A DNA stretch of 64,000 nucleotides from an uncultured Dehalococcoidia bacterium. Lineage in GTDB: Bacteria > Chloroflexota > Dehalococcoidia > Lucifugimonadales > UBA3495. The notes under the pieces are model-generated. The model was not told the origin of the DNA. It saw only the letters and a program-made list of their open reading frames with translations, and did no database searches. Each line of letters starts with the position of its first letter. The first letter of the stretch is position 1. The position numbers and the translations under genes are program-made. Below are positions 1 to 64,000 of the stretch, one piece after another. The stretch spans positions 479,416-543,415 of the forward strand of contig OY282494.1 in the NCBI GenBank assembly GCA_958296385.1, given 5' to 3'.

Positions 1-751
1 TTAGCACGATGGGCTTGCCCCGTTCCGCCGCCAGCCGGGCCACCTCGAGAAACTTGCGCCCATCCTTGAACCCCTCTACGAACCCGGCGATTACCCGCGT
101 GTCGTCATCGTCCAGCAGATAGCGCGCAAAGTCGCAAAAATCCAAGTCGGCCTCGTTGCCGGTGGACACAATGTAGGTAAAGCCAATCCCTTCGTCCACC
201 GCCCGCGTCAGAAACGGCCCAAACGCCGACGCCCCACTCTGGCACACCAGCCCGATTGGCCCACTCAATCCGGCGGCCCCCCGCGATGACGCACTGGCCC
301 AGATGTCATCTTTCAGATTCGCCAGCCCCAGGCAGTTCGGCCCGCTGACCCGCAGCCCCGATTCTTGCGCGAACCGGCCCAGCTCAACCTGCAACTCCCG
401 CCGGTCGTCCTCCCCCCGCTCGGCAAACCCGGCCGAGATGACGATAGCCGACTTGGCCCCCTTGGCGTGGCTTTCCCGCAGCGTGTCCAGCACCGCGTGA
501 TACGGCACCACGACACCCACCACGTCCGGCGCCTCCGGCAGTTCCGACACCGACGCATAGCACGGCACGCCCTGTATCTCATCGTAGCGCGGGTTCACCG
601 GATACACGTTCACCCGGCCCCGCGCCCCCAGCGCCGCCGCCAGAAACCGCCCCCCATACTGCATCCGCGGCGTAGCCCCCACCACCGCAATCGAGCGCGG
701 GTTCAACATCCGGTCAATAGATGCCAGCTGCGCGTCAGTCCAGAATGTCAT
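1..751 (-). CDS. NDP-forming acyl-CoA synthetase, CoA-binding part (3' end outside window)
   Basis: This is the N-terminal 250 codons of a protein that runs off the left edge with no stop. The translation shows the CoA-binding Rossmann start (RSIAVVGA, residues 19-26), then VYPVNPRYDEIQG, GPNCLG near residue 143, and the succinyl-CoA-ligase-like stretch CQSGASAFG followed by STGNEADLDFCDF. This order is typical of ADP-forming acetyl/acyl-CoA synthetases, which make ATP from acyl-CoA. The start ATG follows GGAG at a workable distance. The missing part should hold the ATP-grasp domain, or a separate gene may encode it. The family is clear; the substrate is unknown. Confidence 0.88.
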   Translation of the reverse strand, partial: MTFWTDAQLASIDRMLNPRSIAVVGATPRMQYGGRFLAAALGARGRVNVYPVNPRYDEIQGVPCYASVSELPEAPDVVGVVVPYHAVLDTLRESHAKGAKSAIVISAGFAERGEDDRRELQVELGRFAQESGLRVSGPNCLGLANLKDDIWASASSRGAAGLSGPIGLVCQSGASAFGPFLTRAVDEGIGFTYIVSTGNEADLDFCDFARYLLDDDDTRVIAGFVEGFKDGRKFLEVARLAAERGKPIVL

Positions 752-893
752 TGCCAAATCTCCTGCAATATAGTGATTTCTCGCGTCCCCGCAAACGCTA
801 CCCGCCTATCCGCACCAGCTCACCGCGCGCCCAGGACGCCGCATAGCGCAAGTCAACCGGGTCATACCCGGTGAGCCGGCCATCATTGCCGCC

Positions 894-1577
894 TTACGCA
901 GTTGTACGCTCTGCAATGGACTTGCCCACGCCCCCGATTTGATGGACTAGCCGGTCTGTCCGGTTGATGTTCCCGTACAGAACGTCAGCCCGCAGGATAG
1001 CAGGAGAAACTGACTGCACCCGATTCAGCCGTCGCTCTATTGACGCAATCATCATGTTCAGTCTCAAAAAATACAAACACTGCGCGACATGGATGAGAAT
1101 AAGCACGCTGAGGCTAACCAGCGCAATATAAAGGGAAACGGTTGCGCCAGGATAATCGATTTGAACCCCCAGTGCTGTCATTATGACGCTGCACGCAAGC
1201 GTCACGAAGCACAGCGGAGTCACGTAAAAGCTGTAAGCCGTCAAGCGGGCCATAGCGGAACCCCGCGCTTGCTTACCATAATCTCCCCCGACAAGCTCCA
1301 TGTCCGGCGCCATGCGCGCTGCGACGGCCTCAATCCGTTTTCTGATTGTCGCCAGCCAGGCTGTGTAGCCTCGCGAAACCAGAAAATACAGGTTAAGCCC
1401 CAACCAGGCGCCTACGGTCATTGCGAAGCACGCCGCAATCCCAAGCGCCGTAGCTTCGTCCACGGATTGACCCAACCGGAACGCGCCAATAACCAACCCG
1501 AATACGACGCCGACAACGACCAGACGGATTTCTACTGGCGTCACTTTTCTGACAAATGTCCACATTTGCCTGCACAT
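894..1577 (-). CDS. hypothetical membrane protein with about four TM segments
   Basis: A 227-residue protein I do not recognise. Hydrophobic stretches appear near the N-terminus (RLVVVGVVFGLVIGAF), at LGIAACFAMTVGAWLGLNLYFLV, at YVTPLCFVTLACSVIMTALGV and at VSLYIALVSLSVLILIHVAQ, so four membrane helices are likely. Between helices two and three is a soluble loop with a basic heptad-like run (IRKRIEAVAARM). I chose the ATG preceded by GAGGGA; an upstream TTG in frame would overlap the gene before it. That gene ends four bases upstream, so the two are probably co-transcribed and may form one membrane complex. Confidence 0.6.
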   Translation of the reverse strand: MCRQMWTFVRKVTPVEIRLVVVGVVFGLVIGAFRLGQSVDEATALGIAACFAMTVGAWLGLNLYFLVSRGYTAWLATIRKRIEAVAARMAPDMELVGGDYGKQARGSAMARLTAYSFYVTPLCFVTLACSVIMTALGVQIDYPGATVSLYIALVSLSVLILIHVAQCLYFLRLNMMIASIERRLNRVQSVSPAILRADVLYGNINRTDRLVHQIGGVGKSIAERTTA

Positions 1578-1581
1578 CGCG

Positions 1582-1872
1582 CTATTCCCTCGTCCTGCGT
1601 ACAAAGGCGTTGGCGGATACGATTGCCTCCCAGGTAGCCACGACCGCGCCGGTACTCGCCCACACCAAAGCGCAACCCACCAGCGTTACATCAAGCACAT
1701 ATTGTACTATCCGATAAGCCGCCGTATCATAGCCAACCGCAATTCCAATGAGCCATTCCAGCAAGATGCCGGAGCCTACCATAATTGCTGCCATCACCAA
1801 TGACGTCAAAAACGTCAAGGCAGCCGGCAGAACCCGACGCAGAGCCGTTTGTAATTCCTCACGCCACATCAT
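1582..1872 (-). CDS. small hypothetical membrane protein with two TM segments
   Basis: A 96-residue protein with two hydrophobic segments (LTFLTSLVMAAIMVGSGILL and YVLDVTLVGCALVWASTGAVV), a short amphipathic N-terminus and a basic C-terminal tail (FVRRTRE). No family is recognised. It lies four bases upstream of the larger membrane protein in the same direction, which suggests a two-gene operon. The start is an ATG directly followed by a second ATG-like codon pair (MM); either could be used. Confidence 0.5.
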   Translation of the reverse strand: MMWREELQTALRRVLPAALTFLTSLVMAAIMVGSGILLEWLIGIAVGYDTAAYRIVQYVLDVTLVGCALVWASTGAVVATWEAIVSANAFVRRTRE

Positions 1873-1914
1873 GGCAGGATAGTAACACCATTATAAGCCC
1901 TGCCGCATCTGCTC

Positions 1915-3633
1915 CTATGTCTCCCCCGACCTCCGCACGTCGGCCCGCCAGTCGTCCGGGCTGGGCCCCCGGTCAATCAGCACGTCCACCACAGCCGGCA
2001 GCCCCGATGCCTGGGCCTGCCGCAGCGCATCGCCCAAATCGCGCGAATCCGACACCTGCACGCCAAAACACCCAAAGCCCCGGGCCACGGCGGCGTTGTC
2101 CGTTTCCGCAAACTCCGATGCGATGTACTCCCCCGGCGCCTGATGGTGTCGCACCATCCCCAACGCCCCGTCGTTGAACACCACGCAGATAATCGGCAGT
2201 TCGTACTGCATCGCCGTGGACAGCGCGTTGACCGTCATCATATAGCCGCCGTCGCCCGTTACGCCCACCACCGGCCGGCCCGGATACGCAATCTGCAACC
2301 CCACCGCTGCCGGCAGTCCCCAGCCCATGCCGGCCGTCCCGCCGGGGCAAAAGAACGTGTGCGCCTGCTGCGACTGGAACAGATGCGCCATCCACGTCCG
2401 GTTATTCCCCGCGTCCAGCGCGTACACCGTATCGGACGGCATCGTGTCTTGCAGCACCCGCACCACCCGCTGCGGCAGCACCGGCGACGAATCGGTATGC
2501 AGCCCGGCGTCCTCGTAGAACCCCTGCTCCCGCTTGCGTCCGGCCAGCGCGCCGGCCCACTCGCTGCGCCCGCCGGCCGTGCTTGCCGACGCCTCCGCCG
2601 ATGCCTCCACCAGCTGCCCCAGGATGCTGCCGGCATCCCCAATCAGGCCCAGCTCTACCGGGAACGTCCAGCCGGCGTTGCGGTCGTCAATGTCAATCTG
2701 GATGATGCGCTGCCCGCGCGGGTTGAACACGTTGGGCTGTTCCCGCACCGTATCCTGCGGACTCAGTTTCGCCCCCACGATAACCACCGTGTCGGCGTCG
2801 CCCACCGCCCGGTTCGCCGCCTCTTGCCCGTAGATGCCCACCATGCCCACCGCCAGCGGGTGCGTTTCGGCGATGGCCGACTTGCCCTTGTAGCTGGTGG
2901 CCACCGGCGCGCCCCACTGCTCCGCCAGCTGCTGCAAAACGCCATGCGCCCGCGCCATGTGCACCCCGTTGCCGGCCACGATGACCGGCCGTTTCGACTG
3001 CGCCAGTATCTCGATTGCCCGGTCAATGTCCTGCGGCGCCGCCTGCGGCTTGGCGGTGTTCAGATACCCCGCCGTGTCGTGGATAAACGGCGGCGATTCC
3101 AAATCCACCTCGCCGCCGATGGACGCCGTGCGCATCAGCAGGCACGTCGGGCCGGGCCGCCCGCTGGTGGCGTGCTTGATAGCCAGCTGCGCCCCCAGCG
3201 CCGCCTCTTTCGGCGACGTCGCCAGCGTGGTGTACTTGGTCATCGCGCGAAAGATGTTGTGCAAGTCAATGCTGCCGTACTCACCGGCCCCCGACTGGTT
3301 GGCCGGATGCTGCCCCACGCCGCCATCCGAGGTATCGGTAAGCACCAGCATCGGGCTGCTGGAGAGCATCGCCTCCATAATCCCAAAAGCGGCGTTAGAC
3401 CCCATAAACAGCCCCTGCCCCATAATCACCGCCGGCTTGCCCGTAGCCCGCGCGTAAGCATCGGCCATAATCGCCGCCGTCTGCTCGTGCCGCGCCAGGT
3501 AAGTGCTAATCACCCCCTCCTTACCCACCAGCCGCCCAAAAATCTGCCCCGTCCCCCCGCCCGGAATACCAAACACGGCATCAATCCCGGCCTCCTCCAA
3601 AAACTGCACAATAAGCTCGTTAGCCTGCGGCAT
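1915..3633 (-). CDS. thiamine-pyrophosphate enzyme, acetolactate synthase-like
   Basis: A 572-residue, three-domain TPP enzyme of the POX/acetolactate synthase superfamily. The N-terminal PYR domain has the catalytic glutamate in RHEQ (Glu50) and the sequence ADAYARATGKP. The C-terminal PP domain has the cofactor motif GDGGYMMTVNALSTA near residue 460 and a following VVFNDGALGM. A strong GGAGGTG ribosome site precedes the ATG. No small regulatory subunit or ilvC neighbour is present, so a biosynthetic acetolactate synthase role is doubtful. A decarboxylase or carboligase of a catabolic pathway (benzoylformate decarboxylase, sulfopyruvate or oxalyl-CoA type) is equally possible. Confidence 0.85.
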   Translation of the reverse strand: MPQANELIVQFLEEAGIDAVFGIPGGGTGQIFGRLVGKEGVISTYLARHEQTAAIMADAYARATGKPAVIMGQGLFMGSNAAFGIMEAMLSSSPMLVLTDTSDGGVGQHPANQSGAGEYGSIDLHNIFRAMTKYTTLATSPKEAALGAQLAIKHATSGRPGPTCLLMRTASIGGEVDLESPPFIHDTAGYLNTAKPQAAPQDIDRAIEILAQSKRPVIVAGNGVHMARAHGVLQQLAEQWGAPVATSYKGKSAIAETHPLAVGMVGIYGQEAANRAVGDADTVVIVGAKLSPQDTVREQPNVFNPRGQRIIQIDIDDRNAGWTFPVELGLIGDAGSILGQLVEASAEASASTAGGRSEWAGALAGRKREQGFYEDAGLHTDSSPVLPQRVVRVLQDTMPSDTVYALDAGNNRTWMAHLFQSQQAHTFFCPGGTAGMGWGLPAAVGLQIAYPGRPVVGVTGDGGYMMTVNALSTAMQYELPIICVVFNDGALGMVRHHQAPGEYIASEFAETDNAAVARGFGCFGVQVSDSRDLGDALRQAQASGLPAVVDVLIDRGPSPDDWRADVRRSGET

Positions 3634-3853
3634 AATGACACCTCCTCAAACCAGTCGCACCAAATCCCCGCCGATAATACCTGCGGCCCACCGGCAGGTC
3701 AACATAACCGCCTTTCCGGTAGCGGGAGGTGTGCGATATGTGACGCTCCAATGGTTGACCCCGCCGTTAGCCTCAATCTATCCTATCCTGTCTATTCCAA
3801 CGATAGCCGGTGCAATGGCCGGCCCAACAGCCGGAACGGAGCAGTCCATTATC

Positions 3854-6754
3854 ATGCCGCGCCACGTAGAAGGCAGCGCCAATTTTGCCCTGGGCGATTT
3901 GCTGGCCGGGGTGCTCCCCGGCTGCCGGGTGCGCGCGGAAACTACCCAGCTGTTCACCCAGCATCCGGGCCGCCACGCCGACGTGCTGATTACGGCAACC
4001 GGCCGTTCCCCCGTCGTCGTAGAGGCCGAGTATCTGCCGGCGTCATCGGTAGAGGCCGACGCCAAAAGCCGCCTGGGCCTGCTGGTGCTGGACGAACCCC
4101 GCGTTGTTGAGGCCGCCATCGCCCTGCGCTACCCGCCCCGCATCAGCACCGCCCCCGACCTTGCCGCCGCGCTGGCCCCGGCCGCCTTTTCCTACTGCGT
4201 CCATTACGAGGACGGCAGCCGGTTCCCCGAATCCCGCTGGATTGAGGGCTCCCTGTCCGACCTTGCCGACCTGATCCGCCTGGTTTCCGTCCCCCAGCGC
4301 GCCGTTGACGAATCCGCGCAGGCTTTGGAAAAGGCCATTGACGCCGCCGTTGCCATCATCAACGATATGGCCCGGCAGCTCCCCCACATCACCCCGGACA
4401 TCGCCCGCCTGCTGGGCCTGGACGACGTGCTGCAAACCCGCCGCATGGCCTGCGCCATCATCGCCAACGCCATCGCCTTTCAGGGCCGCTTGCACGGCAT
4501 CCATCAGAACGTCAAGTCCCTGCGCCAGACCGCCGGCGAGGGCGTAGCCAACCCCCAGCGTGAAACCCTGCTGGCCTGGGCCGACATCCTGCAAATCAAC
4601 TACTGGCCCATTTTCGCCGTCGCCCACGATATAGTCGAGCAACTCCCGGCCCACGCCGCCAGCCAGATTCTCCGCCGCCTGATGCTCACCGCCGAAAGCA
4701 TCAACGCCTCCGGCGCCCACATCTCCCACGACCTCACCGGGCGCGTGTTCCAGCGTCTTATCGCCGACCGCAAGTATCTGGCCACGTTCTACACCCTGCC
4801 CGCCTCGGCCGCCCTGCTGGCCCGCCTGGCCGTAAGCAAGATGGAGGGCATGGACTGGTCAGACCCGGCCGCCATCGGCGAACTCCGCATCGCCGATTTC
4901 GCCTGCGGCACCGGCGCCCTGCTGTCGGCGGTGTACGAGCAGATTGCCAGCCGACACGAGCGCAGCGGCGGCGACCCGGCCCAGCTCCACCCAATCGTTA
5001 TGGAGCAAGTCCTCTACGGCTGCGACGTAATGCCCTCCGCCATCCACATCACCGGCTCCACCCTCGCCGGCGCCCAGCCCGCCGTCGGCTACTCCGAATC
5101 CCGCATCTACACCATGCCCTACGGACGGCAGCCCGACGGAACCGTTGCCATCGGCTCCCTGGAGCTGCTGAACAAAAGCAGCCAGCTCGTAATGCTCAAC
5201 ACCAACGACCCGGCCCGGCGCACCGGCAGCATCGGCGAGGAAACCACCGCCCAAACTATGGCGGAGTTCCCCGACGCCGGCTTTGACATGGTAATAATGA
5301 ACCCGCCCTTTACCCGCGCCACCAACCACGAGGGCGCTCACTCCGACGTCACCAACCCGGCTTTCGCCGCCTTTAACGCCACCCCCGAGGACCAGACCGC
5401 TATGGGCCAGCGGATTAACCGGCTGGGCCGCGGCACTTCCTATCACGGCAACGCTGGCATCGCCTCGGCGTTTGCAGCCCTGGCCGACAAAAAGCTCAAA
5501 CCCGGCGGCGTGCTGGCCCTGGTGCTGCCCCTGTCCATCGCCGCCGGCTTGTCCTGGCAGGATTGCCGCCGGATGCTGGCCGACGGCTACTCCGATATGA
5601 CCGTGTTGAGCATCGCGGCCAACGGACGGGAGATGTCATTCTCATCCGACACCGGTATGGCCGAATGTCTGCTCATCGCCCGCAAAAACGCCGAGTCGGA
5701 TACTGCCCCAGTCCTTCCACGGGCACAGTTCGCATCCCTGATCCGCCGCCCCGGCGGGTTCGCCCAAACCGCCGTCCTTGCCGGATCCGTCATCGCCTCC
5801 GATCCCATCCGCGCCATCGAGGACGGCCCCGTCGAGGGCACCATCTTGCAGGTAGGCGGGGATAGAACCGGAGAGATGCTCACTGCCCCGCTCGACCGCA
5901 ACGGCGCCAATTGGGGCAGCGTCCGCATCGTTGGCTATTCTTTGGCCCAAACCGCCCACTATCTGACCCAAGCCCAAATGTGGCTGCCAAGACAACGCCC
6001 GGCGCAGCAACTGCCTATCGTCCCGCTGAACTCCGTCGGCAAACTCGGCCTGGTACATCGGGACATCACCGGCCCCGCCCCCCGCGGGCCATTCGACAAG
6101 ATAATCCCCACTCTGGATGCTCTTTACCCCGCGCTCTGGAACCACAATGCCAGTAAAGAAACCCGGCTGGTCTGCGAACCCGATTCAGCATTGCGGGTAC
6201 GAACGGGAATGGATGATAAAGCCGGTGCCGTCTGGCAGTATGCCAGCCGTACCCACCTTAATCTCGATTTCACCTTCGGCTCGCAACCACTTGCCGTAGC
6301 GTTCACCGAGGCGGAATCAATCGGCGGCCGCGTATGGCCCAACGTGATTTTCGATGACGGGCGCTTTGACTACGCCTTTGCAGTTTGGGGTAACAGCACG
6401 CTGGGCCTGCTGTCCTACTGGTGGCACTCCAGCCGCCAGCAATCAAGCAAGGCCAATATAACCATCCGCTCCGCCGAAACCCTGCCCGTTCTGGATTTCC
6501 GCGCCCTCACCGACGCCCAGCTAACCACCGCCGCCGCCATCTTTGACGAGTTCCGCGACAAAGAACTCCAGCCCGCCTACCTGGCCGACGCCGACCCCAA
6601 CCGCGCCGAACTGGACCACCGCGTAATCTGCGACCTGCTGGGCTTCAACGACGAAATCTACCACGCCGTCCGCCTGGTAACCGCCAAATGGTGCGCCGAG
6701 CCATCAGTCAACGGCGGCAAACCACGCCCCCCCGGAACAACGCGGGTCTGGTAA
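3854..6754 (+). CDS. N6-adenine DNA methyltransferase, possible type IIG restriction-modification fusion
   Basis: A 966-residue protein with methyltransferase motif I (DFACGTGALL, near residue 347) and motif IV NPPF (near residue 481), the gamma-class signature of N6-adenine methylases. Helical sequence precedes the catalytic core, and a long C-terminal part could be the target-recognition domain. Residues 42-59 (ADVLI, then VVVEAEY) resemble a PD-(D/E)xK core with an E-x-E third position, which would make this a single-chain type IIG enzyme. The length fits that class. The open frame extends upstream to 3503, but that part overlaps the divergent TPP gene; the ATG used here follows ACGGAG. 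No separate restriction or specificity gene is nearby. The methylase assignment is strong; the nuclease part is inference. Confidence 0.8.
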   Translation: MPRHVEGSANFALGDLLAGVLPGCRVRAETTQLFTQHPGRHADVLITATGRSPVVVEAEYLPASSVEADAKSRLGLLVLDEPRVVEAAIALRYPPRISTAPDLAAALAPAAFSYCVHYEDGSRFPESRWIEGSLSDLADLIRLVSVPQRAVDESAQALEKAIDAAVAIINDMARQLPHITPDIARLLGLDDVLQTRRMACAIIANAIAFQGRLHGIHQNVKSLRQTAGEGVANPQRETLLAWADILQINYWPIFAVAHDIVEQLPAHAASQILRRLMLTAESINASGAHISHDLTGRVFQRLIADRKYLATFYTLPASAALLARLAVSKMEGMDWSDPAAIGELRIADFACGTGALLSAVYEQIASRHERSGGDPAQLHPIVMEQVLYGCDVMPSAIHITGSTLAGAQPAVGYSESRIYTMPYGRQPDGTVAIGSLELLNKSSQLVMLNTNDPARRTGSIGEETTAQTMAEFPDAGFDMVIMNPPFTRATNHEGAHSDVTNPAFAAFNATPEDQTAMGQRINRLGRGTSYHGNAGIASAFAALADKKLKPGGVLALVLPLSIAAGLSWQDCRRMLADGYSDMTVLSIAANGREMSFSSDTGMAECLLIARKNAESDTAPVLPRAQFASLIRRPGGFAQTAVLAGSVIASDPIRAIEDGPVEGTILQVGGDRTGEMLTAPLDRNGANWGSVRIVGYSLAQTAHYLTQAQMWLPRQRPAQQLPIVPLNSVGKLGLVHRDITGPAPRGPFDKIIPTLDALYPALWNHNASKETRLVCEPDSALRVRTGMDDKAGAVWQYASRTHLNLDFTFGSQPLAVAFTEAESIGGRVWPNVIFDDGRFDYAFAVWGNSTLGLLSYWWHSSRQQSSKANITIRSAETLPVLDFRALTDAQLTTAAAIFDEFRDKELQPAYLADADPNRAELDHRVICDLLGFNDEIYHAVRLVTAKWCAEPSVNGGKPRPPGTTRVW

Positions 6755-6782
6755 GCAGCCGCCCCCGCCGCACGCCCCCACT

Positions 6783-7004
6783 CTAAGCGTAATGCCAAGC
6801 CCCCCGAAACGCTGCGCCCGGCGGGACATCGGAGTTGAGAACTTCGATAATCAGAACCTTCTCTCTATCCGACAAAATAGGGTGAGCAAGGATAGCGGCA
6901 ATGTTCGCCCGGCGCTGCTCAATACGACCCTCGGCGCGCCCTTCCTCAAACCCTTCTCGGCGCCAGCGCTCGCGGCGTTTGATGACAGCATCGTACAACG
7001 TCAT
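6783..7004 (-). CDS. short paralogous fragment of the neighbouring membrane-protein tail
   Basis: A 73-residue frame starting MTLYDAVIKRRERWRREGF, preceded by GGGAG. It matches, almost residue for residue, the C-terminal third of the protein encoded just upstream (MTLYDAVIKRRQGWRQEG, then a Glu/Arg/Gly-rich charged helix, IAAILAHP, LSD.EKV, LNSD). The N-terminal membrane part is missing, so it is either a separately expressed cytosolic copy of the tail or the remnant of a tandem duplication. An in-frame ATG 27 bases upstream is also possible. Function is unknown. Confidence 0.45.
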   Translation of the reverse strand: MTLYDAVIKRRERWRREGFEEGRAEGRIEQRRANIAAILAHPILSDREKVLIIEVLNSDVPPGAAFRGAWHYA

Positions 7005-7067
7005 AATCACTCCCGTTCGGCAATCGGACATCCTGGTGACGGACGATTGGGGTTTTCGGGGCGGGCA

Positions 7068-7595
7068 TCAGTCTGGGTTGGATACATCGGTCGGGCTGTC
7101 GGAATTGAGAATTGCGATAAACCGGACTTTTTCCTCATCTGACAAGTCTGGATGGGCAAGGATAGCGGCGATTTTCGCCCGGTGTTCCTCCCTGCGTCCC
7201 TCGGCGCGGCCCCCGGCAAAACCGGCGGCAAGGCCGGCGGCGCGCCCTTCCTCAACCCCCTCCTGCCGCCAACCCTGGCGGCGTTTGATTACAGCGTCGT
7301 ACAGCGTCATAATCACTCCTATTGCGAATGGCACGGCCCCGATGCCAGCCTGGGCTATTGCGCCGCTGACCAGCAGCAGGTACGGAATCAGGTAAAACGG
7401 GGTGCGGGTCAGCGAACCCGTTAGGGTTTGGCCGCTGCGCATCCCAATCACGGCCTCGTTGAGTATCAAAGATACAAACAAAGCCAGCGTCACCCAAACC
7501 CGCCACCCGTTGATTGCGGTTTGGATTGCCTGGGGCAAATCGGTTAGCCTAATCATAGCACAGCCCGCTTTCCCGGATTGAAACTCCGTCGTCAT
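7068..7595 (-). CDS. hypothetical membrane protein with charged C-terminal helix
   Basis: A 175-residue protein. Two or three membrane segments fall between residues 33 and 105 (VWVTLALFVSLILNEAV; FYLIPYLLLVSGAIAQAG; then AVPFAIGVIMTLYDAVI), followed by a Gly/Arg/Glu-rich linker (GRAAGLAAGFAGGRAEGRR) and an IAAILAHPDLSDEEKV tail. The tail resembles small modules often seen at the end of Chloroflexota and cyanobacterial hypothetical proteins. The same tail is repeated in the next gene downstream. Start choice is uncertain: an internal ATG at 7556 would shorten it by 13 residues. Confidence 0.5.
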   Translation of the reverse strand: MTTEFQSGKAGCAMIRLTDLPQAIQTAINGWRVWVTLALFVSLILNEAVIGMRSGQTLTGSLTRTPFYLIPYLLLVSGAIAQAGIGAVPFAIGVIMTLYDAVIKRRQGWRQEGVEEGRAAGLAAGFAGGRAEGRREEHRAKIAAILAHPDLSDEEKVRFIAILNSDSPTDVSNPD

Positions 7596-7732
7596 TACCA
7601 GTGCGCTATACTAAGGCCAGCCCCCAACCCAACGTCAACGCCCGCAGCGTCACTACTTTGCGCCGCCTTGCCCAAAACGCCCCACCAAACTAAACCCGCC
7701 GCCAACGGTATGGACATAAATGGAGATATACG

Positions 7733-7948
7733 ATGACGGTCAAACCCACCGCCGGCATCCCGGTTCGCAACGTTTCGCGGGCCGAAATGATGGCAGAACT
7801 GCAACAGGAAATCAGCGAGTACGAGCAGCGCTACGAAATGCCCAGCGAGCGCATGGCCGCGCTTATTGAATGGGGCCAAATGTCGGAAACCGCCGAGGTA
7901 CTGAAATGGTGCTTTGCCTATCGCGTACTGCAATCCATGATATTATAG
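7733..7948 (+). CDS. small coiled-coil protein, antitoxin-like paralogue
   Basis: A 71-residue protein rich in Glu, Gln and Arg (MMAELQQEISEYEQRYEM), predicted to be largely helical. It aligns with the N-terminal part of the gene that follows (IPVR at the start, EYEQRYE in the middle, E..KW near the end). The second copy is directly followed by a TumE-like toxin, so this one may be an orphan antitoxin or the relic of an earlier duplication. No database family was recognised. The ATG follows GGAGATATACG. Confidence 0.5.
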   Translation: MTVKPTAGIPVRNVSRAEMMAELQQEISEYEQRYEMPSERMAALIEWGQMSETAEVLKWCFAYRVLQSMIL

Positions 7949-8021
7949 GCTAGGCACATACAGGGTACGTATCCGAATAAGCGTAGAGGAACTGCACCCG
8001 CCTCTGCCAGGGAGAAACATC

Positions 8022-8303
8022 ATGGCCACCGAAACCATCACCCGCATCCCCGTTCGCTATATCTCCGACGCTGAATTACCCGCGTTGATTGAGGAAAGCC
8101 GCCGCAAAATCAAGGAGTACGAACAGCGCTATGAGCTCCTCAGTGCCGAGATGGCCAACCTCGTGGACCAGGACGAAATAGCACCATCTATCGAGATGAT
8201 CAAGTGGTATCACACTTACGACGAGCTGAAATTTCTCATCGCAAAGACCCCCATGGCTGGAATTCATGGGACCACTACCAAAGCATCCACAACCGCCGGC
8301 TGA
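8022..8303 (+). CDS. candidate antitoxin upstream of a TumE-like toxin
   Basis: A 93-residue, mostly helical protein (IKEYEQRYELLSAEMANLVD) with an N-terminal IPVRYIS, paralogous to the small gene before it. GGGAG precedes the ATG. Its last part overlaps the next reading frame by about 100 bases, and the similarity to the paralogue stops near IKWYHTYDELKFLI. The final 20 residues may therefore be an out-of-frame tail. Placement before a toxin-type gene is the main argument for an antitoxin role; no DNA-binding motif is visible. Confidence 0.5.
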   Translation: MATETITRIPVRYISDAELPALIEESRRKIKEYEQRYELLSAEMANLVDQDEIAPSIEMIKWYHTYDELKFLIAKTPMAGIHGTTTKASTTAG

Positions 8304-8683
8304 GCGAACACCCCTTTGTTGCCGGCTTCCAGGACACGCTGGCCGTATCGGTTCTTGAATCTGCCGGCGTCATCCGGTTCAATGGCTTCGTGCAATGTGA
8401 AAAGGGCGTATTGCTGGAGGTAACCAAGGAACTCAGCATCGAATCCGACAACAGGGGCAGAATGTACGTGCGATGCTACAGCTACCGTTATATCGGCAGA
8501 GTACCGAGATCCCATGTCCTGCTGAAATACCATAATCGTCACGACGACCCGGACGAATACCATCACCGCGTTTATAACCCGGCCACCGGCGAGCAGCTAT
8601 TCCACGAAAATATCCAACGCTACCAATTCCCCACTTTCCCCGAAGTGCTGGACGAATTGGAATTCCTAGCCCGCGACTTGTAA
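8204..8683 (+). CDS. TumE-like (DUF6516-type) toxin candidate
   Basis: A frame of 159 codons whose recognisable part runs from RRLSEHPFVAGFQ to the end. It contains VLLEVTKELSIE, YSYRYIG, LLKYHNRHDDPDEYHHRVYN and FPTFPEVLDELEFLA, a pattern I associate with TumE/DUF6516 toxin-family proteins, including the Y..HNR..H region. The only in-frame start is a GTG deep inside the upstream gene, which gives an unusually long overlap. A better placed ATG at 8253 is out of frame, so a single-base frameshift, or a real translational coupling, is possible. Family recognition is from memory of the pattern, not a search. Confidence 0.55.
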   Translation: MVSHLRRAEISHRKDPHGWNSWDHYQSIHNRRLSEHPFVAGFQDTLAVSVLESAGVIRFNGFVQCEKGVLLEVTKELSIESDNRGRMYVRCYSYRYIGRVPRSHVLLKYHNRHDDPDEYHHRVYNPATGEQLFHENIQRYQFPTFPEVLDELEFLARDL

Positions 8684-8794
8684 TCGCCACCCCGGTTGAC
8701 CCCATCATCCCGCTGCCCTATCATCCCGGCTATCCGGGAGCATCTGGTGTCAATCCAACCGCTCCCCACTGCCCTGTACAAGGAGGGGAGCGCT

Positions 8795-10474
8795 ATGCGT
8801 GGAGCCGAAGCTGTCATCAAAGCCCTGGAGCAGGAAGGCATACGTTACATAACCGGGTTCTCCGGCGGCGGCCTGGCCCCCCTTTGGGGGCCGCTGCGCC
8901 AGTCGTCCATCCGGCCTTTCGCCGCCCGCAACGAGCGCCTCGGCGTCGAGATTGCCGACGGCTACGCCCGCGCCACCGGCGAAGTTGGCGTAGCCATGAC
9001 CGGCACCGGCCCCGGCGCCACCAACTGCCTTACCGCCATCGCCGGCTGCTACGCCGACAACATCCCCGTCCTCCTGCTCATGGGCCAGCATCCCCTGCGC
9101 AACCTGGGCCAGGAGTGGCAGCAGGAAGTGTCGGCCGGCATCTTTGACGGCCTGTGCAAGTGGCGCGGCACCTTTACCCGCGTCCAGGACATCCCTCAGG
9201 TGATGCGCCGGGCCTTTACCGCCCTCCGCTCCGGCTCGCCCGGCCCGGTAGTGCTGGAAATGCCCCAGGACGTCCTCACCGCCGACGCCGACGCTGCGAT
9301 GCTGGCCTACACTCCGGTAGGCACGCCCGGCAAGGCCGGCCCGTCCGATGCCGACGTGCAGCGCGCCGCCGATTTGCTGGTCAACGCCAGCCGGCCCGTG
9401 CTCAACGCCGGCGGCGGGGCCATGTCCGCCGGCGCCGCCGACGAAGTGCTGGAACTGGCCGAGCTGCTGTCCATGCCCGTGGCCACCACCATCATGGGCA
9501 AGGGCATCTTTCCGGAGAATCACCCCCTGTCCCTGGGCGGCGGCGTCTATCCCCGCAGCCGTTACGCCTCCGGCGCCGCCCTGCAAATCAACCGCCAGGC
9601 CGACGTCGTGCTGGCCGTCGGCAACTCGTTCCGGCAGCCCAACGGCACCGACGGACGCCCCATCCCCGATGGCGTCAGCATCATCCACGTCAACGCCGAC
9701 GCCGCCGACCTGAACAAAACCTACCAGGTGGACTTGCCCATCCTGGCCGACGCCAAGCTGGCCCTGCGCGCCATCATCGACGCCGTGCGCGCCCGCATCG
9801 GCGACGGCGGCGGCATCAAGCCCGCCATCGTCGAGGAAATTCGCCGCTGCCACGAGAAGCACAACGCCGAGTGGATGCCCCGGTTCACCGACCCGGAAAC
9901 CCCCACCAACGGCTATCGGGTCATCTACGAACTCCGCCAGCTGATTGACCCCGACCGCACCATCGCCCTGCACGACGCCGGCGGCAGCCGGGGCTACATG
10001 GTTCCTTTCTGGGACACCACGCGCCCCCGCAACTTTGTCGCCATGGGCGGCATGGCCGCGATGGGCTGGTCGGTCGGCGCCGCCATCGGCACCAAGCTGG
10101 GCCGCCCCGACGACCTGGTAGTTCACCTGCTGGGCGATGCCTCTTTCGGAATGACCGGCATGGAGATTGAAACCGCCGCCCGCATGGGCCTGCCCGTGCT
10201 CACCGTCGTCATCAACAACGGCGGCATCGGCGGCGGCATGATGGGAATGGAGAACCCGGCCGGCACCCCCCCGGAAATGGCCATCCTCGGCGGCAACTTC
10301 AGCGTAGTAGCCGAGGGCCTGGGCGCCTGGTCCGAACGAGTAGAGCGCCCCGACGACATCCGCCCCGCCTTCCAGCGCGCCATCCGCGCTACCGAACAAG
10401 GCCAACCCGCCCTCGTCGAAGTAATGATTCGCCCCCTACCCACCCCCGAACTCCCCGACGACTGGTCACTATAG
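8795..10474 (+). CDS. thiamine-pyrophosphate enzyme, acetolactate synthase-like (second copy)
   Basis: A 559-residue TPP enzyme with the catalytic glutamate in RNERLG (Glu47), ADGYARATGEV, a central domain with ASRPVLNAGGGAMSAGA, and the cofactor-binding run GDASFGMTGMEIETAARMG followed by INNGGIGGG. An excellent AAGGAGGGG site stands just before the ATG, so the longer upstream frame is not used. It is only distantly related to the TPP enzyme at the left end. An acetamidase gene follows about 85 bases later. INNGGIGGG resembles the oxalyl-CoA decarboxylase and sulfoacetaldehyde acetyltransferase branches as much as acetolactate synthase. The substrate is not predictable here. Confidence 0.85.
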   Translation: MRGAEAVIKALEQEGIRYITGFSGGGLAPLWGPLRQSSIRPFAARNERLGVEIADGYARATGEVGVAMTGTGPGATNCLTAIAGCYADNIPVLLLMGQHPLRNLGQEWQQEVSAGIFDGLCKWRGTFTRVQDIPQVMRRAFTALRSGSPGPVVLEMPQDVLTADADAAMLAYTPVGTPGKAGPSDADVQRAADLLVNASRPVLNAGGGAMSAGAADEVLELAELLSMPVATTIMGKGIFPENHPLSLGGGVYPRSRYASGAALQINRQADVVLAVGNSFRQPNGTDGRPIPDGVSIIHVNADAADLNKTYQVDLPILADAKLALRAIIDAVRARIGDGGGIKPAIVEEIRRCHEKHNAEWMPRFTDPETPTNGYRVIYELRQLIDPDRTIALHDAGGSRGYMVPFWDTTRPRNFVAMGGMAAMGWSVGAAIGTKLGRPDDLVVHLLGDASFGMTGMEIETAARMGLPVLTVVINNGGIGGGMMGMENPAGTPPEMAILGGNFSVVAEGLGAWSERVERPDDIRPAFQRAIRATEQGQPALVEVMIRPLPTPELPDDWSL

Positions 10475-10559
10475 GATTGGTCACCGTAGCCGGGCGGCTG
10501 CTTTCCAATGACAAGTTTTCCCGTGGCGAGTTTTCCCGGTGGAGATTGGAGATTCCGGT

Positions 10560-11669
10560 ATGAAAAGCATCACCATTGACCGCACCAAACGCCTCAAAGA
10601 GGAGGCCAGCCTGGGCCATAACCGATGGCATCCGGACATCCCGCCCGTCGTAGAAGCCGACCCCGGCGAGGAAGTCGTCCTGGAAACCCGCGACGCGTCC
10701 GACTGCCAGATTACCCCGTCACTGACCGCTGCCGACCTGGGCGGCCTGGACGCCAAAGTCGGCCATCCCCTCACCGGCCCGGTGTACGTCAAGGGCGCAG
10801 AACCGGGCGACCTGCTGGAGATTGAGTACCTTGACATAATCGCCCAGCCCCGCGGCTGGACGCGCAACCGCCCCGGCGCCGGATTCCTGCGCGATGTTTT
10901 CACCGAACCCTACCTGGTGCATTGGAGCATAGCCGACGGGTGGGCCACCTCGGAGCAAATCCCCGGCGTCCGCATCCCCGACGGCTCTTTCATGGGCACC
11001 GCCGGCCTGGCCCCATCCCATACTCAAATGACGGCGTGGGCGGAGCGGGAAGCCGACTGGGTGCGTCGCGGCGGCCAGGCCGCGCCCCCCGACCCGGAGG
11101 ATGCCGTGCCCTCCGGCGGCCCCATCGCCCGCGAGGGCCTGCGGACGATACCGCCCCGCGAGAACTGCGGCAACGTGGACGCCAAGCAGCTCACCAAAGG
11201 CTCCCGCCTGTTCGTGCCGGTTGCGGTGGACGGCGGCCTGTACTCCGCCGGAGACGGCCATTTCGCCCAGGGCGATGGCGAAGTGTGCATCACCGCCATC
11301 GAGATGGGCGCTACCGCCGCCGTGCGTTTCCACGTCCACAAGGGCGAAGCCGCACGACATAACATCACTTTCCCCCGGTTCGCCCACCCCGACTATTTCC
11401 TGCCGCCCGAATGGGCCGCGCCCCGCAACTTCATCGCCACCCTGGGCTACCCAATCCGCGCCGACGGCACGCAAGAGGGCGAGGACAGCCTGTCCCTGGC
11501 CGCCCGCAACGCCCTGCTCAACATGATTGCCCTGCTGCAAGAGCGGGGCTGGTCTGCCCAGCAAGCCTACATAATCTGTAGCGTTGCCGTTGACCTGCGG
11601 GTCAGCAACATCGTAGATTTGCCCAACGTCACCGTTTCGGCCTTCCTGCCGGAGGGCATTTTCGCCTGA
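10560..11669 (+). CDS. acetamidase/formamidase family protein
   Basis: A 369-residue member of the FmdA/AmdA family, which releases ammonia from formamide, acetamide or related amides. It shows PGEEVVLETRDASD, a GPVYVKGAEPGDLLEIE run, GAGFLRD, IPPRENCGNVDAKQLTKGS, a metal-type segment GDGHFAQGDGEVC, and VRFHVHKG, in the family order. GGAGATTGGAG precedes the ATG. The position after a TPP enzyme suggests a shared catabolic role, although no transporter is adjacent. A hairpin that could end transcription lies downstream. Confidence 0.85.
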   Translation: MKSITIDRTKRLKEEASLGHNRWHPDIPPVVEADPGEEVVLETRDASDCQITPSLTAADLGGLDAKVGHPLTGPVYVKGAEPGDLLEIEYLDIIAQPRGWTRNRPGAGFLRDVFTEPYLVHWSIADGWATSEQIPGVRIPDGSFMGTAGLAPSHTQMTAWAEREADWVRRGGQAAPPDPEDAVPSGGPIAREGLRTIPPRENCGNVDAKQLTKGSRLFVPVAVDGGLYSAGDGHFAQGDGEVCITAIEMGATAAVRFHVHKGEAARHNITFPRFAHPDYFLPPEWAAPRNFIATLGYPIRADGTQEGEDSLSLAARNALLNMIALLQERGWSAQQAYIICSVAVDLRVSNIVDLPNVTVSAFLPEGIFA

Positions 11670-11752
11670 TACACCCGGCGGGCCGCCGCCCGCGTTATCC
11701 AGGGCCGCATCGCCGCCGCCCTGATGTGACATAAGCACCTGCGACATAAGTA

Positions 11753-11782
11753 CGCCCCGGCCATTTGCCACCGGCCGGGGCG
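11753..11782 (+). terminator. possible terminator hairpin after the amidase gene
   Basis: CGCCCCGGCC and GGCCGGGGCG form a perfect 10 bp stem around a 10-base loop. There is no U-tract, so this may be a factor-dependent or bidirectional pause rather than a classical terminator. Confidence 0.4.
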
Positions 11783-11906
11783 CATTGCTGACTGTCGCCG
11801 GAGCGACCGTCCAAGCCTGACTATCGGCCCGCTCGCCTTGGGCCTGATGGTCAAGCCAGCTGCGGTCGGGCAGGGCAACGCGCCGCTGCGCCGACCGTAG
11901 TTGCCG

Positions 11907-12131
11907 TTAGTTGTTGCGTTTGACTTCCAGCACCTCGCCCGGCGCCAGGGCAACGCGCCGCACGTTGATGCCCAGCTTGAGCATCCAGTAGCCCAGCGTC
12001 GCCTTGCTCACACCCAGCGTGTCGGCCGTCGCCGTCAACCCCTGGTCGTTCACCAGGTCGGGGAGTAACCGTTCCAGCGGGCGGTCAAATTCCCTTTCTA
12101 CCCGCATCATCAATTTGGTCTTGCGTGCCAA
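11907..12131 (-). CDS. small helix-turn-helix protein
   Basis: A 74-residue basic protein with a clear HTH core, LTATADTLGVSKATLGYWMLK (residues about 31-51), flanked by an N-terminal arm rich in Arg/Glu and a short C-terminal strand (PGEVLEVKRN). It resembles single-domain XRE or Fis-like regulators. It reads away from an 850-base gene-free region that carries a cluster of GTGTAC/GTACAC words, so it may bind that region and control its own promoter. An AT-rich segment (about 12210-12300) just upstream likely holds its promoter. Confidence 0.65.
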   Translation of the reverse strand: MARKTKLMMRVEREFDRPLERLLPDLVNDQGLTATADTLGVSKATLGYWMLKLGINVRRVALAPGEVLEVKRNN

Positions 12132-12978
12132 AATGCACCTCCGTTGTGTACTGAGCGGGATTGCACTGTCCCAGCCGCCGGAATAATCGCTACATTCCTT
12201 GCCGCTTTTCCAGTGCTACCGTACATTAGCAAATGTTTCGTCCGAAGTCAAGACAGGAATTAGAGGATTCTTATTAGTTTTTTAGAAACTTTTAGAACGT
12301 CCCCTGCTACGTGCTTATTCTGCCATATCTATCGGTATCCCGCTACGGAGCGCCAGGACGGGTTTTCGGGAGTTTCGGCCAATTTCCCGCCGCCCCGCCG
12401 GAGGCCGCCCCCGCGCTTTCCGGCCACCATCCCAGCGACCGGCGCCGTCCGCTGGATTGCGCTGGCCGCGTCCGCCCCGCTCCGGCGAGCCCCAGCGGAA
12501 ACCGGCCAGTGTACTCGGCATCCCGGCCGGTGTAGCCGCCGGTAAGCACGCTGCACGACCGGCGCAATGCCCCTTTTATACACTACACCGCCGGCTCCGT
12601 GTACTACACTCCGGCCGGTTATGGTTCAGCACCAGGCAAAACGCCCCAAAGTGTACCGCATCCGGTTAGTACACGAAAGGGTAGCCATCTTGGCCCGACG
12701 CAGATGCAGCGGTACTGATTACCCTTGACTACACCGTTGACGGCAGCTTGTTACACGACAGGCCGCCTGCGGGAGTGTACCGTCCTAAATCAAAACGTGT
12801 ACACCACCCGTTCCGTCAAGCCCACCTGTTAGTACACTAACTGCCGCAGCTCAATAAATGTACTCCCCTCGCCCCATTCACCCCATCCCGCCCGTTTCCG
12901 ACGGTTGACACGCCGTAACCGCCTCCCTAACCTTTTATCCAGCTCTCTCCAACCCTCACCCCCTTAAAGGACACCGCC
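12132..12978. other. gene-free region with a GTGTAC/GTACAC cluster
   Basis: No convincing gene is seen in 850 bases between the HTH gene and the dehydratase; the short frames on both strands have no start signal or family pattern. The first 170 bases are AT-rich (TTAGTTTTTTAG) and look promoter-like. From 12509 to 12837 the hexamer GTGTAC or its complement occurs at 12509, 12599, 12651, 12669, 12775, 12797, 12799 and 12832, with several one-base variants (CTACAC, TTACAC, ATGTAC) between. Confidence 0.6.
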
Positions 12979-13947
12979 GTGAACATCCCCACCCTGCACG
13001 ATGTATTCCAGGCCCGCCAAACCATCGCCCCCTACGTAAGCCGTACCCCCCTAACCTATTCGGCGGCGTTGAGCCAGTCCCTCGATGCTGCCGTATATCT
13101 CAAGCACGAGGAACATCTGCCTTTGGGCGCGTTCAAGGCCCGCGGCGGCATCAACCTGCTGGCCAATATGTCCGCGGCGGAACGCGCGCGCGGCATCATC
13201 ACCGCCAGCAGCGGCAATCACGGCCAGTCCATCGCCAGCGCCTGCCGGATGTTCGGCGCCCGCGCCCTGATTGGTCTGCCCGTGGACGCCAACCCCAACA
13301 AGGTCGCGTCCATGAAAGCCCTCGGCGCCGAGCTAATCTTCCACGGCCCCAACTTTGACGTCGCCCGCGAACACTGCGAGCGCCTCGCCGCCGAGGAAGG
13401 CTACCGCTACGTCCACCCCGTCAACGAGCCGGCCCTGATTGCCGGCGTTGGCACCGCCAGCCTGGAAGTCATCGAGGACTTGCCCGACGTTGACGTTTTG
13501 ATGCTGCCCCTCGGCGGCGGCAGCGGCGTTTCCGGCGCCTGCGTCGTGGCCAAAGCCCTGAACCCGGACATCAAAGTGGTCGCCGTTCAATCCGAAGCCG
13601 CCCCGGCCGCCTACCACTCGTGGCAGCAGGGCCAGCTGGTTCAGGCCCCCATGCAAACCTGGGTAGAGGGCATCGCCACCGCCGCCGGCTACGAACTCCC
13701 CCAGCAGATTATGCGCCATCGCCTGGATGATTTCGTGCTGGTCAGCGAGGACGACATCCGCCGCGCCGTAGCAATGCTGATCGAGCAGGCCCACACCCTC
13801 GCCGAGGGCGCCGGCGCCACCGCCCTCGCCGGCGCCGTCCGGCGACCCGACCTGGTGCAGGGCAAAACCGTCGCCATCACCGTCAGCGGAAGCAACATCA
13901 CCCTCGCCCAACTGCGCGAGTGCATCAATCTATACCTGGGCGACTAG
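12979..13947 (+). CDS. PLP-dependent threonine/serine dehydratase-like enzyme
   Basis: A 322-residue fold-type II PLP enzyme. The cofactor lysine is in GAFKARGG (Lys53), the substrate loop is ASSGNHGQS, and the phosphate-binding glycine loop is PLGGGSGVSGA. The length equals catabolic threonine dehydratase without the C-terminal ACT domain, so allosteric control by isoleucine is not expected. Hydroxyaspartate dehydratase and serine racemase share these motifs. The start is GTG behind AAAGGA. It runs toward the minus-strand AIR-synthase-like gene and stands alone on the plus strand. Confidence 0.85.
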   Translation: MNIPTLHDVFQARQTIAPYVSRTPLTYSAALSQSLDAAVYLKHEEHLPLGAFKARGGINLLANMSAAERARGIITASSGNHGQSIASACRMFGARALIGLPVDANPNKVASMKALGAELIFHGPNFDVAREHCERLAAEEGYRYVHPVNEPALIAGVGTASLEVIEDLPDVDVLMLPLGGGSGVSGACVVAKALNPDIKVVAVQSEAAPAAYHSWQQGQLVQAPMQTWVEGIATAAGYELPQQIMRHRLDDFVLVSEDDIRRAVAMLIEQAHTLAEGAGATALAGAVRRPDLVQGKTVAITVSGSNITLAQLRECINLYLGD

Positions 13948-13975
13948 TACCCGGCCGGTCAATCAACGCCCGCCG

Positions 13976-15010
13976 TTACGCCGGTTCGGACTTGCTTTCC
14001 AGATAACGCGCCAGTTCGTCCCGGCGGAACTCCGGCAGCTCCCGTTCGCCCGTCCGGTCAATCAGCCACAGCCCGTCGGCTGATTCCATCATCTGCCCAA
14101 CTTCCCACCCGCTGGCGCCCGCCCCGTCCAACGCCCGCATCGCCGCCGGCGCCTCTGACGCCGGCAGTGCCACAATCAGCGCCCCCGACCCCAGCAGCCC
14201 CAGCGGGTCAATGCCCAACGCCGCGCAAATCGCCGCCGTTTCCGGCAGGATTGGCATACTCTCCGCCTCCACCACCAGGCCTAGATTGGACGCCGCCGCC
14301 ACTTCCCGCAGCGCCGTAATCACCCCGCCCTCCGTAACGTCGTGCAGGCTGTGCACCGCTGCCGCGCTACATAACGCCTGTGCCGCCCGCACCACGCTGA
14401 TGCCGGGTTCCGCAAGATAATCGGCCGCCCGCGCGATGACGTCGGCCTCCACCCCGGCCGCCAGCAAATCCCCGGCGCATTCCCGCGCCAGAATTGCGGT
14501 GCCCTCAATTGCCAGACCCGTAGTAACCAGAATGCTGTCCCCGTCCTGCGCCCCCGACGGCAGCACCAGCCCCTCCGACGATTCCAGTTCCCCCAGCATC
14601 GTACCGGCCACGATGGGCCGCGTGATTCCCACCGTAACCTCGGTATGCCCGCCCACCACGCTAACCCCCAATTCCCGGCTGGCGGCGGCAATGTCGGCAA
14701 AGATGCGCCGCGCGTCGTCCGGGCTGCTGCCCGCCGGCAGCAGTATTGTCGGCAAAAACCAGCGCGGCCGCCCCCCGGTGCAGGCAATGTCGTTGGCGTT
14801 CACCTGCACCGCGTACCAGCCCAGCCGCTCCGCCGCAAAGGTGATGGGGTCCGATTTGGCGATGAGCAATCGGTCGCCCATGTCAATAACCGCGCAGTCC
14901 ATCCCCACGCCCGGCCCCACGCGCACCCGGCCATCGTCAACGGCCAGCGACGACAGCAGTTCCGACAGCAATTCCGGCGGCAATTTCCCAGCTTGCAAAA
15001 CGTCCCCCAA
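13976..15010 (-). CDS. AIR synthase-related protein (HypE/ThiL-like fold)
   Basis: A 344-residue member of the PurM/HypE/SelD/ThiL superfamily, which binds ATP and phosphorylates carbonyl or carboxyl groups. Motifs are GPGVGMDCAVIDMGD, ANDIACTGGRPRWFLPT, VVGGHTEVT, a central DGDSILVTTGLAIEG and HDVTEGGVITALREV. It begins QAGKLPPELL, the usual opening of the HypE-like branch. SelD is excluded because it lacks the N-terminal Cys/Sec-Lys motif. HypE is doubtful because the C-terminal carbamoyl-accepting cysteine is missing (it ends SKSEPA) and no other hyp genes are present. The start is TTG, immediately after an in-frame TGA. Confidence 0.8.
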   Translation of the reverse strand: MGDVLQAGKLPPELLSELLSSLAVDDGRVRVGPGVGMDCAVIDMGDRLLIAKSDPITFAAERLGWYAVQVNANDIACTGGRPRWFLPTILLPAGSSPDDARRIFADIAAASRELGVSVVGGHTEVTVGITRPIVAGTMLGELESSEGLVLPSGAQDGDSILVTTGLAIEGTAILARECAGDLLAAGVEADVIARAADYLAEPGISVVRAAQALCSAAAVHSLHDVTEGGVITALREVAAASNLGLVVEAESMPILPETAAICAALGIDPLGLLGSGALIVALPASEAPAAMRALDGAGASGWEVGQMMESADGLWLIDRTGERELPEFRRDELARYLESKSEPA

Positions 15011-15091
15011 TCACAACGATACGATTCCCCGACAGTTTAGCAAAATCCCCCGCATCTCTCGCTTACCCATGCCATTCTGCCGTCCTTTTGG

Positions 15092-15097
15092 TATAAT
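15092..15097 (+). promoter_or_regulatory. extended -10 element before tRNA-Glu
   Basis: TTGGTATAATG contains a perfect TATAAT with a TG one base upstream, so it fits an extended -10 promoter that can work without a good -35 box. It lies 40 bases ahead of the tRNA. Confidence 0.6.
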
Positions 15098-15136
15098 GAC
15101 TGCCGTACCTCATATCGGATGGGGTCTGGGCAATCC

Positions 15137-15213
15137 GGCGCATTCGTCTAGCGGCCCAGGACACCGCCCTCTCAAGGCGGAGATCAGGGGTTCGAATCCC
15201 CTATGCGCCACCA
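15137..15213 (+). tRNA. tRNA-Glu (anticodon CTC)
   Basis: A full cloverleaf is visible: acceptor GGCGCAT with ATGCGCC, anticodon stem CCGCC/GGCGG around the loop CTCTCAA (anticodon CTC, reads GAG), and T-arm AGGGG-TTCGAAT-CCCCT. The discriminator is A and CCA is encoded. Confidence 0.95.
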
Positions 15214-15279
15214 TGCAATCTGCTGCCGACGTGAGTTTCCGCGTCGGCATTTCCATTGCCCCCGGCTTGGGCTGGCATC

Positions 15280-16173
15280 GTGTTGGACGTCACCACATTA
15301 ATCGCCCTCGGATTAGTCGTAACCGCAGCCGGCTGCCACGCCACCTGGAACCTGCTGCTGAAACGCGCCCACCAGCACGAAGTGTACGTCTGGTGGCTTT
15401 CCGCCAGCACCATCATCCTGGCCCTGCCCGTCGCCATAATCATCGCCTGGCAGTCCCGCTTTGAGGCCGTCGGCCTCTGGTACGTCGCCGGCTCCGCACT
15501 GCTGCACCTTTGCTATTCCCTCTTTCTCAGTCGCAGCCTGGCCCGCAGCGACCTGTCCCTCGTTTATCCCATCGCCCGCAGCTTTGGCCCCGGACTCGTG
15601 CCGGTGCTGGCCGTCTTGACCCTCGGCGAATCCGTATCCCCCCTCGGCTGGACCGGCATCGCCAGCATCGTCCTGGGCATCTACGTCATGGCCTGGTGGG
15701 GCCCGCTGCTCCTGTCCCTGCGCAGCGGCTCCGGCTGGCGCGTTTTCAACCTGAGCGGCATCGGCTACGCTTTGCTCACCGGATGCTGCACCGCCCTGTA
15801 CACCATCGTCGATAAGCGCGGCGTCGCTCATATCAGCCCGTTCCTCTACCTCTACATCGTCACCTGCGGCGCGGCGCTGGGCCTGTTCCCCTACATCCTG
15901 CGCGGCTACGGCATCCGCGCCATCGTGTCCGAATGGCGCTACGCCCCCTGGTCCATCCCCCTGGCCGCCGCCCTGGTATTCCTCGCCTACGGCCTGGTAC
16001 TCACCGCCCTGACCATCGCCGACGCCAGCTACGTCGCCTCGGCCCGTGAAGTAGGACTGCTCATCGGCGTTGCCCTGGGCGTCATCGTCCTCAAAGAACG
16101 GTTCACCGCCGGACGCATCGCCGGCTCCGCCCTCATCGTGATTGGATTGACGCTCATCACCCTTTCCCAATAA
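15280..16173 (+). CDS. DMT-superfamily (EamA) permease
   Basis: A 297-residue integral membrane protein with about ten hydrophobic segments in two similar halves, as in EamA drug/metabolite transporters. Recognisable pieces are GCHATWNLLLKRA at the start of the first half, VYPIARSFGPGLVPVLAVLTLGE (the usual end of that half), and VGLLIGVALGVIVLKERFTAGRIAGSALIVIG at the end of the second. The start is taken as GTG 24 bases inside the longest frame (which begins at TTG); neither has a strong ribosome site. Substrate unknown. Confidence 0.85.
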   Translation: MLDVTTLIALGLVVTAAGCHATWNLLLKRAHQHEVYVWWLSASTIILALPVAIIIAWQSRFEAVGLWYVAGSALLHLCYSLFLSRSLARSDLSLVYPIARSFGPGLVPVLAVLTLGESVSPLGWTGIASIVLGIYVMAWWGPLLLSLRSGSGWRVFNLSGIGYALLTGCCTALYTIVDKRGVAHISPFLYLYIVTCGAALGLFPYILRGYGIRAIVSEWRYAPWSIPLAAALVFLAYGLVLTALTIADASYVASAREVGLLIGVALGVIVLKERFTAGRIAGSALIVIGLTLITLSQ

Positions 16174-16188
16174 CCCCCCGCCAGCGGC

Positions 16189-16194
16189 TATAAT
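16189..16194 (+). promoter_or_regulatory. TATAAT -10 box before the nitroreductase
   Basis: A perfect TATAAT 53 bases ahead of the start codon. No convincing -35 box is seen at 16-18 bases upstream. Confidence 0.45.
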
Positions 16195-16246
16195 GCGACC
16201 CGGATGCGCCAGCGTGCATTGACATAACACCATCAGGAGGATTGCA

Positions 16247-16882
16247 ATGGCCGGCCAAATCACCCTGTTCGATGCGATTTACAGCCAGCGGCAGATTACC
16301 CGCTACAAGCCGGACCCGGTGCCCACGGGCGCGTTGGAACACATGGTTGACGCCGCCGTGCGCGCCCCCAACGGCGGCAACACCCAGCCCTGGGAGTTCG
16401 TCGTAGTCAACGACCCCGCCATCGTGCGCCAGCTTGGCGAACTCTACAAGAACACCTGGCTTGACGCCATGGGCTGGGAACCGTCCCCCGACGAAACCCG
16501 CGTCTATCGTCACGCCCGCTATCTGGCCCACCATATGCCGGATGTCCCCGCCATGATTGCCGTCTGCGCCGACCATTCCCGGGGCAGCGGCTACGAACCG
16601 GGCCAGCCCATCGAGCGCGGCCGTCACGCCGCCTCCATCTGGCCGGCCATCCAAAACCTCTTCCTCGCCGCCCGCGCTTTGGGCCTGGGCACCCGCATCA
16701 CCACCGTCCTCAACCGCAAAGAGGACGCCGTGCGCCGCATCCTGGCCCTCCCCGATTACGCCGAGCTGATTTGCCTCACCCCCGTAGGCTACCCCCGCGG
16801 CAATTTCGGCCCCACCACCCGCCGCCCCTCCTCCGCAGTAACCTCCATCAACGCTTGGGGCAACCGCAGCTGGCCCGATTAG
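16247..16882 (+). CDS. nitroreductase family FMN-dependent oxidoreductase
   Basis: A 211-residue protein with the family's N-terminal pattern SQRQITRYKPDPVP, the FMN-contact segment AVRAPNGGNTQPWEFVVV, AASIWPAIQNLFLAARALGLGTRITT in the middle, and a C-terminal ICLTPVGYPRGNFGP. These proteins reduce nitro, quinone or enone groups with NAD(P)H. A very good AGGAGG site and an own -10 box precede it. An amidohydrolase follows in the same direction after 52 bases containing two T-runs. Confidence 0.88.
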   Translation: MAGQITLFDAIYSQRQITRYKPDPVPTGALEHMVDAAVRAPNGGNTQPWEFVVVNDPAIVRQLGELYKNTWLDAMGWEPSPDETRVYRHARYLAHHMPDVPAMIAVCADHSRGSGYEPGQPIERGRHAASIWPAIQNLFLAARALGLGTRITTVLNRKEDAVRRILALPDYAELICLTPVGYPRGNFGPTTRRPSSAVTSINAWGNRSWPD

Positions 16883-16934
16883 ACGCCGGTACTTTTTTTG
16901 CCCGCAATAACTCGCCGGAGAGGGTTTTTTTTGC

Positions 16935-18323
16935 ATGACGTCCACCAATGGCCCCACCGTCAAGATTGACCATGTTCGCTACGTTATAACCATGTCCCCG
17001 GAGCGCCGGATTATCACTGACGGCGCCGTCGTCATTAACGGCAGCGACATTACCCAGGTTGGCAAGTCCTCCGACTTGGATTACATAACCGCCGACACCG
17101 TCATTGACGGCAGCGGCATGGTAATGACGCCGGGTTTCGTCAACGGCCATATGCACGTCAGCTACGCCCACGCCGTGCGCGGCCTGTTCCCCGACGACCT
17201 CGGCGCCGCCTACCTCCCCAACGTATTCCAACTCCAGGCCGCCATGACCGCCGCCGACGAATACGCAACCTCCCTCCTGGCCATCACCGAACTGCTAAAG
17301 TACGGCACCACCACCTTTCTCGACCCCGGCACCACCACCCATCTGGACGTCTGCCTTGACGCCTACCGCAATGCCGGCTGCCGCATCATAGTAGGCCGCA
17401 ACGTTCAGGACCGCCCCAACCCGCTAAACCTCCCGGTGCACTCCACCGACGACGCTTTGGCAATGACACAGGCCGCCATCTCCGAATACGACGGAGCTCT
17501 AGACGGCATGGTCTCCGCGTGGGCCATGCCCTTTGCGGCCGAGTATTGCTCCCCGGAACTGCTGTCCGCCTGCTGCCGGGCCGCCGCGTTCGCCAACACC
17601 CGCGCCACCCTGCATTTCACCAACAGCCCCCGCTGGATTGAGCAATGCCGCCAGGTTCACGGCTGCAACCCCACTGAGTACCTGGAACGGTGCGGCGCCC
17701 TTGGCCCCGGCATGACTTTATCCCACTGCCTGGGCATTGGCGATGACGAGGCCGGCTTAATCGCCGACCGGGGCGCCGCCGCCGTAATGTGTCCCACCGC
17801 CGCCGTCAAGGGCGGCGCCGGAATGACCCATCACGGACGCCTCCCCGAACTGCTGGCCCACGGCGCTGCCGTCGGCCTCGGCACTGACGCCGGCAACAAC
17901 TCCAACCTGCTGGAAACCCTGCGCTCCATTTACTTGGCGGCCGTGCTGTACAAGGATGGCCGCCAGGACGTCAGCATGGTTCCCGCCGAAACCGCCCTGG
18001 AATTAGGCACCATCACCGGCGCGGCGGCCCTGGGCCTGGCCCACCGCATCGGTTCCATTGAAGCCGGCAAAGCCGCCGACCTGGTCCTGTTCGATACCCG
18101 CCGCGCCGAGTGGGGCAGCCTGCATAACCCCGTCAACAGCCTGGTGTACAACGCCGACGGACGCAGCGTGCATACCGTGCTGGTTAACGGACGCGTCCGG
18201 GTCCAAAATCATCGCCCCGTCTTCGTGGACGAAGCCGAATTGGTGGCCGAAGTCCAGAGCCGGGGCGAGAATTTGCTGGAGCGCACCGGGGTATCATTCC
18301 AACCCCGCTGGCCGGTAGTGTAG
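16935..18323 (+). CDS. amidohydrolase (cytosine deaminase/SsnA-like)
   Basis: A 462-residue metal-dependent hydrolase. The HxH metal motif is in GFVNGHMHVSYAH (His72, His74), a third ligand region is LSHCLG, and the catalytic aspartate is in VGLGTDAGNN. The C-terminal composite domain (GSIEAGKAADLVLFDTRR, VLVNGRVRVQN) is typical of subtype III amidohydrolases that deaminate purine or triazine rings (8-oxoguanine deaminase, TrzA/AtzB, SsnA). The substrate cannot be fixed. GGAGAGGG precedes the ATG. It follows the nitroreductase, so the two may belong to the same degradation unit. Confidence 0.87.
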   Translation: MTSTNGPTVKIDHVRYVITMSPERRIITDGAVVINGSDITQVGKSSDLDYITADTVIDGSGMVMTPGFVNGHMHVSYAHAVRGLFPDDLGAAYLPNVFQLQAAMTAADEYATSLLAITELLKYGTTTFLDPGTTTHLDVCLDAYRNAGCRIIVGRNVQDRPNPLNLPVHSTDDALAMTQAAISEYDGALDGMVSAWAMPFAAEYCSPELLSACCRAAAFANTRATLHFTNSPRWIEQCRQVHGCNPTEYLERCGALGPGMTLSHCLGIGDDEAGLIADRGAAAVMCPTAAVKGGAGMTHHGRLPELLAHGAAVGLGTDAGNNSNLLETLRSIYLAAVLYKDGRQDVSMVPAETALELGTITGAAALGLAHRIGSIEAGKAADLVLFDTRRAEWGSLHNPVNSLVYNADGRSVHTVLVNGRVRVQNHRPVFVDEAELVAEVQSRGENLLERTGVSFQPRWPVV

Positions 18324-18324
18324 T

Positions 18325-18360
18325 TTGACGGTTCGTAGCTTGACGGTCTATGGCTTGACG
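18325..18360. repeat. three direct copies of TTGACG at 15-base period
   Basis: TTGACG starts at 18325, 18340 and 18355. The first two units (TTGACGGTTCGTAGC, TTGACGGTCTATGGC) differ at three positions. The repeat lies in the short gap between two convergent genes, so a promoter role is unlikely. Confidence 0.7.
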
Positions 18361-18375
18361 AACGGGCGTTAGCGG

Positions 18376-19326
18376 TTAGCGTTCCTCGCCCCGCTCCGGT
18401 ATGTCCCGCAAGATGTTTTCCAGCGCCTGGTCCAGCGCAGGGTCCAGCTCCACCGGCTCCACGTAGGGCGTGTACTGGTAGTCCAGCCGCACCTGGTCAA
18501 TAATCTGCTTGGCCTCGCTGTTCGTGCTGCCCAGCCGTTCCAGATTGTCCAGCAATTCCTGCGACTCCCGGTTGCCCATCTGCTCCAGCTCCGACAAGTC
18601 CATCTCAATCTTGAACAGCGCGCGCAGCCGCCGCAGTATGTCGTAGTAAGCCCGGTGGTCCTGCGTGATGCCCAGCTGATTGTTGTTGCTGGTCATAAAC
18701 GGGTACATCGGCGCCATCGCCCCCATCCGGAACATCTGCACGTCCGGATGCTCGTAATGCGCCAGCGATACCAGCGCCATCCCGATGGTCGGCCCCTGCC
18801 GTCCCCGGCTCCCGTAGCTGGAGAATTGCACCCCGTGCCGTTCCAGCGGTTCCCGCATATGCGGCTGCGAATAGACGCAGGTAATCCGCCGCTCCAGGTC
18901 CGGCGGCGCCGGCCCGTTCACCCCTTCCACCGCTACCGTCTGCTGGATGCCCAATTCCCGGATGGCGCCAAAAAACGCCTCCGCGTAGATGTCCAGCCGG
19001 TACCAGGGTTCCTCCCCCAGAAACACCACCAGCCCACTGCCAATCTCGTAAAACGCATTCTGCCGCGTCATCGCCGCGTTGGGCAGCCCCTCGTGAAAAG
19101 CCGCCGCCGGACGAAACGCGTCGTGCGTCCCGGCAACCTGAAACGGGTAGCACATCTGATTGACGTAATTGCTCAATTGCCCAATCTGCCGCCCGCCGTT
19201 CTTCTCAATCAGATAGCGCGGCAAGCCGCTGGATATGCGGCCCCCGTTCGACCACTGCCGCCGCCAACCGGCAATCAGATAGTTCGCTGTCGGATTCTCG
19301 TTGATGGCAAATAGTTCTTCAGCCAT
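18376..19326 (-). CDS. PAC2 family protein (proteasome assembly chaperone-like)
   Basis: A 316-residue protein. The PAC2 fold is suggested by LIAGWRRQWSNGGRISSGLPRYLIE, SGLVVFLGEEPWY, YAEAFFGAIRELGIQQTVAVEGV and SSYGSRGRQGPTIGMALVSLA. PAC2 proteins include archaeal and actinobacterial relatives of the eukaryotic 20S assembly chaperones, but no proteasome gene is in this window. GGAGGCGG is just upstream of the ATG, so an upstream in-frame Met is rejected. The C-terminal 90 residues are acidic and helical (LEQMGNRESQELLDNLERLG). It follows a peptide-binding protein and a peptidase-type gene, which hints at peptide handling. Confidence 0.75.
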   Translation of the reverse strand: MAEELFAINENPTANYLIAGWRRQWSNGGRISSGLPRYLIEKNGGRQIGQLSNYVNQMCYPFQVAGTHDAFRPAAAFHEGLPNAAMTRQNAFYEIGSGLVVFLGEEPWYRLDIYAEAFFGAIRELGIQQTVAVEGVNGPAPPDLERRITCVYSQPHMREPLERHGVQFSSYGSRGRQGPTIGMALVSLAHYEHPDVQMFRMGAMAPMYPFMTSNNNQLGITQDHRAYYDILRRLRALFKIEMDLSELEQMGNRESQELLDNLERLGSTNSEAKQIIDQVRLDYQYTPYVEPVELDPALDQALENILRDIPERGEER

Positions 19327-19425
19327 ATAAACCGCCTCCCGGCGCACGCTGGGAATAGCCCCAATATACCACAATCCATCGCCCTTGCCCGCCGCCGCCG
19401 TCATCATGAGCGCAGCGCCGCGCCG

Positions 19426-19740
19426 CTAGTTGCGTGAGAAACCCAACCCGCCGCCGTAGCCTCCCGTCTGCTCGTTCACCAGAAACGTGGCGGTATCCCG
19501 CCCCAACGCCGTTTCCAGGTCAACGTCAAACCGCTGCCCGCCAAACTCACCCAGCATCTCAAAGCGCTGCTCAGTGTACAGCCGTCCCTCGTACTCCGCG
19601 CCGGCCACGCTGCGCTCGTCCTCCCCGGCCAGGTACATCTCCACCGCCGCCGCCATCAGATGATTACGGTCGTCGCTATTGATGAAGTTAGGCGCCCGCA
19701 AAAACACGTAGCCCCACCGTATGCCCTGATGCTCCATCAT
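19426..19740 (-). CDS. hypothetical protein of 104 residues
   Basis: A small soluble protein with an acidic middle (YLAGEDERSVAGAEYEG) and a Gly-rich tail (EQTGGYGGGLGFSRN). No family is recognised. It starts 8 bases after the peptide-binding protein stops and is followed by the PAC2 gene, all on one strand, so a shared transcript is probable. Confidence 0.5.
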   Translation of the reverse strand: MMEHQGIRWGYVFLRAPNFINSDDRNHLMAAAVEMYLAGEDERSVAGAEYEGRLYTEQRFEMLGEFGGQRFDVDLETALGRDTATFLVNEQTGGYGGGLGFSRN

Positions 19741-19747
19741 CGCCGCG

Positions 19748-21454
19748 TCACCGCCGCCATTCGGCGATATTCCACAACTCGCTGTCCCAGCTGTTAATCC
19801 GCACCCCTTGCAGCGTGCTGATGTGAGCCGACGTCAGCCCCCGGTTCACCAGCGGTATCTGATAATAATTCTGTACCACGATGTCGTTGAGCCGTTTCAC
19901 CAGCGCGGCCCGCTCCGGCCCCACGCCGGTTTTGGACAGCTCGGCAAACACGGCGTCATATTCCCCGTCGCACATCCGCGCGTTGTTGCTGCCCGACCAG
20001 TTATTCGCCGCCGTCTGAATGTTGGCGCAAAGCCCGCCCGACAGCACCTGCTCCGGGTCAACCCCCGTCCCGTCGGTGTACATCTGCACGTCGGCAAAGA
20101 ACGTCCGGTAAGATTCGTCCGGATTCTCCGCCGGATTGCCCCCAAAGAACACGCCCCCGTCGTGGTTCACAAACTCGGTTGCGATTCCAATTTGCCGCCA
20201 TTGTTCGCCAATCAGCTCTTGCGTACTCTCCCGGATCGCGTTGGCCGTCGTCTGGAAAGTAACCCGCAGCGGCGCCCCCTGATACTCCCGGATGCCGTCG
20301 CCGTCGTTGTCCAAAACACCGTGCTCGTCCAGCAGCCGGTTAGCCCCGTCAACGTCCGGCGCTAAGCAGCCGTCGTTGGCATCCGATACGTACTCCTGCG
20401 GCCCCACCACCAGATTGCAGGCCGGCCGCCCCGCAAATCCGTACAGCGAATCCACAATCCGCCCCCGGTCAATGGCCATTGACATCGCCTGCGGTATCGG
20501 CGTGAACGTCAAAAACGGATGCGGATTCCCGCCATCCCTATACTCCGAACGCCCCGCGCCCAGCGACGCATCCGGATTAGTCTGGTTAACCACCAGTCGC
20601 TCCACCTGGCTGCTGAACGCCGTCACCAGCTTGCCATTCCCGGCCGCCTCCAGCTCAGTCAGCGTCTGCGCCTCCACTTGCAAGTTCCAGGCATAATCGG
20701 CCATCCCCTGCTCCAGAACCACCCGCGCCGCACCTATAGCATCGCCGCCGCCCACGAGTATCACCGTGTCAAAATACGGCTCCGCCCCGCGGAAATTGGG
20801 ATTGCGCTCGTAAGTAGCCTGCTCGTTTGGCAAGAAGCTGACGATGCGATAGGGCCCGGTTCCCAGCGGAGCGTTGTTCTCCGCCTGGCAGCTAGCCGCG
20901 CCGGCCCCCACGCAGTCCGCAAACTGCGCCTGGCTGATAATCGGCAGCCTGGCCCCGACGAAAGGCGTATAAGGATAGGGTTTCGGCGCGTCAAAGCCGA
21001 TTCTAACCGTCCGGTCATCCACCGCCTCCACCGACGTAACCCCGTCAAATGAGTCAATCCCGATGCAGTCGGCGCTTTCGTCAGTGCAGTAGCGCCAGGT
21101 GAATACCACGTCCGCCGCCGTCAAGTCGCTGCCGTCCGACCACTTCACCCCTTCTTTGAGCTGCCACGTAATTGACATAAGGTCTGCGCCTACCCCGCCG
21201 TTCTCCGGCGTCGGTATCGCAGTGGCCAGCGCCGGCGTCAACTTCCCGTCCGGGTCAAACTTCGCCAGCGGTTCCAGCGTAATCGCGCTGGCGTCCACGT
21301 CCTTGTTCCCGGCGCTCAAATACGGCAGCGGCACCGTCGGCGCCTGCCAGTAAAGTATCGTCAGCGTCTGCGCCTCCCCCGGCGCAAAATTGATGCAGGC
21401 GGTGGACAGAAAAAGGGCGACCAGGCCCAGGACGACGACAAACAAATGACGCAT
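19748..21454 (-). CDS. ABC transporter solute-binding lipoprotein, peptide/nickel type
   Basis: A 568-residue SBP_bac_5 family protein. The N-terminus is a lipoprotein signal (MRHLFVVVLGLVALFLSTAC, lipobox Ser-Thr-Ala-Cys), so the mature protein is membrane-anchored outside the cell. Family marks are LEPLAKFDPDGKLTPALA, WQLKEGVKWSDGSDLTAADVVFTW, and PLGTGPYRIVSF. It binds oligopeptides or similar solutes for an ABC importer whose permease genes are not in the window. A gamma-glutamyltransferase gene precedes it by about 44 bases, pointing to uptake and processing of glutathione-like or gamma-glutamyl peptides. The inner ATG is preferred because GGAG precedes it. Confidence 0.9.
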   Translation of the reverse strand: MRHLFVVVLGLVALFLSTACINFAPGEAQTLTILYWQAPTVPLPYLSAGNKDVDASAITLEPLAKFDPDGKLTPALATAIPTPENGGVGADLMSITWQLKEGVKWSDGSDLTAADVVFTWRYCTDESADCIGIDSFDGVTSVEAVDDRTVRIGFDAPKPYPYTPFVGARLPIISQAQFADCVGAGAASCQAENNAPLGTGPYRIVSFLPNEQATYERNPNFRGAEPYFDTVILVGGGDAIGAARVVLEQGMADYAWNLQVEAQTLTELEAAGNGKLVTAFSSQVERLVVNQTNPDASLGAGRSEYRDGGNPHPFLTFTPIPQAMSMAIDRGRIVDSLYGFAGRPACNLVVGPQEYVSDANDGCLAPDVDGANRLLDEHGVLDNDGDGIREYQGAPLRVTFQTTANAIRESTQELIGEQWRQIGIATEFVNHDGGVFFGGNPAENPDESYRTFFADVQMYTDGTGVDPEQVLSGGLCANIQTAANNWSGSNNARMCDGEYDAVFAELSKTGVGPERAALVKRLNDIVVQNYYQIPLVNRGLTSAHISTLQGVRINSWDSELWNIAEWRR

Positions 21455-21497
21455 GGTTCGTAGCTCCATCTACTGTATGACCCCGTGTATGACCCGA

Positions 21498-23300
21498 CTA
21501 TTGCGCCAGGGCGTAGCAGGCCCGGCGCGGATCGGCGCCGGTGCTAAGCGACCCGGCGCCGTCGCGCACCGACACCGTTGCCCCCAGCCCGCAGTTGGCC
21601 GCCCGCTGAATCTCATGCCCCAGACTCCGCAGCGTGTCGGCAGCGTACTCCGGTATCCCCGCCTCCAGCTCCAGCCGCCCCGGATGGTACACGTGCGGAT
21701 AGAACGAGTTGACGTTGCTTGACGTAGCAAACCGGGGAGCCTCCACCGCCTGCTGCGGGTCCATCCCAAATACCAGCGAGTTCAGCATCAGCTGCACGTT
21801 GGCCTGCACCTGATTATCGCCCCCCGGACAGCCAACGGTCATCACCGGGCATCCGTCTTTGGCCACGATGTAATTCACCAGCGTAGTACGCGGCCGCTTG
21901 CCCGGCTCAACCACGTTAGGATGCCCCGCCACGCAGTTGAACATCTCAATCCGCGTACTCAAAGCGCACCCCAAATCCGGAAAAAATACCGACTTGGCAA
22001 AAGACCCCCCGCTGATAGTTCCGCAGACCAGATTCCCCTGCCCGTCCAGCACGGAAACGTGCGTAGTGCCGTCATCGCCGGCCGCATCAGCAGCGCCGCC
22101 CGCCGGGGCCGACATAACCGGGGACGGTGTGACGCCGGTCATCTCGGAGAACTGCCAGGGGTCGCCGGTCGGCGGCTGCGCCGGATACGCCCCCTCCGGG
22201 TCGATCCGCTGCGCCCGCTGTGCCGCATACTCTTTCGACAGCAACCCGTCCATCGGAACGGCGGCATAGTCCGGGTCGCCGTAAAACGCCTCCCGGTCCC
22301 CAAACGACAATTTCAACGCCTCGGTCACCGTATGGATGTAAGCCGGGCTGTTATGCCCCATCGCCTTAAGGTCAAAGTTCTCCAGGATATTGAGGGTCTG
22401 CATCAGCATCGGCCCCTGCGTCCAGGAATCCTGCCCCCAGATTTCATAGCCCTGAAAGGTGCCTTTAACCGGCTTGGCGAACTCACTCCGATAGTTAGCC
22501 AGGTCATCCATCCCCAGAATCCCGCCCACTTCTGCGGATGAACGCACAATCAGCTCGGCGATTGGCCCCCGATAAAAAGCATCGCAGCCGGCGCGCAGCC
22601 CCTCAACCCGCGCACCCCCCGCGTTCTCCGACGCATCCCGCATCGCAATCAAGGTATTAGCCAGCCCCGGCTGCACCAAAAGAGCGCCGGGAGACGGAAC
22701 CTCCCGGTTGTCATAAAACACCTCCCACCCCCCCGGCGGGAAGTTGTCAAACTGCTTTTGCCCCGATTCAGCCCGCAGCCGTTCCAGCATATACTCGTAA
22801 TGCGGAATCCCCTCTGCGGCATAGCTGATCGCCGGCGCCAAAACGTCGGCCAGCGACATCGTGCCGTACCGTTCCAGCAGCGCAATAAAAGCGTGGACAA
22901 CGCCCGGCACCGTAAAAGACAGCGGCGCATCCAAGCCCGGCCCCGTCGGAATCCGCTCATGCCCCCGGCCCAGATAAAAGTCGGCAGTAGCCCCACCCGG
23001 CGCCCCGCCCTGCCCGCTCAGCGAAAGCAGCTCCCCGCTGGCCGAGTCAAAAAGCATAAACACGCCCTCAGCAGCCAGCGAATACGAAGCAATCGGCTCC
23101 ACAACCGCCGCCGCAAACCCGGCCGCCACCAAAGCATCAAAAGCATTCCCCCCACCCCAAAGCACCCGCATCCCCGCCATAGAAGTAAGGTAATGCCCGG
23201 AGGATATGACCCCCGCAGTAGAGCGAATCACCGGCCGGCCGGTATCAGGCAATTTAACATCGCCCTGTTCCAGGTTGTAGGCGGTTTGGTGGTTGACCAT
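21498..23300 (-). CDS. gamma-glutamyltransferase family protein
   Basis: A 600-residue Ntn-hydrolase precursor. The self-cleavage threonine is in DDGTTHVSVLDGQGN (near residue 408), followed by the substrate loop GTISGGSF. The N-terminal part has SSGHYLTSMAGMRVLWGGGNAFDALVAAGFA, typical of the family. No signal peptide is present, so it is cytosolic, unlike the E. coli enzyme. Members without a leader include cephalosporin acylase-like and capsule-type homologues. AAGGAGCAGAG precedes the ATG. It lies upstream of a peptide-binding protein gene on the same strand. Confidence 0.9.
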   Translation of the reverse strand: MVNHQTAYNLEQGDVKLPDTGRPVIRSTAGVISSGHYLTSMAGMRVLWGGGNAFDALVAAGFAAAVVEPIASYSLAAEGVFMLFDSASGELLSLSGQGGAPGGATADFYLGRGHERIPTGPGLDAPLSFTVPGVVHAFIALLERYGTMSLADVLAPAISYAAEGIPHYEYMLERLRAESGQKQFDNFPPGGWEVFYDNREVPSPGALLVQPGLANTLIAMRDASENAGGARVEGLRAGCDAFYRGPIAELIVRSSAEVGGILGMDDLANYRSEFAKPVKGTFQGYEIWGQDSWTQGPMLMQTLNILENFDLKAMGHNSPAYIHTVTEALKLSFGDREAFYGDPDYAAVPMDGLLSKEYAAQRAQRIDPEGAYPAQPPTGDPWQFSEMTGVTPSPVMSAPAGGAADAAGDDGTTHVSVLDGQGNLVCGTISGGSFAKSVFFPDLGCALSTRIEMFNCVAGHPNVVEPGKRPRTTLVNYIVAKDGCPVMTVGCPGGDNQVQANVQLMLNSLVFGMDPQQAVEAPRFATSSNVNSFYPHVYHPGRLELEAGIPEYAADTLRSLGHEIQRAANCGLGATVSVRDGAGSLSTGADPRRACYALAQ

Positions 23301-23356
23301 CTCTGCTCCTTAGCTTGCCAATCACCGGCAAGCAACTCCATGCGCTGCAAACCTAT

Positions 23357-24220
23357 TCACGCGCGGTGCGCGGGACTAATGTAAACGTGGTTCTTCTCAC
23401 AAGCCGCTTGGAGGATTCTTCGGGTATCGCATGACGCAGGCGTTACCATGTAACCTGATTCCAGATTGCCAATGACAGTCAACCCATGACCCGCCCGTTC
23501 GCGTCTCCATTGCATGGCGATGATGAGGCAAATCACGGCGTCTAACTTGTCTTGGTGAGCCTTTCTAGGCGATGGCAGCTTCGCCATCGCCTGGGCCCAT
23601 TCCATCAGCACCTGAAGGTTTAACTCGCCTGCACAACGGCGGACGGTTTCACAGGCTAGCCCCCAGTCAGCCAGGCAAAACTTGTTCTTGTTGCGCGGAT
23701 TGTATCTAGCCGCATAGCTGCGATCCATGAACTTCGGTTCCAGTGCCGGCAAGGCCAAAGCCGGATAGACTTCAATCAAATGGATTTGCCCTGTTGCAGT
23801 TTTGGCAACCTCAAAATCCATAAGAGGGTTGCCAATACCCGCGTTCGTGGTTCCAGGATGCTCGGCTGCCGATATATCCTCGATGAACCTCCATATTGGG
23901 GCGGCATCCCCGAACATGGTCGCTTTATTTCGATTGGCTGTTTGAGTGCCGCTGCAAAGTTTGCCCATGAGCGAGCCGGCCACCCTGTCGACAGGCCGAC
24001 TGCCATATTGGTTGGGAACGATAATCGGCTGGTCAATTGCAACCAGCACATCGTCGCATTCTCTCCGTAGTTCGTTGATGGTTTCAGCGGCGTCGCGGAA
24101 CGACGAAAGTTGCGGTAGTGCTTCCCTTTCCAGGGTATCCTCCTGGAAAACCGCGTATGAAATTGCCCCCTTGTTCCTAACGGACCAAGCTGAATCAAAC
24201 CCGACAAACGCTTCTTTCAT
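23357..24220 (-). CDS. DUF429 family protein
   Basis: A 287-residue protein with the DUF429 opening FVGFDSAW, a DVLVAIDQPIIVP core and a C-terminal KAHQDKLDAVICLIIAMQW. These are marks of an RNase H-like fold with predicted nuclease-type acidic residues (Asp near positions 9, 58 and 228). The biochemical role of the family is unknown. Codon use is less GC-biased than the neighbours, and the gene sits next to a tRNA cluster, so acquisition by transfer is possible; no integrase is seen. Confidence 0.75.
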   Translation of the reverse strand: MKEAFVGFDSAWSVRNKGAISYAVFQEDTLEREALPQLSSFRDAAETINELRRECDDVLVAIDQPIIVPNQYGSRPVDRVAGSLMGKLCSGTQTANRNKATMFGDAAPIWRFIEDISAAEHPGTTNAGIGNPLMDFEVAKTATGQIHLIEVYPALALPALEPKFMDRSYAARYNPRNKNKFCLADWGLACETVRRCAGELNLQVLMEWAQAMAKLPSPRKAHQDKLDAVICLIIAMQWRRERAGHGLTVIGNLESGYMVTPASCDTRRILQAACEKNHVYISPAHRA

Positions 24221-24251
24221 AATCTATATCACTCGTAAATTGGCAACTTAT

Positions 24252-24328
24252 TGGTGGGCGGTGAGGGACTCGAACCCCCGGCCTTCTGCGTGTAAAGCAG
24301 ACGCTCTAACCAGCTGAGCTAACCGCCC
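24252..24328 (-). tRNA. tRNA-Val (anticodon TAC)
   Basis: Acceptor GGGCGGT pairs with ACCGCCC. The anticodon stem TCTGC/GCAGA encloses TTTACAC (anticodon TAC). Discriminator A and encoded CCA are present. It is the last of four tRNA genes reading leftward. Confidence 0.95.
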
Positions 24329-24384
24329 CGGTGCGGCGCGCTATGCCCCGCCACGCTGCGCCATCGTAGCACAGGCAAAAGAAA

Positions 24385-24460
24385 TGGCGCGCTTGGCGAG
24401 ATTCGAACTCACGACCTCTGCCTCCGCAGGGCAGCGCTCTATCCACTGAGCTACAAGCGC
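24385..24460 (-). tRNA. tRNA-Arg (anticodon GCG)
   Basis: Acceptor GCGCTTG pairs with CAAGCGC; the D-arm carries the A20-type AGTGGATA seen in Arg tRNAs. The anticodon stem CTGCC/GGCAG encloses CTGCGGA, which puts GCG at positions 34-36. Discriminator G and CCA follow. Most bacteria read CGC and CGU with an ACG tRNA edited to inosine; a G34 version is unusual. Confidence 0.9.
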
Positions 24461-24489
24461 GCGACCGAACATCACGTCGCAGCGCGAAA

Positions 24490-24575
24490 TGGTGCCGAGG
24501 GAGGGATTTGAACCCACACGTCCTAAAGGACACTGCGCCCTGAACGCAGCGCGTCTGCCGTTTCGCCACCTCGGC
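24490..24575 (-). tRNA. tRNA-Leu (anticodon CAG)
   Basis: A class II tRNA with acceptor GCCGAGG paired to CCTCGGC, anticodon stem CTGCG/CGCAG around TTCAGGG (anticodon CAG), and a long variable arm (GTGTCCTTTAGGACGT). CCA is encoded. Confidence 0.95.
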
Positions 24576-24623
24576 CTATACAGTTGTTAATGAAAGCCGC
24601 CGCCGGTTGCGGGCTAAGCCGAG

Positions 24624-24699
24624 TGGTGGGCGATGGAGGATTTGAACCTCCGACCTCCTCGGTGTGAACGAGGCGCTCTAACCGCTGAGCTAACCGCCC
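24624..24699 (-). tRNA. tRNA-Val (anticodon CAC)
   Basis: Acceptor GGGCGGT pairs with ATCGCCC through one G-U pair. The anticodon stem CCTCG/CGAGG encloses TTCACAC (anticodon CAC). CCA is encoded. It is the first gene of the leftward cluster. Confidence 0.95.
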
Positions 24700-24720
24700 C
24701 GGTGCAACTTTCGCCCCACC

Positions 24721-24726
24721 ATTATA
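24721..24726 (-). promoter_or_regulatory. -10 box of the tRNA cluster promoter
   Basis: On the minus strand a perfect TATAAT stands 21 bases ahead of tRNA-Val(CAC), with TTGCGC 18 bases further upstream as a possible -35. The rest of the interval up to the CoA transferase gene (about 270 bases) shows no gene. Confidence 0.55.
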
Positions 24727-24998
24727 GCCCCCAAACCGTTCCAGGCGCAACGGGTCACTCGCCATCAAGATTTCCGCCCGCGCTCCCAATGACAACGAAG
24801 TTCGCTCAAAATGACGGCCGCGGCCAAAATCACCGGAGGACAGCAAAATCGCAAAACCCCCTGGTTATGTAAAGAACCCGCGTTTTTCACGCCTGGAGTA
24901 CACATAACGCATCTTGTGCGAACCATAGTGGATCGCAAAAAGCTGGCGTCTTGCCCCAACACAAGACGCCAACCGATAGCAGCTCAAGCTCCCGGTTC

Positions 24999-26201
24999 TC
25001 ACTCCGCAGCCGGCACGCCAACCGCTCCCGACTCGGTAAGTTCCCGGACGGTCGCCGCGTCGTAGCCAAGTTCCTGCAACACCTCCGCGTTGTGCTGCCC
25101 CAGCAGCGGCGGCGGACGGCGCAGTTTCGCCGGCGTGCCGGTCAACTTCAGCGGGGAGTTCGGCACCCGCAGGTCCGGAACCCGCGGATGGTCAACCTCC
25201 AGGAACATATTGCGCGCCGCAACCTGCTCGTCCGCCACCACGTCCGACGTCTTGTTGATTGGCCCCACCGGAACGCCCGCCTCATCAATAACCTTCACCC
25301 AGTGCGCCGACGTGTTCGCCGCAAAGTAGCCGTTCAGCAAATCCACCAACTCCGCCCGGTTAGCCACCCGGTCCGGATTCGTCGCGTACTTGGGGTCGTC
25401 CTTCAGCTCCGGATGCCCAATGGCCGCGCAGAACCGCTCCCACAGATTGGGGTTAGCCACGCCGAGAATGAAGTAGCCGTCCGACGCCTGAAAGCTCTGG
25501 TAAGGCACCAGGCTGGGATGGCCCGAACCCAGGCGATGTGGCTCCACGCCGGTGCCAATGTAGCCCGTAGCATGGTAGCTCATCGCCGCCACCTGCCCGT
25601 CCAGCAGCGCGGAGTCAATCAGCTGCCCCTCGCCCGTCTTGTCCCGGTGGTACAGCGCCGTCACAATGGAACCGAACGCCATCATCCCCGTGAACAGGTC
25701 AACCAGCGAGAACCCCACCCGCTGCGGCGCGCCGTCCGGCTCGCCGGTCAGGTGCATCAGCCCGCTGTAAGCCTGAATCACCAGGTCGTAACCCGGCTTG
25801 CTGGCCATCGGCCCGGTGCGCCCGTAACCGGAGATGGTGCAATACACAATATCGGGATTGATGGCCTGGATGTCCTCGTACCCCAGCCCCATCCGGGCCA
25901 GCGTGCCGGCGCGAAAACTCTCAATCATCACGTCCGCATCCGCCGCCAGCTTCTTGACGATAGACAGCCCCTCTTCGGACTTCAGGTTAACCGACAGGCT
26001 GCGCTTGTTCCTATTAAAAGAAAGGAACTGCGTGCTCTCCTCGTTCCAGATGGGCGGCCACTTGCGGGTTTCGTCGCCGTCGTTAGGCTCTTCAATCTTG
26101 ATGACGTCGGCGCCCATGTCAGCCAGATTTTGCGTGCAGAACGGTCCGGCCAGCGTGCGCGTCAGGTCAACAACCTTTATATTCTCAAGAGGCTGAGGCA
26201 T
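24999..26201 (-). CDS. CaiB/BaiF family CoA transferase
   Basis: A 400-residue class III CoA transferase. It has LENIKVVDLTRTLAGPFCTQNLADMGADVIKIE at the N-terminus, FLSFNRNKRSLSVNLKS, the family's RAGTLARMGLGYE and CTISGYGRTGPMASKPGYDL, and the C-terminal VGPINKTSDVVADEQVAARNMF. These enzymes move CoA between carboxylic acids, such as formyl/oxalyl, carnitine or succinate pairs. AGGAAAAGGA precedes the ATG and a TATAAT lies at 26234-26239 on this strand. The closest functional branch (formyl-CoA:oxalate or succinyl-CoA donor) cannot be settled. Confidence 0.9.
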   Translation of the reverse strand: MPQPLENIKVVDLTRTLAGPFCTQNLADMGADVIKIEEPNDGDETRKWPPIWNEESTQFLSFNRNKRSLSVNLKSEEGLSIVKKLAADADVMIESFRAGTLARMGLGYEDIQAINPDIVYCTISGYGRTGPMASKPGYDLVIQAYSGLMHLTGEPDGAPQRVGFSLVDLFTGMMAFGSIVTALYHRDKTGEGQLIDSALLDGQVAAMSYHATGYIGTGVEPHRLGSGHPSLVPYQSFQASDGYFILGVANPNLWERFCAAIGHPELKDDPKYATNPDRVANRAELVDLLNGYFAANTSAHWVKVIDEAGVPVGPINKTSDVVADEQVAARNMFLEVDHPRVPDLRVPNSPLKLTGTPAKLRRPPPLLGQHNAEVLQELGYDAATVRELTESGAVGVPAAE

Positions 26202-26290
26202 CGTCCTTTTCCTCACTTTGTCAAGTTTGCGGCATTATAGCACCCCAAGCCGCCGCTGCCTGAATCGTGTAGATTAGCCGCCCGCCGGCG

Positions 26291-26296
26291 TATAAT
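26291..26296 (+). promoter_or_regulatory. -10 box of Uma2 copy 1
   Basis: TATAAT inside the conserved block CCGCCGGCGTATAATGCGCC, 41 bases from the start codon. The block recurs before all four Uma2 genes; the ATG inside TATAATG is part of the promoter, not a start. Confidence 0.7.
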
Positions 26297-26336
26297 GCGC
26301 CATACCCGCGCATCCCCCTCACTGATGAGGCCAGTT

Positions 26337-27023
26337 ATGACAACCAAACCAGTTGCCCCGTCCGCCGACGCCGCAGTCGAAAAGTTCCCCGACTTCCCCC
26401 CCAGGGACGATATGAACAACCCCGTCTATCTCTATGACCCGGCCCACCCCTCCGCACTGCGCCGCCACCTCGGTTCCCCCGATACCACCCTGGTTCTCGG
26501 CGAAACGCCCGTGGGCTGGCGCCCCAGCCAGGTCAGCGGCATCCTGATACCCGACCTGCTGGTAGCCTTCAACATCGACCGGGCCGCCATCATCGCCCAG
26601 GACGGCTACGCCATAGAGGAACGTGGCAAGCCGCCCGACTTCGTGCTGGAAGTAGCCTCCAAAACCACCGCCCGCAACGACGACACCGGCAAGCGCACCG
26701 GCTACGCCAACTACGGCATCCCGGAATACTGGCGCTTTGACCCCACCGGCGGCCGCTACCACCAAACGGGCTTAGCCGGCGACCAACTAAGCAACGGCAC
26801 CTACCAGCCCATCCCCATAGAAAGACTGGACGACCACCGCTACCGGGGCTACAGCGCAATACTAAACCTGTACGTCTGCTGGGAACACAGCCAACTGCGC
26901 TGGTTAGACCCGGCAACCAACACCTACCTGCGAACCTACGACGACGCCGAAGACGACCGCCTCGCCGCCGAATCACGCATCCGGCAGCTGGAAGCGGAAA
27001 TCCAACGCCTGCGCAACCCCTAG
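26337..27023 (+). CDS. Uma2 family endonuclease, tandem copy 1
   Basis: A 228-residue protein of the Uma2 (DUF820) group, a PD-(D/E)xK nuclease fold. The core is GILIPDLLVAFNIDR, then PDFVLEVASKTTARND (acidic plus Lys catalytic positions), then GIPEYWRFDPTGG. A C-terminal helix (AESRIRQLEAEIQRLRNP) looks like a dimerising coiled coil. The start is the ATG after GATGAGGCCAGTT, downstream of its own -10 box. It is the first of four near-identical neighbours. The family's biological role is unclear; expansion in cyanobacteria and Chloroflexota is well known. Confidence 0.88.
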   Translation: MTTKPVAPSADAAVEKFPDFPPRDDMNNPVYLYDPAHPSALRRHLGSPDTTLVLGETPVGWRPSQVSGILIPDLLVAFNIDRAAIIAQDGYAIEERGKPPDFVLEVASKTTARNDDTGKRTGYANYGIPEYWRFDPTGGRYHQTGLAGDQLSNGTYQPIPIERLDDHRYRGYSAILNLYVCWEHSQLRWLDPATNTYLRTYDDAEDDRLAAESRIRQLEAEIQRLRNP

Positions 27024-27048
27024 CAACTGCCGCTCCACCCCGCCGGCG

Positions 27049-27054
27049 TATAAT
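27049..27054 (+). promoter_or_regulatory. -10 box of Uma2 copy 2
   Basis: Same TATAAT block as for copy 1, again 41 bases from the start codon. Confidence 0.7.
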
Positions 27055-27094
27055 GCGCCATACCCGCGCATCCCCCTCACTGATGAGGCCAGTT

Positions 27095-27781
27095 ATGACA
27101 ACCAAACCAGTCGCTCCGCCAGCCGACGCCGCAGTCGAAAAGTTCCCCGACTTCCCCCCCAGGGACGATATGAACAACCCCGTCTATCTCTACGATCCCG
27201 CCCACCCGTCCGCACTGCGCCGCCACCTCGGTGCGCCCGATACCACCCTGGTTCTCGGCGAAACCCCCGTGGGCTGGCGCCCCAGCCAGGTCAGCGGCAT
27301 CCTGATACCCGACCTGCTGGTGGCCTTCAACATCGACCGGGCCGCCATCCTCGCCCAGGACGGCTACGCCATCAACGAACGGGGCAAGCCACCCGACTTC
27401 GTGCTGGAAGTAGCCTCCAAAACCACCGCCCGAAACGACGACACCAACAAGCGTACCGGATACGCCAACTACGGCATACCGGAATACTGGCGTTTCGACC
27501 CCACCGGCGGCCGCTACCACCAAACCGGCTTAGCCGGCGACCAACTAAGCAACGGCACCTACCAGCCCATCCCCATAGAAAAGCTAGACGACCACCGCTA
27601 CCGGGGCTACAGCGCAGTACTAAACCTGTACGTCTGCTGGGAACACCGCCAACTACGCTGGTTAGACCCGGCAACCAACACCTACCTGCGAACCTACGAC
27701 GACGCCGAAAACGACCGCATCGCCGCCGAATCGCGCATCCGGCAGTTGGAAGCGGAAATCCAACGCCTGCGCAACCCCTAA
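27095..27781 (+). CDS. Uma2 family endonuclease, tandem copy 2
   Basis: A 228-residue near-duplicate of copy 1, 758 bases further on. Differences are few (for example KLDDHRYRGYSAV for RLDDHRYRGYSAI, and ENDRIA for EDDRLA). The catalytic block PDFVLEVASKTTARND is intact, so the copy is not obviously decayed. The tail has one heptad-like AENDRIA unit before the terminal coiled coil. The conserved leader, promoter and 5' end show that whole units were duplicated. Confidence 0.88.
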   Translation: MTTKPVAPPADAAVEKFPDFPPRDDMNNPVYLYDPAHPSALRRHLGAPDTTLVLGETPVGWRPSQVSGILIPDLLVAFNIDRAAILAQDGYAINERGKPPDFVLEVASKTTARNDDTNKRTGYANYGIPEYWRFDPTGGRYHQTGLAGDQLSNGTYQPIPIEKLDDHRYRGYSAVLNLYVCWEHRQLRWLDPATNTYLRTYDDAENDRIAAESRIRQLEAEIQRLRNP

Positions 27782-27806
27782 CAACGGCCGCTCTACCCCG
27801 CCGGCG

Positions 27807-27812
27807 TATAAT
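27807..27812 (+). promoter_or_regulatory. -10 box of Uma2 copy 3
   Basis: Same TATAAT block, 42 bases from the start codon. One extra base in the leader breaks the upstream frame that is open in copies 1, 2 and 4, which supports the downstream ATG as the true start. Confidence 0.7.
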
Positions 27813-27853
27813 GCGCCATACCCGCGCATCCCACCTCACAGATGAGGCCAGTT

Positions 27854-28645
27854 ATGACAACCAAACCAGTTGCCCCGCCCGCCGACGCCGCAGTCGAAAA
27901 GTTCCCCGACTTCCCCCCCAGGGACGATATGAACAACCCCGTCTATCTCTACGATCCCGCCCACCCCTCCGCACTGCGCCGCCATCTCGGTTCCCCTGAA
28001 ACCACCTTAGTCCTCGGCGAAACCCCCGTCGGCTGGCGCCCCAGCCAGGTCAGCGGCATCCTGATACCCGACCTGCTGGTAGCCTTCAACATCGACCGCG
28101 CCGCCATCATCGCCCAGGACGGCTACGCCATAGAGGAACGTGGCAAGCCGCCCGACTTCGTGCTGGAAGTAGCCTCCAAAACCACCGCCCGCAACGACGA
28201 CACCAGCAAACGCACCGGCTACGCCAACTACGGCATCCCGGAATACTGGCGCTTCGACCCCACCGGCGGCCGCTACCACCAAACGGGCTTAGCCGGCGAC
28301 CAACTAATCAACGGCACCTACCAGCCCATCCCCATCGAAAGACTGGACGACCACCGCTACCGAGGCTACAGCCCAATACTAAACCTATACATCTGCTGGG
28401 AACACAGCCAACTACGCTGGTTAGACCCGGCAACCAACACCTACCTGCGAACCTACGACGACGCCGAAAACGACCGCATTGCCGCCGAGAATGACCGCAT
28501 CGCCGCCGATGCAGACCGTATCACTGCGGAAGCAGGACGCCTTGCCGCCGAATCAGGGCGCATCGCTGCCGAAAACGACCGCATCGCTGCCGAAGCACGC
28601 ATCAGGCAATTGGAAGCCGAAATCCAACGCCTGCGCAACCCCTAA
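27854..28645 (+). CDS. Uma2 family endonuclease, tandem copy 3 with long heptad tail
   Basis: A 263-residue copy with the same nuclease core (PDFVLEVASKTTARND) and a longer C-terminal helix. Six consecutive seven-residue units of the type ENDRIAA (ENDRIAA twice, DADRITA, EAGRLAA, ESGRIAA, ENDRIAA) replace the single unit of copies 1 and 2. At DNA level this is an imperfect 21 bp tandem repeat. The added units keep the heptad register, so the coiled coil is just lengthened. This is consistent with replication slippage under selection to keep the frame. Confidence 0.88.
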   Translation: MTTKPVAPPADAAVEKFPDFPPRDDMNNPVYLYDPAHPSALRRHLGSPETTLVLGETPVGWRPSQVSGILIPDLLVAFNIDRAAIIAQDGYAIEERGKPPDFVLEVASKTTARNDDTSKRTGYANYGIPEYWRFDPTGGRYHQTGLAGDQLINGTYQPIPIERLDDHRYRGYSPILNLYICWEHSQLRWLDPATNTYLRTYDDAENDRIAAENDRIAADADRITAEAGRLAAESGRIAAENDRIAAEARIRQLEAEIQRLRNP

Positions 28646-28670
28646 TAACGGCCGCTCCACCCCGCCGGCG

Positions 28671-28676
28671 TATAAT
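28671..28676 (+). promoter_or_regulatory. -10 box of Uma2 copy 4
   Basis: Same TATAAT block, 41 bases from the start codon. Confidence 0.7.
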
Positions 28677-28716
28677 GCGCCATACCCGCGTACCCCCCTC
28701 ACAGATGAGGCCAGTT

Positions 28717-29445
28717 ATGACAACCAAACCAGTCGCCCCGGCCGCCGACGCCGCAGTCGAAAAGTTCCCCGACTTCCCCCCCAGGGATGATATGAACAAC
28801 CCCGTCTATCTCTATGACCCGGCCCACCCCTCCGCACTGCGCCGCCATCTCGGTTCGCCCGATACCACCCTGGTTCTCGGCGAAACCCCCGTGGGCTGGC
28901 GCCCCAGCCAGGTCAGCGGCATCCTGATACCCGACCTGCTGGTAGCCTTCAACATCGACCGGGCCGCCATCCTCGCCCAGGACGGCTACGCCATAGAGGA
29001 GCGGGGCAAGCCCCCCGACTTCGTGCTGGAAGTAGCCTCCAAAACCACCGCCCGCAACGACGACACCAGCAAGCGGGAGGGCTACGCCAACTACGGCATA
29101 CCGGAATACTGGCGCTTTGACCCCACCGGCGGCCGCTACCACCAAACCGGCCTGGCCGGCGACCAACTAATCAACGGCATCTACCAGCCCATCCCCATAG
29201 AAAGACTGGACGACCACCGCTACCGTGGCTACAGCGCAATACTAAACCTGTACGTCTGCTGGGAACAGAGCCAACTACGCTGGTTAGACCCGGCAACCAA
29301 CACCTACCTCCGAACCTACGACGACGCCGAAAACGACCGCCTCGCCGCCGAAAACGACCGCCTCGCCGCCGAGAACGACCGCCTCGCCGCCGAATCGCGC
29401 GTCAGGCAGTTGGAAGCCGAAATCCAACGCCTGCGCAACCCGTAG
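28717..29445 (+). CDS. Uma2 family endonuclease, tandem copy 4
   Basis: A 242-residue copy with the same core and three identical heptads ENDRLAA before the final ESRVRQLEAEIQRLRNP. The three 21 bp units are nearly the same at DNA level, so this expansion is recent. It differs from the others in SKREGYANYG (SKRTGYANYG in copy 3). A ribokinase-like gene follows after 23 bases without a copy of the promoter block, so it may be read from this array. Confidence 0.88.
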   Translation: MTTKPVAPAADAAVEKFPDFPPRDDMNNPVYLYDPAHPSALRRHLGSPDTTLVLGETPVGWRPSQVSGILIPDLLVAFNIDRAAILAQDGYAIEERGKPPDFVLEVASKTTARNDDTSKREGYANYGIPEYWRFDPTGGRYHQTGLAGDQLINGIYQPIPIERLDDHRYRGYSAILNLYVCWEQSQLRWLDPATNTYLRTYDDAENDRLAAENDRLAAENDRLAAESRVRQLEAEIQRLRNP

Positions 29446-29468
29446 CGACCGCCCCACCAGGCAAACCC

Positions 29469-30410
29469 ATGACTAACCCCAACGCCCGCCCGCCCATCAT
29501 CTCCCTGGGCGGCATCAACATGGATTTGGTCACCTTTGCCCACCGCTTGCCGCACGATGGCGAAACCGTAGTGGGCGAGCGGTTCGTAACCTACCCCGGC
29601 GGCAAGGGCGCCAACCAGGCCGTCGCCGTGGCCCGTTTGGGCTGGTCATCTGCCATGGTAGGACGTGTCGGAGACGATATGTTCGGCCCCCAGCTCATCG
29701 CGCAGTTGCAGTCGGCCGGCGTTAACGCGCGCGCCGTCAAGATCGCACCGGACGTCAGTTCCGGCATCGCCGTAATCAGCGTTGGCGAAAGCGGTCAGAA
29801 CCGCATCGTGCAGGTGCTTGGCGCCAACGACACTTGCGGCCCCGACGAGTTCAACGCCATCGCGGAGATGCTCCCGTCTGCCGCCGCCCTTTTGCTGCAA
29901 CTGGAAGTATCGGTAGAGCTGTCGCTGCGCGCGGCCCGGCTGGCCGCCCAAAGCAAAGTCCCCGTCATCCTCGACCCCGGCCCGGTGCGCCCGGTTCCAG
30001 ACGAATTACTCGCCGGCCTATCGGTAATCACTCCCAACGAAACCGAAGCCGAAGCCTTGGTCGGCTATCCGGTTGCTGGCCCGGAATCGGCCCGGTCGGC
30101 CGCCCACGACCTGCTGGCCCGCGGCCCCGCCGCCGCCGTTATCAAGTTGGGCGCGCAGGGCGCCTTTTGGAGCGACGGGCTTTCCAGCGGACACGTACCC
30201 CCGTTCTCCGTAACCCCAATAGATACCGTAGCGGCCGGCGATGCGTTCAACGGCGCGCTGGCCATCGCCCTGGCCCAGGGCCAGCCCCTCCCGCAGGCCG
30301 TCCGCTGGGCCTGCGCCGCCGGCGCCGCTGCCGTAACCAAAGTCGGCGCTCAGGACTCCATGCCCACCCCCTCCGCAGTCGCCGCCATCGCGGCCCAGAC
30401 CGCAAACTAA
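29469..30410 (+). CDS. rbsK: ribokinase-like PfkB family sugar kinase
   Basis: A 313-residue PfkB kinase. The N-terminal signature is GGINMDLVTFAHRLPHDGETV followed by PGGKGANQAVAVARLG, and the C-terminal one holds the catalytic base in DTVAAGDAFNGALA. These match ribokinase closely, including length. It would phosphorylate ribose or another pentose or nucleoside-type substrate with ATP. There is no rbs transport operon around it, so the substrate is inferred. It follows the Uma2 array by 23 bases and precedes a Nudix gene. Confidence 0.85.
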   Translation: MTNPNARPPIISLGGINMDLVTFAHRLPHDGETVVGERFVTYPGGKGANQAVAVARLGWSSAMVGRVGDDMFGPQLIAQLQSAGVNARAVKIAPDVSSGIAVISVGESGQNRIVQVLGANDTCGPDEFNAIAEMLPSAAALLLQLEVSVELSLRAARLAAQSKVPVILDPGPVRPVPDELLAGLSVITPNETEAEALVGYPVAGPESARSAAHDLLARGPAAAVIKLGAQGAFWSDGLSSGHVPPFSVTPIDTVAAGDAFNGALAIALAQGQPLPQAVRWACAAGAAAVTKVGAQDSMPTPSAVAAIAAQTAN

Positions 30411-30450
30411 CCCGGTTCCATCCTAACATTATGTTCATCAGGATAGATTT

Positions 30451-30957
30451 TTGACTACAACCGGCAGCGATAAGTTCTGCGCATCCTGCGCCACCCCGCT
30501 GGAAATGCGCCAGCAGGACGGACAGCCCCGCCCGGTGTGCCCCGCCTGCGGCCGCATCGTCTATTTCGACCCCAAGCTGGCCACTGCAACCATCATCGAG
30601 CGTAACGGATTGACCCTGATGGTGCGGCGCGCCGTGCTCACCGGCTACGGCCTATGGAGTATGCCCGGCGGTTATGTTGACCGGGGCGAGGTAGTCGAAA
30701 ACGCAGCAGCCCGCGAAGTCCAGGAGGAAACCGGACTGCTGGTAAAGGTGCAGCATCTCATCGGGATATTCTCCGATGCGGATAACCCCGTAGTAGTAGC
30801 AGCCTACTCCGCCCAGGAAACCGGCGGCCTACTGGCCCCGGGCCCCGAGTGTCTGGAAGTCGGTTTCTTTCCGCCAACCGACTTGCCGCCCCTGGCCTTT
30901 CCCCGCGACGCCGAGATTATCGCCCGCTGGCGCGCCATCCGCGATTCCACAGCATGA
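30451..30957 (+). CDS. Nudix hydrolase with N-terminal zinc ribbon
   Basis: A 168-residue protein. Two CxxC-type pairs (CASC and CPAC, within the first 32 residues) form a zinc ribbon, as in NudC-type and related Nudix proteins. The Nudix box is complete: GGYVDRGEVVENAAAREVQEETGLL. Likely substrates are nucleoside diphosphate derivatives. NudC itself is longer and has a different C-terminal motif, so NADH pyrophosphatase is not claimed. The start is TTG, and the stop overlaps the start of the next gene in ATGA. Confidence 0.87.
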   Translation: MTTTGSDKFCASCATPLEMRQQDGQPRPVCPACGRIVYFDPKLATATIIERNGLTLMVRRAVLTGYGLWSMPGGYVDRGEVVENAAAREVQEETGLLVKVQHLIGIFSDADNPVVVAAYSAQETGGLLAPGPECLEVGFFPPTDLPPLAFPRDAEIIARWRAIRDSTA

Positions 30958-31706
30958 GTTTAAAGGAACGCCTGAAATCCGTTGACCGCTTGCTGTCCCT
31001 GGCCGGCCGCAGTCTGGTTGATGCCATATACCCGCTGGAGTGCGCCGGCTGTGGCAAAACCGACCAGATAATCTGCGACCGCTGCGTTGCCGCCCTGTCC
31101 ATTCTGGAGCCGCCCTTCTGCCGCATCTGCGCCGCGCCGGGCCTGCCTGAACTTTGCCCCCGCTGTACCCGCACTCCCCGTCACTTTGACGGCATCCGCG
31201 CCCCCTACCATCACGCCGGCGCAATCCGGCAGGCCATTCACAACTTCAAGTACGACGGCATCCGCGCCGCCGCGCCCCGGCTGGGCGAGCTGATGGCCCA
31301 ATTCCTGCTGAATCACCCCCTGCCAACCGACGTCGTAACCGCCGTTCCCATGCACCCCCGACGCCTCCGCGAACGCGGCTACAACCAGGCCGGTTTGCTG
31401 GCCCATCACGTAGCAGAACGCACCGGCCTTGCCGAAGCCCCCACCCTCTTGCAGCGCGTGCGTCACGTGAACCCCCAGGCCGGCACCGCCCACGGCGCCG
31501 AGCGGGCCGCCAACGTATCCGGCAGCATCGCGCTGTCAAATGAACAAAACATCTCCGGCGCCCGCATCCTATTGATCGACGACGTAGCAACGACCGGCAG
31601 CACGCTGGACGTCTGCGCCCAGGCCCTGAAGTCAGCCGGCGCCCAATCGGTGTGGGGTTTGACCCTGGCGGTAGCCGGCGCCCCTTCCCCAGCTGCGCCC
31701 GTTTGA
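30954..31706 (+). CDS. ComF family phosphoribosyltransferase-like protein
   Basis: A 250-residue protein with an N-terminal four-cysteine zinc element (ECAGCGKTDQIICDRC), further CRIC and CPRC pairs, and a C-terminal PRTase fold (HNFKYDG, AVPMHPRRLRERGYNQAGLLA, and the PRPP loop ILLIDDVATTGSTLD). ComF helps pull transforming DNA into the cytosol in competent Firmicutes; in other bacteria its role is less clear. The ATG overlaps the Nudix stop, so translation is coupled. The longer in-frame start is rejected because it lies inside the Nudix gene. Confidence 0.88.
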   Translation: MSLKERLKSVDRLLSLAGRSLVDAIYPLECAGCGKTDQIICDRCVAALSILEPPFCRICAAPGLPELCPRCTRTPRHFDGIRAPYHHAGAIRQAIHNFKYDGIRAAAPRLGELMAQFLLNHPLPTDVVTAVPMHPRRLRERGYNQAGLLAHHVAERTGLAEAPTLLQRVRHVNPQAGTAHGAERAANVSGSIALSNEQNISGARILLIDDVATTGSTLDVCAQALKSAGAQSVWGLTLAVAGAPSPAAPV

Positions 31707-31777
31707 CATCTGCCGGTAGGTCTGCTGAAATGACCCTGAGGCCACCGTTCCAACACGCCCAAAGAGGAGGCAGAATC

Positions 31778-32767
31778 ATGGCTGCAAACACTATCGTCTA
31801 TGTTGGCGCCGAAGCCAGCGGACTCTATCGCAAGACTGCCGGAGACGCCTACTGGGATTTGCTCACCGACGGCCTGGCGCCGGCCACGCAGGCCCGGGCC
31901 ATCGCAATCCATCCCAACGACCCGAAAACCATCTTTTGCGGCACCCAGCGCGGCGTCTATCGCAGCACCGATGGCGGCGACCACTGGCAGCGGATGAACA
32001 TGACCGAGGGCCGCGTCGTCTGGTCCATCCGGTTCCACCCCAACGACCCCAACGTTATGTTCCTCGGCACCGAGGGCGCTGAGGTGTACAAGAGCGATGA
32101 CGGCGGCGCCAACTGGTCGCAAATCGCCACCATCTCCAACCCCAGCCAGGTGCAAATGGCCTTTGCCATGCGCATCCTCGGCATCGACATCGAGGCCGTC
32201 AATCCCGACAATATGTACGCCGCCCTGGAAGTCGGCGGCGCCGCCAGCAGCACCGACGGCGGCCACACCTGGACCATCCGCAACAGCGAGTTCGCCGGCG
32301 ACGTTGACTTGCTCGACCTGCACGGCGTAGCCGTCGGCGGCGCCGATTCCAACTCCGTGCTCATCTCCAACCGCACCGGCGTCTGGCGCAGCAGCGACCG
32401 CGGCGCGTCCTGGCAGGACTGCCAGTTTGACCAGTTCTCGGACATCAAGTACTCCCGCGGCGTAGTGCGCGACCCGTCCGACCCCAACACCCTCTACGCC
32501 TGCGTCGGCATGAACTTCGGCAGCGAGCAGGGCGGCGTGATGCGAACCACCGACCTGGGCCAAAGCTGGGCGCGGTTCGACCAGGGCATCAGCCCCGGCA
32601 GCACCACCTTCGGCGTAGCCGTCAACCGGCAAGACCCGTCGCAAGTGTACTTCTGCACCCGCCGAGGCCAAGTCTTCGGCACCCACGACGGCGGCGCCAC
32701 CTGGACAGCCGACGCCCTCCCCGAAACGGCAATGAACGTAATCAGCGTAGCCTGCACGTCCGGCTAA
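31778..32767 (+). CDS. beta-propeller protein with BNR/sialidase-type repeats
   Basis: A 329-residue protein of repeated blades with the pattern STDGGDHWQRM, SDDGGANWSQI, STDGGHTWTI, SSDRGASWQD and TTDLGQSWARF, the Asp-box (S/T-x-D-x-G-x-x-W) of sialidase and photosystem-assembly-like propellers. No signal peptide is present, so it is cytosolic. There is no catalytic tyrosine/arginine set that would prove glycosidase activity, so binding is the safer role. AAAGAGGAGG precedes the ATG. A strong terminator hairpin follows. Confidence 0.82.
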   Translation: MAANTIVYVGAEASGLYRKTAGDAYWDLLTDGLAPATQARAIAIHPNDPKTIFCGTQRGVYRSTDGGDHWQRMNMTEGRVVWSIRFHPNDPNVMFLGTEGAEVYKSDDGGANWSQIATISNPSQVQMAFAMRILGIDIEAVNPDNMYAALEVGGAASSTDGGHTWTIRNSEFAGDVDLLDLHGVAVGGADSNSVLISNRTGVWRSSDRGASWQDCQFDQFSDIKYSRGVVRDPSDPNTLYACVGMNFGSEQGGVMRTTDLGQSWARFDQGISPGSTTFGVAVNRQDPSQVYFCTRRGQVFGTHDGGATWTADALPETAMNVISVACTSG

Positions 32768-32788
32768 CCAACCCGCCCCCCCCAAACT

Positions 32789-32830
32789 CCGGCGGCGGCC
32801 CGATGATTGCGGGCCGCCGCCGGTTCTTAT
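32789..32830 (+). terminator. terminator hairpin after the beta-propeller gene
   Basis: CCGGCGGCGGCCCG pairs with CGGGCCGCCGCCGG (14 bp) around a seven-base loop, followed by TTCTTATTAT. This fits an intrinsic terminator with a short U-rich tail. Confidence 0.75.
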
Positions 32831-32832
32831 TA

Positions 32833-32913
32833 TGTCATTCTGAGCGTAGCGAAGAATCTCGACGCCGTAGCGCGCATTTAGAGGACAACGCCGTTGCTAT
32901 GCTCAGAATGACA
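32833..32913. repeat. inverted-repeat element, copy A (81 bp)
   Basis: Ends are TGTCATTCTGAGC and its exact complement GCTCAGAATGACA. Inside the left end is GTAGCGAAGAATCTCG, shared with the copies at 52.6 and 59.7 kb. It has no coding capacity and resembles a widespread REP/MITE-like repeat. Confidence 0.8.
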
Positions 32914-32985
32914 AAAGGGCGAAAGGAAACCCCTTCGCCCTTATCGTGTCGGTCAACTGACGCCGGTTGCCCCGGCCCCTATCCC

Positions 32986-34179
32986 CTAGCTGTCCGCTTT
33001 GGGCAGCCAGTCCTGGTTCCAGGGAAACTCGCCCGGCGCCTCGCCAAAGGCCGGCAGTCCCTGGTCAATCCGGTCGCGGTACGGGCTGGTAACCGGCTCC
33101 CGGTACGGATACAGGCCGCCTTCGTACATCTGCTCGCCCTTCTTGAAGTGCGTCGCCTGTTCCATCGTCTCCACGAACGGCATATTGATGTCGTACAGCT
33201 TGCCGCTGCCGGCGCGCGGACGCGGCCCGGCTTTGGAAACGTGCCCGTACAGCTCCCGCCCGATGATGCGTTCCGCGGCCCACACGCAGTCCACCAGTTT
33301 GTCGATGTCCACGCCGGTAGGGATACCCATATCCTCCATCATGTGCAGCAGGTCTTCCGTCGGCGCCATCCCCGTCGCCCGGCCATTCCCGCAGTAGGGG
33401 CAGCCGCCAAACCCGCCGATAGTGCCGTCCAGCTCAAGGGTATCCTCCGCGCCCAGCACCCGCATTGCGGCGTAGGCCGATGCGATGGCCATGTTGCGCC
33501 CGTTGTGCAAGTGCAGTCGGAAATGGTTGATTTTCGGCCACCGTTCCTTAACCCGGATGATGCTCTCCTCCACCTTGGCCGGCGTGCAGTGGCTCATCGG
33601 GTCGCCCATCGAGCAGCTCATCACCTTGATGCCCGCCTCGTCCCAAAGGCCGTGCTGGTATTCCAGCAGCGTCATCAGGCTGTCCACCGGAAACTCGCCC
33701 AGGAAGTTGGAACCCCAGGACGCGTTGCACCCGATGCCCGCCTCCCGGATACCCATTTCCTGCGCCTGCGCGATAATCTCCGGCCACCGCTCCATTTCCT
33801 GCATCTGACTGCGGTTAGTGTTGCGCCGGGCGAACACGTCGCACAGATGGCAGCTCAGACGCGGGTAGGAATCCCGCTCGATAGTCAGCGGCGGCGAGTA
33901 GGCCCGGGCCCGCTCCACGCCCCGCGCGTTCAGCGCCAGCGCCGTGTAGGTAACGCCGGCTTTCGGAGTGAACTTCTGCACAATCTCGTCGATGCGCTCC
34001 ATTTGCGGCGTCCACCGGGGGCTCACGAAAGACCCCACGACGATGCTGCTCAGACCCGTTTCCGACAGCATATCCAGCAGCTCGACCTTGTCGTCCACCG
34101 TTATGTTGGCGTCCTCAATCTGCATCCCTTCTCGCATACCTTCTTCTTTGTAACGAACCGTGGGCCATTGCTGCGGCAT
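32986..34179 (-). CDS. HMG-CoA lyase-like enzyme (DRE-TIM family)
   Basis: A 397-residue member of the HMGL-like/pyruvate carboxyltransferase family. It has the N-terminal catalytic loop REGMQIED (RDGLQ in classic HMG-CoA lyase), the metal HxH in HLHNGRN, and the GGFGGCPYCGNGRATG loop that carries the catalytic cysteine. The family cleaves or condenses acyl-CoA carbon skeletons. Replacement of the usual RD(G)LQ by REGMQ and a long N-terminal extension make the exact substrate uncertain. GGAG precedes the ATG; the open frame further upstream lacks any start signal. Confidence 0.82.
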   Translation of the reverse strand: MPQQWPTVRYKEEGMREGMQIEDANITVDDKVELLDMLSETGLSSIVVGSFVSPRWTPQMERIDEIVQKFTPKAGVTYTALALNARGVERARAYSPPLTIERDSYPRLSCHLCDVFARRNTNRSQMQEMERWPEIIAQAQEMGIREAGIGCNASWGSNFLGEFPVDSLMTLLEYQHGLWDEAGIKVMSCSMGDPMSHCTPAKVEESIIRVKERWPKINHFRLHLHNGRNMAIASAYAAMRVLGAEDTLELDGTIGGFGGCPYCGNGRATGMAPTEDLLHMMEDMGIPTGVDIDKLVDCVWAAERIIGRELYGHVSKAGPRPRAGSGKLYDINMPFVETMEQATHFKKGEQMYEGGLYPYREPVTSPYRDRIDQGLPAFGEAPGEFPWNQDWLPKADS

Positions 34180-34309
34180 AGGGCTACTCCTTGCGCCATT
34201 CCGGCGTAATTTGATTGGCAATGCGCTAATTCTAACGTACCGAACTCCCGGATTGTAGGGGTGCCCCGCCGGCCTTGTCAAGAAATAGCATCATTCAGCC
34301 AGCGTTGCC

Positions 34310-34381
34310 GTAGCAGCCCCTTGCCTCCAAACACACACCGAGGGGGTCTGGGGGAAATCATTTCCCCCAGCGGCACCCCCC
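34310..34381. repeat. palindromic GC-rich repeat, copy 1
   Basis: A 72 bp element with GCAGCCCCTTGCC at its left end, GGGGGTCTGGGGG in the middle and a perfect palindrome (11 bp arms CTGGGGGAAAT and ATTTCCCCCAG around one base) at 34348-34370. A second copy is at 48.5 kb. Confidence 0.8.
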
Positions 34382-34406
34382 TTGCCTCCAAAGATACGCC
34401 GCCCCG

Positions 34407-35312
34407 TCAAAATCCCCCGCCAAATCCAACGTTATGTCCACCCAACGCCAGCGAGTAAGCTATGAGCTTGTACACCAGCTTGGCGGCGGTGTAGCTGTGC
34501 GCTGGCGGCCCTTCCTCCGGCGCCAGTTCGCAGACGTCAAACCCCACGATGCGCCGCCGTTCCGCCACCCGGCGCAGCAGCGCCAGCAGTTCCAGCCAGC
34601 GCATCCCCCCCGGCTCCGGCGTCCCCACCGACGCCATCTCCGACGGGTCCAGCGCGTCCAGGTCAACGCTCACGTACACGTCGGCGTTCAGCCCGTCAAC
34701 GACTGCCCCGGCATAGTCGTCGCCATCCGGCGGCCAGTAAAAAGCCGGTATGCCGGCCTGCCGGATGTAATCCCGTTCCTCCATCGCCAGCGTCCGCACG
34801 CCCACCAGCGTCACCGGACACCGTTCCGAGATCCGCCGCGCCCCCGACCCGTGGCCCCAGCCCGTACCCTGGTAGGCATCCCGCAAGTCCGCGTGAGCGT
34901 CAACGTACAGCACCGACAACTCCGGATGCCGTTCCCGGTGCGCCTCCGCCGACCCGATGGCCGCCGAATGGTCGCCGCCAATCACCCCGGTAATTTTCCC
35001 CATAGCGGCGTAATATGCCACCGCCGCCCGCACCCGTTCCGCCATCCGTCGCGGGCTGCCCACGTCCGGCTCCAGCGCCGGCGCCGTGTAGATGCCCAGC
35101 TCCGCAACGTCAACGTCCAGCTCCAGGTCGTAGTCCTCCAGCGCCGCCGACGCCGTAATGATGGCCGACGGCCCGTAGCGCGCCCCGCTGCGAAACGACG
35201 TAGTGCTGTCAATCGGCGCCGGTATCACTACCGCCCCGGCCGTCCCCAGAGCCGATTGCTCCGGCGGCAGCGCCAGAAAATTGGCCGGCGTAGTCGGAAC
35301 CGGCAGCGACAA
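34407..35312 (-). CDS. speB: agmatinase-like ureohydrolase
   Basis: A 301-residue arginase-family enzyme. The binuclear manganese motifs are all present: GGDHS, YVDAHADLRD, and SVDLDALDPS, with the substrate-side WGHGSG and the C-terminal DVCELAPEEG. Agmatinase makes putrescine and urea from agmatine. The next gene upstream is a SpeD-type decarboxylase, which fits polyamine synthesis; arginase or guanidinobutyrase remain possible. The start is TTG, with a tandem 18 bp repeat between the two genes. Confidence 0.85.
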   Translation of the reverse strand: MSLPVPTTPANFLALPPEQSALGTAGAVVIPAPIDSTTSFRSGARYGPSAIITASAALEDYDLELDVDVAELGIYTAPALEPDVGSPRRMAERVRAAVAYYAAMGKITGVIGGDHSAAIGSAEAHRERHPELSVLYVDAHADLRDAYQGTGWGHGSGARRISERCPVTLVGVRTLAMEERDYIRQAGIPAFYWPPDGDDYAGAVVDGLNADVYVSVDLDALDPSEMASVGTPEPGGMRWLELLALLRRVAERRRIVGFDVCELAPEEGPPAHSYTAAKLVYKLIAYSLALGGHNVGFGGGF

Positions 35313-35326
35313 AACGGAACCTACCC

Positions 35327-35381
35327 CCGGAACCCCAGCCTAAGCCGGAACCCCAGCCTACGCCCGGAACCCCAACCTAAG
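35327..35381. repeat. 18-19 bp tandem repeat between speB and speD
   Basis: Three units of the type CCGGAACCCCAGCCTAAG, starting at 35327, 35345 and 35364. The repeat lies exactly in the gap between the two polyamine genes and could affect their spacing or translation. Confidence 0.8.
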
Positions 35382-35802
35382 ATTGAACCGACGCCGCAAC
35401 CCGCAGCGCGTCCCGCTGCCGCCGCGTTGCCGTCCGCCCTTGGCCCGCGTCGCACCATTCCAGCCCCCGGTCCAGCACCCAGAACTTAATCCCTTTCAGG
35501 TCAAACAGCGCTTTCGCCTCGGCCAGCGCCGCCTCGTGGTCAAACGACTTGCACGAGAACACGTCAATGTTCACGTAGTCCCGCCCGGGAAAGGTATGCA
35601 CGCTGATGTGGCTTTCCGCGATGATGACGAACCCCGATATGCCGCTGTCCTTGCCGTCCGGGCCGTGATATTCCAGCACCTCCGGCACGGTTATCTTGGT
35701 CATCCCCAGCCGCGCCGGATATTCGTCCAGAAACCCACGCAGCCGCTCCTTATCCCACATCATCCCCACGTCCCCCCCCGTCCCGTCAATAATCAAGTGC
35801 AT
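35377..35802 (-). CDS. speD: S-adenosylmethionine decarboxylase proenzyme, prokaryotic type
   Basis: A 141-residue class 1B AdoMet decarboxylase. The self-processing site is AESHISVHTFP: cleavage between Glu63 and Ser64 would turn Ser64 into the pyruvoyl group. His69 and Cys84 (DVFSCKSF) match His68 and Cys83 of the Thermotoga enzyme with a one-residue offset. It supplies the aminopropyl donor for spermidine. The start MHLIID matches the family; a longer frame to 35892 exists but lacks similarity. The aminopropyltransferase gene speE is not in the window. Confidence 0.9.
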   Translation of the reverse strand: MHLIIDGTGGDVGMMWDKERLRGFLDEYPARLGMTKITVPEVLEYHGPDGKDSGISGFVIIAESHISVHTFPGRDYVNIDVFSCKSFDHEAALAEAKALFDLKGIKFWVLDRGLEWCDAGQGRTATRRQRDALRVAASVQS

Positions 35803-36112
35803 CGCGCTATCTACCGCCCCCGTAAATATATTGACCCCGCCATATGGGGCCGCCACTGCGCTCCAAATCCCCGCCCCTTTTTGGAATGGCAAGGGTCAAG
35901 GCCAACGCCATCTTGTGAAAATACGGCATATAGCATATCATAGCCTGCACTTTGCTTGAAGGGGCGTCGGTCGCGGTCAGCCAATTTTGACCGCCGCCGT
36001 TGCAATCCGCAACCCCGGCGCCGCCGTATCTTAAATCAACGCCCCCCCGCCGGCGCCCATCCACCTACCCACCCGCTATCCCGATGGCACCCGATGACTA
36101 CTGGCACTTACA

Positions 36113-37120
36113 ATGGCAACTGACGTCAGCGCAACCCCGCAAACCGGCCCGGAGTCCCCCGACGACTCCATGATTTCCGTCAGCGATTTGACCCACTACT
36201 ACGGCCCCATGCCCGCCGTAGAGAACGTCAATTTCACCGTGCGGCGCGGCGAAATCCTGGGCTTTCTCGGCCCCAACGGCGCCGGCAAAACCACCACCAT
36301 GCGCATCCTCACCGGCTTTATGCCCCCCACCCGCGGCTCCGTCACCGTTGACGGCTATGACGTCGTCGAGAAGTCGCTGGAAGTCCGCAAACGCGTCGGC
36401 TACCTCCCCGAATCCGTCCCCCTCCATACCGAAATGACGGTTACCGCCTACCTCAAATACATGGGCACCCTGCGCCGCATGAACGGCCGCCGGATGCGCT
36501 CCCGCATCGACGACGTAATCGGCCTCTGCCGCCTCGAGGATTACCACAAAACCATCATCGGCAAACTCTCCAAAGGATTCCGCCAGCGCGTCGGCATCGC
36601 CCAGGCCATCCTCCACGAACCCGACGTCCTGATCCTCGACGAACCCACCATCGGCATCGACCCCATCCAGGTAGTCGAAACCCGCAGCCTCATCCAGGAA
36701 CTCGGCCGCGCCCAAACCGTTGTCCTCAGCAGCCACATCCTCCCCGAAGTCAGCATGATTTGCGAGCGCGTCCTGATCATCCACGAAGGCCACATCGTCG
36801 CCGCCGACACGCCCGGCAACCTGGCCCAGCACTTGCAGGGGGTAGAACAGCTCGAAGTCGAAATCGGCGGCCCACCCGCCCAGGTTCTCCCCGTCCTGCG
36901 CGCCATCAGCGGCGCCACCGCAGTAACCCACCACCCCCGCCCCGGCGTCAACGCCTACCGCGTCAAGTTCCGCAAAGACCACGACTTGCGCGATGAAATT
37001 TCCCGCACCGTTATCAGCCACAACTGGAGCCTGCTCAGTATGCAGCTCAGCAGCATGAGCCTCGAGGAAATTTTCCTGCGCGTCACCACTGCCGAGGACG
37101 CGGCCGACGCCCCGGACTAA
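36113..37120 (+). CDS. ABC transporter ATP-binding protein (GldA-like)
   Basis: A 335-residue ATPase with Walker A GPNGAGKTTT, signature LSKGFRQRVGIAQAI, Walker B VLILDEPTIGIDP and the H-loop SSHILPEV. A C-terminal domain of about 100 residues (QLEVEIGGPPAQVLPVL onward) is typical of exporter ATPases of the ABC-2 type. It starts a four-gene cluster with an ABC-2 permease, a GldG-like auxiliary protein and a DUF4340 protein. In Bacteroidetes the Gld counterparts serve gliding; in other phyla the substrate is unknown. The stop is four bases from the next start. Confidence 0.93.
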   Translation: MATDVSATPQTGPESPDDSMISVSDLTHYYGPMPAVENVNFTVRRGEILGFLGPNGAGKTTTMRILTGFMPPTRGSVTVDGYDVVEKSLEVRKRVGYLPESVPLHTEMTVTAYLKYMGTLRRMNGRRMRSRIDDVIGLCRLEDYHKTIIGKLSKGFRQRVGIAQAILHEPDVLILDEPTIGIDPIQVVETRSLIQELGRAQTVVLSSHILPEVSMICERVLIIHEGHIVAADTPGNLAQHLQGVEQLEVEIGGPPAQVLPVLRAISGATAVTHHPRPGVNAYRVKFRKDHDLRDEISRTVISHNWSLLSMQLSSMSLEEIFLRVTTAEDAADAPD

Positions 37121-37124
37121 TACC

Positions 37125-37838
37125 ATGCGAACCATCCGCGCCGTAGCATTCAAGGAAATCCAAATCTATTTCAGCAGCCCGGTGGCTTACATCGTGGCCC
37201 TGATTTTCATGGCGCTGAGCGGTTTCTTTTTCGTACAGGACCTCGGCGACCCTTTCCCCGAAGCCTCCCTGAGCAACTTCTTCCAGGGCGCAACTTTCCT
37301 CCTGATCCCCTTGGCCCCGGCCTTGACCATGCGCCTCCTCGCCGAGGAGCAAAAGCTCGGCACCATCGAACTCCTCCTCACCTCCCCCGTCCGCGATTGG
37401 GAAGTCATCCTCGGCAAGTACTTGGCCAGCCTCACTTTCCTGCTCTTCCTGCTGGCCCTCACGTCCTATTATGTAATCCTGCTGCTGGTTTTCGCCTCCC
37501 CCGACCCCGGCCCTATCTACTCCGGCTACCTCGGCCTGGTTCTGTACGGCATGGCCGCCTTATCGGTAGGCATCCTCACCTCCACCGTAACCAGCAATCA
37601 GATTATCGCCGCCGTTGTCGGCACCGGCATCCTCATCGTCCTTTACGCCACGTCCTTTATCAGCGAAGTCGTCACCGGCCTTTGGGCCAACGTCTTCAAT
37701 CAAATCGGCTTCACCGGCCACTTCAACGACTTTGACCGGGGCATCATTGACACCGCCCACGTCGTCTATTTCTTAACCGCAACCGCGCTCTTCCTCTTCC
37801 TGTCCATTCGGGCGTTGGAGTCGCGGCGCTGGAGGTAA
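37125..37838 (+). CDS. ABC-2 type permease (GldF-like)
   Basis: A 237-residue protein with six hydrophobic segments. Its opening AVAFKEIQIYFSSPVAYIVALIFMALSGFFF and the middle EEQKLGTIELLLTSPVRDWEVILGKYLA are hallmarks of GldF/NosY-type permeases. It is sandwiched between the ATPase and the GldG-like gene, with one base between its stop and the next start. Confidence 0.92.
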   Translation: MRTIRAVAFKEIQIYFSSPVAYIVALIFMALSGFFFVQDLGDPFPEASLSNFFQGATFLLIPLAPALTMRLLAEEQKLGTIELLLTSPVRDWEVILGKYLASLTFLLFLLALTSYYVILLLVFASPDPGPIYSGYLGLVLYGMAALSVGILTSTVTSNQIIAAVVGTGILIVLYATSFISEVVTGLWANVFNQIGFTGHFNDFDRGIIDTAHVVYFLTATALFLFLSIRALESRRWR

Positions 37839-37839
37839 T

Positions 37840-39627
37840 ATGAGCCAGCAGCGGACGGACGAATCGCCCCGGGATTGGCGGCGCCGGCGTAGTCGGGAGC
37901 GCCCAACCGACGCCCCGGCCCCCGACGACCCCCAGGCCCCGGCCCTGGCCGAACAGTCCCGTACCCTCTTTTCCTTCATCGAACCCGCCTTCGATTTGAT
38001 CGGCGTCTTTTACGCCCCCATCCTGATCGCCGGTGTCGTCGGCATCGTCATGGGCGCGGTGCTGCTGGCTTTCATCGGCTCCCTGCAACTCTACGGCGCC
38101 ATCGTCCTCGGCATCGGTGCCGTGCTGGTCGGACTGGTCGCCATATCCTATTTCAGCAAGGTCGTCGCCGCCTTTTTCAGCCGCACCGGACGCTACGGCG
38201 TCAACACCGTCATCATGGTCGCCGCCTTTATCGGCCTCGTCGTCCTGGTCAACTACGTCGCCTTTGAGAACAACTTCCGCGCCGACACCACCGCCACCAA
38301 CCAGTTCTCCCTCGCCGACCGCACCCGCGATTTGCTTGATGACCTTGACCGCCCCATCAACGTAATCGCCTTCTATCCCGACGAGATTAACGATATTGAC
38401 GTGCTAACCCGGCGCGGCAAGGTTGACACCATGCTCAGCGAGTTCAGCCAGCGCAGCCGAGATTTCACATATCAGTTCATTGACCCGCAGAAGGAAGCCG
38501 ACTTGGCCCGCAGCCAGGGCGTATCCGCCTACGAAACCTTGTCGGTTTCCGCCCCCACCGCCGGCATCATCGACTTGGTGCAGCCCACCGATACCGCTTT
38601 CACCCGCCTTGAGCAGGACCTGTACACCGCCTTGCTGGTAGCCACCGAAGCCCAGCGCAAAAAGGTCTATTTCCTTGCCGGCCACGGCGAACGCGATATT
38701 AGCCTTGACGCCGAGAACGGCTACCACCGCATCCGCGAGGGACTCGAAGTCGATAACTACCAGGTTGAGAACCTGCTTTGGCCCGTCACCAATGAGGATG
38801 TAACCGTCCCCGATGACGCCGCCCTGCTGGTCATCGCCGGCCCCACCGGCGAGCTCCCCCCCGCGCACGCCGACGCCCTGAACTTCTACATGGCCGGCCG
38901 CAACCCCGACGGCGAACCCCGCCGCGAGGGTGCCCGCCTCATCTTTCTCGCCGAACCCGACACCCACGACACCTTCCGCGCCTTCCTCGCTTTTTGGGGC
39001 GTTGTCGTTTCCGACGGCTACATCCGCGATATTGAGGGTTCCCAGCCCAACTCCCCCCGCACCCTGCGCGTCGGCATCTACAACCCCCAGGCCCCCCCGG
39101 AGATTGTCGCCCCCCGCGGCCAGCAGCTCAACGTCGCCTTCCTCCCCGGCGCCGCCGCCGTCCAGCCCGTCTTTGAGGACACCAACACCCGCCTGCCCGT
39201 CCCCATCGCCGCCAGCACCGCCTCCGCCCGCCTCATCGACGACATCGAGCGGATTGACCCAATCGATGACGACCCCCGCAGCGTCTTCTTCCCCGCCGTG
39301 TACCTGGACATCATCGCCCCCGTCGGCGCCGCCCCCCCGGACAGCGTGCCCCCCAACAACGAAATCGCCGCCATGGCCGTCTTCGGAGATTCCGATTTCG
39401 TCGCCAATCAGTACGTCCAGCGCGGCTCCGGCGCCGCCCTCTTCCTCAACTCCGCCAACTATCTGATGGGCGACTATTCCCTGGTATCCATCCGCGACCG
39501 CGAATTCGTGTACCGCGATTGGAACCTGGACGAGAACGAGCTGCAATTCGTCAAGTTCTCCACCTGGCTCCTGCTGCCGGGCCTGATGGGCATAATGGCC
39601 ATCGTCGTCTGGTGGGTACGCCGCTAA
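37840..39627 (+). CDS. GldG-like ABC transporter auxiliary protein
   Basis: A 595-residue protein. After a charged N-terminus come three hydrophobic segments up to about residue 150, then a large soluble domain (ADTTATNQFSLADRTRDLLDDLDRPINVIAFY is the typical GldG entry, with YFLAGHGERDI later), and a single C-terminal membrane segment (WLLLPGLMGIMAIVVWWVRR). This layout is that of the ABC_transp_aux/GldG family, which holds an extracytoplasmic domain between membrane anchors. GGAGGTAAT precedes the ATG, which lies one base after the permease stop. Together they likely form one export complex. Confidence 0.88.
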   Translation: MSQQRTDESPRDWRRRRSRERPTDAPAPDDPQAPALAEQSRTLFSFIEPAFDLIGVFYAPILIAGVVGIVMGAVLLAFIGSLQLYGAIVLGIGAVLVGLVAISYFSKVVAAFFSRTGRYGVNTVIMVAAFIGLVVLVNYVAFENNFRADTTATNQFSLADRTRDLLDDLDRPINVIAFYPDEINDIDVLTRRGKVDTMLSEFSQRSRDFTYQFIDPQKEADLARSQGVSAYETLSVSAPTAGIIDLVQPTDTAFTRLEQDLYTALLVATEAQRKKVYFLAGHGERDISLDAENGYHRIREGLEVDNYQVENLLWPVTNEDVTVPDDAALLVIAGPTGELPPAHADALNFYMAGRNPDGEPRREGARLIFLAEPDTHDTFRAFLAFWGVVVSDGYIRDIEGSQPNSPRTLRVGIYNPQAPPEIVAPRGQQLNVAFLPGAAAVQPVFEDTNTRLPVPIAASTASARLIDDIERIDPIDDDPRSVFFPAVYLDIIAPVGAAPPDSVPPNNEIAAMAVFGDSDFVANQYVQRGSGAALFLNSANYLMGDYSLVSIRDREFVYRDWNLDENELQFVKFSTWLLLPGLMGIMAIVVWWVRR

Positions 39628-39672
39628 CCCATCCCCCCATCCCGTTCCCCGGTCAATTTAATCCCGGTCATT

Positions 39673-39726
39673 GCCGGATTCCCAAACTGCGCCGGATTCC
39701 CCAACTGCGCCGGACTCCCAAACTGC
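39673..39726. repeat. 18 bp tandem repeat before the DUF4340 gene
   Basis: Three units of the type GCCGGATTCCCAAACTGC, at 39673, 39691 and 39709. If translation began at the TTG at 39671 they would encode three six-residue units (PDSQTA, PDSPTA, PDSQTA). An ATG placed after them is preferred. Confidence 0.8.
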
Positions 39727-39736
39727 GATTGATTTT

Positions 39737-40804
39737 ATGAATATCCGCTTGACCATCCTGCTGGTTTTCGTGCTGGTAATTTTCGGCGCCCTCGCCCTCT
39801 ATTTCCGCCCCTGGGAACAGACCGCCTCCCGTGATGAGGAACCCTGGGCCTGGCGCATTGACGACGACGCCATCGTTGGCATCACCGCCACCCACCGGGG
39901 CCAAACCGTCGTGTACGAGAAAGACTTGGGCCGGGGCAAGTGGTTCATCGTCGACGGCGCCCAGCGTTCCGAAGTCTTTCAGGACAAATGGGCCGGCACC
40001 CCCCTGCTGCTCAGCGGCCCCCGCGTCAACCGCGTCCTTTCCGACACCGTCACCAACCCCGCCCAATACGGCCTGGCCCCCCCCGAAACCGTCATCAACA
40101 TCACCGAGGAAACCGGCCTCTCCTACGAGTTCTGGCTCGGCAACCTCACCCCCGATGAGGAGTACACCTATATGCGGGTGGCCGGCAGTCCCCAGCTGTT
40201 CACCGTCCCCGAAATCTGGGCCCAGGTCGTCAACAAACTCGTCGTCGAACCCCCCTACGTACCCCCGGCCGCCGACTTGGGCTACTTCTATGACCTCAAC
40301 GTATCCGCCATCCGCGAGTTGCAGGTTACCCATCAAGGCACATCGGTAACCTACGATTGGGACGCCGCTGAACGCGTCTGGTACGTCACCGCCGACGGCG
40401 CGCGGGTTCCCGTCGTGAGCCCGGAGTGGTGGTTCCAGCAATTGCAGTGGTTCGCCAAACCGGGCAAGCCCGGCGGCCCCGATACCCCCGGCGGCTGGCT
40501 GTTCACCGAGGACGGCTCCGCCGACCCGGCCTATGGACTGTCCCCCCCCGAAACCGCCATCCGCGTTGCCACCGCCGACCAGGCCCACGAGTTATACATC
40601 GGCGGCCCCCACGTTGAAGTCGACGAGAACGGAACCCCCCTGCTTGACGAGAACGGCAACACCCAAGTGTTCGTGCATTACGCCGGCCGCCCCGACGACC
40701 CCATCGTGTACGCCGTCAACTCCGTGCGCGCCGCCCGCACCATCTGCCTGGCCGACCAACCCCCGGTCGCACGCCCCTACGATTGCCCGGCCCGAACCCG
40801 CTAG
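39737..40804 (+). CDS. DUF4340 domain-containing protein
   Basis: A 355-residue protein with an N-terminal membrane anchor (LTILLVFVLVIFGALALYF) and an extracytoplasmic region of three similar DUF4340 units (for example WAGTPLLLSGPRVNRVLSDTV and YGLAPPETVINI; later YGLSPPETAIRV). DUF4340 proteins are commonly encoded beside GldG-type ABC systems, as here, so it is probably the fourth part of the complex. The start is the ATG directly before the anchor; a repeat-encoded extension from an upstream TTG is possible. Confidence 0.85.
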   Translation: MNIRLTILLVFVLVIFGALALYFRPWEQTASRDEEPWAWRIDDDAIVGITATHRGQTVVYEKDLGRGKWFIVDGAQRSEVFQDKWAGTPLLLSGPRVNRVLSDTVTNPAQYGLAPPETVINITEETGLSYEFWLGNLTPDEEYTYMRVAGSPQLFTVPEIWAQVVNKLVVEPPYVPPAADLGYFYDLNVSAIRELQVTHQGTSVTYDWDAAERVWYVTADGARVPVVSPEWWFQQLQWFAKPGKPGGPDTPGGWLFTEDGSADPAYGLSPPETAIRVATADQAHELYIGGPHVEVDENGTPLLDENGNTQVFVHYAGRPDDPIVYAVNSVRAARTICLADQPPVARPYDCPARTR

Positions 40805-40814
40805 GAGGCCATTT

Positions 40815-42050
40815 GTGAACGCCGAAATCATCTCCATCGGCACCGAACTGCTGATGGGCGAACTTACCGACACCAACGCCAGCTGGATTGCCGGACGCCT
40901 CCCGCCCCTCGGCATCCAGCTGCAATGGGTCAGCATCATCGGCGACGACCTGCCCAAACTTACCCAGGCTTTCCGCGACGGCATGGCCCGCTCCGACATC
41001 ATTTTTACCACCGGCGGCCTCGGCCCCACTCAGGATGACTTGACTCGCGAAGCCGTCGCCGCCGCCCTTGATGAAACCCCGCAAGTTCAGGAAGCCGAGC
41101 TGGACAACCTCCGCCAATGGTTCCGCAACCGGGGCCAGGATATGCCCGCCCACAACGTCAAGCAGGCCCACCTCATCCCCTCCGCCGCCTTTATCACCAA
41201 CCGCAACGGCACCGCCCCCGGCTGGTGGGCGCAAAGAGACGGCAAGCACGTCATTTGTATGCCCGGCCCCCCCGGCGAGAACCGCGCCATGTGGGCCGAC
41301 GAGATTGACCACCGCCTCAAATCTATGATTGACACCGAAGTCACCATCACCCGCAACATCAAGACGCTTGGCCTTGGCGAAGCATCGGTTGACGAGATAG
41401 TTTCCGAGTACTTCGGCTTGGAGAACCCCTACCTCGGCATCTACTCCAAAGCCGACGGCATCCACCTCCGCATCATCGCCCGCGCCGCCGACGCAGCCGC
41501 CGCCCGCAGCATGATTGCTCCGGTGGAGGACGCCATCCACGACCGGCTGGCCCCCTACATCTGGGGCTATGACGACGAAACCCCCGAACTTTCCGTCGGC
41601 GCCGCCCTGCTCCAACGCGGCCTGACCCTGTCCACCATGGAATCGGTGAGCGGCGGCTTTCTCGCCAACACCATCACCGAAGCCCCCGACAGCAGCCAAT
41701 GGTATCGCGGCGGCAGCGTGGCCTACACCATCCCCGCCCTACTCGCCCAGGGCGTTGACGCCGTCATACTGGAAACCCACGGCGTCGTCAGCCAGCAAAC
41801 CGCCAACGCCATGGCCCGCACTGCCCAGATTGCCACCGCATCAGATTTCGCCATCGGCGTCACCGGCGTACTCGGCCCCCACGAGTTCGAGGGCCACCGC
41901 CCCGGCACCATCCACATCGCCATCGCCCACGGCAGCGACGTCCGCGAGTTCCCCCTGCGCACCCCGCCCCGCCGTCTCGTAATCAAACGCCGTTCCTGCA
42001 ACACCGCCCTAACCGAACTGCGCAAACTCATTTCCGACGTTGCCCCCTAG
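40815..42050 (+). CDS. cinA: CinA-like protein (molybdopterin-binding plus PncC domains)
   Basis: A 411-residue two-domain protein. The N-terminal part is MoCF-like (IISIGTELLMGELTDTNASWIAGRL, TTGGLGPTQDDLTREAVA, MPGPPGE). The C-terminal PncC domain, which in active members removes ammonia from nicotinamide mononucleotide, has STMESVSGGFLANTITEAPDSSQWYRGGSVAY. The usual motif AESCTGG is MESVSGG here: the serine is kept but Cys and Thr are replaced. AGGAGG precedes a GTG start. The longer in-frame extension overlaps the DUF4340 gene. A clear terminator follows. Confidence 0.88.
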   Translation: MNAEIISIGTELLMGELTDTNASWIAGRLPPLGIQLQWVSIIGDDLPKLTQAFRDGMARSDIIFTTGGLGPTQDDLTREAVAAALDETPQVQEAELDNLRQWFRNRGQDMPAHNVKQAHLIPSAAFITNRNGTAPGWWAQRDGKHVICMPGPPGENRAMWADEIDHRLKSMIDTEVTITRNIKTLGLGEASVDEIVSEYFGLENPYLGIYSKADGIHLRIIARAADAAAARSMIAPVEDAIHDRLAPYIWGYDDETPELSVGAALLQRGLTLSTMESVSGGFLANTITEAPDSSQWYRGGSVAYTIPALLAQGVDAVILETHGVVSQQTANAMARTAQIATASDFAIGVTGVLGPHEFEGHRPGTIHIAIAHGSDVREFPLRTPPRRLVIKRRSCNTALTELRKLISDVAP

Positions 42051-42083
42051 CCCCGTCCCGCCGGCTGCCATGCCAATGCCAAA

Positions 42084-42121
42084 CGGGTCTGCCGGAACCC
42101 CGGCAGACCCGCAATTTTTTT
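42084..42121 (+). terminator. intrinsic terminator after cinA
   Basis: CGGGTCTGCCGG pairs with CCGGCAGACCCG (12 bp) around four bases and is followed by seven T. It also lies just after the stop of the convergent VWA gene. Confidence 0.9.
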
Positions 42122-42143
42122 CCCGTGTATTCGCCGCTGTCGC

Positions 42144-45100
42144 TTACATCGTCAGCGAACGGTACAGCATCGGCAGACGCTCTGGCAGTGCCCAGATGTC
42201 GTCCAGCACCTCGTAATTCAAGTCGCCGCACATGGTTTTGAGATAGTCGTGCCCGGCCTTGTCCACCGTCAGGCAGAAGGGGTTGATTTCCTTGCGCCTG
42301 GCCTCCAGCAATGCCTGGTGCGTGTCGTGCACGGCGTACTCTTTCTCCACTCCCTCACGGCTGTAACCCCGGTCCTGCGGCCGCCCGTCGCTGATTAGAA
42401 ACAGGATTTTCGTCGCCGCATCCTGGTTCTCCAGCTTGGTGATGGCGTGCCGGATCGCCGAGCCCATCCGCGTCGCGTGCAGCGGCGTAACCTTGTCAAT
42501 CCGACGCTTGATTTTGTCGTTGAACTGTTCCTCGATGTCCTTGATGACGTAAAACTCCACGTTCTCCCGGCCATAGCCGGAGAACCCGTAGATGCCGTAG
42601 GTATCGCCAATTGACTCCAGCGCGTTGATGAGCAAAGCGCAGCTCTCCCGCTCCAGGTCAATGATGCGCTTGTAGTGCCGGCGCACCAGCCCCTCCCGCC
42701 GCCGCCGCAGCCATACCATGTACTCCACCGGATCATCGGGCGCGTCCCGGTCGTCCACCGAGTGCCGCCCTTCGTCAATGGCTTCGGCGGTGGACGCCGA
42801 CATATCCAGCAGGAACACCACGGCCACGTTCCGCTGCACCCGGTTGCGCCGCCAGTAGATTTTCTCGTCCGGCGGCACGTTCATCCGCAAGTCCGCCCAC
42901 GCCTCCAGCGCCGCGTTCAAGTCGATGTCCTCGCCGTCAATGAGCCGGTAGGTCTTGCGCCACGTCTCCGGCATAATCAACTCAAACTGCCGCTTGATGT
43001 GGGCCAGCAGCGACGCGTAGTTCCGCAGCGAGTCGTTGTAAAAGTTGTGGTCGCCTTCGTCCAGCACTTTTTCCTTGACTACGCACCAGCGCGGCTTGTA
43101 GTCGTTGGCCCGGAAATCCCATTCGTCATAGACGTAGGTCTTAGGCTCCAGCGCCTCCAGTTCTCCCCCGGCGTCATCATCGTGCAGGATTGGCCCATAG
43201 CCCCGGCCCGGATCGTTCGACGGCGGCGGAACGCCGGCTTCCTTCATAATGTTCTGGGCGAACATCGCCATACTCTGGTCCACGTCCCCTTCCTGAGCGT
43301 CCAGTTCCAGCTCCGCGCTGTCCTGCAACAGCTGCTCCAGCTCTTCCTGCGTCATCGGTTCGGCGTCGCCCATCTGGCTCTGGTCCATCTGCAACTTGGT
43401 CAGCAGCTGCACCATCTCCGGTTTAAAGTCCCCCCGGTATTCCACAGGTTCGGGCGATTCGTAGGGGTCACCGTCTCCCTGTTCCCCCTGCTGGTCGTTC
43501 ATCGCCGCCTGCAACTTGTCCAGCAGCGCCTCGTACTCTTCCTCCGAGAACTCGCCCGGATCATCCAAGTCTTCCGGTTGATACTCGTCCTCCGGCTGCT
43601 GCTCGTTCTGCAAGCGCGAGATGATTTCGTAGGCCCGCAGCGCCGCCTCTCCGGTGTCCTCAATCGACGCCCGGACGGTGCGGAGACGGTGCATGATGCG
43701 AGCCAGCATCAGCGCCTCTTCCCGGTATTCCTGCGGCACCGGCAGCCCGTCAAAGCGGTCCAGACTCATCCGCACCAGCAGCTCAATCAGCGCCTCTTGC
43801 AGCGGCAGTTCCTCAATGCGCGGCCGGTACGCCAGCGCGCTGTCCTGCACGTCCAAAGCCGGCCGTCGGATGCCGGGGTATTCCGTCTTGATGCGGTAAT
43901 CCAGCCGGCAGTCTTCCAGCACGCTGAACAGGTCAAACACCATCCGCCGGTCTTCAAACAGCGACAGGAACCGCCCGATGTCCGTAAAGACCCGCATCGT
44001 GCCGCCCGGCCCGTCCGCCGGCTCCACCGCCGGCCCCACGTCAGCGTCTTGCAGCCGGAAATGCTCCGCGGTGGCCGTGCGTATCGCCTCCATCCGCGCC
44101 TGTATCGCCTCCTCCATCGCAAACCGCCGGTCGTCAAACACGTTGGCCGGAGTCGTAAAGTCAAACTGGAAACTGCCAAACTCCAGGTGCGAAACCTGAT
44201 GCGTCGCCACCACCTTGAACCAGGCAAAGTTCTGCGCTTTGTCGTTGTAGTTGTCCACCATCGGCGGCAGGTACACCTTGGTGCCGTCGGTAGAAGCCGT
44301 ATCCTGGTCAACCCACCCAATCTGCTTGCGCACCAGCTCCGCCGTACTCAACACTTCAATGTTCGCCCCGGACAGCGCCCGCGTGTACAGACGCATAATC
44401 CCCTTCACCCGCTCCAGTTCCAGGCTCGAGGACAGCGTTTCCAGCAGCGCCTCGGACGTATTGGACTCAATCTTAAAGAACGCGATGCCGCTCTCCGGAT
44501 TGTCGTTGAGCAGCTGCACCCCGTGCTCGTACCACTGGTCCAGCTGCGGCAGCGTGATGCGGTTCAGCACCGGGTCCAAACTCTTCAGGAACGGCGGCAC
44601 CGCATCGGGCGTAGTAGCCAGCAGCCCTTCGCACAGGTCCAGAATATGCCCCTGCGACCCGGCCGACACGTGCGCCAGCGCCTGCGCCCCGTCGTAGAGA
44701 AAGCGCGACGTATCCCGCAGCCCCATCTTCGCCAGCTTTTCGCCCAGCCTGAGAAAACGCCCCGTCTGCCCCTCTTCAACGTGCTGCAACGCCCGCGGGG
44801 CCATCTCCAGGCAGGACTTAACCTCCCGCCAGCTGCTGTCCGTAAGCGCGCGCGACATCGAGAGAAACGCCTCCCGCTCCCGCCCCATCCCCGGCAGCAC
44901 GTCCCGCCCCAGCACCAAACACTCCGCCGCCACGTCGTAAGACTTGTACGACAGCGCCTCAATCAGCGATGCGAACACCTCCACGTCCCAGAACGGCAGG
45001 TTCCGCACCAAGTCCGGGCTGACCTCAAAGAACCGCGCCGCCAGCGTGCTGGATTTCCAGGTTCCCTTGTACAGTGAGCGGCCCAGTCCGGCCCAGCGGG

Positions 45101-45452
45101 GTATGTACTGCGGCCGCAAATTGGTAACGATTGACGGGCTGGCCTTGAAAAAAGCCACCGCCAGCGTCGGCGAGTCCTGCGACAGATACGTGCCGCAGCG
45201 CGCCCACTGCATAAAGGACGCAAACGCCAGCGAGCGTGCCACTTCCGGACTAACCCGGTAGTACTCCACCGCCGACTCCCACGACCGCACCGTCTGCGCC
45301 CCGATGGACACCCCTTCCTTGGCCCACAGCGCCAGCTCTTCGTCGCTGAACGAATCGCCCATCGCCGCTGCCACGGCCTCGTAAGCCTCGGTCACTGCCG
45401 GGGGCAGTTTGCCCAATTCTGCCAGAAAGTCGCCTGATACGGGATTAGTCAA
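42144..45452 (-). CDS. large VWA-domain protein (NorD-like)
   Basis: A 1102-residue protein. The C-terminal 250 residues form a von Willebrand A domain with the metal-binding MIDAS motif DMSAST and later GSAIRHA and FLISDGRPQDRGY, the layout of NorD/CbbO proteins. The first 450 residues are a helical, repeat-like region (blocks such as SPEVARSLAFASFMQWA and FEVSPDLVRNLPFWD). The middle is acidic (EDEYQPEDLDDPGEFSEEEYEALLDKL). Partners of this type act with a MoxR ATPase to remodel metal-dependent enzymes; such an ATPase is two genes upstream. The start is TTG after CAGGAG, overlapping the Nudix stop by eight bases. Confidence 0.85.
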   Translation of the reverse strand: MTNPVSGDFLAELGKLPPAVTEAYEAVAAAMGDSFSDEELALWAKEGVSIGAQTVRSWESAVEYYRVSPEVARSLAFASFMQWARCGTYLSQDSPTLAVAFFKASPSIVTNLRPQYIPRWAGLGRSLYKGTWKSSTLAARFFEVSPDLVRNLPFWDVEVFASLIEALSYKSYDVAAECLVLGRDVLPGMGREREAFLSMSRALTDSSWREVKSCLEMAPRALQHVEEGQTGRFLRLGEKLAKMGLRDTSRFLYDGAQALAHVSAGSQGHILDLCEGLLATTPDAVPPFLKSLDPVLNRITLPQLDQWYEHGVQLLNDNPESGIAFFKIESNTSEALLETLSSSLELERVKGIMRLYTRALSGANIEVLSTAELVRKQIGWVDQDTASTDGTKVYLPPMVDNYNDKAQNFAWFKVVATHQVSHLEFGSFQFDFTTPANVFDDRRFAMEEAIQARMEAIRTATAEHFRLQDADVGPAVEPADGPGGTMRVFTDIGRFLSLFEDRRMVFDLFSVLEDCRLDYRIKTEYPGIRRPALDVQDSALAYRPRIEELPLQEALIELLVRMSLDRFDGLPVPQEYREEALMLARIMHRLRTVRASIEDTGEAALRAYEIISRLQNEQQPEDEYQPEDLDDPGEFSEEEYEALLDKLQAAMNDQQGEQGDGDPYESPEPVEYRGDFKPEMVQLLTKLQMDQSQMGDAEPMTQEELEQLLQDSAELELDAQEGDVDQSMAMFAQNIMKEAGVPPPSNDPGRGYGPILHDDDAGGELEALEPKTYVYDEWDFRANDYKPRWCVVKEKVLDEGDHNFYNDSLRNYASLLAHIKRQFELIMPETWRKTYRLIDGEDIDLNAALEAWADLRMNVPPDEKIYWRRNRVQRNVAVVFLLDMSASTAEAIDEGRHSVDDRDAPDDPVEYMVWLRRRREGLVRRHYKRIIDLERESCALLINALESIGDTYGIYGFSGYGRENVEFYVIKDIEEQFNDKIKRRIDKVTPLHATRMGSAIRHAITKLENQDAATKILFLISDGRPQDRGYSREGVEKEYAVHDTHQALLEARRKEINPFCLTVDKAGHDYLKTMCGDLNYEVLDDIWALPERLPMLYRSLTM

Positions 45453-46041
45453 GGCTCCTGCCCTCCTTATTCAGTCCGTCCTCAAGCACTTCAAGGAACT
45501 GGTCGAGGATTTTGGCGGTGGCGCCGTACACCAGATGCTGCTCATACCCGTATGACCGCACCGCAACACGCTGGCCGTCTTCCATCCGCGAATCCCAGCG
45601 AATCGTCGCCGGGCTCCGCAGTATGCTCATCGGAATTTCTACCACTTCGGCAATTTCTATGGAACTCGGCCGGAACTCGTAAGGATACGGTATCGTCCCC
45701 ACGAATACTTTCACCAGAAAGTTGCTCCGCGTCACGTTGTCGTCCAGCCGTCCCAGCATCGTTATGTCGTTACGGGCAATGCCCATTTCTTCCTCGGTTT
45801 CCCGCCGGGCCGTGTCTTCAAAGTCCCGGTCTTCCGGGTCCTTGGCCCCTCCGGGAAAGGACATTTCCCCCTTGTGATGCTCAACCTCCATCGACCGCTT
45901 GTTCAGCAGCACGCAAAGTTCGCCGTCCTTCGGGTACAGCAGCAGCATAACCGCCGCCGGCATCAATCCGTCAGCGGCGGCAGTATGCTGCTGGCGGCCC
46001 GCCAGCGCCTCGCGTATCAGCTCAAGGGTCAATTCGCCCAT
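45445..46041 (-). CDS. Nudix hydrolase, CoA pyrophosphatase-like (NudL)
   Basis: A 198-residue protein with the NudL/CoAse order: AAVMLLLYPKDGELCVLLNKRS, then VEHHKGEMSFPGGAKDPEDRDFEDTARRETEEEMGI, which holds both the Nudix box and the preceding MSFPGG element of CoA-type Nudix proteins. It would hydrolyse CoA or acyl-CoA into phosphopantetheine and 3',5'-ADP. The gene coaE, which completes CoA, lies two genes upstream in the same run. This strengthens the assignment. It sits between the MoxR ATPase and the VWA protein. Confidence 0.85.
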   Translation of the reverse strand: MGELTLELIREALAGRQQHTAAADGLMPAAVMLLLYPKDGELCVLLNKRSMEVEHHKGEMSFPGGAKDPEDRDFEDTARRETEEEMGIARNDITMLGRLDDNVTRSNFLVKVFVGTIPYPYEFRPSSIEIAEVVEIPMSILRSPATIRWDSRMEDGQRVAVRSYGYEQHLVYGATAKILDQFLEVLEDGLNKEGRSLD

Positions 46042-46050
46042 GCCGCCCCG

Positions 46051-46959
46051 CTACTCAAAGATGGAGTACACCACTTCTTCAATGCTGCGCTGCAACTCCG
46101 CCTCGTCGCTCAGCGTCCACACGATGGCCACTTGGCAAGCCCGCCGCGCCGATATGCCCTGCGTCATCAGCCGCCCGGCGTAAATGAGCAAACGCGTGCT
46201 CGCCCCCTCCGCCAGCCCATGCTCCCGCAGGTTCCGAATCTTGTCGCCCAGCCGCGCCAGCGCGTGAGCCTCTTCGTCGCTGCACCCGGACTCTTTGGCG
46301 ACAATTTCCGCCTCAACGTCCACCGGAGGATAGTCAAACTCAATTGAGATGAAACGCTGCCGCGTGCTGTGCTTCAGGTCTTTCAGCGCGCTCTGGTAGT
46401 GCGGATTGTACGAGATGCACAGCAGAAAGCGGTCGTCCGCCTCAATGATGTTGCCCGTCTTCTCCACCGGCAAAATCCGCCGGTGGTCCGTCAGCGGGTG
46501 AATCAGCACCGTCGTATCTTTCCGCGCCTCCACCACTTCGTCCAGGTACAGGATCGCCCCGGCTTTGACGGCGCGGGTCATCGGCCCGTCAATCCAGCGC
46601 GTCCCCTGCGCGTCCAGCAGGTAGCGTCCCACCAGGTCGCTGGCCGTCAGGTCTTCGTGGCAGGCGATGGTAACCAGCGGCACCCGCACCTCGCCTTCCC
46701 CCATATCCTGCCCTTCCTGCCGCACCGTCGTAATCGGACGCCCCAGCTTCCAGGCCATGTACTCGACGAATCGCGTCTTGCCGCAGCCCGTCGGCCCTTT
46801 CAGCAGCACCGGAATGTGCTGCTCGTAAGCCGCCTCAAACAGCTCCAGCTCATCCCCCACGGCCCGGTAGTAGGGCTCGCTGCGGACCAGGAACTCCTCG
46901 ATGGCGAACTCCTTGTACTGGGGTTCGTCTTCCAGCATTTCAACGTTAGCTTCAACCAT
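46051..46959 (-). CDS. MoxR-type AAA+ ATPase (CbbQ/NirQ/NorQ)
   Basis: A 302-residue ATPase with Walker [18 protein letters not shown], Walker [11 protein letters not shown], sensor ISYNPHYQ and [15 protein letters not shown]. This is the CbbQ/NirQ/NorQ branch, which with a VWA partner activates rubisco or nitric oxide reductase. The VWA partner follows after a Nudix gene. No target enzyme of the known kind is nearby, so the client is unknown. The ATG used follows AAGG; it overlaps the coaE stop by eight bases, which couples translation. Confidence 0.9.
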
Positions 46960-47569
46960 TATTTTGATTAACCTTCCCTTTGACTCGCGTCTCCCAGAGA
47001 TTGGATACCGTGTGCTGCAAGGCGGCCAGGTCGCCGGTGTTCTCCACCACCACGTCGGAGCGGCGGCGGCGTTCGGCGGCCGGCATTTGCGAGTTAATTC
47101 GTTTCCGTGCTTCCTCTTCACTCAGGCCATTGCGTTCGTTCAGCCGCTTGACGACGGTATCGGCCGGAGCGTCCGTAGTCCAAACCTCGTCAACCAGCGT
47201 ATCCCACCCGGCTTCAAACAGCACCGCCGCCTCCACGATAGCCACCTCGCAGCCATCAGCGCAGAGCGTCGTCTTGCGGTCTTCCACCATCCGGGCCATC
47301 AGCGGGTGCATAATACCGTTCAGCCGTTCCAGCTGCCCCGAATCGGCGAACACGATTGCCCCCAGCCTGCGGCGGTCAATCTCACCCTCCGGGGTCAGTA
47401 TGTCCTTCCCAAACGCTGCGACTACCGCCTCCCAAGCCGTGCTGTGCGGCGTATATGCCTCGTGGCCCAGACGGTCAGCGTCAATAATGGCCGCGCCGCA
47501 CGCCTCTAAAAGGTTAGCAACTGCGCTTTTCCCAGTGCCAATGCCACCCGTAAGCCCAATCGTAAGCAT
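46952..47569 (-). CDS. coaE: dephospho-CoA kinase
   Basis: A 205-residue P-loop kinase with the family opening [21 protein letters not shown], the [10 protein letters not shown] element, [29 protein letters not shown] and the [18 protein letters not shown] lid. It phosphorylates the ribose 3' position of dephospho-CoA in the last step of CoA synthesis. Gene order on this strand is rimI-like, coaE, MoxR ATPase, Nudix, VWA. A longer open frame upstream has no start signal. Confidence 0.93.
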
Positions 47570-47685
47570 AACCGCCCAGCAACTTAAACTGCCCGCCATT
47601 CTAGCAAGCCCCATAAACAAGGTCAACCGCCAACCGACCGCAAAATCGCCGCCGCCCCCGGTTCACCCTACTACAATTCGCCAAA

Positions 47686-48363
47686 CTACAATTCAATCAC
47701 CGGCGTCCCGTAGCGCTGGTGAAACCGTTCCTCCAAAGCGTAAAACTTCTCCCGGTAAGCGTTGGCGTGGATGTGGTCCGTGGTCATTATGACGGCGTCC
47801 TCTTTGTTGTCGGCGTAATAATTCTTGCGGATGCCCATTTCGTTGAACCCATATTTGTCGTACAGCCGCTGGGCGATGAAGTTGGACACCCTAGCCTCCA
47901 GCGTAACCTCATCCATCCCCTGCTCGTAAGCCACCCGCACCGTGCCGATGAGCAGCAGCTCCCCAATGCCGCACCCCCGCAGCGATTCCCGCACCGCTAT
48001 CTCGGTGATGTGCGCCTGATTCCCTTGCAGCCAGATTCCCACGTACCCGGCCAGCCGGTCGTCCTCCGTATCGCCCCCAACCCCCAGCGCTGATTTCACC
48101 CCCCGCACCATCCGCGCCCACATCGAAGCATCGGCGGCATCGGCAGCGACAGCGTCCGCATCCCCGTCGCCATCCCCATCGCCGCCGTCGCCCGCCCCGT
48201 CCGGCTCCGGTTCCGTCAGGTAAGCCACCAGAAACCGGCAATAGCGGCTGTTCAGTTCCCGCCGGAACGGCGTGCCAACCCACCCCGGCGTGAACGCCTC
48301 CCGCTCAATGTCAATCACCTGCGGAATGTCTTCCGCCCGCATCCGCCGTATCGCTGCATCCAT
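47686..48363 (-). CDS. RimI-like GNAT acetyltransferase with acidic insertion
   Basis: A 225-residue GNAT protein. It opens AAIRRMRAEDIPQVIDIEREAFTPGW, and the acetyl-CoA loop region is TEIAVRESLRGCGIGELLLIGTV followed by TLEARVSNFIAQRLYDKYGF, as in RimI (N-acetylation of ribosomal protein S18). Between strand two and strand three there is a roughly 50-residue Asp/Gly/Ala-rich insertion (PDGAGDGGDGDGDGDADAV) that normal RimI lacks. The C-terminus is also longer. AAAGGA fits the second ATG better than the first, which would touch its own ribosome site. Confidence 0.82.
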   Translation of the reverse strand: MDAAIRRMRAEDIPQVIDIEREAFTPGWVGTPFRRELNSRYCRFLVAYLTEPEPDGAGDGGDGDGDGDADAVAADAADASMWARMVRGVKSALGVGGDTEDDRLAGYVGIWLQGNQAHITEIAVRESLRGCGIGELLLIGTVRVAYEQGMDEVTLEARVSNFIAQRLYDKYGFNEMGIRKNYYADNKEDAVIMTTDHIHANAYREKFYALEERFHQRYGTPVIEL

Positions 48364-48508
48364 TTTTGCCGTCATCCTTTTGACCGCTTAACCGCCCCGG
48401 TATCGTCCAGACCAAAACCACCGGCACGATAACCCGTCCCAGCCGGCAACACATTCTAACAAACCGCCGCCCCGACCGATTCCCGCACCGCGATGAATCT
48501 CAACGCCG

Positions 48509-48578
48509 CAGCAGCCCCCTTGCCCTCAAGGATCCGCAGGGGGTCTGGGGGAAATCATTTCCCCCAGCGTCAACCCCC
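48509..48578. repeat. palindromic GC-rich repeat, copy 2
   Basis: Matches copy 1: GCAGCCCCCTTGCC at the left, GGGGGTCTGGGGG in the middle and the same 23-base palindrome at 48545-48567. Confidence 0.8.
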
Positions 48579-48739
48579 AAATCCCCAAAATCAGCGACAC
48601 TCCCCCTATTGCCAAACGGTACACCCGTTCGTGTAAGATACATCTATCGGGCATCTCAACCAACCAATCCCCCCTCAGCCGTCCTCGCTCGAGAACATCC
48701 CCTGAGGAACCGGGGCCATCACACCGCTAGCACCACCGC

Positions 48740-48949
48740 CGGAGATTCAAGTCAAAACGGCCAGTCAGCAAAAAATCGCAATCGGCAAGGGTAGTCCCAT
48801 CCCCGCTTACACGGCGTGGGCTGCCTCCGCAGGGTATCGAGCTTCAGCCCGCGTGCTGTCCCCCCAAAGGATAGGCCACGTAAAATGAAGGTCCAAAATA
48901 GTTGCGTACCCACCTCCGGCCGTAGGGCTGACAACGACTTGAATCTCCG
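48740..48949. ncRNA. possible structured RNA or MITE with 14 bp inverted ends
   Basis: CGGAGATTCAAGTC at 48740-48753 is matched by its exact complement at 48936-48949. Inside, GTCAGC near the left end can pair with GCTGAC near the right end, and CACG..CG..GGGCTG at 48810-48824 pairs with CAGCCC..CG..CGTG at 48845-48855. The whole can fold as a long rod. Either a structured RNA (rod shape as in 6S RNA) or a small transposon-like element would give this pattern. No SRP or tmRNA signature was found. Confidence 0.4.
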
Positions 48950-49057
48950 ACACCAACCACCAAATCCACCGCCCGATAAACGCCCGATACCACACCCGCC
49001 CGATACCAGACAACCGCAACCCCACTCCCAAAGGATGACCGATTATGACTTGACCAA

Positions 49058-50293
49058 TCAGCGCAGCCGGATTGAGCCATACTGACCGTCAAACCCCGGT
49101 GTTATGTCAACGTTGCCGGCCCGCGCGTCCAGTATCGCCGCTGCCACGTCCTCCGCAGCAGCGGCTTGCAAATCCCCCGCCGACGCAAAAAGCAGTGCCG
49201 CCAGCTCACTGCCCACGCCGTCTATGATGGCCGCGTACTCTCGCTGCACCGTCCGGGTATTCGCCCCCACGTTCCGCACCGCGCCGATGATTTCTTGCAG
49301 CGGTATCAACCGCGCAAAAGGCGGCCCGCCGTGCCCCGACCGAACAAAACCGTCACCATCCGGGCCTGCCGCCCCGGAAACTATCGCCTCAGACACCGCC
49401 GCCCCGGACAGCGCCCCCACCCGGTGCAACACCCCCAGCGTCAGCATACGCCCGCACACCGGACAAACCGGCCCCTGCCTGGCCAGCGCCGCCCCGTCGT
49501 AAGCCACGCCGCACTTGCGATGCCCGCTGTAATGGTACTTCCCCTCCTCCGGGTAAAACTCAACCGTATAGGCCACCCCCGACTCCCGCAGCGCCGTCCG
49601 CAGCCCCGTCCACGACAGCGGAGCGTCAAACGCCGTCAGCTCCCGCCCCAGCCGGCCCAGCGAGTGAGCATCCGAGAACGACACCGTCGACCGGGTCTGC
49701 AAGTCCGGCACCCCGCCCGTCATCGCCGGGTCTGCCGACAGCCCGCTCTCTACGGCGGTAATCTCCGCCGCCAAATCCCCAAAACATTCCTCCAGACTGT
49801 CAAACCCGCTGCGCGAACCGTAAAGCCCGTACCACGGCGTCCAGGCGTGCGCCGGTATGATGACCGCCTCCGCGCTAACCTCAAATGCCAGCTCAGTAAG
49901 CCCCCGCGCCGACAGCGACACCGTAGGCCGCCCGTCGCTCTCCAGCTTGCCAAACCGCGCCAGCCGATTCGTAAAGTCCCCGGCCGCCTCCAGCGTAGGC
50001 ATCAGCGCCAGCAGATGAATCCGCCGCCCCCGCCCGTCCTGTTTGTACACGCAGCTAATCTCGGTTCCGGGTACAAACCGCACGCCGCCGTAGGCGTACA
50101 GCCCATCCCCGTCAGCCTCCAGCTGATTCCGCAGACTTTCCGCCCAAACCGGATGCGTAAAGTCCCCGGTTGCCAGCAGATTAATCCCCCTGATTTTCGC
50201 CCACGACGCCAGGTTCTCCACCGTCAACCCTTTGCTGCACGCAAAGGCATAGGGCGAGTGCACGTGCAAATCGGCGAGAAACGGCGTTGCCAC
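49058..50293 (-). CDS. endonuclease Q-like PHP-domain protein
   Basis: A 411-residue protein. The PHP metal motifs are LADLHVHSPYAFACSK at the start, ATGDFTHPVW, IPAHAWTPWYGLYGS and SFSDAHS. After the PHP domain comes a zinc element (CGVAYD, then CPVCGR) and a helical C-terminus. This composition is that of EndoQ, which nicks DNA 5' of deaminated bases and abasic sites in Thermococcales and a few bacteria. Some annotation pipelines label it a UvrD-like helicase, but no helicase motifs are present. The gene lies alone before a gene-free region. Confidence 0.82.
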   Translation of the reverse strand: MATPFLADLHVHSPYAFACSKGLTVENLASWAKIRGINLLATGDFTHPVWAESLRNQLEADGDGLYAYGGVRFVPGTEISCVYKQDGRGRRIHLLALMPTLEAAGDFTNRLARFGKLESDGRPTVSLSARGLTELAFEVSAEAVIIPAHAWTPWYGLYGSRSGFDSLEECFGDLAAEITAVESGLSADPAMTGGVPDLQTRSTVSFSDAHSLGRLGRELTAFDAPLSWTGLRTALRESGVAYTVEFYPEEGKYHYSGHRKCGVAYDGAALARQGPVCPVCGRMLTLGVLHRVGALSGAAVSEAIVSGAAGPDGDGFVRSGHGGPPFARLIPLQEIIGAVRNVGANTRTVQREYAAIIDGVGSELAALLFASAGDLQAAAAEDVAAAILDARAGNVDITPGFDGQYGSIRLR

Positions 50294-50305
50294 GTGCTGC
50301 GCCGG

Positions 50306-51067
50306 TCAGGATGCGGCCAGGAGCGTGTTCGCCAGTTCCTGCGGGCTTGCCACCGCTACCTGATGCCCCGCGTTCAGCTCGATTACCGACGCCCCCGGCA
50401 CCCGGGCCGCCATCGCCCGCTGCCGTCCCGCCGCAATCAGCCGGTTGTTAGTCAGCACGATGTACGTAACCGGACAGGGCAATTCCTCCAGATTCAGCCC
50501 CGCCGCCTCCGTAAGCATCCGCAGCGGCAGCGGCCCGCTGTGCCCGATGGCCTCCACTTTCCGCATCATATCCAGCTCGCCAAACCAGTACCGGCCGATT
50601 ATGTCACTAGGCACGGTTATATCCCGCCCCGTCAGCCCGCTGAGCATCGCGCACGAGCGCACGATGGCCCGCGTCGCCAGCGGGTAAGCCGACAGCGCGG
50701 GTTTCCCGCTGGCCGGCACAATCCCGGACACCAGCACGATACGCCGGGGCTTGACCGCCAGTTCCCCAACCGCCCGCAGCGCAACCGTACCGCCCAGCTC
50801 GTGGCCCACCAGCACGTAATCGCTGAAACTCTCCCCCTCCACCACGTCCGCGATAGCCTTGACCCCTTCCCGCAAGCTAACCAGCGCCGCATCCTGCCCC
50901 CGGTCCGCTCCGTGTCCGGGCAAGTCAATAGCCCGAACCCTTAGCGCCTGCTTAGGCCGGTACAAACGCGGCGGATGCTCCACCGGCGCCGTCATATGCC
51001 CCCAAACCTTCCCCCAACTCCGCGCCCCCTGCGTAGTCCCATGCACCAACAAATAATCCGACACCAT
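50306..51067 (-). CDS. alpha/beta hydrolase-fold protein with Glu at the nucleophile position
   Basis: A 253-residue alpha/beta hydrolase of the plant-esterase/hydroxynitrile-lyase-like type (LLVHGTTQGARSWGKVW, AIDLPGHGAD, ending LNAGHQVAVASPQELA). The nucleophile elbow, normally GHSLGG, reads GHELGG here, so the catalytic serine is replaced by glutamate; the late histidine is kept. It is therefore a pseudoenzyme, or an enzyme with a different mechanism. It lies 12 bases downstream of the endonuclease Q gene's start on the same strand, so the two probably share a transcript. Confidence 0.8.
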   Translation of the reverse strand: MVSDYLLVHGTTQGARSWGKVWGHMTAPVEHPPRLYRPKQALRVRAIDLPGHGADRGQDAALVSLREGVKAIADVVEGESFSDYVLVGHELGGTVALRAVGELAVKPRRIVLVSGIVPASGKPALSAYPLATRAIVRSCAMLSGLTGRDITVPSDIIGRYWFGELDMMRKVEAIGHSGPLPLRMLTEAAGLNLEELPCPVTYIVLTNNRLIAAGRQRAMAARVPGASVIELNAGHQVAVASPQELANTLLAAS

Positions 51068-51118
51068 TACCTCCTGCTAATCGCCCCTAGCGTCAACTGC
51101 GTAATCCCAGGCATACCG

Positions 51119-52516
51119 TCACACCGCCCCGCCAACCCGCAGCGCCGCCCCAATCGCATCCAGCACCGAACCATCCTGCGACGGCAAAACCGTGCGCGGG
51201 TCCAGCCTGACCGCATCATCCTCAATCCGCGCAATCACCGGCGGTTCCTGCTCCCGCAGAGCAGACAACAACCCCTCCGGCCCGCCCCTCGACAAACTAC
51301 CCGGCACCGACAACGCCCACGATTCCAGCGTCTCACCCGGCAAACTGCCGCCCCCGATTGCCGACTGCGCCGGCATCACCGCCGTCTCGACCCCGGTAGC
51401 CGCCAAAACCCGCCCCCGCCAGTCCTCGGCCCGCGCCCGGATTTCGTCCGCCGTCGCCGCGATCATCCGCCACACCGGAACCTTGCGTTCCGCCTCACCC
51501 GCCAGGAAGTGCGTCAAAGTTGCCGTCAGGCTGGCCAGGCTCATTTTGTCGATGCGTACCGCCCTGGCCAGCGGATGCCGTTCCAGCCGTGCCACCAGTT
51601 CCCGCTTGCCCACCACGATTCCGGCCTGCGGCCCCCCCAGCAATTTATCCCCGGAGAAAAACACCAGCCCCACGCCCGCCGCGATCGCCTCCTGCGGCAT
51701 CGGTTCGTGCGCCAGCCCGTACCGTTCCGTCGGCAGCAAAGCCCCGCTGCCCACGTCGTGCAGCACCGGAACCCCCCTTTGCGCCCCAAGTTCCACCAGC
51801 TCCCGTTCACCCACCACTGCGGTAAAACCTTCCACCCGAAAGTTGCTGGCGTGTGCTTTCAAGAACGCCCCGGTTTTATCGGTAACCGCATCGGCATAGT
51901 CCCGCACGTAGGTACGATTGGTCGTGCCCACGTCAACCAATGTACAGCCACTCTGCGCCAGCACGTCCGGTATCCGAAACCCGCCGCCAATCTCGATAGC
52001 CTCGCTGCGTGAAACGATAACCTCCCGCCCCGCCGCCAGCGCCGACAGCCCCAGCAGCAGCGCCGACGCATTGTTGTTAACCGCCAGCGCCGCCTCCGCC
52101 CCGGTAATTTTACGCAGCAAAGATTGCAGATGCGCCTGCCGCGACCCCCGGCGTCCGGTTGCCAGGTCAATTTCCAAATCGGAATACCCCCGCGCCGCGT
52201 TCTCCGCAGCCCGCTGCGCCTCGTCACTCAAAGGCGCCCGCCCCAAATTAGTATGAATTATCACCCCCGTAGCGTTGATAACCGGCCGCGGCGTCGGCCT
52301 GACCAAATCCGCCAGCAGCCCCCGCACCGCCTCGACCACCTCAACCTCAGACGGCGCCGCCCCCCCGGCCAAAACCCGCTGCCGGGCCTCGCCAACCGCA
52401 TCGCGCGCCAGCTCCACCAGCCACGCCCGCCCGTAGCCCTCCACCAAGTCGGCCAGCGCCGCATAGCTCACCACCCGCTCCACGCTGGGCAAATTACGCA
52501 GCTGCTCTGCTCTCAT
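51119..52516 (-). CDS. selA: L-seryl-tRNA(Sec) selenium transferase
   Basis: A 465-residue PLP enzyme that turns seryl-tRNA(Sec) into selenocysteinyl-tRNA(Sec). Family marks are LPSVERVV at the N-terminus, RPVINATGVIIHTNLGRAPL, the segment DVGTTNRTYVRDY, and the cofactor lysine in FFSGDKLLGGPQAGIVVG. The full bacterial length makes a real SelA likely, rather than an archaeal SelA-like protein. selB, selD and the tRNA(Sec) gene are not in the window. A candidate selenoprotein is about 11 kb away. The ATG used is the second possible start; a TTG two codons upstream is an alternative. Confidence 0.92.
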   Translation of the reverse strand: MRAEQLRNLPSVERVVSYAALADLVEGYGRAWLVELARDAVGEARQRVLAGGAAPSEVEVVEAVRGLLADLVRPTPRPVINATGVIIHTNLGRAPLSDEAQRAAENAARGYSDLEIDLATGRRGSRQAHLQSLLRKITGAEAALAVNNNASALLLGLSALAAGREVIVSRSEAIEIGGGFRIPDVLAQSGCTLVDVGTTNRTYVRDYADAVTDKTGAFLKAHASNFRVEGFTAVVGERELVELGAQRGVPVLHDVGSGALLPTERYGLAHEPMPQEAIAAGVGLVFFSGDKLLGGPQAGIVVGKRELVARLERHPLARAVRIDKMSLASLTATLTHFLAGEAERKVPVWRMIAATADEIRARAEDWRGRVLAATGVETAVMPAQSAIGGGSLPGETLESWALSVPGSLSRGGPEGLLSALREQEPPVIARIEDDAVRLDPRTVLPSQDGSVLDAIGAALRVGGAV

Positions 52517-52522
52517 ATCCAA

Positions 52523-52837
52523 AATAGTCGCCTGTCAAAACACCAAAATCGCCGCCCATTCTACCACTTGAGCGAACCCCCACTCATCCCCCAATGTCAT
52601 TCTGAGCGCAGCGAAGAATCTCGATAGCGTAGCAACGGCGTTACCCCCAAAGTGCGCGCTGCCCATCGGGATTCTTGGCTGCGTTCAGAATGACAACAGG
52701 AAACATCATCAGAAGGTCAACGCCCCCAACCGCCGTTGGCTTGCGCCCCCATACTATAATAGAATGTACCCCATCGTCCGGGCTTACCCGTCACCCGTAA
52801 TCCGTCCGGCAAGAATCAACCCGGCAGGTCAATCGCC
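52523..52837. other. gene-free interval between selA and the small ORF
   Basis: Holds copy B of the inverted-repeat element (52595-52695) and a TATAAT at 52755-52760 that could drive the small plus-strand gene. No other feature is visible. Confidence 0.6.
52595..52695. repeat. inverted-repeat element, copy B (101 bp)
   Basis: Ends TGTCATTCTGAGCGC and GCGTTCAGAATGACA are complementary with one mismatch. The left end continues AGCGAAGAATCTCG as in copy A, and the right inner part has GGGATTCTTGGCTGCGTTC. Confidence 0.8.
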
Positions 52838-53041
52838 GTGCATCGCAAGTACATCGGCATCAGCATCATATCCGTAATGGCCGCCGCCATCATATTCGGC
52901 ACGGTCGGCTCGCTGATGGAAGTCATCGCTGCCACATCCGCCCCCCCGCCGGCCGACGCCGAATACGTCCCCCGCCTCGCCGACGACAGCCCGGAGAACC
53001 CGGCAATCGTCGCCCTGAAATACGCCTGCCCGTTCCATTAA
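52838..53041 (+). CDS. small hypothetical protein with N-terminal TM segment
   Basis: A 67-residue protein with a basic start, one hydrophobic segment (IGISIISVMAAAIIFGTVGSL) and a short soluble tail with one cysteine near the end (KYACPFH). The start is GTG without a strong ribosome site; a TATAAT lies 78 bases upstream. No family is recognised, and it could be non-coding. Confidence 0.4.
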   Translation: MHRKYIGISIISVMAAAIIFGTVGSLMEVIAATSAPPPADAEYVPRLADDSPENPAIVALKYACPFH

Positions 53042-53179
53042 CTTAACCCCATATAGCTCAACCCCATAGCCGCATCCCGCCAACGCCGCCGCTAGTGTAC
53101 AATCCATTGCCCGGCGCCGGCTTGGCCCGCCCTACGCAACCTTTACCGCAAAGAAATCACCCGGAGACAACGAGACGTT

Positions 53180-54418
53180 ATGACCACCGAAATCGGTCTG
53201 CCGCCCGAATTGGAGGCGTTGAAAAACACCGTCCGCCAGATTGTGCGCGACGAGTGCATCCCCCTCGAACCCGAATACCTGGCCCGCCCGCCCCAGGAGG
53301 GCGACCCCGATAACGGCGCCCCCCGCGGCGTCCTCGAAGCCGTCCCCGGCGTACTGGGCACGCTGGAACCCGAACAGTGGGCCCGCCTCAACAACGTCTC
53401 CAAACAAACCGGCATCTATACCTCGTTCGTCCCCGCGGAATACGGCGGCGGCGGCATGGGCGCGCTGGGCCATCTCGTCCTCGAGGAGGAAGTCCACCGC
53501 AGCATCGTCCATCTGCCCACCTCCCCCGTCCCCATGTTCATGATTGGCGCCTGCACCCCCGAACAGGAACGGCAATACCTCTATCCCGCCATCAACGGCG
53601 ACCTCTACTACTCGTTCGGCCAAACCGAACCCCAGGCCGGTTCCGACCCCGGCGGCATGATGCAGACCCGCGCCGTCCGCGATGGCGATGACTGGATTCT
53701 CAACGGCACCAAAATGTTCATCTCCGGCGCCGCCTCCGCCGATTTCCTGCTGGTTCAGGCCGTCACCGACCCGGACAAGCGGCAGCGCGGCGGCATCACC
53801 ATGTTTATCATCGACAATCCCACCCCCGGCGTCACCTTTGAGCCCATCCGCGTCTGGATTGTCCCCACCAAAGCCCAGCAGCACTACATCCATCTGGACA
53901 ACGTGCGCGTGCCGCAAACCCAGGTGCTTGGCGAGGTCGGCGGCGGTTTCTCCCTCGGACAGCAATGGCTGGTGCACCACGACCGCTTGCTGCGCGGTTC
54001 CATGGCCTTGGGCATCCTGACCCGCGCCTTGGCCATGGCCATTGAATGGGCCCAGCAGCGCGTCACTTACGGTCGCCCCATCGCCGACCGCCAGGCCATC
54101 CAGTGGATGCTCACCGACGTGTACATGGACATCATCGCCCTGCGCGCCATCGCCCGCGAAACCGCCGCCCGCGCCGACGCCGGCGAGGACGTCCGCGTTG
54201 AAGCGTCAATGGTCAAGTACTCCGCCGGCGAATGGGGCTGGCGCAGCATCGACAAAATCATGCAGGTCTTTGGCGGCCTCGGCGAAACCCTCGATATGCC
54301 CATCGCCCACTGGTACCATATGCTCCGCCACGCCCGCATTGGCGGCGGCACCTCCGAAATCCACAAGTTCGTTATGTCCCGCGCCCTCCTCGGCGGACGC
54401 GTCAATTTCCAGGGCTAA
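53180..54418 (+). CDS. acyl-CoA dehydrogenase
   Basis: A 412-residue FAD enzyme of the acyl-CoA dehydrogenase family. Visible marks are YSFGQTEPQAGSDPGGMMQTRAVRDGDDWILNGTKMFISGA (FAD and substrate loop), WALQ-like GFSLGQQWLVHHDRLLRG, RVTYGRPIADRQAIQWMLTD and the C-terminal QVFGGLGETLDMPIAHWY, then RIGGGTSEIHKFVM. It oxidises an acyl-CoA at the alpha-beta bond and passes electrons to ETF; chain-length preference is not predictable. GGAGACAACGAGA precedes the ATG. Confidence 0.93.
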   Translation: MTTEIGLPPELEALKNTVRQIVRDECIPLEPEYLARPPQEGDPDNGAPRGVLEAVPGVLGTLEPEQWARLNNVSKQTGIYTSFVPAEYGGGGMGALGHLVLEEEVHRSIVHLPTSPVPMFMIGACTPEQERQYLYPAINGDLYYSFGQTEPQAGSDPGGMMQTRAVRDGDDWILNGTKMFISGAASADFLLVQAVTDPDKRQRGGITMFIIDNPTPGVTFEPIRVWIVPTKAQQHYIHLDNVRVPQTQVLGEVGGGFSLGQQWLVHHDRLLRGSMALGILTRALAMAIEWAQQRVTYGRPIADRQAIQWMLTDVYMDIIALRAIARETAARADAGEDVRVEASMVKYSAGEWGWRSIDKIMQVFGGLGETLDMPIAHWYHMLRHARIGGGTSEIHKFVMSRALLGGRVNFQG

Positions 54419-54441
54419 CCCCATCCCCTGAGGCTATACTC

Positions 54442-55347
54442 ATGCACCCACCCAAGTTTGCAACCCGATTCGCGCCCCCCCTCGTGCTGGCCCTGCTCAT
54501 CCTGGCGGCAATCGGCTGCACCCCCGCCGCCATCCCCCCCGCCACCGTCGCCAACCCGACGGCGTCCGCCGCCGCTGCCACCGGCCAACCCGCACCGGCC
54601 AATACCGCCGCCGACGCCGTAGTGGCCCCTCAAACCGCCCCCGCCGCCAACCCCGCAACCCCGGGCCCGGCCGCCAGCGTCACCGCCCAGGGCAAAACCG
54701 ACGACCGCAAACTTGACGTCATCGAAGTCTCCGGACACGGTGTAGCCACCGGCGTCCCCGACCTCGCCAACCTTTCCCTCGGCGTTTCGGTAACCGCCGA
54801 TTCGGTATCCCAGGCCCGCAGCGAAGCCGCCGCATCAGCCCAGAGCGTAATCGAAGCCTTGACCGCCCTCTCCATCCCCGCCTCCGACATCGCAACCGTC
54901 CGGTTCACCATCCGCCCTGATTACGATTACGTCTCCGGTGAGGAAAGATTCCGGGGCTACCGGGTGTCCAACCAGCTGCGAGTCATTATCCGCAATGCCG
55001 ACGACGTAGGCCCCATCATTGATGCCAGCATCGCCGCCGCCGGCGATAACATCGTATTCAACGGCCTCGACTTTTCTTTCTCCGACACCGCCCCCTTGCA
55101 GCGCCAGGCCCGCGAATCCGCAGTTGAGGATATGGCCGTCCGCGCCGAGCAGTTGGCCGAGTTCTCCGGTCGCGAGCTGGGCGATTTAATCAAGATCTCC
55201 GAAGGCGTCTTCCCATCCGACCCGTACCAGGAACGCTACCGCACTTTCGGTTTAGAGTCAGCCGCCGCCGCCGCTTACGACACCCCCACTTTCGCCGGTC
55301 AAGAGCAAGTCACCGTGCAAGTTCACGGCGTCTATGAACTCCGCTAA
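54442..55347 (+). CDS. SIMPL-domain (DUF541) lipoprotein
   Basis: A 301-residue secreted protein. The N-terminal signal ends with the lipobox LAAIGC, followed by an Ala/Pro/Thr linker of about 75 residues. The SIMPL (DUF541) domain begins IEVSGHGVATGVPDLANLSLGVSV and runs to TVQVHGVYEL, with VRFTIRPDYDYVSGEERFRGYRVSNQLRV in the middle. SIMPL proteins are periplasmic or surface proteins of poorly defined function (mammalian relative interacts with IRAK). The longer upstream frame overlaps the dehydrogenase and is rejected. Confidence 0.88.
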   Translation: MHPPKFATRFAPPLVLALLILAAIGCTPAAIPPATVANPTASAAAATGQPAPANTAADAVVAPQTAPAANPATPGPAASVTAQGKTDDRKLDVIEVSGHGVATGVPDLANLSLGVSVTADSVSQARSEAAASAQSVIEALTALSIPASDIATVRFTIRPDYDYVSGEERFRGYRVSNQLRVIIRNADDVGPIIDASIAAAGDNIVFNGLDFSFSDTAPLQRQARESAVEDMAVRAEQLAEFSGRELGDLIKISEGVFPSDPYQERYRTFGLESAAAAAYDTPTFAGQEQVTVQVHGVYELR

Positions 55348-55401
55348 CCCCCCCACCCCGTCCCCATCACCCCCCAACACCACAACGCCGGCGTAACCCC
55401 G

Positions 55402-55971
55402 ATGGTACTAAGCGACCATTCCATCAAACAGCAGATTGACGCCGGCCGGATTGTGGTTGACCCCATCGACCCGGACGACATCCAGCCGGCCAGCATTGAC
55501 CTGCACCTGGACTACCGTTTCCTCGTTTTCTCCAACTCCCGCAAGCCCTACGTTGACGTGCGCCAGCCCCTCGACGACCTCACCACGCCGGTAGAAATCG
55601 CCGCCGACACCCCCTTTATGCTCCACCCCGGCGAGTTCGTCCTCGGCAGCACCCTGGAACACATCGCACTCCCCAACGACCTGGTAGCCCGTCTGGAGGG
55701 CAAAAGCAGTCTGGGCCGCATCGGCCTCCTAATCCACAGCACCGCCGGTTTCGTCGACCCCGGCTGGAGCGGACGCCTGACCCTGGAATTGAGCAACGTA
55801 TCCCGCCTCCCCATCGCCCTCTACCACCGCATGAAAATCGGGCAAATCTCATTCCTCCAGCTCTCCACCCCCGCCGACCGCTTGTACGGCTCCCCCGAAC
55901 TGGGCAGCAAATACCAGGGCCAGCGCGGCCCCACCCCCAGCCGCTCCCACCGCGATTTCGACCAGCCCTAA
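55402..55971 (+). CDS. dcd: dCTP deaminase
   Basis: A 189-residue member of the dCTP deaminase/dUTPase trimer family. It has LSDHSIKQQIDAGRIVVDP, the nucleotide loop VARLEGKSSLGRIGLLIHSTAGFVDPGWSGRLTLELSNVS with the catalytic glutamate in LTLELSN, and the C-terminal GSKYQGQRGPTPSR lid that closes over the triphosphate. It makes dUTP for dTMP synthesis. It precedes the riboflavin genes with 18 bases to ribD, so the grouping may be one operon. Confidence 0.93.
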   Translation: MVLSDHSIKQQIDAGRIVVDPIDPDDIQPASIDLHLDYRFLVFSNSRKPYVDVRQPLDDLTTPVEIAADTPFMLHPGEFVLGSTLEHIALPNDLVARLEGKSSLGRIGLLIHSTAGFVDPGWSGRLTLELSNVSRLPIALYHRMKIGQISFLQLSTPADRLYGSPELGSKYQGQRGPTPSRSHRDFDQP

Positions 55972-55989
55972 ACCCCGGCAGACCCCGCA

Positions 55990-57123
55990 TTGAACCAGCA
56001 TCAACCAGCCCCGTCCCCCCCGGCCAGCCCGATGGCGCAGGCCGTCGCCTTGGGCCGCTCCGCCCTCGGTTCCACCAGCCCCAATCCCGCCGTCGGCGCC
56101 GTCATCATCCGCAATGACCGCATCGTCGGCCAGGGCCACACCCTCCCCCCCGGACAGGCCCACGCCGAAATCAACGCCCTCCGCCAGGCCGGCCCGGACG
56201 CCCGGGATGCCACCCTCCACGTCACCCTGGAACCCTGCTGCCACCACGGGCGCACCCCCCCTTGCACCGACGCCATCATCGCCGCCGGCATCCGCCGCGT
56301 GATCTACGCCGTAACCGACCCCAACCCCCGCGTTTCCGGCGGCGGCGCTGCCGCTTTGCGCGCCGCCGGCATCACCGTAGAGCGCCAGCCCACCCCCGAG
56401 GCTGCCGAACTCCACGAAGCTTTCGCCAAACACGTCGTTACCGGCCTCCCCTTTGTAGTCGCCAAGTACGCCATGAGCCTTGACGGTAAGATTGCCACCC
56501 GTTCCGGCGATTCCATGTGGATTACCGCCCCGCCCGCCCGGGCCCGGGTCCAGCAGCTGCGCAAAGAGCTGGACGCCATCATGGTCGGCATCGGCACCGC
56601 CCTGGCCGACGACCCCCAGCTCACCGCCCGCGCCGCCGATGGCGCCCCCCTGCCGTCCGACTTGCAGCCCGTCCGCATCATCCTTGATAGCAGCGCCCGC
56701 ACCCCCCCAACGTCCCGTATGCTGCGTCAACCCGGCCAGACCATCATCGCCACCGGACACGGCGCCGACCCCACGCGCGTTGCCGCCCTGCAAAACGCCG
56801 GCGCCACCATATGCGCGTTCCCCGGCCCCGATAACCGGGTCAACCTAACCGACTTGCTGATTCACCTCGGACGCCAGGGTATCGTCAGCCTGCTGGTCGA
56901 AGGCGGCGCCGCCGTCCTCGGCGCAATGCAGGATGCAGGATTGATTGATAAGGTGTACGCTTTCATCGCCCCCATCATCATCGGCGGCGCCCGCGCCCCC
57001 ACCCCCATCGCGGGCAATGGCGCCACCGTAATGGCCGACGCCCAGCGCTTGCCGCGCGCCGCCATCGAGCAGATTGGCCCGGACTGGCTGATTACCGGGT
57101 ATCCCACGCGTGAGGACTGCTGA
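55990..57123 (+). CDS. ribD: bifunctional riboflavin biosynthesis deaminase/reductase
   Basis: A 377-residue two-domain enzyme. The N-terminal deaminase has TSPNPAVGAVII, the zinc site HAEINAL with EPCCHHGRTPPC, and the C-terminal reductase has KYAMSLDGKIATRSGDSMWIT with LLVEGGAAVLGAM. It converts the pyrimidine from GTP cyclohydrolase II in two steps. The open frame starts at TTG; the ATG at 56032 would remove 14 residues and gives the usual RibD opening. Its TGA stop is directly followed by the ATG of the riboflavin synthase gene. Confidence 0.93.
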   Translation: MNQHQPAPSPPASPMAQAVALGRSALGSTSPNPAVGAVIIRNDRIVGQGHTLPPGQAHAEINALRQAGPDARDATLHVTLEPCCHHGRTPPCTDAIIAAGIRRVIYAVTDPNPRVSGGGAAALRAAGITVERQPTPEAAELHEAFAKHVVTGLPFVVAKYAMSLDGKIATRSGDSMWITAPPARARVQQLRKELDAIMVGIGTALADDPQLTARAADGAPLPSDLQPVRIILDSSARTPPTSRMLRQPGQTIIATGHGADPTRVAALQNAGATICAFPGPDNRVNLTDLLIHLGRQGIVSLLVEGGAAVLGAMQDAGLIDKVYAFIAPIIIGGARAPTPIAGNGATVMADAQRLPRAAIEQIGPDWLITGYPTREDC

Positions 57124-57708
57124 ATGTTCACCGGAATAGTTGAGGAAGTAGGGCAGGTCGTTAGCCTGCAAGATTACCGTTTCACCATCGCGGCCCGCAA
57201 AACGCTGTCCGACGTCAAGCTTGGCGACAGCATCGCCGTCAACGGCGCCTGCCTTACCGTAGTGCAGTTTGACGCCGCCGGTTTCGCCGTCGACCTCGCC
57301 CCCGAAACCCTGCGCCGCACCTCCCTGGGCCAGGCCGCCCCCGGCAGCGCCGTCAACCTGGAGCGCGCCTTGTCCGCCTCCGACCGCATGGGCGGCCACA
57401 TCGTGCAGGGCCACGTGGACGGCGCCGGCGCCATCACCGCCCTTACCCCCGAAGCCGACTGCTACATTATGGAAATTGAGGCCCCGGACAATCTGACCCC
57501 CTACATCGTAGAAAAGGGGTTCATCGCGGTTGACGGAATCAGCCTTACAGTGGTACAAAAGGCGTTACAGCGTTTCACCATTTCGGTGATTCCCTTCACT
57601 ATGCAAAACACGAACCTGTCCGAAAAGTCGGTTGGCGATTTGGTGAACCTCGAGGCGGACATCCTCGCCAAATACGTCGAATCCCTCTTGGAAAGCCGGT
57701 TCCGCTAA
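57124..57708 (+). CDS. ribE: riboflavin synthase, alpha chain
   Basis: A 194-residue protein with two lumazine-binding halves. The first begins FTGIVEEVGQVVSL and contains GDSIAVNGACLTVVQFDAAGFAVDLAPETLRRTSLG; the second begins HIVQGHVDGAGAIT and has VEKGFIAVDGISLTVV. It joins two lumazines into riboflavin. It follows ribD directly. The gene for lumazine synthase (ribH), which supplies the substrate, is not in this cluster. Confidence 0.93.
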   Translation: MFTGIVEEVGQVVSLQDYRFTIAARKTLSDVKLGDSIAVNGACLTVVQFDAAGFAVDLAPETLRRTSLGQAAPGSAVNLERALSASDRMGGHIVQGHVDGAGAITALTPEADCYIMEIEAPDNLTPYIVEKGFIAVDGISLTVVQKALQRFTISVIPFTMQNTNLSEKSVGDLVNLEADILAKYVESLLESRFR

Positions 57709-57741
57709 ATCCCTTTGATAAGGCATCGGACGCTATAACAG

Positions 57742-58377
57742 ATGCAGTTGGCAAGCATCGCAACGGGTCTCCAAGACCTCAAAGCAGGCAAGTTCCTTAT
57801 CGTCGTTGACGACGAGGACCGCGAGAACGAAGGCGACTTGGTCATGCCGGCCGAGTGCGTTACTCCGGCGGCGGTCAACTTTATGGTCACCCACGCCCGG
57901 GGCCAGCTCTGTATGCCCATGACCGCCGCCCGCTTGCAGGAGCTGGACATCCCCCTCTTGCCCAGCCGCAACTCCGATTCCCCCATGCCAACTGCGTTCA
58001 CCATGCCCGTTGACTACGCCGTCAACACCTCAACCGGCATCTCCGCCGAAGACCGCGCCGCCACCATCCGCGCCCTCATCGACCCCCAGTCCCGGCCCCA
58101 GGATTTCATCCAGCCCGGCCATCTGTTCCCCCTCCGCTATCATCCCGGCGGCGTCCTCGTCCGCCCCGGCCACACCGAAGCCATCATTGACCTCTGCAAC
58201 CTCGCCAATATGTACCCCGCCGGCGTCGTCTGCGAGATTATGAAAGACGACGGCGCCATGGCCCGGATGCCCGACCTGATGGCCATGGCCAAAGCACATT
58301 CCCTGAACGTCCTCTCCATCGCCGACCTGATTGCCCACCGCCGCCAATACGACCCGGCGCCCCGCGCAACCCACTGA
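57742..58377 (+). CDS. ribB: 3,4-dihydroxy-2-butanone 4-phosphate synthase
   Basis: A 211-residue single-domain RibB. It has LIVVDDEDRENEGDLVMPAE, the acid loop STGISAEDRAATI, PGHLFPLRYHPGGVLVRPGHTEAIIDL and MARMPDL, all typical of the active enzyme, which makes the four-carbon unit of riboflavin from ribulose 5-phosphate. It is followed at once by a second, fused copy of the same domain, so the function is encoded twice in a row. Confidence 0.9.
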   Translation: MQLASIATGLQDLKAGKFLIVVDDEDRENEGDLVMPAECVTPAAVNFMVTHARGQLCMPMTAARLQELDIPLLPSRNSDSPMPTAFTMPVDYAVNTSTGISAEDRAATIRALIDPQSRPQDFIQPGHLFPLRYHPGGVLVRPGHTEAIIDLCNLANMYPAGVVCEIMKDDGAMARMPDLMAMAKAHSLNVLSIADLIAHRRQYDPAPRATH

Positions 58378-58435
58378 CCCGGCCGGCGCTTGCGCCCCGT
58401 CCCAACCTATCCTTATAACTGACCCCGGAGGAACA

Positions 58436-59668
58436 ATGCCCCTTTGCAGCCTTGATGAGGCGCTGGAAGACCTGGCCTCCGGAAAGTTTGTCATCGTTGT
58501 GGACGATGAGGGCCGCGAGAACGAAGGCGACCTGTTCCTGTTCGCTGAGCAGGCCACCCCGGAAGCCATCACCTTTATGGTAACCCACGCCCGCGGCCTG
58601 GTCTGCATCTCCATGACCGGCGACCGCCTGGACGAGTTGCAGATTCCCAACCTGCCCAGCCGCAACTCCCCCACGTCCCAGCCTACCGCTTTCACCACCT
58701 CCGTTGACCACAAGTGGGAAACCTCCACCGGCATCTCCGCCCACGACCGCAGCGCAACCATCCAGGCCCTCATCAACCCGGCGTCCCAGCCCGGCGATTT
58801 CGTCCATCCGGGGCATATGTTCCCCCTGCGCGCCCATCCCCGCGGCGTCTTGGCCCGCCCCGGGCACACCGAGGCCATCATTGACCTCTGCAAACAGGCC
58901 GGCGCCTACCCCGCCGGCGTCGTCTGCGAAATAATGAACGAGGACGGCAGCATGGCCCGCCTGCCCGACCTGGAGCTGTTCGCCGTCAAACACGACATCA
59001 AGATTTTCAGCATCGCCCAGCTCATCGCCCACCGCCGCATCAACGAGAAACTGATTACCCGCGCCGCCGAAGCCAACCTGCCCACCAAGTACGGCGCCGC
59101 CCGCATCATCGGCTACCGCAGCTCCATTGACGCCGGCGAACACGTCGCCCTGGTAGTCGGCGATTGGCAGCCCGACGATGCCGTCCTCGTCCGCGTCCAC
59201 AGCGAATGTCTCACCGGCGATGCTTTCGGCAGCCTCAAGTGCGACTGCGGCGAGCAGCTCGACTTGGCCATGCGGATGATTTTCGAGAACGGCTCCGGCG
59301 TCCTGGTTTATCTCCGCCAGGAAGGACGCGGCATCGGCCTGCACAACAAGATCAAAGCCTACGCCCTCCAGGACGACGGCCTGGACACCATCGAGGCCAA
59401 CGTAGCCCTGGGGTTCCAGCCCGACGAGCGCGAGTACGACCTCGCCGTTCAGATTATGCGCGACCTCAACGTCACCCGGGCCCGCCTCGTCACCAACAAC
59501 CCCCACAAAGTAGCCGGCATCAGTAGCCTCGGCGTCCAGGTAACCGACCGCGTCAGCCTCACCGTCCCCCCCAACCAGTCCAACGAACAATACCTCCGCA
59601 CCAAGCGCGACAGCATGGGCCACCTGCTATCCCGAATACCAGCCAACCCACCCCAGGTAGCCGACTGA
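58436..59668 (+). CDS. ribBA: bifunctional DHBP synthase/GTP cyclohydrolase II
   Basis: A 410-residue fusion. Residues 1-205 are a RibB domain (VIVVDDEGRENEGDL, STGISAHDRSATI, RPGHTEAIIDL). Residues 210-410 are GTP cyclohydrolase II with the zinc site SECLTGDAFGSLKCDCGEQL and the motif RQEGRGIGLHNKIKAY. The RibA part opens GTP for riboflavin synthesis. GGAGGAAC precedes the ATG. It is separated from the single RibB gene by only 58 bases, so both are probably on one transcript. Confidence 0.95.
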   Translation: MPLCSLDEALEDLASGKFVIVVDDEGRENEGDLFLFAEQATPEAITFMVTHARGLVCISMTGDRLDELQIPNLPSRNSPTSQPTAFTTSVDHKWETSTGISAHDRSATIQALINPASQPGDFVHPGHMFPLRAHPRGVLARPGHTEAIIDLCKQAGAYPAGVVCEIMNEDGSMARLPDLELFAVKHDIKIFSIAQLIAHRRINEKLITRAAEANLPTKYGAARIIGYRSSIDAGEHVALVVGDWQPDDAVLVRVHSECLTGDAFGSLKCDCGEQLDLAMRMIFENGSGVLVYLRQEGRGIGLHNKIKAYALQDDGLDTIEANVALGFQPDEREYDLAVQIMRDLNVTRARLVTNNPHKVAGISSLGVQVTDRVSLTVPPNQSNEQYLRTKRDSMGHLLSRIPANPPQVAD

Positions 59669-59707
59669 TTACGTTCCCCGCTTGTCATTCCGAGGGCCCT
59701 ATTCCAA

Positions 59708-59787
59708 TGTCATTCTGAGCGCTGCGCAGAATCTCGCTGGCGTAGCGCACACTTTGAGCGAAAGCGCGTCGCTGCGTTCAGAATGAC
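59708..59787. repeat. inverted-repeat element, copy C (80 bp)
   Basis: TGTCATTCTGAGCGC at the left end is matched by GCGTTCAGAATGAC at the right end. The left inner segment GCAGAATCTCGC corresponds to the block in copies A and B. A partial left end (TGTCATTCCGAG) lies 25 bases before it. Confidence 0.75.
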
Positions 59788-59846
59788 TAACTCCGGATAC
59801 CCCGGTATGACCGGATAGGATCAGCCCGGCAAGCCGCCGCCCCGAT

Positions 59847-60960
59847 TCACCCCGGCTCGTCGCCCCCCAGCCTGCTCACCAGATAGGACTCAATAAACCC
59901 GTCAATCCCCCCGGCCAGCACTGCGTCAGTGTTCCCCGACTGGTAGTCCGTCCGGTGGTCTTTCACCGACTTGTAAGGATGCAGCACGTAGCTGCGTATC
60001 TGGTTGCCCCACTCTGCCGACACCCGCTCCCCCCGCAAATTGGAAATCTGCCGCGCCCGTTCCTCCTCCTGCCGCGCCAGCAGCCGCGCCCGCAGGATAC
60101 GCATGGCATAGTCCCGGTTCTGGTGCTGCGACCGTTCCGTTTGGCACGACACTACAATCCCGCTGGGCAGATGCGTCAGCCGCACCGCCGATGCCACCTT
60201 CTGCACGTTCTGCCCCCCCGGCCCGCTGGAGCGGAAAAAGTCCATCTTGATGTCCTCCGTGCGGATTTCAACCTCGCTGTCCTCGTCCAAAGCCGCCGGC
60301 AGCACCTCCACCCGCGCAAACGACGTCTGCCGCCGCCGCGCCGGGTCAAACGGCGACATCCTAACCAGCCGGTGCACCCCCACCTCCGCGCTCAGGTAGC
60401 CAAAGGCATACGGCCCCCCAATTTCCAGCGTGCCGGTGCGCAACCCGGCCTCGTCGCCGTAAGCCGTATCCAGCACCTGCACCGGGCGATTGCCCCCCTG
60501 CGCCCACCCCGCGTACATCCCCACCAGCATTTCCACCCAATCGTGCGAGTCCGTACCGCCCGCCCCGGAATGGATCGTCAGAATACCCGGCCGGTTATCG
60601 TAGGGCCCCGACAGCGTAAGCTGCATCTCCGCCTTGGCCAAATCAACAGCGACGCTCCCGGTCTCCGCGGCCAGCTCGTCAAACAGACTGCCATCGTCGT
60701 TCTCGATAGCCAGCTCGGTAAGCTCCAGCAGATCCCCCACCCGCGCTTCCAGCGCGCGCCACAAGTCAACCGACTGCTGGAGTTGCCCCAACTCCTGCAT
60801 TTTCCGCTGCGCCGTACCCGGGTCATCCCAAAAATCCGCCGCCGCCGCCGCCCGGTTCAGCTCCGCTATCGACTGCTCCCGTCCCGCCAGGTCAAAGCCG
60901 CTCCACGACGGAGTGGAGCTTGGCGGACATATCAACAAGTTGCTGGCGAATTTCTTCCAT
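59847..60960 (-). CDS. prfB: peptide chain release factor 2 with programmed +1 frameshift
   Basis: The protein is made by a +1 shift. The first frame starts at ATG 60960 (after GGGAATGAG) and reads MEEIRQQLVDMSAKLHSVVERL, then meets TGA at 60894-60892. Skipping one base after CTT continues with DLAGREQSIAELN to the stop, giving about 370 residues. The site GGAG-CGG-CTT-TGA-C matches the known RF2 signal, with the SD-like GGAG three bases before CTT. The body has the SPF anticodon tripeptide (MSPFDPARRR) and the GGQ motif (SGPGGQNVQK). RF2 ends translation at UAA and UGA, so the shift is autoregulatory. A TATAAT lies at 61009-61014 on this strand. Confidence 0.96.
60891..60906 (-). promoter_or_regulatory. 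prfB +1 ribosomal frameshift site
   Basis: Slippery CTT followed by TGA C, with GGAG placed three bases upstream of CTT, the same spacing as in the E. coli RF2 mRNA. Low RF2 leaves the UGA unread and raises the chance of a shift. Confidence 0.95.
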
Positions 60961-61139
60961 CTCATTCCCGATACAATAGCGTTCTGCCGATACCGTCGGC
61001 GCACCGCCATTATACATCAGCCGCCCGCCCCAAATCCGTTATACTTACTAACGCTAATTCCACTGTCCCGCGGCCCCGCCATCCCACCGGCGCTGCGCCG
61101 CCCCACGCCACGATTTACAGTTACAGGCAGGTTTGCACA

Positions 61140-62924
61140 ATGCTTGACCACGGCACCCCCGAACACGCCGCCAGCGACCCCATCGCCGCCCACCGCCACC
61201 GTCTGCGCCATTCGGCCGCCCACGTGATGGCCGATGCCGTACTGCAACTCTTCCCCGACGCCAAAGTAGCCATCGGCCCCCCCACCGCCGACGGCTTTTA
61301 CTACGATTTTGAGGTTGAGCGTCCTTTCACCCCGGAGGATTTGGAACGCATTGAGGCATTGATGCTGGAAACCATCCGCAGCAACACCCCTTTTGTCCGT
61401 GAGGAACTCGACCGCCCCGATGCCCAATCCATGTTCGCGGCCCAGCCTTTCAAGCAGGAGATTATTGACGACCTGCCCGACGAAACCACCCTCAGCATTT
61501 ACCGGCACGGCGCGTTCACCGATTTGTGCCAGGGCCCCCACGTTGACCGCACCGGCGATATTGCCGCCGTCAAACTGCTCCACACCGCCGGCGCTTACTG
61601 GCGGGGCGATGAGAACCGCCCCATGCTCCAGCGCATTTACGGCACCGCCTTTGAGTCCCGGCAGGAACTCGACGCCCACCTGGAACGCCTGGCCGAAGCC
61701 GAGCGCCGCGACCACCGCGCCTTGGGCCGCCAGCTCAACCTCTACACCGTCCACGAGGACATCGGCCCCGGCCTCATCGTCTGGCACCCCAAAGGCGGCG
61801 TCATGCGCTCCCTCATTGAGGACTACTGGCGCGCTATTCACTACCGCCGGGGCTACAGCATCGTCTATTCCCCCCACATCGGCCGCGCCCGCCTCTGGCA
61901 AACCAGCGGCCACCTCGATTTCTACCGCGACAGTATGTACGCCCCCATGGAAATTGACGAGCAGGAATACTTCCTCAAGCCCATGAACTGCCCCTTCCAC
62001 ATCCAAATCTACCGCTCCGCCCTGCGCAGCTACCGCGAACTGCCCCTGCGCATCGCCGAGTTGGGCACCGTATATCGCTACGAACGCAGCGGCGTCCTCC
62101 ACGGCCTAATGCGCGTCCGCGGCTTCACCCAGGACGACGCCCACATCTTCTGCCTCCCCGACCAGGTAGCCGCCGAAGTCGGCGATGTGCTTGACCTCAC
62201 TTTTGAGATTATGTCCGCCTTCGGCTTTGACGAATACGACATCATGCTCTCCACCTGCCCGGACAAATTCGTCGGCGAACCCGATATGTGGGAGCACGCC
62301 ACCGAATCCCTCCGCGCAGCCCTCGTATCCCGCAACCTGCCCTACGCCATCGACGACGGCGGCGGCGCCTTCTACGGCCCCAAAATTGACGTCAAGATCA
62401 AAGACGCCCTGGGCCGCGACTGGCAATGCACCACCGTCCAGTTCGACTTCAACCTCCCGGAACGCTTCGACCTAACTTTCCAGGACGACCAGGGCAACCG
62501 TTCCCGCCCCTACATGGTGCACCGCGCCATACTAGGCTCGTTAGAACGGTTCTTCGGCGTACTGGTCGAGCACTACGCCGGCGCCTTCCCCCTCTGGCTC
62601 GCCCCCGTCCAGGCCACCGTAATCCCCATCGCCGACCGCCATATCCCCTACGCCAATCAAGTAGCCGAGCAGCTACAAGATGCCGGCTACCGCGCCGAAG
62701 TGGACGACCGCAGCGAGCGCATGAACCAGAAGATCCGCCAGGCCCAACTCCAGAAAACCCCCTATATGCTGGTAGTAGGCGATCGAGAACAAGAGGCCAA
62801 CGCCGCCGCCGTCCGCACCCGCGATGGCGAGAATCTAGGCGCCCTCCCCCTAACCGAAGTCCTGCAACGCCTTGACGCCGAACTAGAGGGCACCCCAGCC
62901 GCCGCAACCCGCCGTCGCCCATAA
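61140..62924 (+). CDS. thrS: threonyl-tRNA synthetase lacking the TGS domain
   Basis: A 594-residue class II synthetase. It starts almost directly with the editing domain (HRLRHSAAHVMADAVLQLFP, whose His pair helps clear mischarged serine), followed by the catalytic core (MNCPFHIQIY, RYERSGVLHGLMRVRGFTQDDAHIFC, DFNLPERFDL, RPYMVHRAILGSLERFF) and the anticodon-binding domain (PIADRHIPYANQV). The N-terminal TGS domain of the usual enzyme (about 60 residues) is missing. The longer frame upstream of the ATG overlaps prfB on the other strand and has no start signal. Confidence 0.93.
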   Translation: MLDHGTPEHAASDPIAAHRHRLRHSAAHVMADAVLQLFPDAKVAIGPPTADGFYYDFEVERPFTPEDLERIEALMLETIRSNTPFVREELDRPDAQSMFAAQPFKQEIIDDLPDETTLSIYRHGAFTDLCQGPHVDRTGDIAAVKLLHTAGAYWRGDENRPMLQRIYGTAFESRQELDAHLERLAEAERRDHRALGRQLNLYTVHEDIGPGLIVWHPKGGVMRSLIEDYWRAIHYRRGYSIVYSPHIGRARLWQTSGHLDFYRDSMYAPMEIDEQEYFLKPMNCPFHIQIYRSALRSYRELPLRIAELGTVYRYERSGVLHGLMRVRGFTQDDAHIFCLPDQVAAEVGDVLDLTFEIMSAFGFDEYDIMLSTCPDKFVGEPDMWEHATESLRAALVSRNLPYAIDDGGGAFYGPKIDVKIKDALGRDWQCTTVQFDFNLPERFDLTFQDDQGNRSRPYMVHRAILGSLERFFGVLVEHYAGAFPLWLAPVQATVIPIADRHIPYANQVAEQLQDAGYRAEVDDRSERMNQKIRQAQLQKTPYMLVVGDREQEANAAAVRTRDGENLGALPLTEVLQRLDAELEGTPAAATRRRP

Positions 62925-62965
62925 CTAGCGCCGGCGGCGCCAACCGCCCGCATCCATTCCAATGC

Positions 62966-63012
62966 AGTAGGCCCGGTCGTTCCGTCACAGACGTGAACAA
63001 CCGGGCCCTACT
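62966..63012. terminator. bidirectional terminator between thrS and the redox lipoprotein gene
   Basis: AGTAGGCCCGGTCGTTC and GAACAACCGGGCCCTACT form a long stem with two small mismatches around a 12-base loop. It lies between two convergent genes. Neither flank has a strong T-run. Confidence 0.65.
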
Positions 63013-63040
63013 AACCCCCCCGTTTTCTACGCCCTGCGCC

Positions 63041-63910
63041 CTACTGCGCCAGCCCCTCAAACGCCCCCCGCAAAGTCGCCGCGTCAGCAACGCTGCCGTA
63101 CCCCTTGCGGAACGTAATCACCCCGTCCCCATCCAGAGCCAGCATCGACGACTGGCTGACTATCCGCAAGTCCCGCAGCATCCGACCCACCGGCTGCGCC
63201 GACGTAATACCGGCATACCCCTCGCCGGCAGCGTAAGAATCCAGTCGCGCGGCGTCCTCGCTGAACGACACCAGGTAAAAATCCACTTCCCCGGCATATT
63301 CCGTAACAATAGGGCTCAGCGTCCGCAACTCGGCGCGGCACGCTGGTCACCACGTCGCAAAATACATCATAAACACCGGCCGCCCCGCCGCCGTCAGCGA
63401 CTCCGATGCAACCTCAGTCCCATCGGTCAACTGCATCACAAAAGCCGGCGCCATCTCCCCCACGCTGGTGCCCACCGGAACCGGCTCCGCCGGCACATCC
63501 GTAGGCGGTATCGGCGTTGGCGGCGTTTCCGTCGGCGGTAGCGGTGTCGGCGGCACATCCGTAGGTGGCGGCAGCGTTGCCGGTTCGTCCGTCGGCGCCG
63601 CATCCGTAGCCGCCGGCGCCGCCGTCGGTGCGTCCGTAGCCGGCGGCAATGTTGCCATCTGCGCCGCAGTCGCCGACGGCGATTCCGTCGGCTGCTCTGC
63701 CGTCGGCCTGACCACCGCAGCCACCGTCGCTGTCGGAGCGGACACCACAGCCGCAGCAGTAGTAGCCGTCGGAACGCTAACCGTCTGCGCCGCCTGCGGC
63801 ACCGACATCGCCGCCTCCGGCCCCGGAGCGTCCCCGCCCCCGCACGCCAGCAAAGCCGCCCCCGTTATGGTGACCGCCGTCAAAGTGGCTATGATTTTGG
63901 CTTTAATCAT
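63041..63910 (-). CDS. thioredoxin-like (TlpA/AhpC-type) lipoprotein, selenocysteine at an in-frame TGA
   Basis: Reading through one TGA gives a 289-residue protein. It opens with a lipoprotein signal (IIATLTAVTITGAALLAC), then a Pro/Thr/Ala-rich linker to about residue 155, then a thioredoxin-fold domain (GEMAPAFVMQLTDGTEV, PVFMMYFATW-U-PAC, AELRTLSPIVTEYAGEVDFYLVSF). The TGA at 63347-63349 (residue 188) lies exactly where TlpA-type proteins have the first Cys of WCxxC; the second Cys is kept. Downstream the frame is clean and family-like to a normal stop. A hairpin of the bacterial SECIS type follows the TGA, and selA is in the window. A nonsense mutation or sequencing error is the alternative but would have to strike the catalytic codon by chance. 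The ATG is chosen over a TTG 18 bases upstream. Confidence 0.8.
63317..63345 (-). promoter_or_regulatory. candidate bacterial SECIS hairpin
   Basis: Directly after the TGA plus one base: CAGCGT pairs with ACGCTG (6 bp), a single bulged G, then CCGC pairs with GCGG (4 bp), closing the eight-base loop GCCGAGTT. A bulged base below a short stem and a GU in the apical loop are the features needed by SelB in E. coli fdhF; here GU falls 18-19 bases after the TGA. Confidence 0.65.
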
Positions 63911-64000
63911 CAGAATGTGCAGCGTCAACGACGCCAGCGAAGCCTACCCTCATCAGCTTGGCAGCTGAATGTCCCGTTGCCGTTGTTCTCTCTGCTGCTC

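What the first reader, a model, noticed from the sequence alone, without database searches (positions are those of the whole stretch)
63041..63910. Thioredoxin-like lipoprotein with selenocysteine in a UxxC redox site
An in-frame TGA at 63347-63349 separates two same-frame halves of one protein. The residues around it are ATW-TGA-PAC, so the TGA is exactly where TlpA/AhpC-like proteins have their first active-site Cys. The rest of the fold continues normally for about 100 residues. A lipoprotein signal and a long Pro/Thr linker suggest a surface-anchored selenol redox protein. Known selenoproteins include UxxC thioredoxin-like families, but this lipid-anchored architecture is one I do not recall as described. 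Automatic annotation would truncate it.
Basis: partly seen in the sequence, partly recalled or inferred. Interest (0 to 1): 0.9.

Follow-up and report, generated by a model that had tools for sequence, protein, structure and literature searches.

The report
Membrane-anchored selenocysteine thioredoxin-like lipoprotein pair
A gene that automatic annotation would cut in half encodes a membrane-anchored redox protein whose active site uses the rare amino acid selenocysteine; comparisons across dozens of uncultured Chloroflexota genomes make this close to certain, although what the protein reduces is still unknown.

Summary
On the minus strand, complement(63041-63910) encodes a 289-residue lipoprotein whose codon 188 is TGA in the motif ATW-U-PAC. 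The genome has tRNA-Sec, selA (in this window), selB and selD, and selD itself has an in-frame TGA. RF2 is also encoded here, so UGA is otherwise a stop.

The 63 best matches in 50 family genomes all carry an in-frame TGA, and every one whose active site I read has it at this codon. Selection stays purifying beyond it. A conserved stem with loop AGUUR sits exactly 16 nt after the UGA, 97-99% paired with many compensatory changes. The one Cys orthologue found (TGT) lies in a 97%-complete genome without tRNA-Sec or selA, and its hairpin is gone. More distant TlpA/ResA proteins have Cys there.

The gene is the second of a tandem pair: a sister UxxC lipoprotein lies 42 nt upstream, in all 14 genus genomes. 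The fold is ResA/TlpA-like, but the cis-proline is replaced by Ser or Met. No DsbD/CcdA (PF02683) or VKOR was found, so the electron donor and substrate are unknown.

UxxC thioredoxin-like selenoproteins are a known kind. The lipid-anchored, tandem, cis-Pro-less subfamily has no curated NCBIfam model and was not found described in the papers searched.

The parts
63041..63910 (-). Gene B: 289-residue lipid-anchored TlpA/ResA-like selenoprotein, read through the internal TGA
   Evidence: Translation with TGA=U; Pfam AhpC-TSA and Redoxin above gathering cut-off; homologues in 46 of 50 family genomes searched, the 63 best matches all with a TGA
63347..63349 (-). Selenocysteine codon UGA (residue U188) of the U-P-A-C active site; second Cys is codon 191 at 63338-63340
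   Evidence: TGA in 42 of 42 distinct homologues; TGT in the one orthologue from a genome without tRNA-Sec
63319..63336 (-). SECIS hairpin: stem GCGCCG/CGG-(bulged A)-CGC with apical loop AGUUG at 63326-63330, 16 nt after the UGA
   Evidence: 97-99% of cells paired with compensatory changes; Leu codon in the loop is TTR in 41 of 41, TTA 17 of 41 versus 1 of 290 elsewhere. The isolated local MFE of this one sequence prefers a longer overlapping hairpin
63842..63910 (-). Lipoprotein signal peptide ending in the lipobox LLA-C (Cys23 at 63842-63844)
   Evidence: Sequence; lipobox after a hydrophobic stretch in 38 of 42 homologues by a strict rule, and readable by eye in three of the other four
63476..63841 (-). 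About 120-residue linker rich in Pro, Thr, Ala, Glu and Val
   Evidence: 119 residues, 86% P/T/A/S/E/V/Q; length 112-127 in the gene B copies measured in this genus
63044..63475 (-). TlpA/ResA-like redox domain
   Evidence: AlphaFold2 mean pLDDT 95.6, pTM 0.90; best PDB matches ResA, pneumococcal Etrx2, CcmG
63953..64000 (-). 3' end of gene A, the tandem sister UxxC lipoprotein (rest beyond the window at G000:C1:543368-543985), 42 nt upstream of gene B
   Evidence: Pfam AhpC-TSA and Redoxin; the pair is present in all 14 genus genomes
51119..52522 (-). selA, L-seryl-tRNA(Sec) selenium transferase
   Evidence: TIGR00474 536.8 bits against a cut-off of 267.9
59847..61010 (-). prfB, release factor 2: UGA is an ordinary stop elsewhere
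   Evidence: TIGR00020 432 bits against a cut-off of 370; 6 of 35 long ORFs in the window end in TGA

Best explanation
It is a genuine selenoprotein. SelB recognises a hairpin 16 nt downstream of the UGA and inserts selenocysteine at residue 188. The protein is exported and lipid-anchored at Cys23 on the outer face of the cytoplasmic membrane. A long Pro/Thr linker holds out a TlpA/ResA-type thioredoxin domain with a U-P-A-C site. It is probably made together with a sister UxxC lipoprotein encoded 42 nt upstream. Most likely it works as an extracytoplasmic selenol/thiol reductase: the Sec-188 selenolate attacks an oxidised substrate (a disulfide, sulfenic acid, methionine sulfoxide system or peroxide), and Cys-191 resolves the intermediate as a selenenylsulfide, which an unknown donor reduces again. 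Shown by sequence: Sec coding, SECIS, fold family, lipoprotein signal, tandem pair. Inferred: export, co-transcription, direction of electron flow, substrate. The confidence given here is for the lipid-anchored Sec redox protein; the general reductase role is about 0.5 likely, and any specific substrate is open.
For: Sec machinery in the same genome: tRNA-Sec 66.4 bits with anticodon tca, selB 357 bits, selD 374 bits with its own in-frame TGA, selA 537 bits. tRNA-Sec in 18 of 18 high-quality family genomes. The 63 best homologous matches all have TGA. Purifying selection beyond the TGA. SECIS with strong compensatory covariation (97.9% of cells paired, 5 of 6 pairs with double changes, 0 of 500 shuffles reach the covariation score). 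Loop codon anomaly, TTR 41 of 41. The single Cys orthologue sits in a genome without tRNA-Sec or selA, nests inside the U clade and has lost the hairpin. Cys at this column in distant TlpA relatives. TlpA/ResA fold. Lipobox.
Against: No peptide or selenium-labelling data. The synonymous-shuffle folding test is weak for gene B on its own (mean z -0.34, against -1.1 and -1.3 for gene A and other genera), and the window sequence folds locally into a different, longer hairpin. No DsbD/CcdA transmembrane donor (PF02683) and no VKOR were found, so the usual electron partners are missing. The cis-proline is absent in most members, which is unusual for a disulfide reductase.
Confidence: 0.92

Rival explanations
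1. A selenol peroxidase rather than a disulfide reductase: Sec-188 reduces hydroperoxides at the cell surface and Cys-191 resolves, in the manner of Prx-like and GPx-like proteins.
For: Pfam calls it AhpC-TSA and Redoxin. The cis-proline typical of disulfide reductases is replaced by Ser or Met in most members. Sec commonly raises peroxidase rates (established knowledge; PMC2757866 for GPx).
Against: The motif is UxxC, with Sec at the first Cys position as in TlpA, not TxxU as in Sec peroxiredoxins (PMC13188914). The position that is Arg in peroxiredoxins (PMC2757866) is Ser or Met here. The nearest structures are ResA, Etrx and CcmG.
Confidence: 0.25
2. A CcmG/ResA-type protein that reduces apocytochrome c haem-site disulfides.
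For: Closest structural and profile matches include ResA and CcmG/DsbE. The genome has cytochrome c assembly genes (PF01578).
Against: A separate Cys (CGPC) TlpA protein with an intact cis-Pro lies about 3 kb from one of the cytochrome assembly genes and is the more natural candidate. The selenoprotein pair sits between thrS and a DUF255 gene. It scores far below the ResA and DsbE cut-offs.
Confidence: 0.1
3. UGA is a true stop; the gene makes a truncated lipoprotein, and the downstream half is a pseudogene or a separate small ORF.
For: UGA is a stop in this genome (RF2 present; 6 of 35 long ORFs end in TGA). Some termination at UGA is usual even in selenoprotein genes (general knowledge).
Against: In-frame conservation and purifying selection beyond the TGA in dozens of species. 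SECIS covariation. Sense codon TGT in the orthologue from a genome without Sec machinery.
Confidence: 0.01
4. The genome reads TGA as Trp or Gly throughout (code 4 or 25).
For: None beyond the in-frame TGA itself.
Against: RF2 is encoded and TGA is used as a stop in the window. The preceding Trp is TGG in the same gene. The TGA sits at the catalytic Cys column only. tRNA-Sec is present.
Confidence: 0.005

Closest known systems
Prx-like thiol:disulfide oxidoreductase / Redoxin-family / TlpA-like UxxC selenoproteins (PF00578, PF08534; catalogue in PMC13188914; Prx-like 1 and 3 and Trx-like 1 in PMC2398784)
   Same: Same Pfam families, Sec at the first Cys of the CxxC motif, bacterial SECIS directly downstream
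   Different: The catalogues checked do not mention lipoproteins or Chloroflexota. This clade is lipid-anchored, in its genus occurs as a tandem pair, and mostly lacks the cis-Pro. I could not align it with the catalogued representatives, so it may overlap one of the broad GOS categories
ResA / TlpA / CcmG (DsbE) extracytoplasmic thiol-disulfide reductases
   Same: Fold (TM-score about 0.8 to ResA), position of the redox motif, extracytoplasmic location (inferred here)
   Different: Sec instead of the first Cys, cis-Pro replaced by Ser or Met, no nearby or detectable CcdA/DsbD, scores well below the family cut-offs
Streptococcus pneumoniae Etrx1 and Etrx2 surface thioredoxin lipoproteins (PMC3914529)
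   Same: Two lipid-anchored surface thioredoxin-fold proteins; Etrx2 is among the best structural matches
   Different: Etrx proteins are Cys-based, encoded with CcdA partners and MsrAB2. Here no PF02683 protein was found and the two genes are adjacent
Second UxxC lipoprotein family of the same genus (APW-U-PHC; L140-L143)
   Same: Lipoprotein-like N-terminus and a Pro/Thr linker (from the printed sequences), UxxC, SECIS with the same AGUU loop
   Different: Different sequence, intact cis-Pro loop (GVP), single gene elsewhere in the genome

Membership tests
Bacterial selenoprotein | In-frame TGA conserved at a redox Cys column | tested here: met
   42 of 42 distinct close homologues TGA; Cys in the G206 orthologue and in distant TlpA relatives
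Bacterial selenoprotein | tRNA-Sec, SelA, SelB and SelD in the genome | tested here: met
Bacterial selenoprotein | SECIS after the UGA: stem of 4-16 bp, loop 3-9 nt, G in the first two loop positions, loop 16-37 nt from the UGA (model in PMC13188914) | tested here: met
   6-bp stem, 5-nt loop AGUUR, spacing 16 nt, covariation; for the window sequence alone an alternative longer hairpin is more stable
Bacterial selenoprotein | Selenium actually incorporated | not testable with these tools
   Needs mass spectrometry or 75Se labelling
TlpA/ResA-like thioredoxin fold (AhpC-TSA/Redoxin) | Profile match above the curated cut-off and matching fold | tested here: met
   PF00578 32.8 bits against 26, PF08534 30.7 against 26.6; Foldseek E 2e-10 to ResA
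TlpA/ResA-like thioredoxin fold (AhpC-TSA/Redoxin) | cis-proline opposite the active site, as in disulfide reductases | tested here: not met
   Automatic call on 65 clade rows: Ser 45, Met 9, Ala 2, Pro 2, Thr 1, Leu 1, not called 5; three of the uncalled rows read as Ser and two as Ala by eye (sequences)
ResA, DsbE/CcmG proper | Score above the NCBIfam cut-off | tested here: not met
   27-32 bits against cut-offs of 123-359
Etrx-type system | CcdA/DsbD-type membrane donor | tested here: not met
   No PF02683 match at E <= 0.01 in the own genome; the same search rings in 10 of 14 controls. Other donor families not searched
Lipoprotein | Signal peptide with lipobox | tested here: met
   LLA-C at residues 20-23; conserved in homologues. 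Lipidation itself not testable here
Sec peroxiredoxin (TxxU) | Thr at the first position, Sec at the second, Arg at the cis-Pro position | tested here: not met
   UxxC with Ser or Met at the cis-Pro position

The most novel reading that the evidence does not exclude
A tandem pair of lipid-anchored UxxC proteins without the cis-proline forms an extracytoplasmic selenol relay or selenol peroxidase of a lineage of mostly uncultured marine Chloroflexota. It works without DsbD/CcdA, takes its electrons from a so far unknown donor, and has a catalytic site in which the missing cis-Pro changes substrate handling or allows metal binding.
Probability: 0.15. Interest if true: 0.75.

Novelty: new variant of a known kind. 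Interest (0 to 1): 0.52.

Why it matters
The evidence is close to textbook: a conserved UGA at a catalytic position, a covarying SECIS, and a natural reversion to Cys, with loss of the hairpin, in a relative that lacks the Sec machinery. It adds to the selenoproteome of Dehalococcoidia/SAR202-type Chloroflexota, for which a search for 'SAR202' plus 'selenoprotein' found no paper in the held library. It also shows selenol chemistry placed outside the cytoplasmic membrane in duplicate. Automatic annotation, which has no NCBIfam model for it at cut-off, would split or truncate each copy. The lost cis-Pro and the missing DsbD/CcdA raise a testable question about how such a protein is reduced.

Tried and rejected
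Pseudogene, true stop or frameshift: rejected by conservation, dN/dS and the Cys orthologue. Genome-wide TGA recoding: rejected by RF2 and TGA stop usage. A first fold of 66 nt gave z -0.79 and the synonymous-shuffle test was weak for gene B, so I relied on covariation and codon bias instead. The full no-bulge helix on the mixed alignment paired only 75%, because the genus copies carry a bulged base; split by group it is 97-99%. Rfam scan of the locus: no family reached its cut-off. Role in cytochrome c maturation considered and down-weighted. Gene neighbours give no clear partner: synteny with thrS and a DUF255 gene holds in the genus only.

Full report
OBSERVATION. The gene lies on the minus strand, complement(63041..63910). 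Read with TGA as Sec it gives a 289-residue protein with U188 at complement(63349..63347) in the context MMYFATW-U-PACRAEL. The plus-strand frame at the same coordinates is not a gene.

SEC MACHINERY. The window belongs to a 3.298-Mb single-contig genome (G000). It has tRNA-Sec above the Rfam cut-off (66.4 against 47 bits), confirmed by ARAGORN with anticodon tca. It has selB (357 against 242 bits) and selD (374 against 125 bits). SelD itself has an in-frame TGA in SHCAG-U-AAK. selA lies inside this window at complement(51119..52522) with 537 bits. UGA is not recoded wholesale: RF2 is encoded at complement(59847..61010) and 6 of 35 long ORFs in the window stop at TGA.

HOMOLOGUES. In 50 genomes of the same family, 46 have a match, and the 63 best matches all contain an in-frame TGA. 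Extraction shows it at the same codon, motif [F][A][TS][W]-U-PxC-RxE(L). Across 42 distinct sequences from 29 loci, TGA is 42 of 42 and the second Cys is 42 of 42. tRNA-Sec is found in 18 of 18 family genomes of high quality. Outside the clade the same column is Cys (WCPPCRAEL) in Bacteroidota, Bacillota, Anaerolineae and others.

NATURAL EXPERIMENT. In a class-wide search of 294 genomes, one strong match without TGA appeared in G206 (E 1e-50). It reads ATW-C-STCRGEL with TGT at the Sec codon. G206 (97% complete) has no tRNA-Sec at E <= 1e-8 and no selA above the cut-off. In a maximum-likelihood tree it nests inside the U clade as sister to a U protein (support 96/93), while the whole 65-row clade is separated from the Cys outgroup with 100/99. 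It shares the clade's missing cis-Pro (LQQSTKIAID), so it is an orthologue that reverted to Cys. Its SECIS has decayed: the loop Leu codon is CTC and the hairpin is gone.

SELECTION AND SECIS. dN/dS over 75 codons downstream of the TGA is about 0.25 (gene B) and 0.14 (gene A). Across the family a 6-bp stem (columns 14-19 with 25-30; one base bulged in the window's genus) closes a loop AGUUR 16 nt after the UGA. Cells paired are 97.0% (other genera) and 98.6% (own genus with the bulge). In a wider set of 16 sequences that includes a second selenoprotein family, 97.9% are paired, 5 of 6 pairs show double changes, the covariation score is 0.68 against 0.16 in shuffles (0 of 500 reach it), and every slid control is far lower. 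At the loop, Leu is TTA or TTG in 41 of 41 (TTA 17 times), while elsewhere in these genes' downstream parts TTA is 1 of 290 Leu codons; Cys homologues use mixed codons. This fits the bacterial SECIS model in PMC13188914. Caveat: the synonymous-shuffle energy test is weak for gene B alone, and the window copy can fold into a longer alternative hairpin.

ARCHITECTURE. A hydrophobic stretch ends in LLA-C (residues 20-23). A lipobox after a hydrophobic stretch is found in 38 of 42 homologues by a strict rule. A linker of about 120 residues rich in P, T, A, E and V follows. The domain model has mean pLDDT 95.6, and its best PDB matches are ResA, pneumococcal Etrx2 and E. coli CcmG (sequence search). 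Pfam: AhpC-TSA and Redoxin above cut-off. No NCBIfam model reaches its cut-off. The position six residues before the conserved Asp, which is the cis-Pro in TlpA-family relatives, is Ser or Met in most members, with Pro retained in two f17 proteins. PMC2757866 notes that this proline is conserved more strongly than CxxC, probably forms part of the polypeptide-binding site and may prevent metal binding, and that peroxiredoxins have Arg there.

TANDEM PAIR. A second UxxC lipoprotein (gene A) ends at window 63953 and lies 42 nt upstream of gene B on the same strand. All 14 genus genomes hold both copies (in G011 gene A is at a contig end). Tandem copies also occur in G001, G003, G021, G145, G228 and G313. 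In the genus the pair sits between convergent thrS and a divergent DUF255 (Thioredox_DsbH) gene; other genera have different neighbours, so no partner is implied.

MECHANISM. The best-supported reading is an extracytoplasmic selenol/thiol reductase: U188 attacks, C191 resolves. The resemblance to the two surface thioredoxin lipoproteins Etrx1 and Etrx2, which pass electrons from CcdA to MsrAB2 (PMC3914529), is a resemblance in working only: no PF02683 protein was found here, nor VKOR. A cytochrome c role is less likely because a Cys TlpA with cis-Pro lies about 3 kb from a cytochrome assembly gene. A selenol peroxidase remains possible. Donor and substrate are not established.

NOVELTY. UxxC members of PF00578, PF08534 and TlpA-like families are catalogued (PMC13188914; PMC9312934; PMC2398784), so the kind is known. 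The two reviews do not mention Chloroflexi or lipoproteins in the text searched, and no held paper joins SAR202 and selenoprotein. The lipid-anchored, tandem, mostly cis-Pro-less clade is therefore best called a new variant of a known kind. Overlap with a broad GOS category could not be tested.

Noticed in passing
L140-L143 (G017:C1 ~1144.5k; G018:C1 ~1388.7k; G013:C5 ~506.8k; G007:C46 ~150.9k): A second, separate UxxC lipoprotein family in the same genus (FWAPW-U-PHC), with a normal cis-Pro loop GVP and a SECIS whose loop is again AGUU on an unrelated stem.
   Followed up: partly
L001:1497-1593 and 1608-1937 (-): The tRNA-Sec gene lies 15 nt downstream of a thioredoxin gene (WCGPC) on the same strand.
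   Followed up: no
L056 (G000:C1:1766127-1767047): SelD is itself a predicted selenoprotein (SHCAG-U-AAK).
   Followed up: partly
G228, G270, G313, G331, G342, G075, G341, also G016: Several class genomes have a second, weaker tRNA-Sec match (about 49-55 bits) besides the strong one; it could be a divergent duplicate or another long-arm tRNA.
   Followed up: no
G000:C1:2293619-2294011 and G000:C1:2289684-2290280: A Cys (CGPC) TlpA protein lies about 3 kb from a cytochrome c assembly gene; the genome has no PF02683 (DsbD/CcdA) match.
   Followed up: partly
L153, L155 (genus g40, family f17): Some members of the U clade keep Pro at the cis-Pro position (RQPSKV), so its loss is not uniform in the clade.
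   Followed up: partly
window 57124-59668 (+): Riboflavin synthesis genes lie nearby: riboflavin synthase-like ORF at 57124, ribB-like ORF at 57742 and ribBA-like ORF at 58331, judged from sequence only.
   Followed up: no
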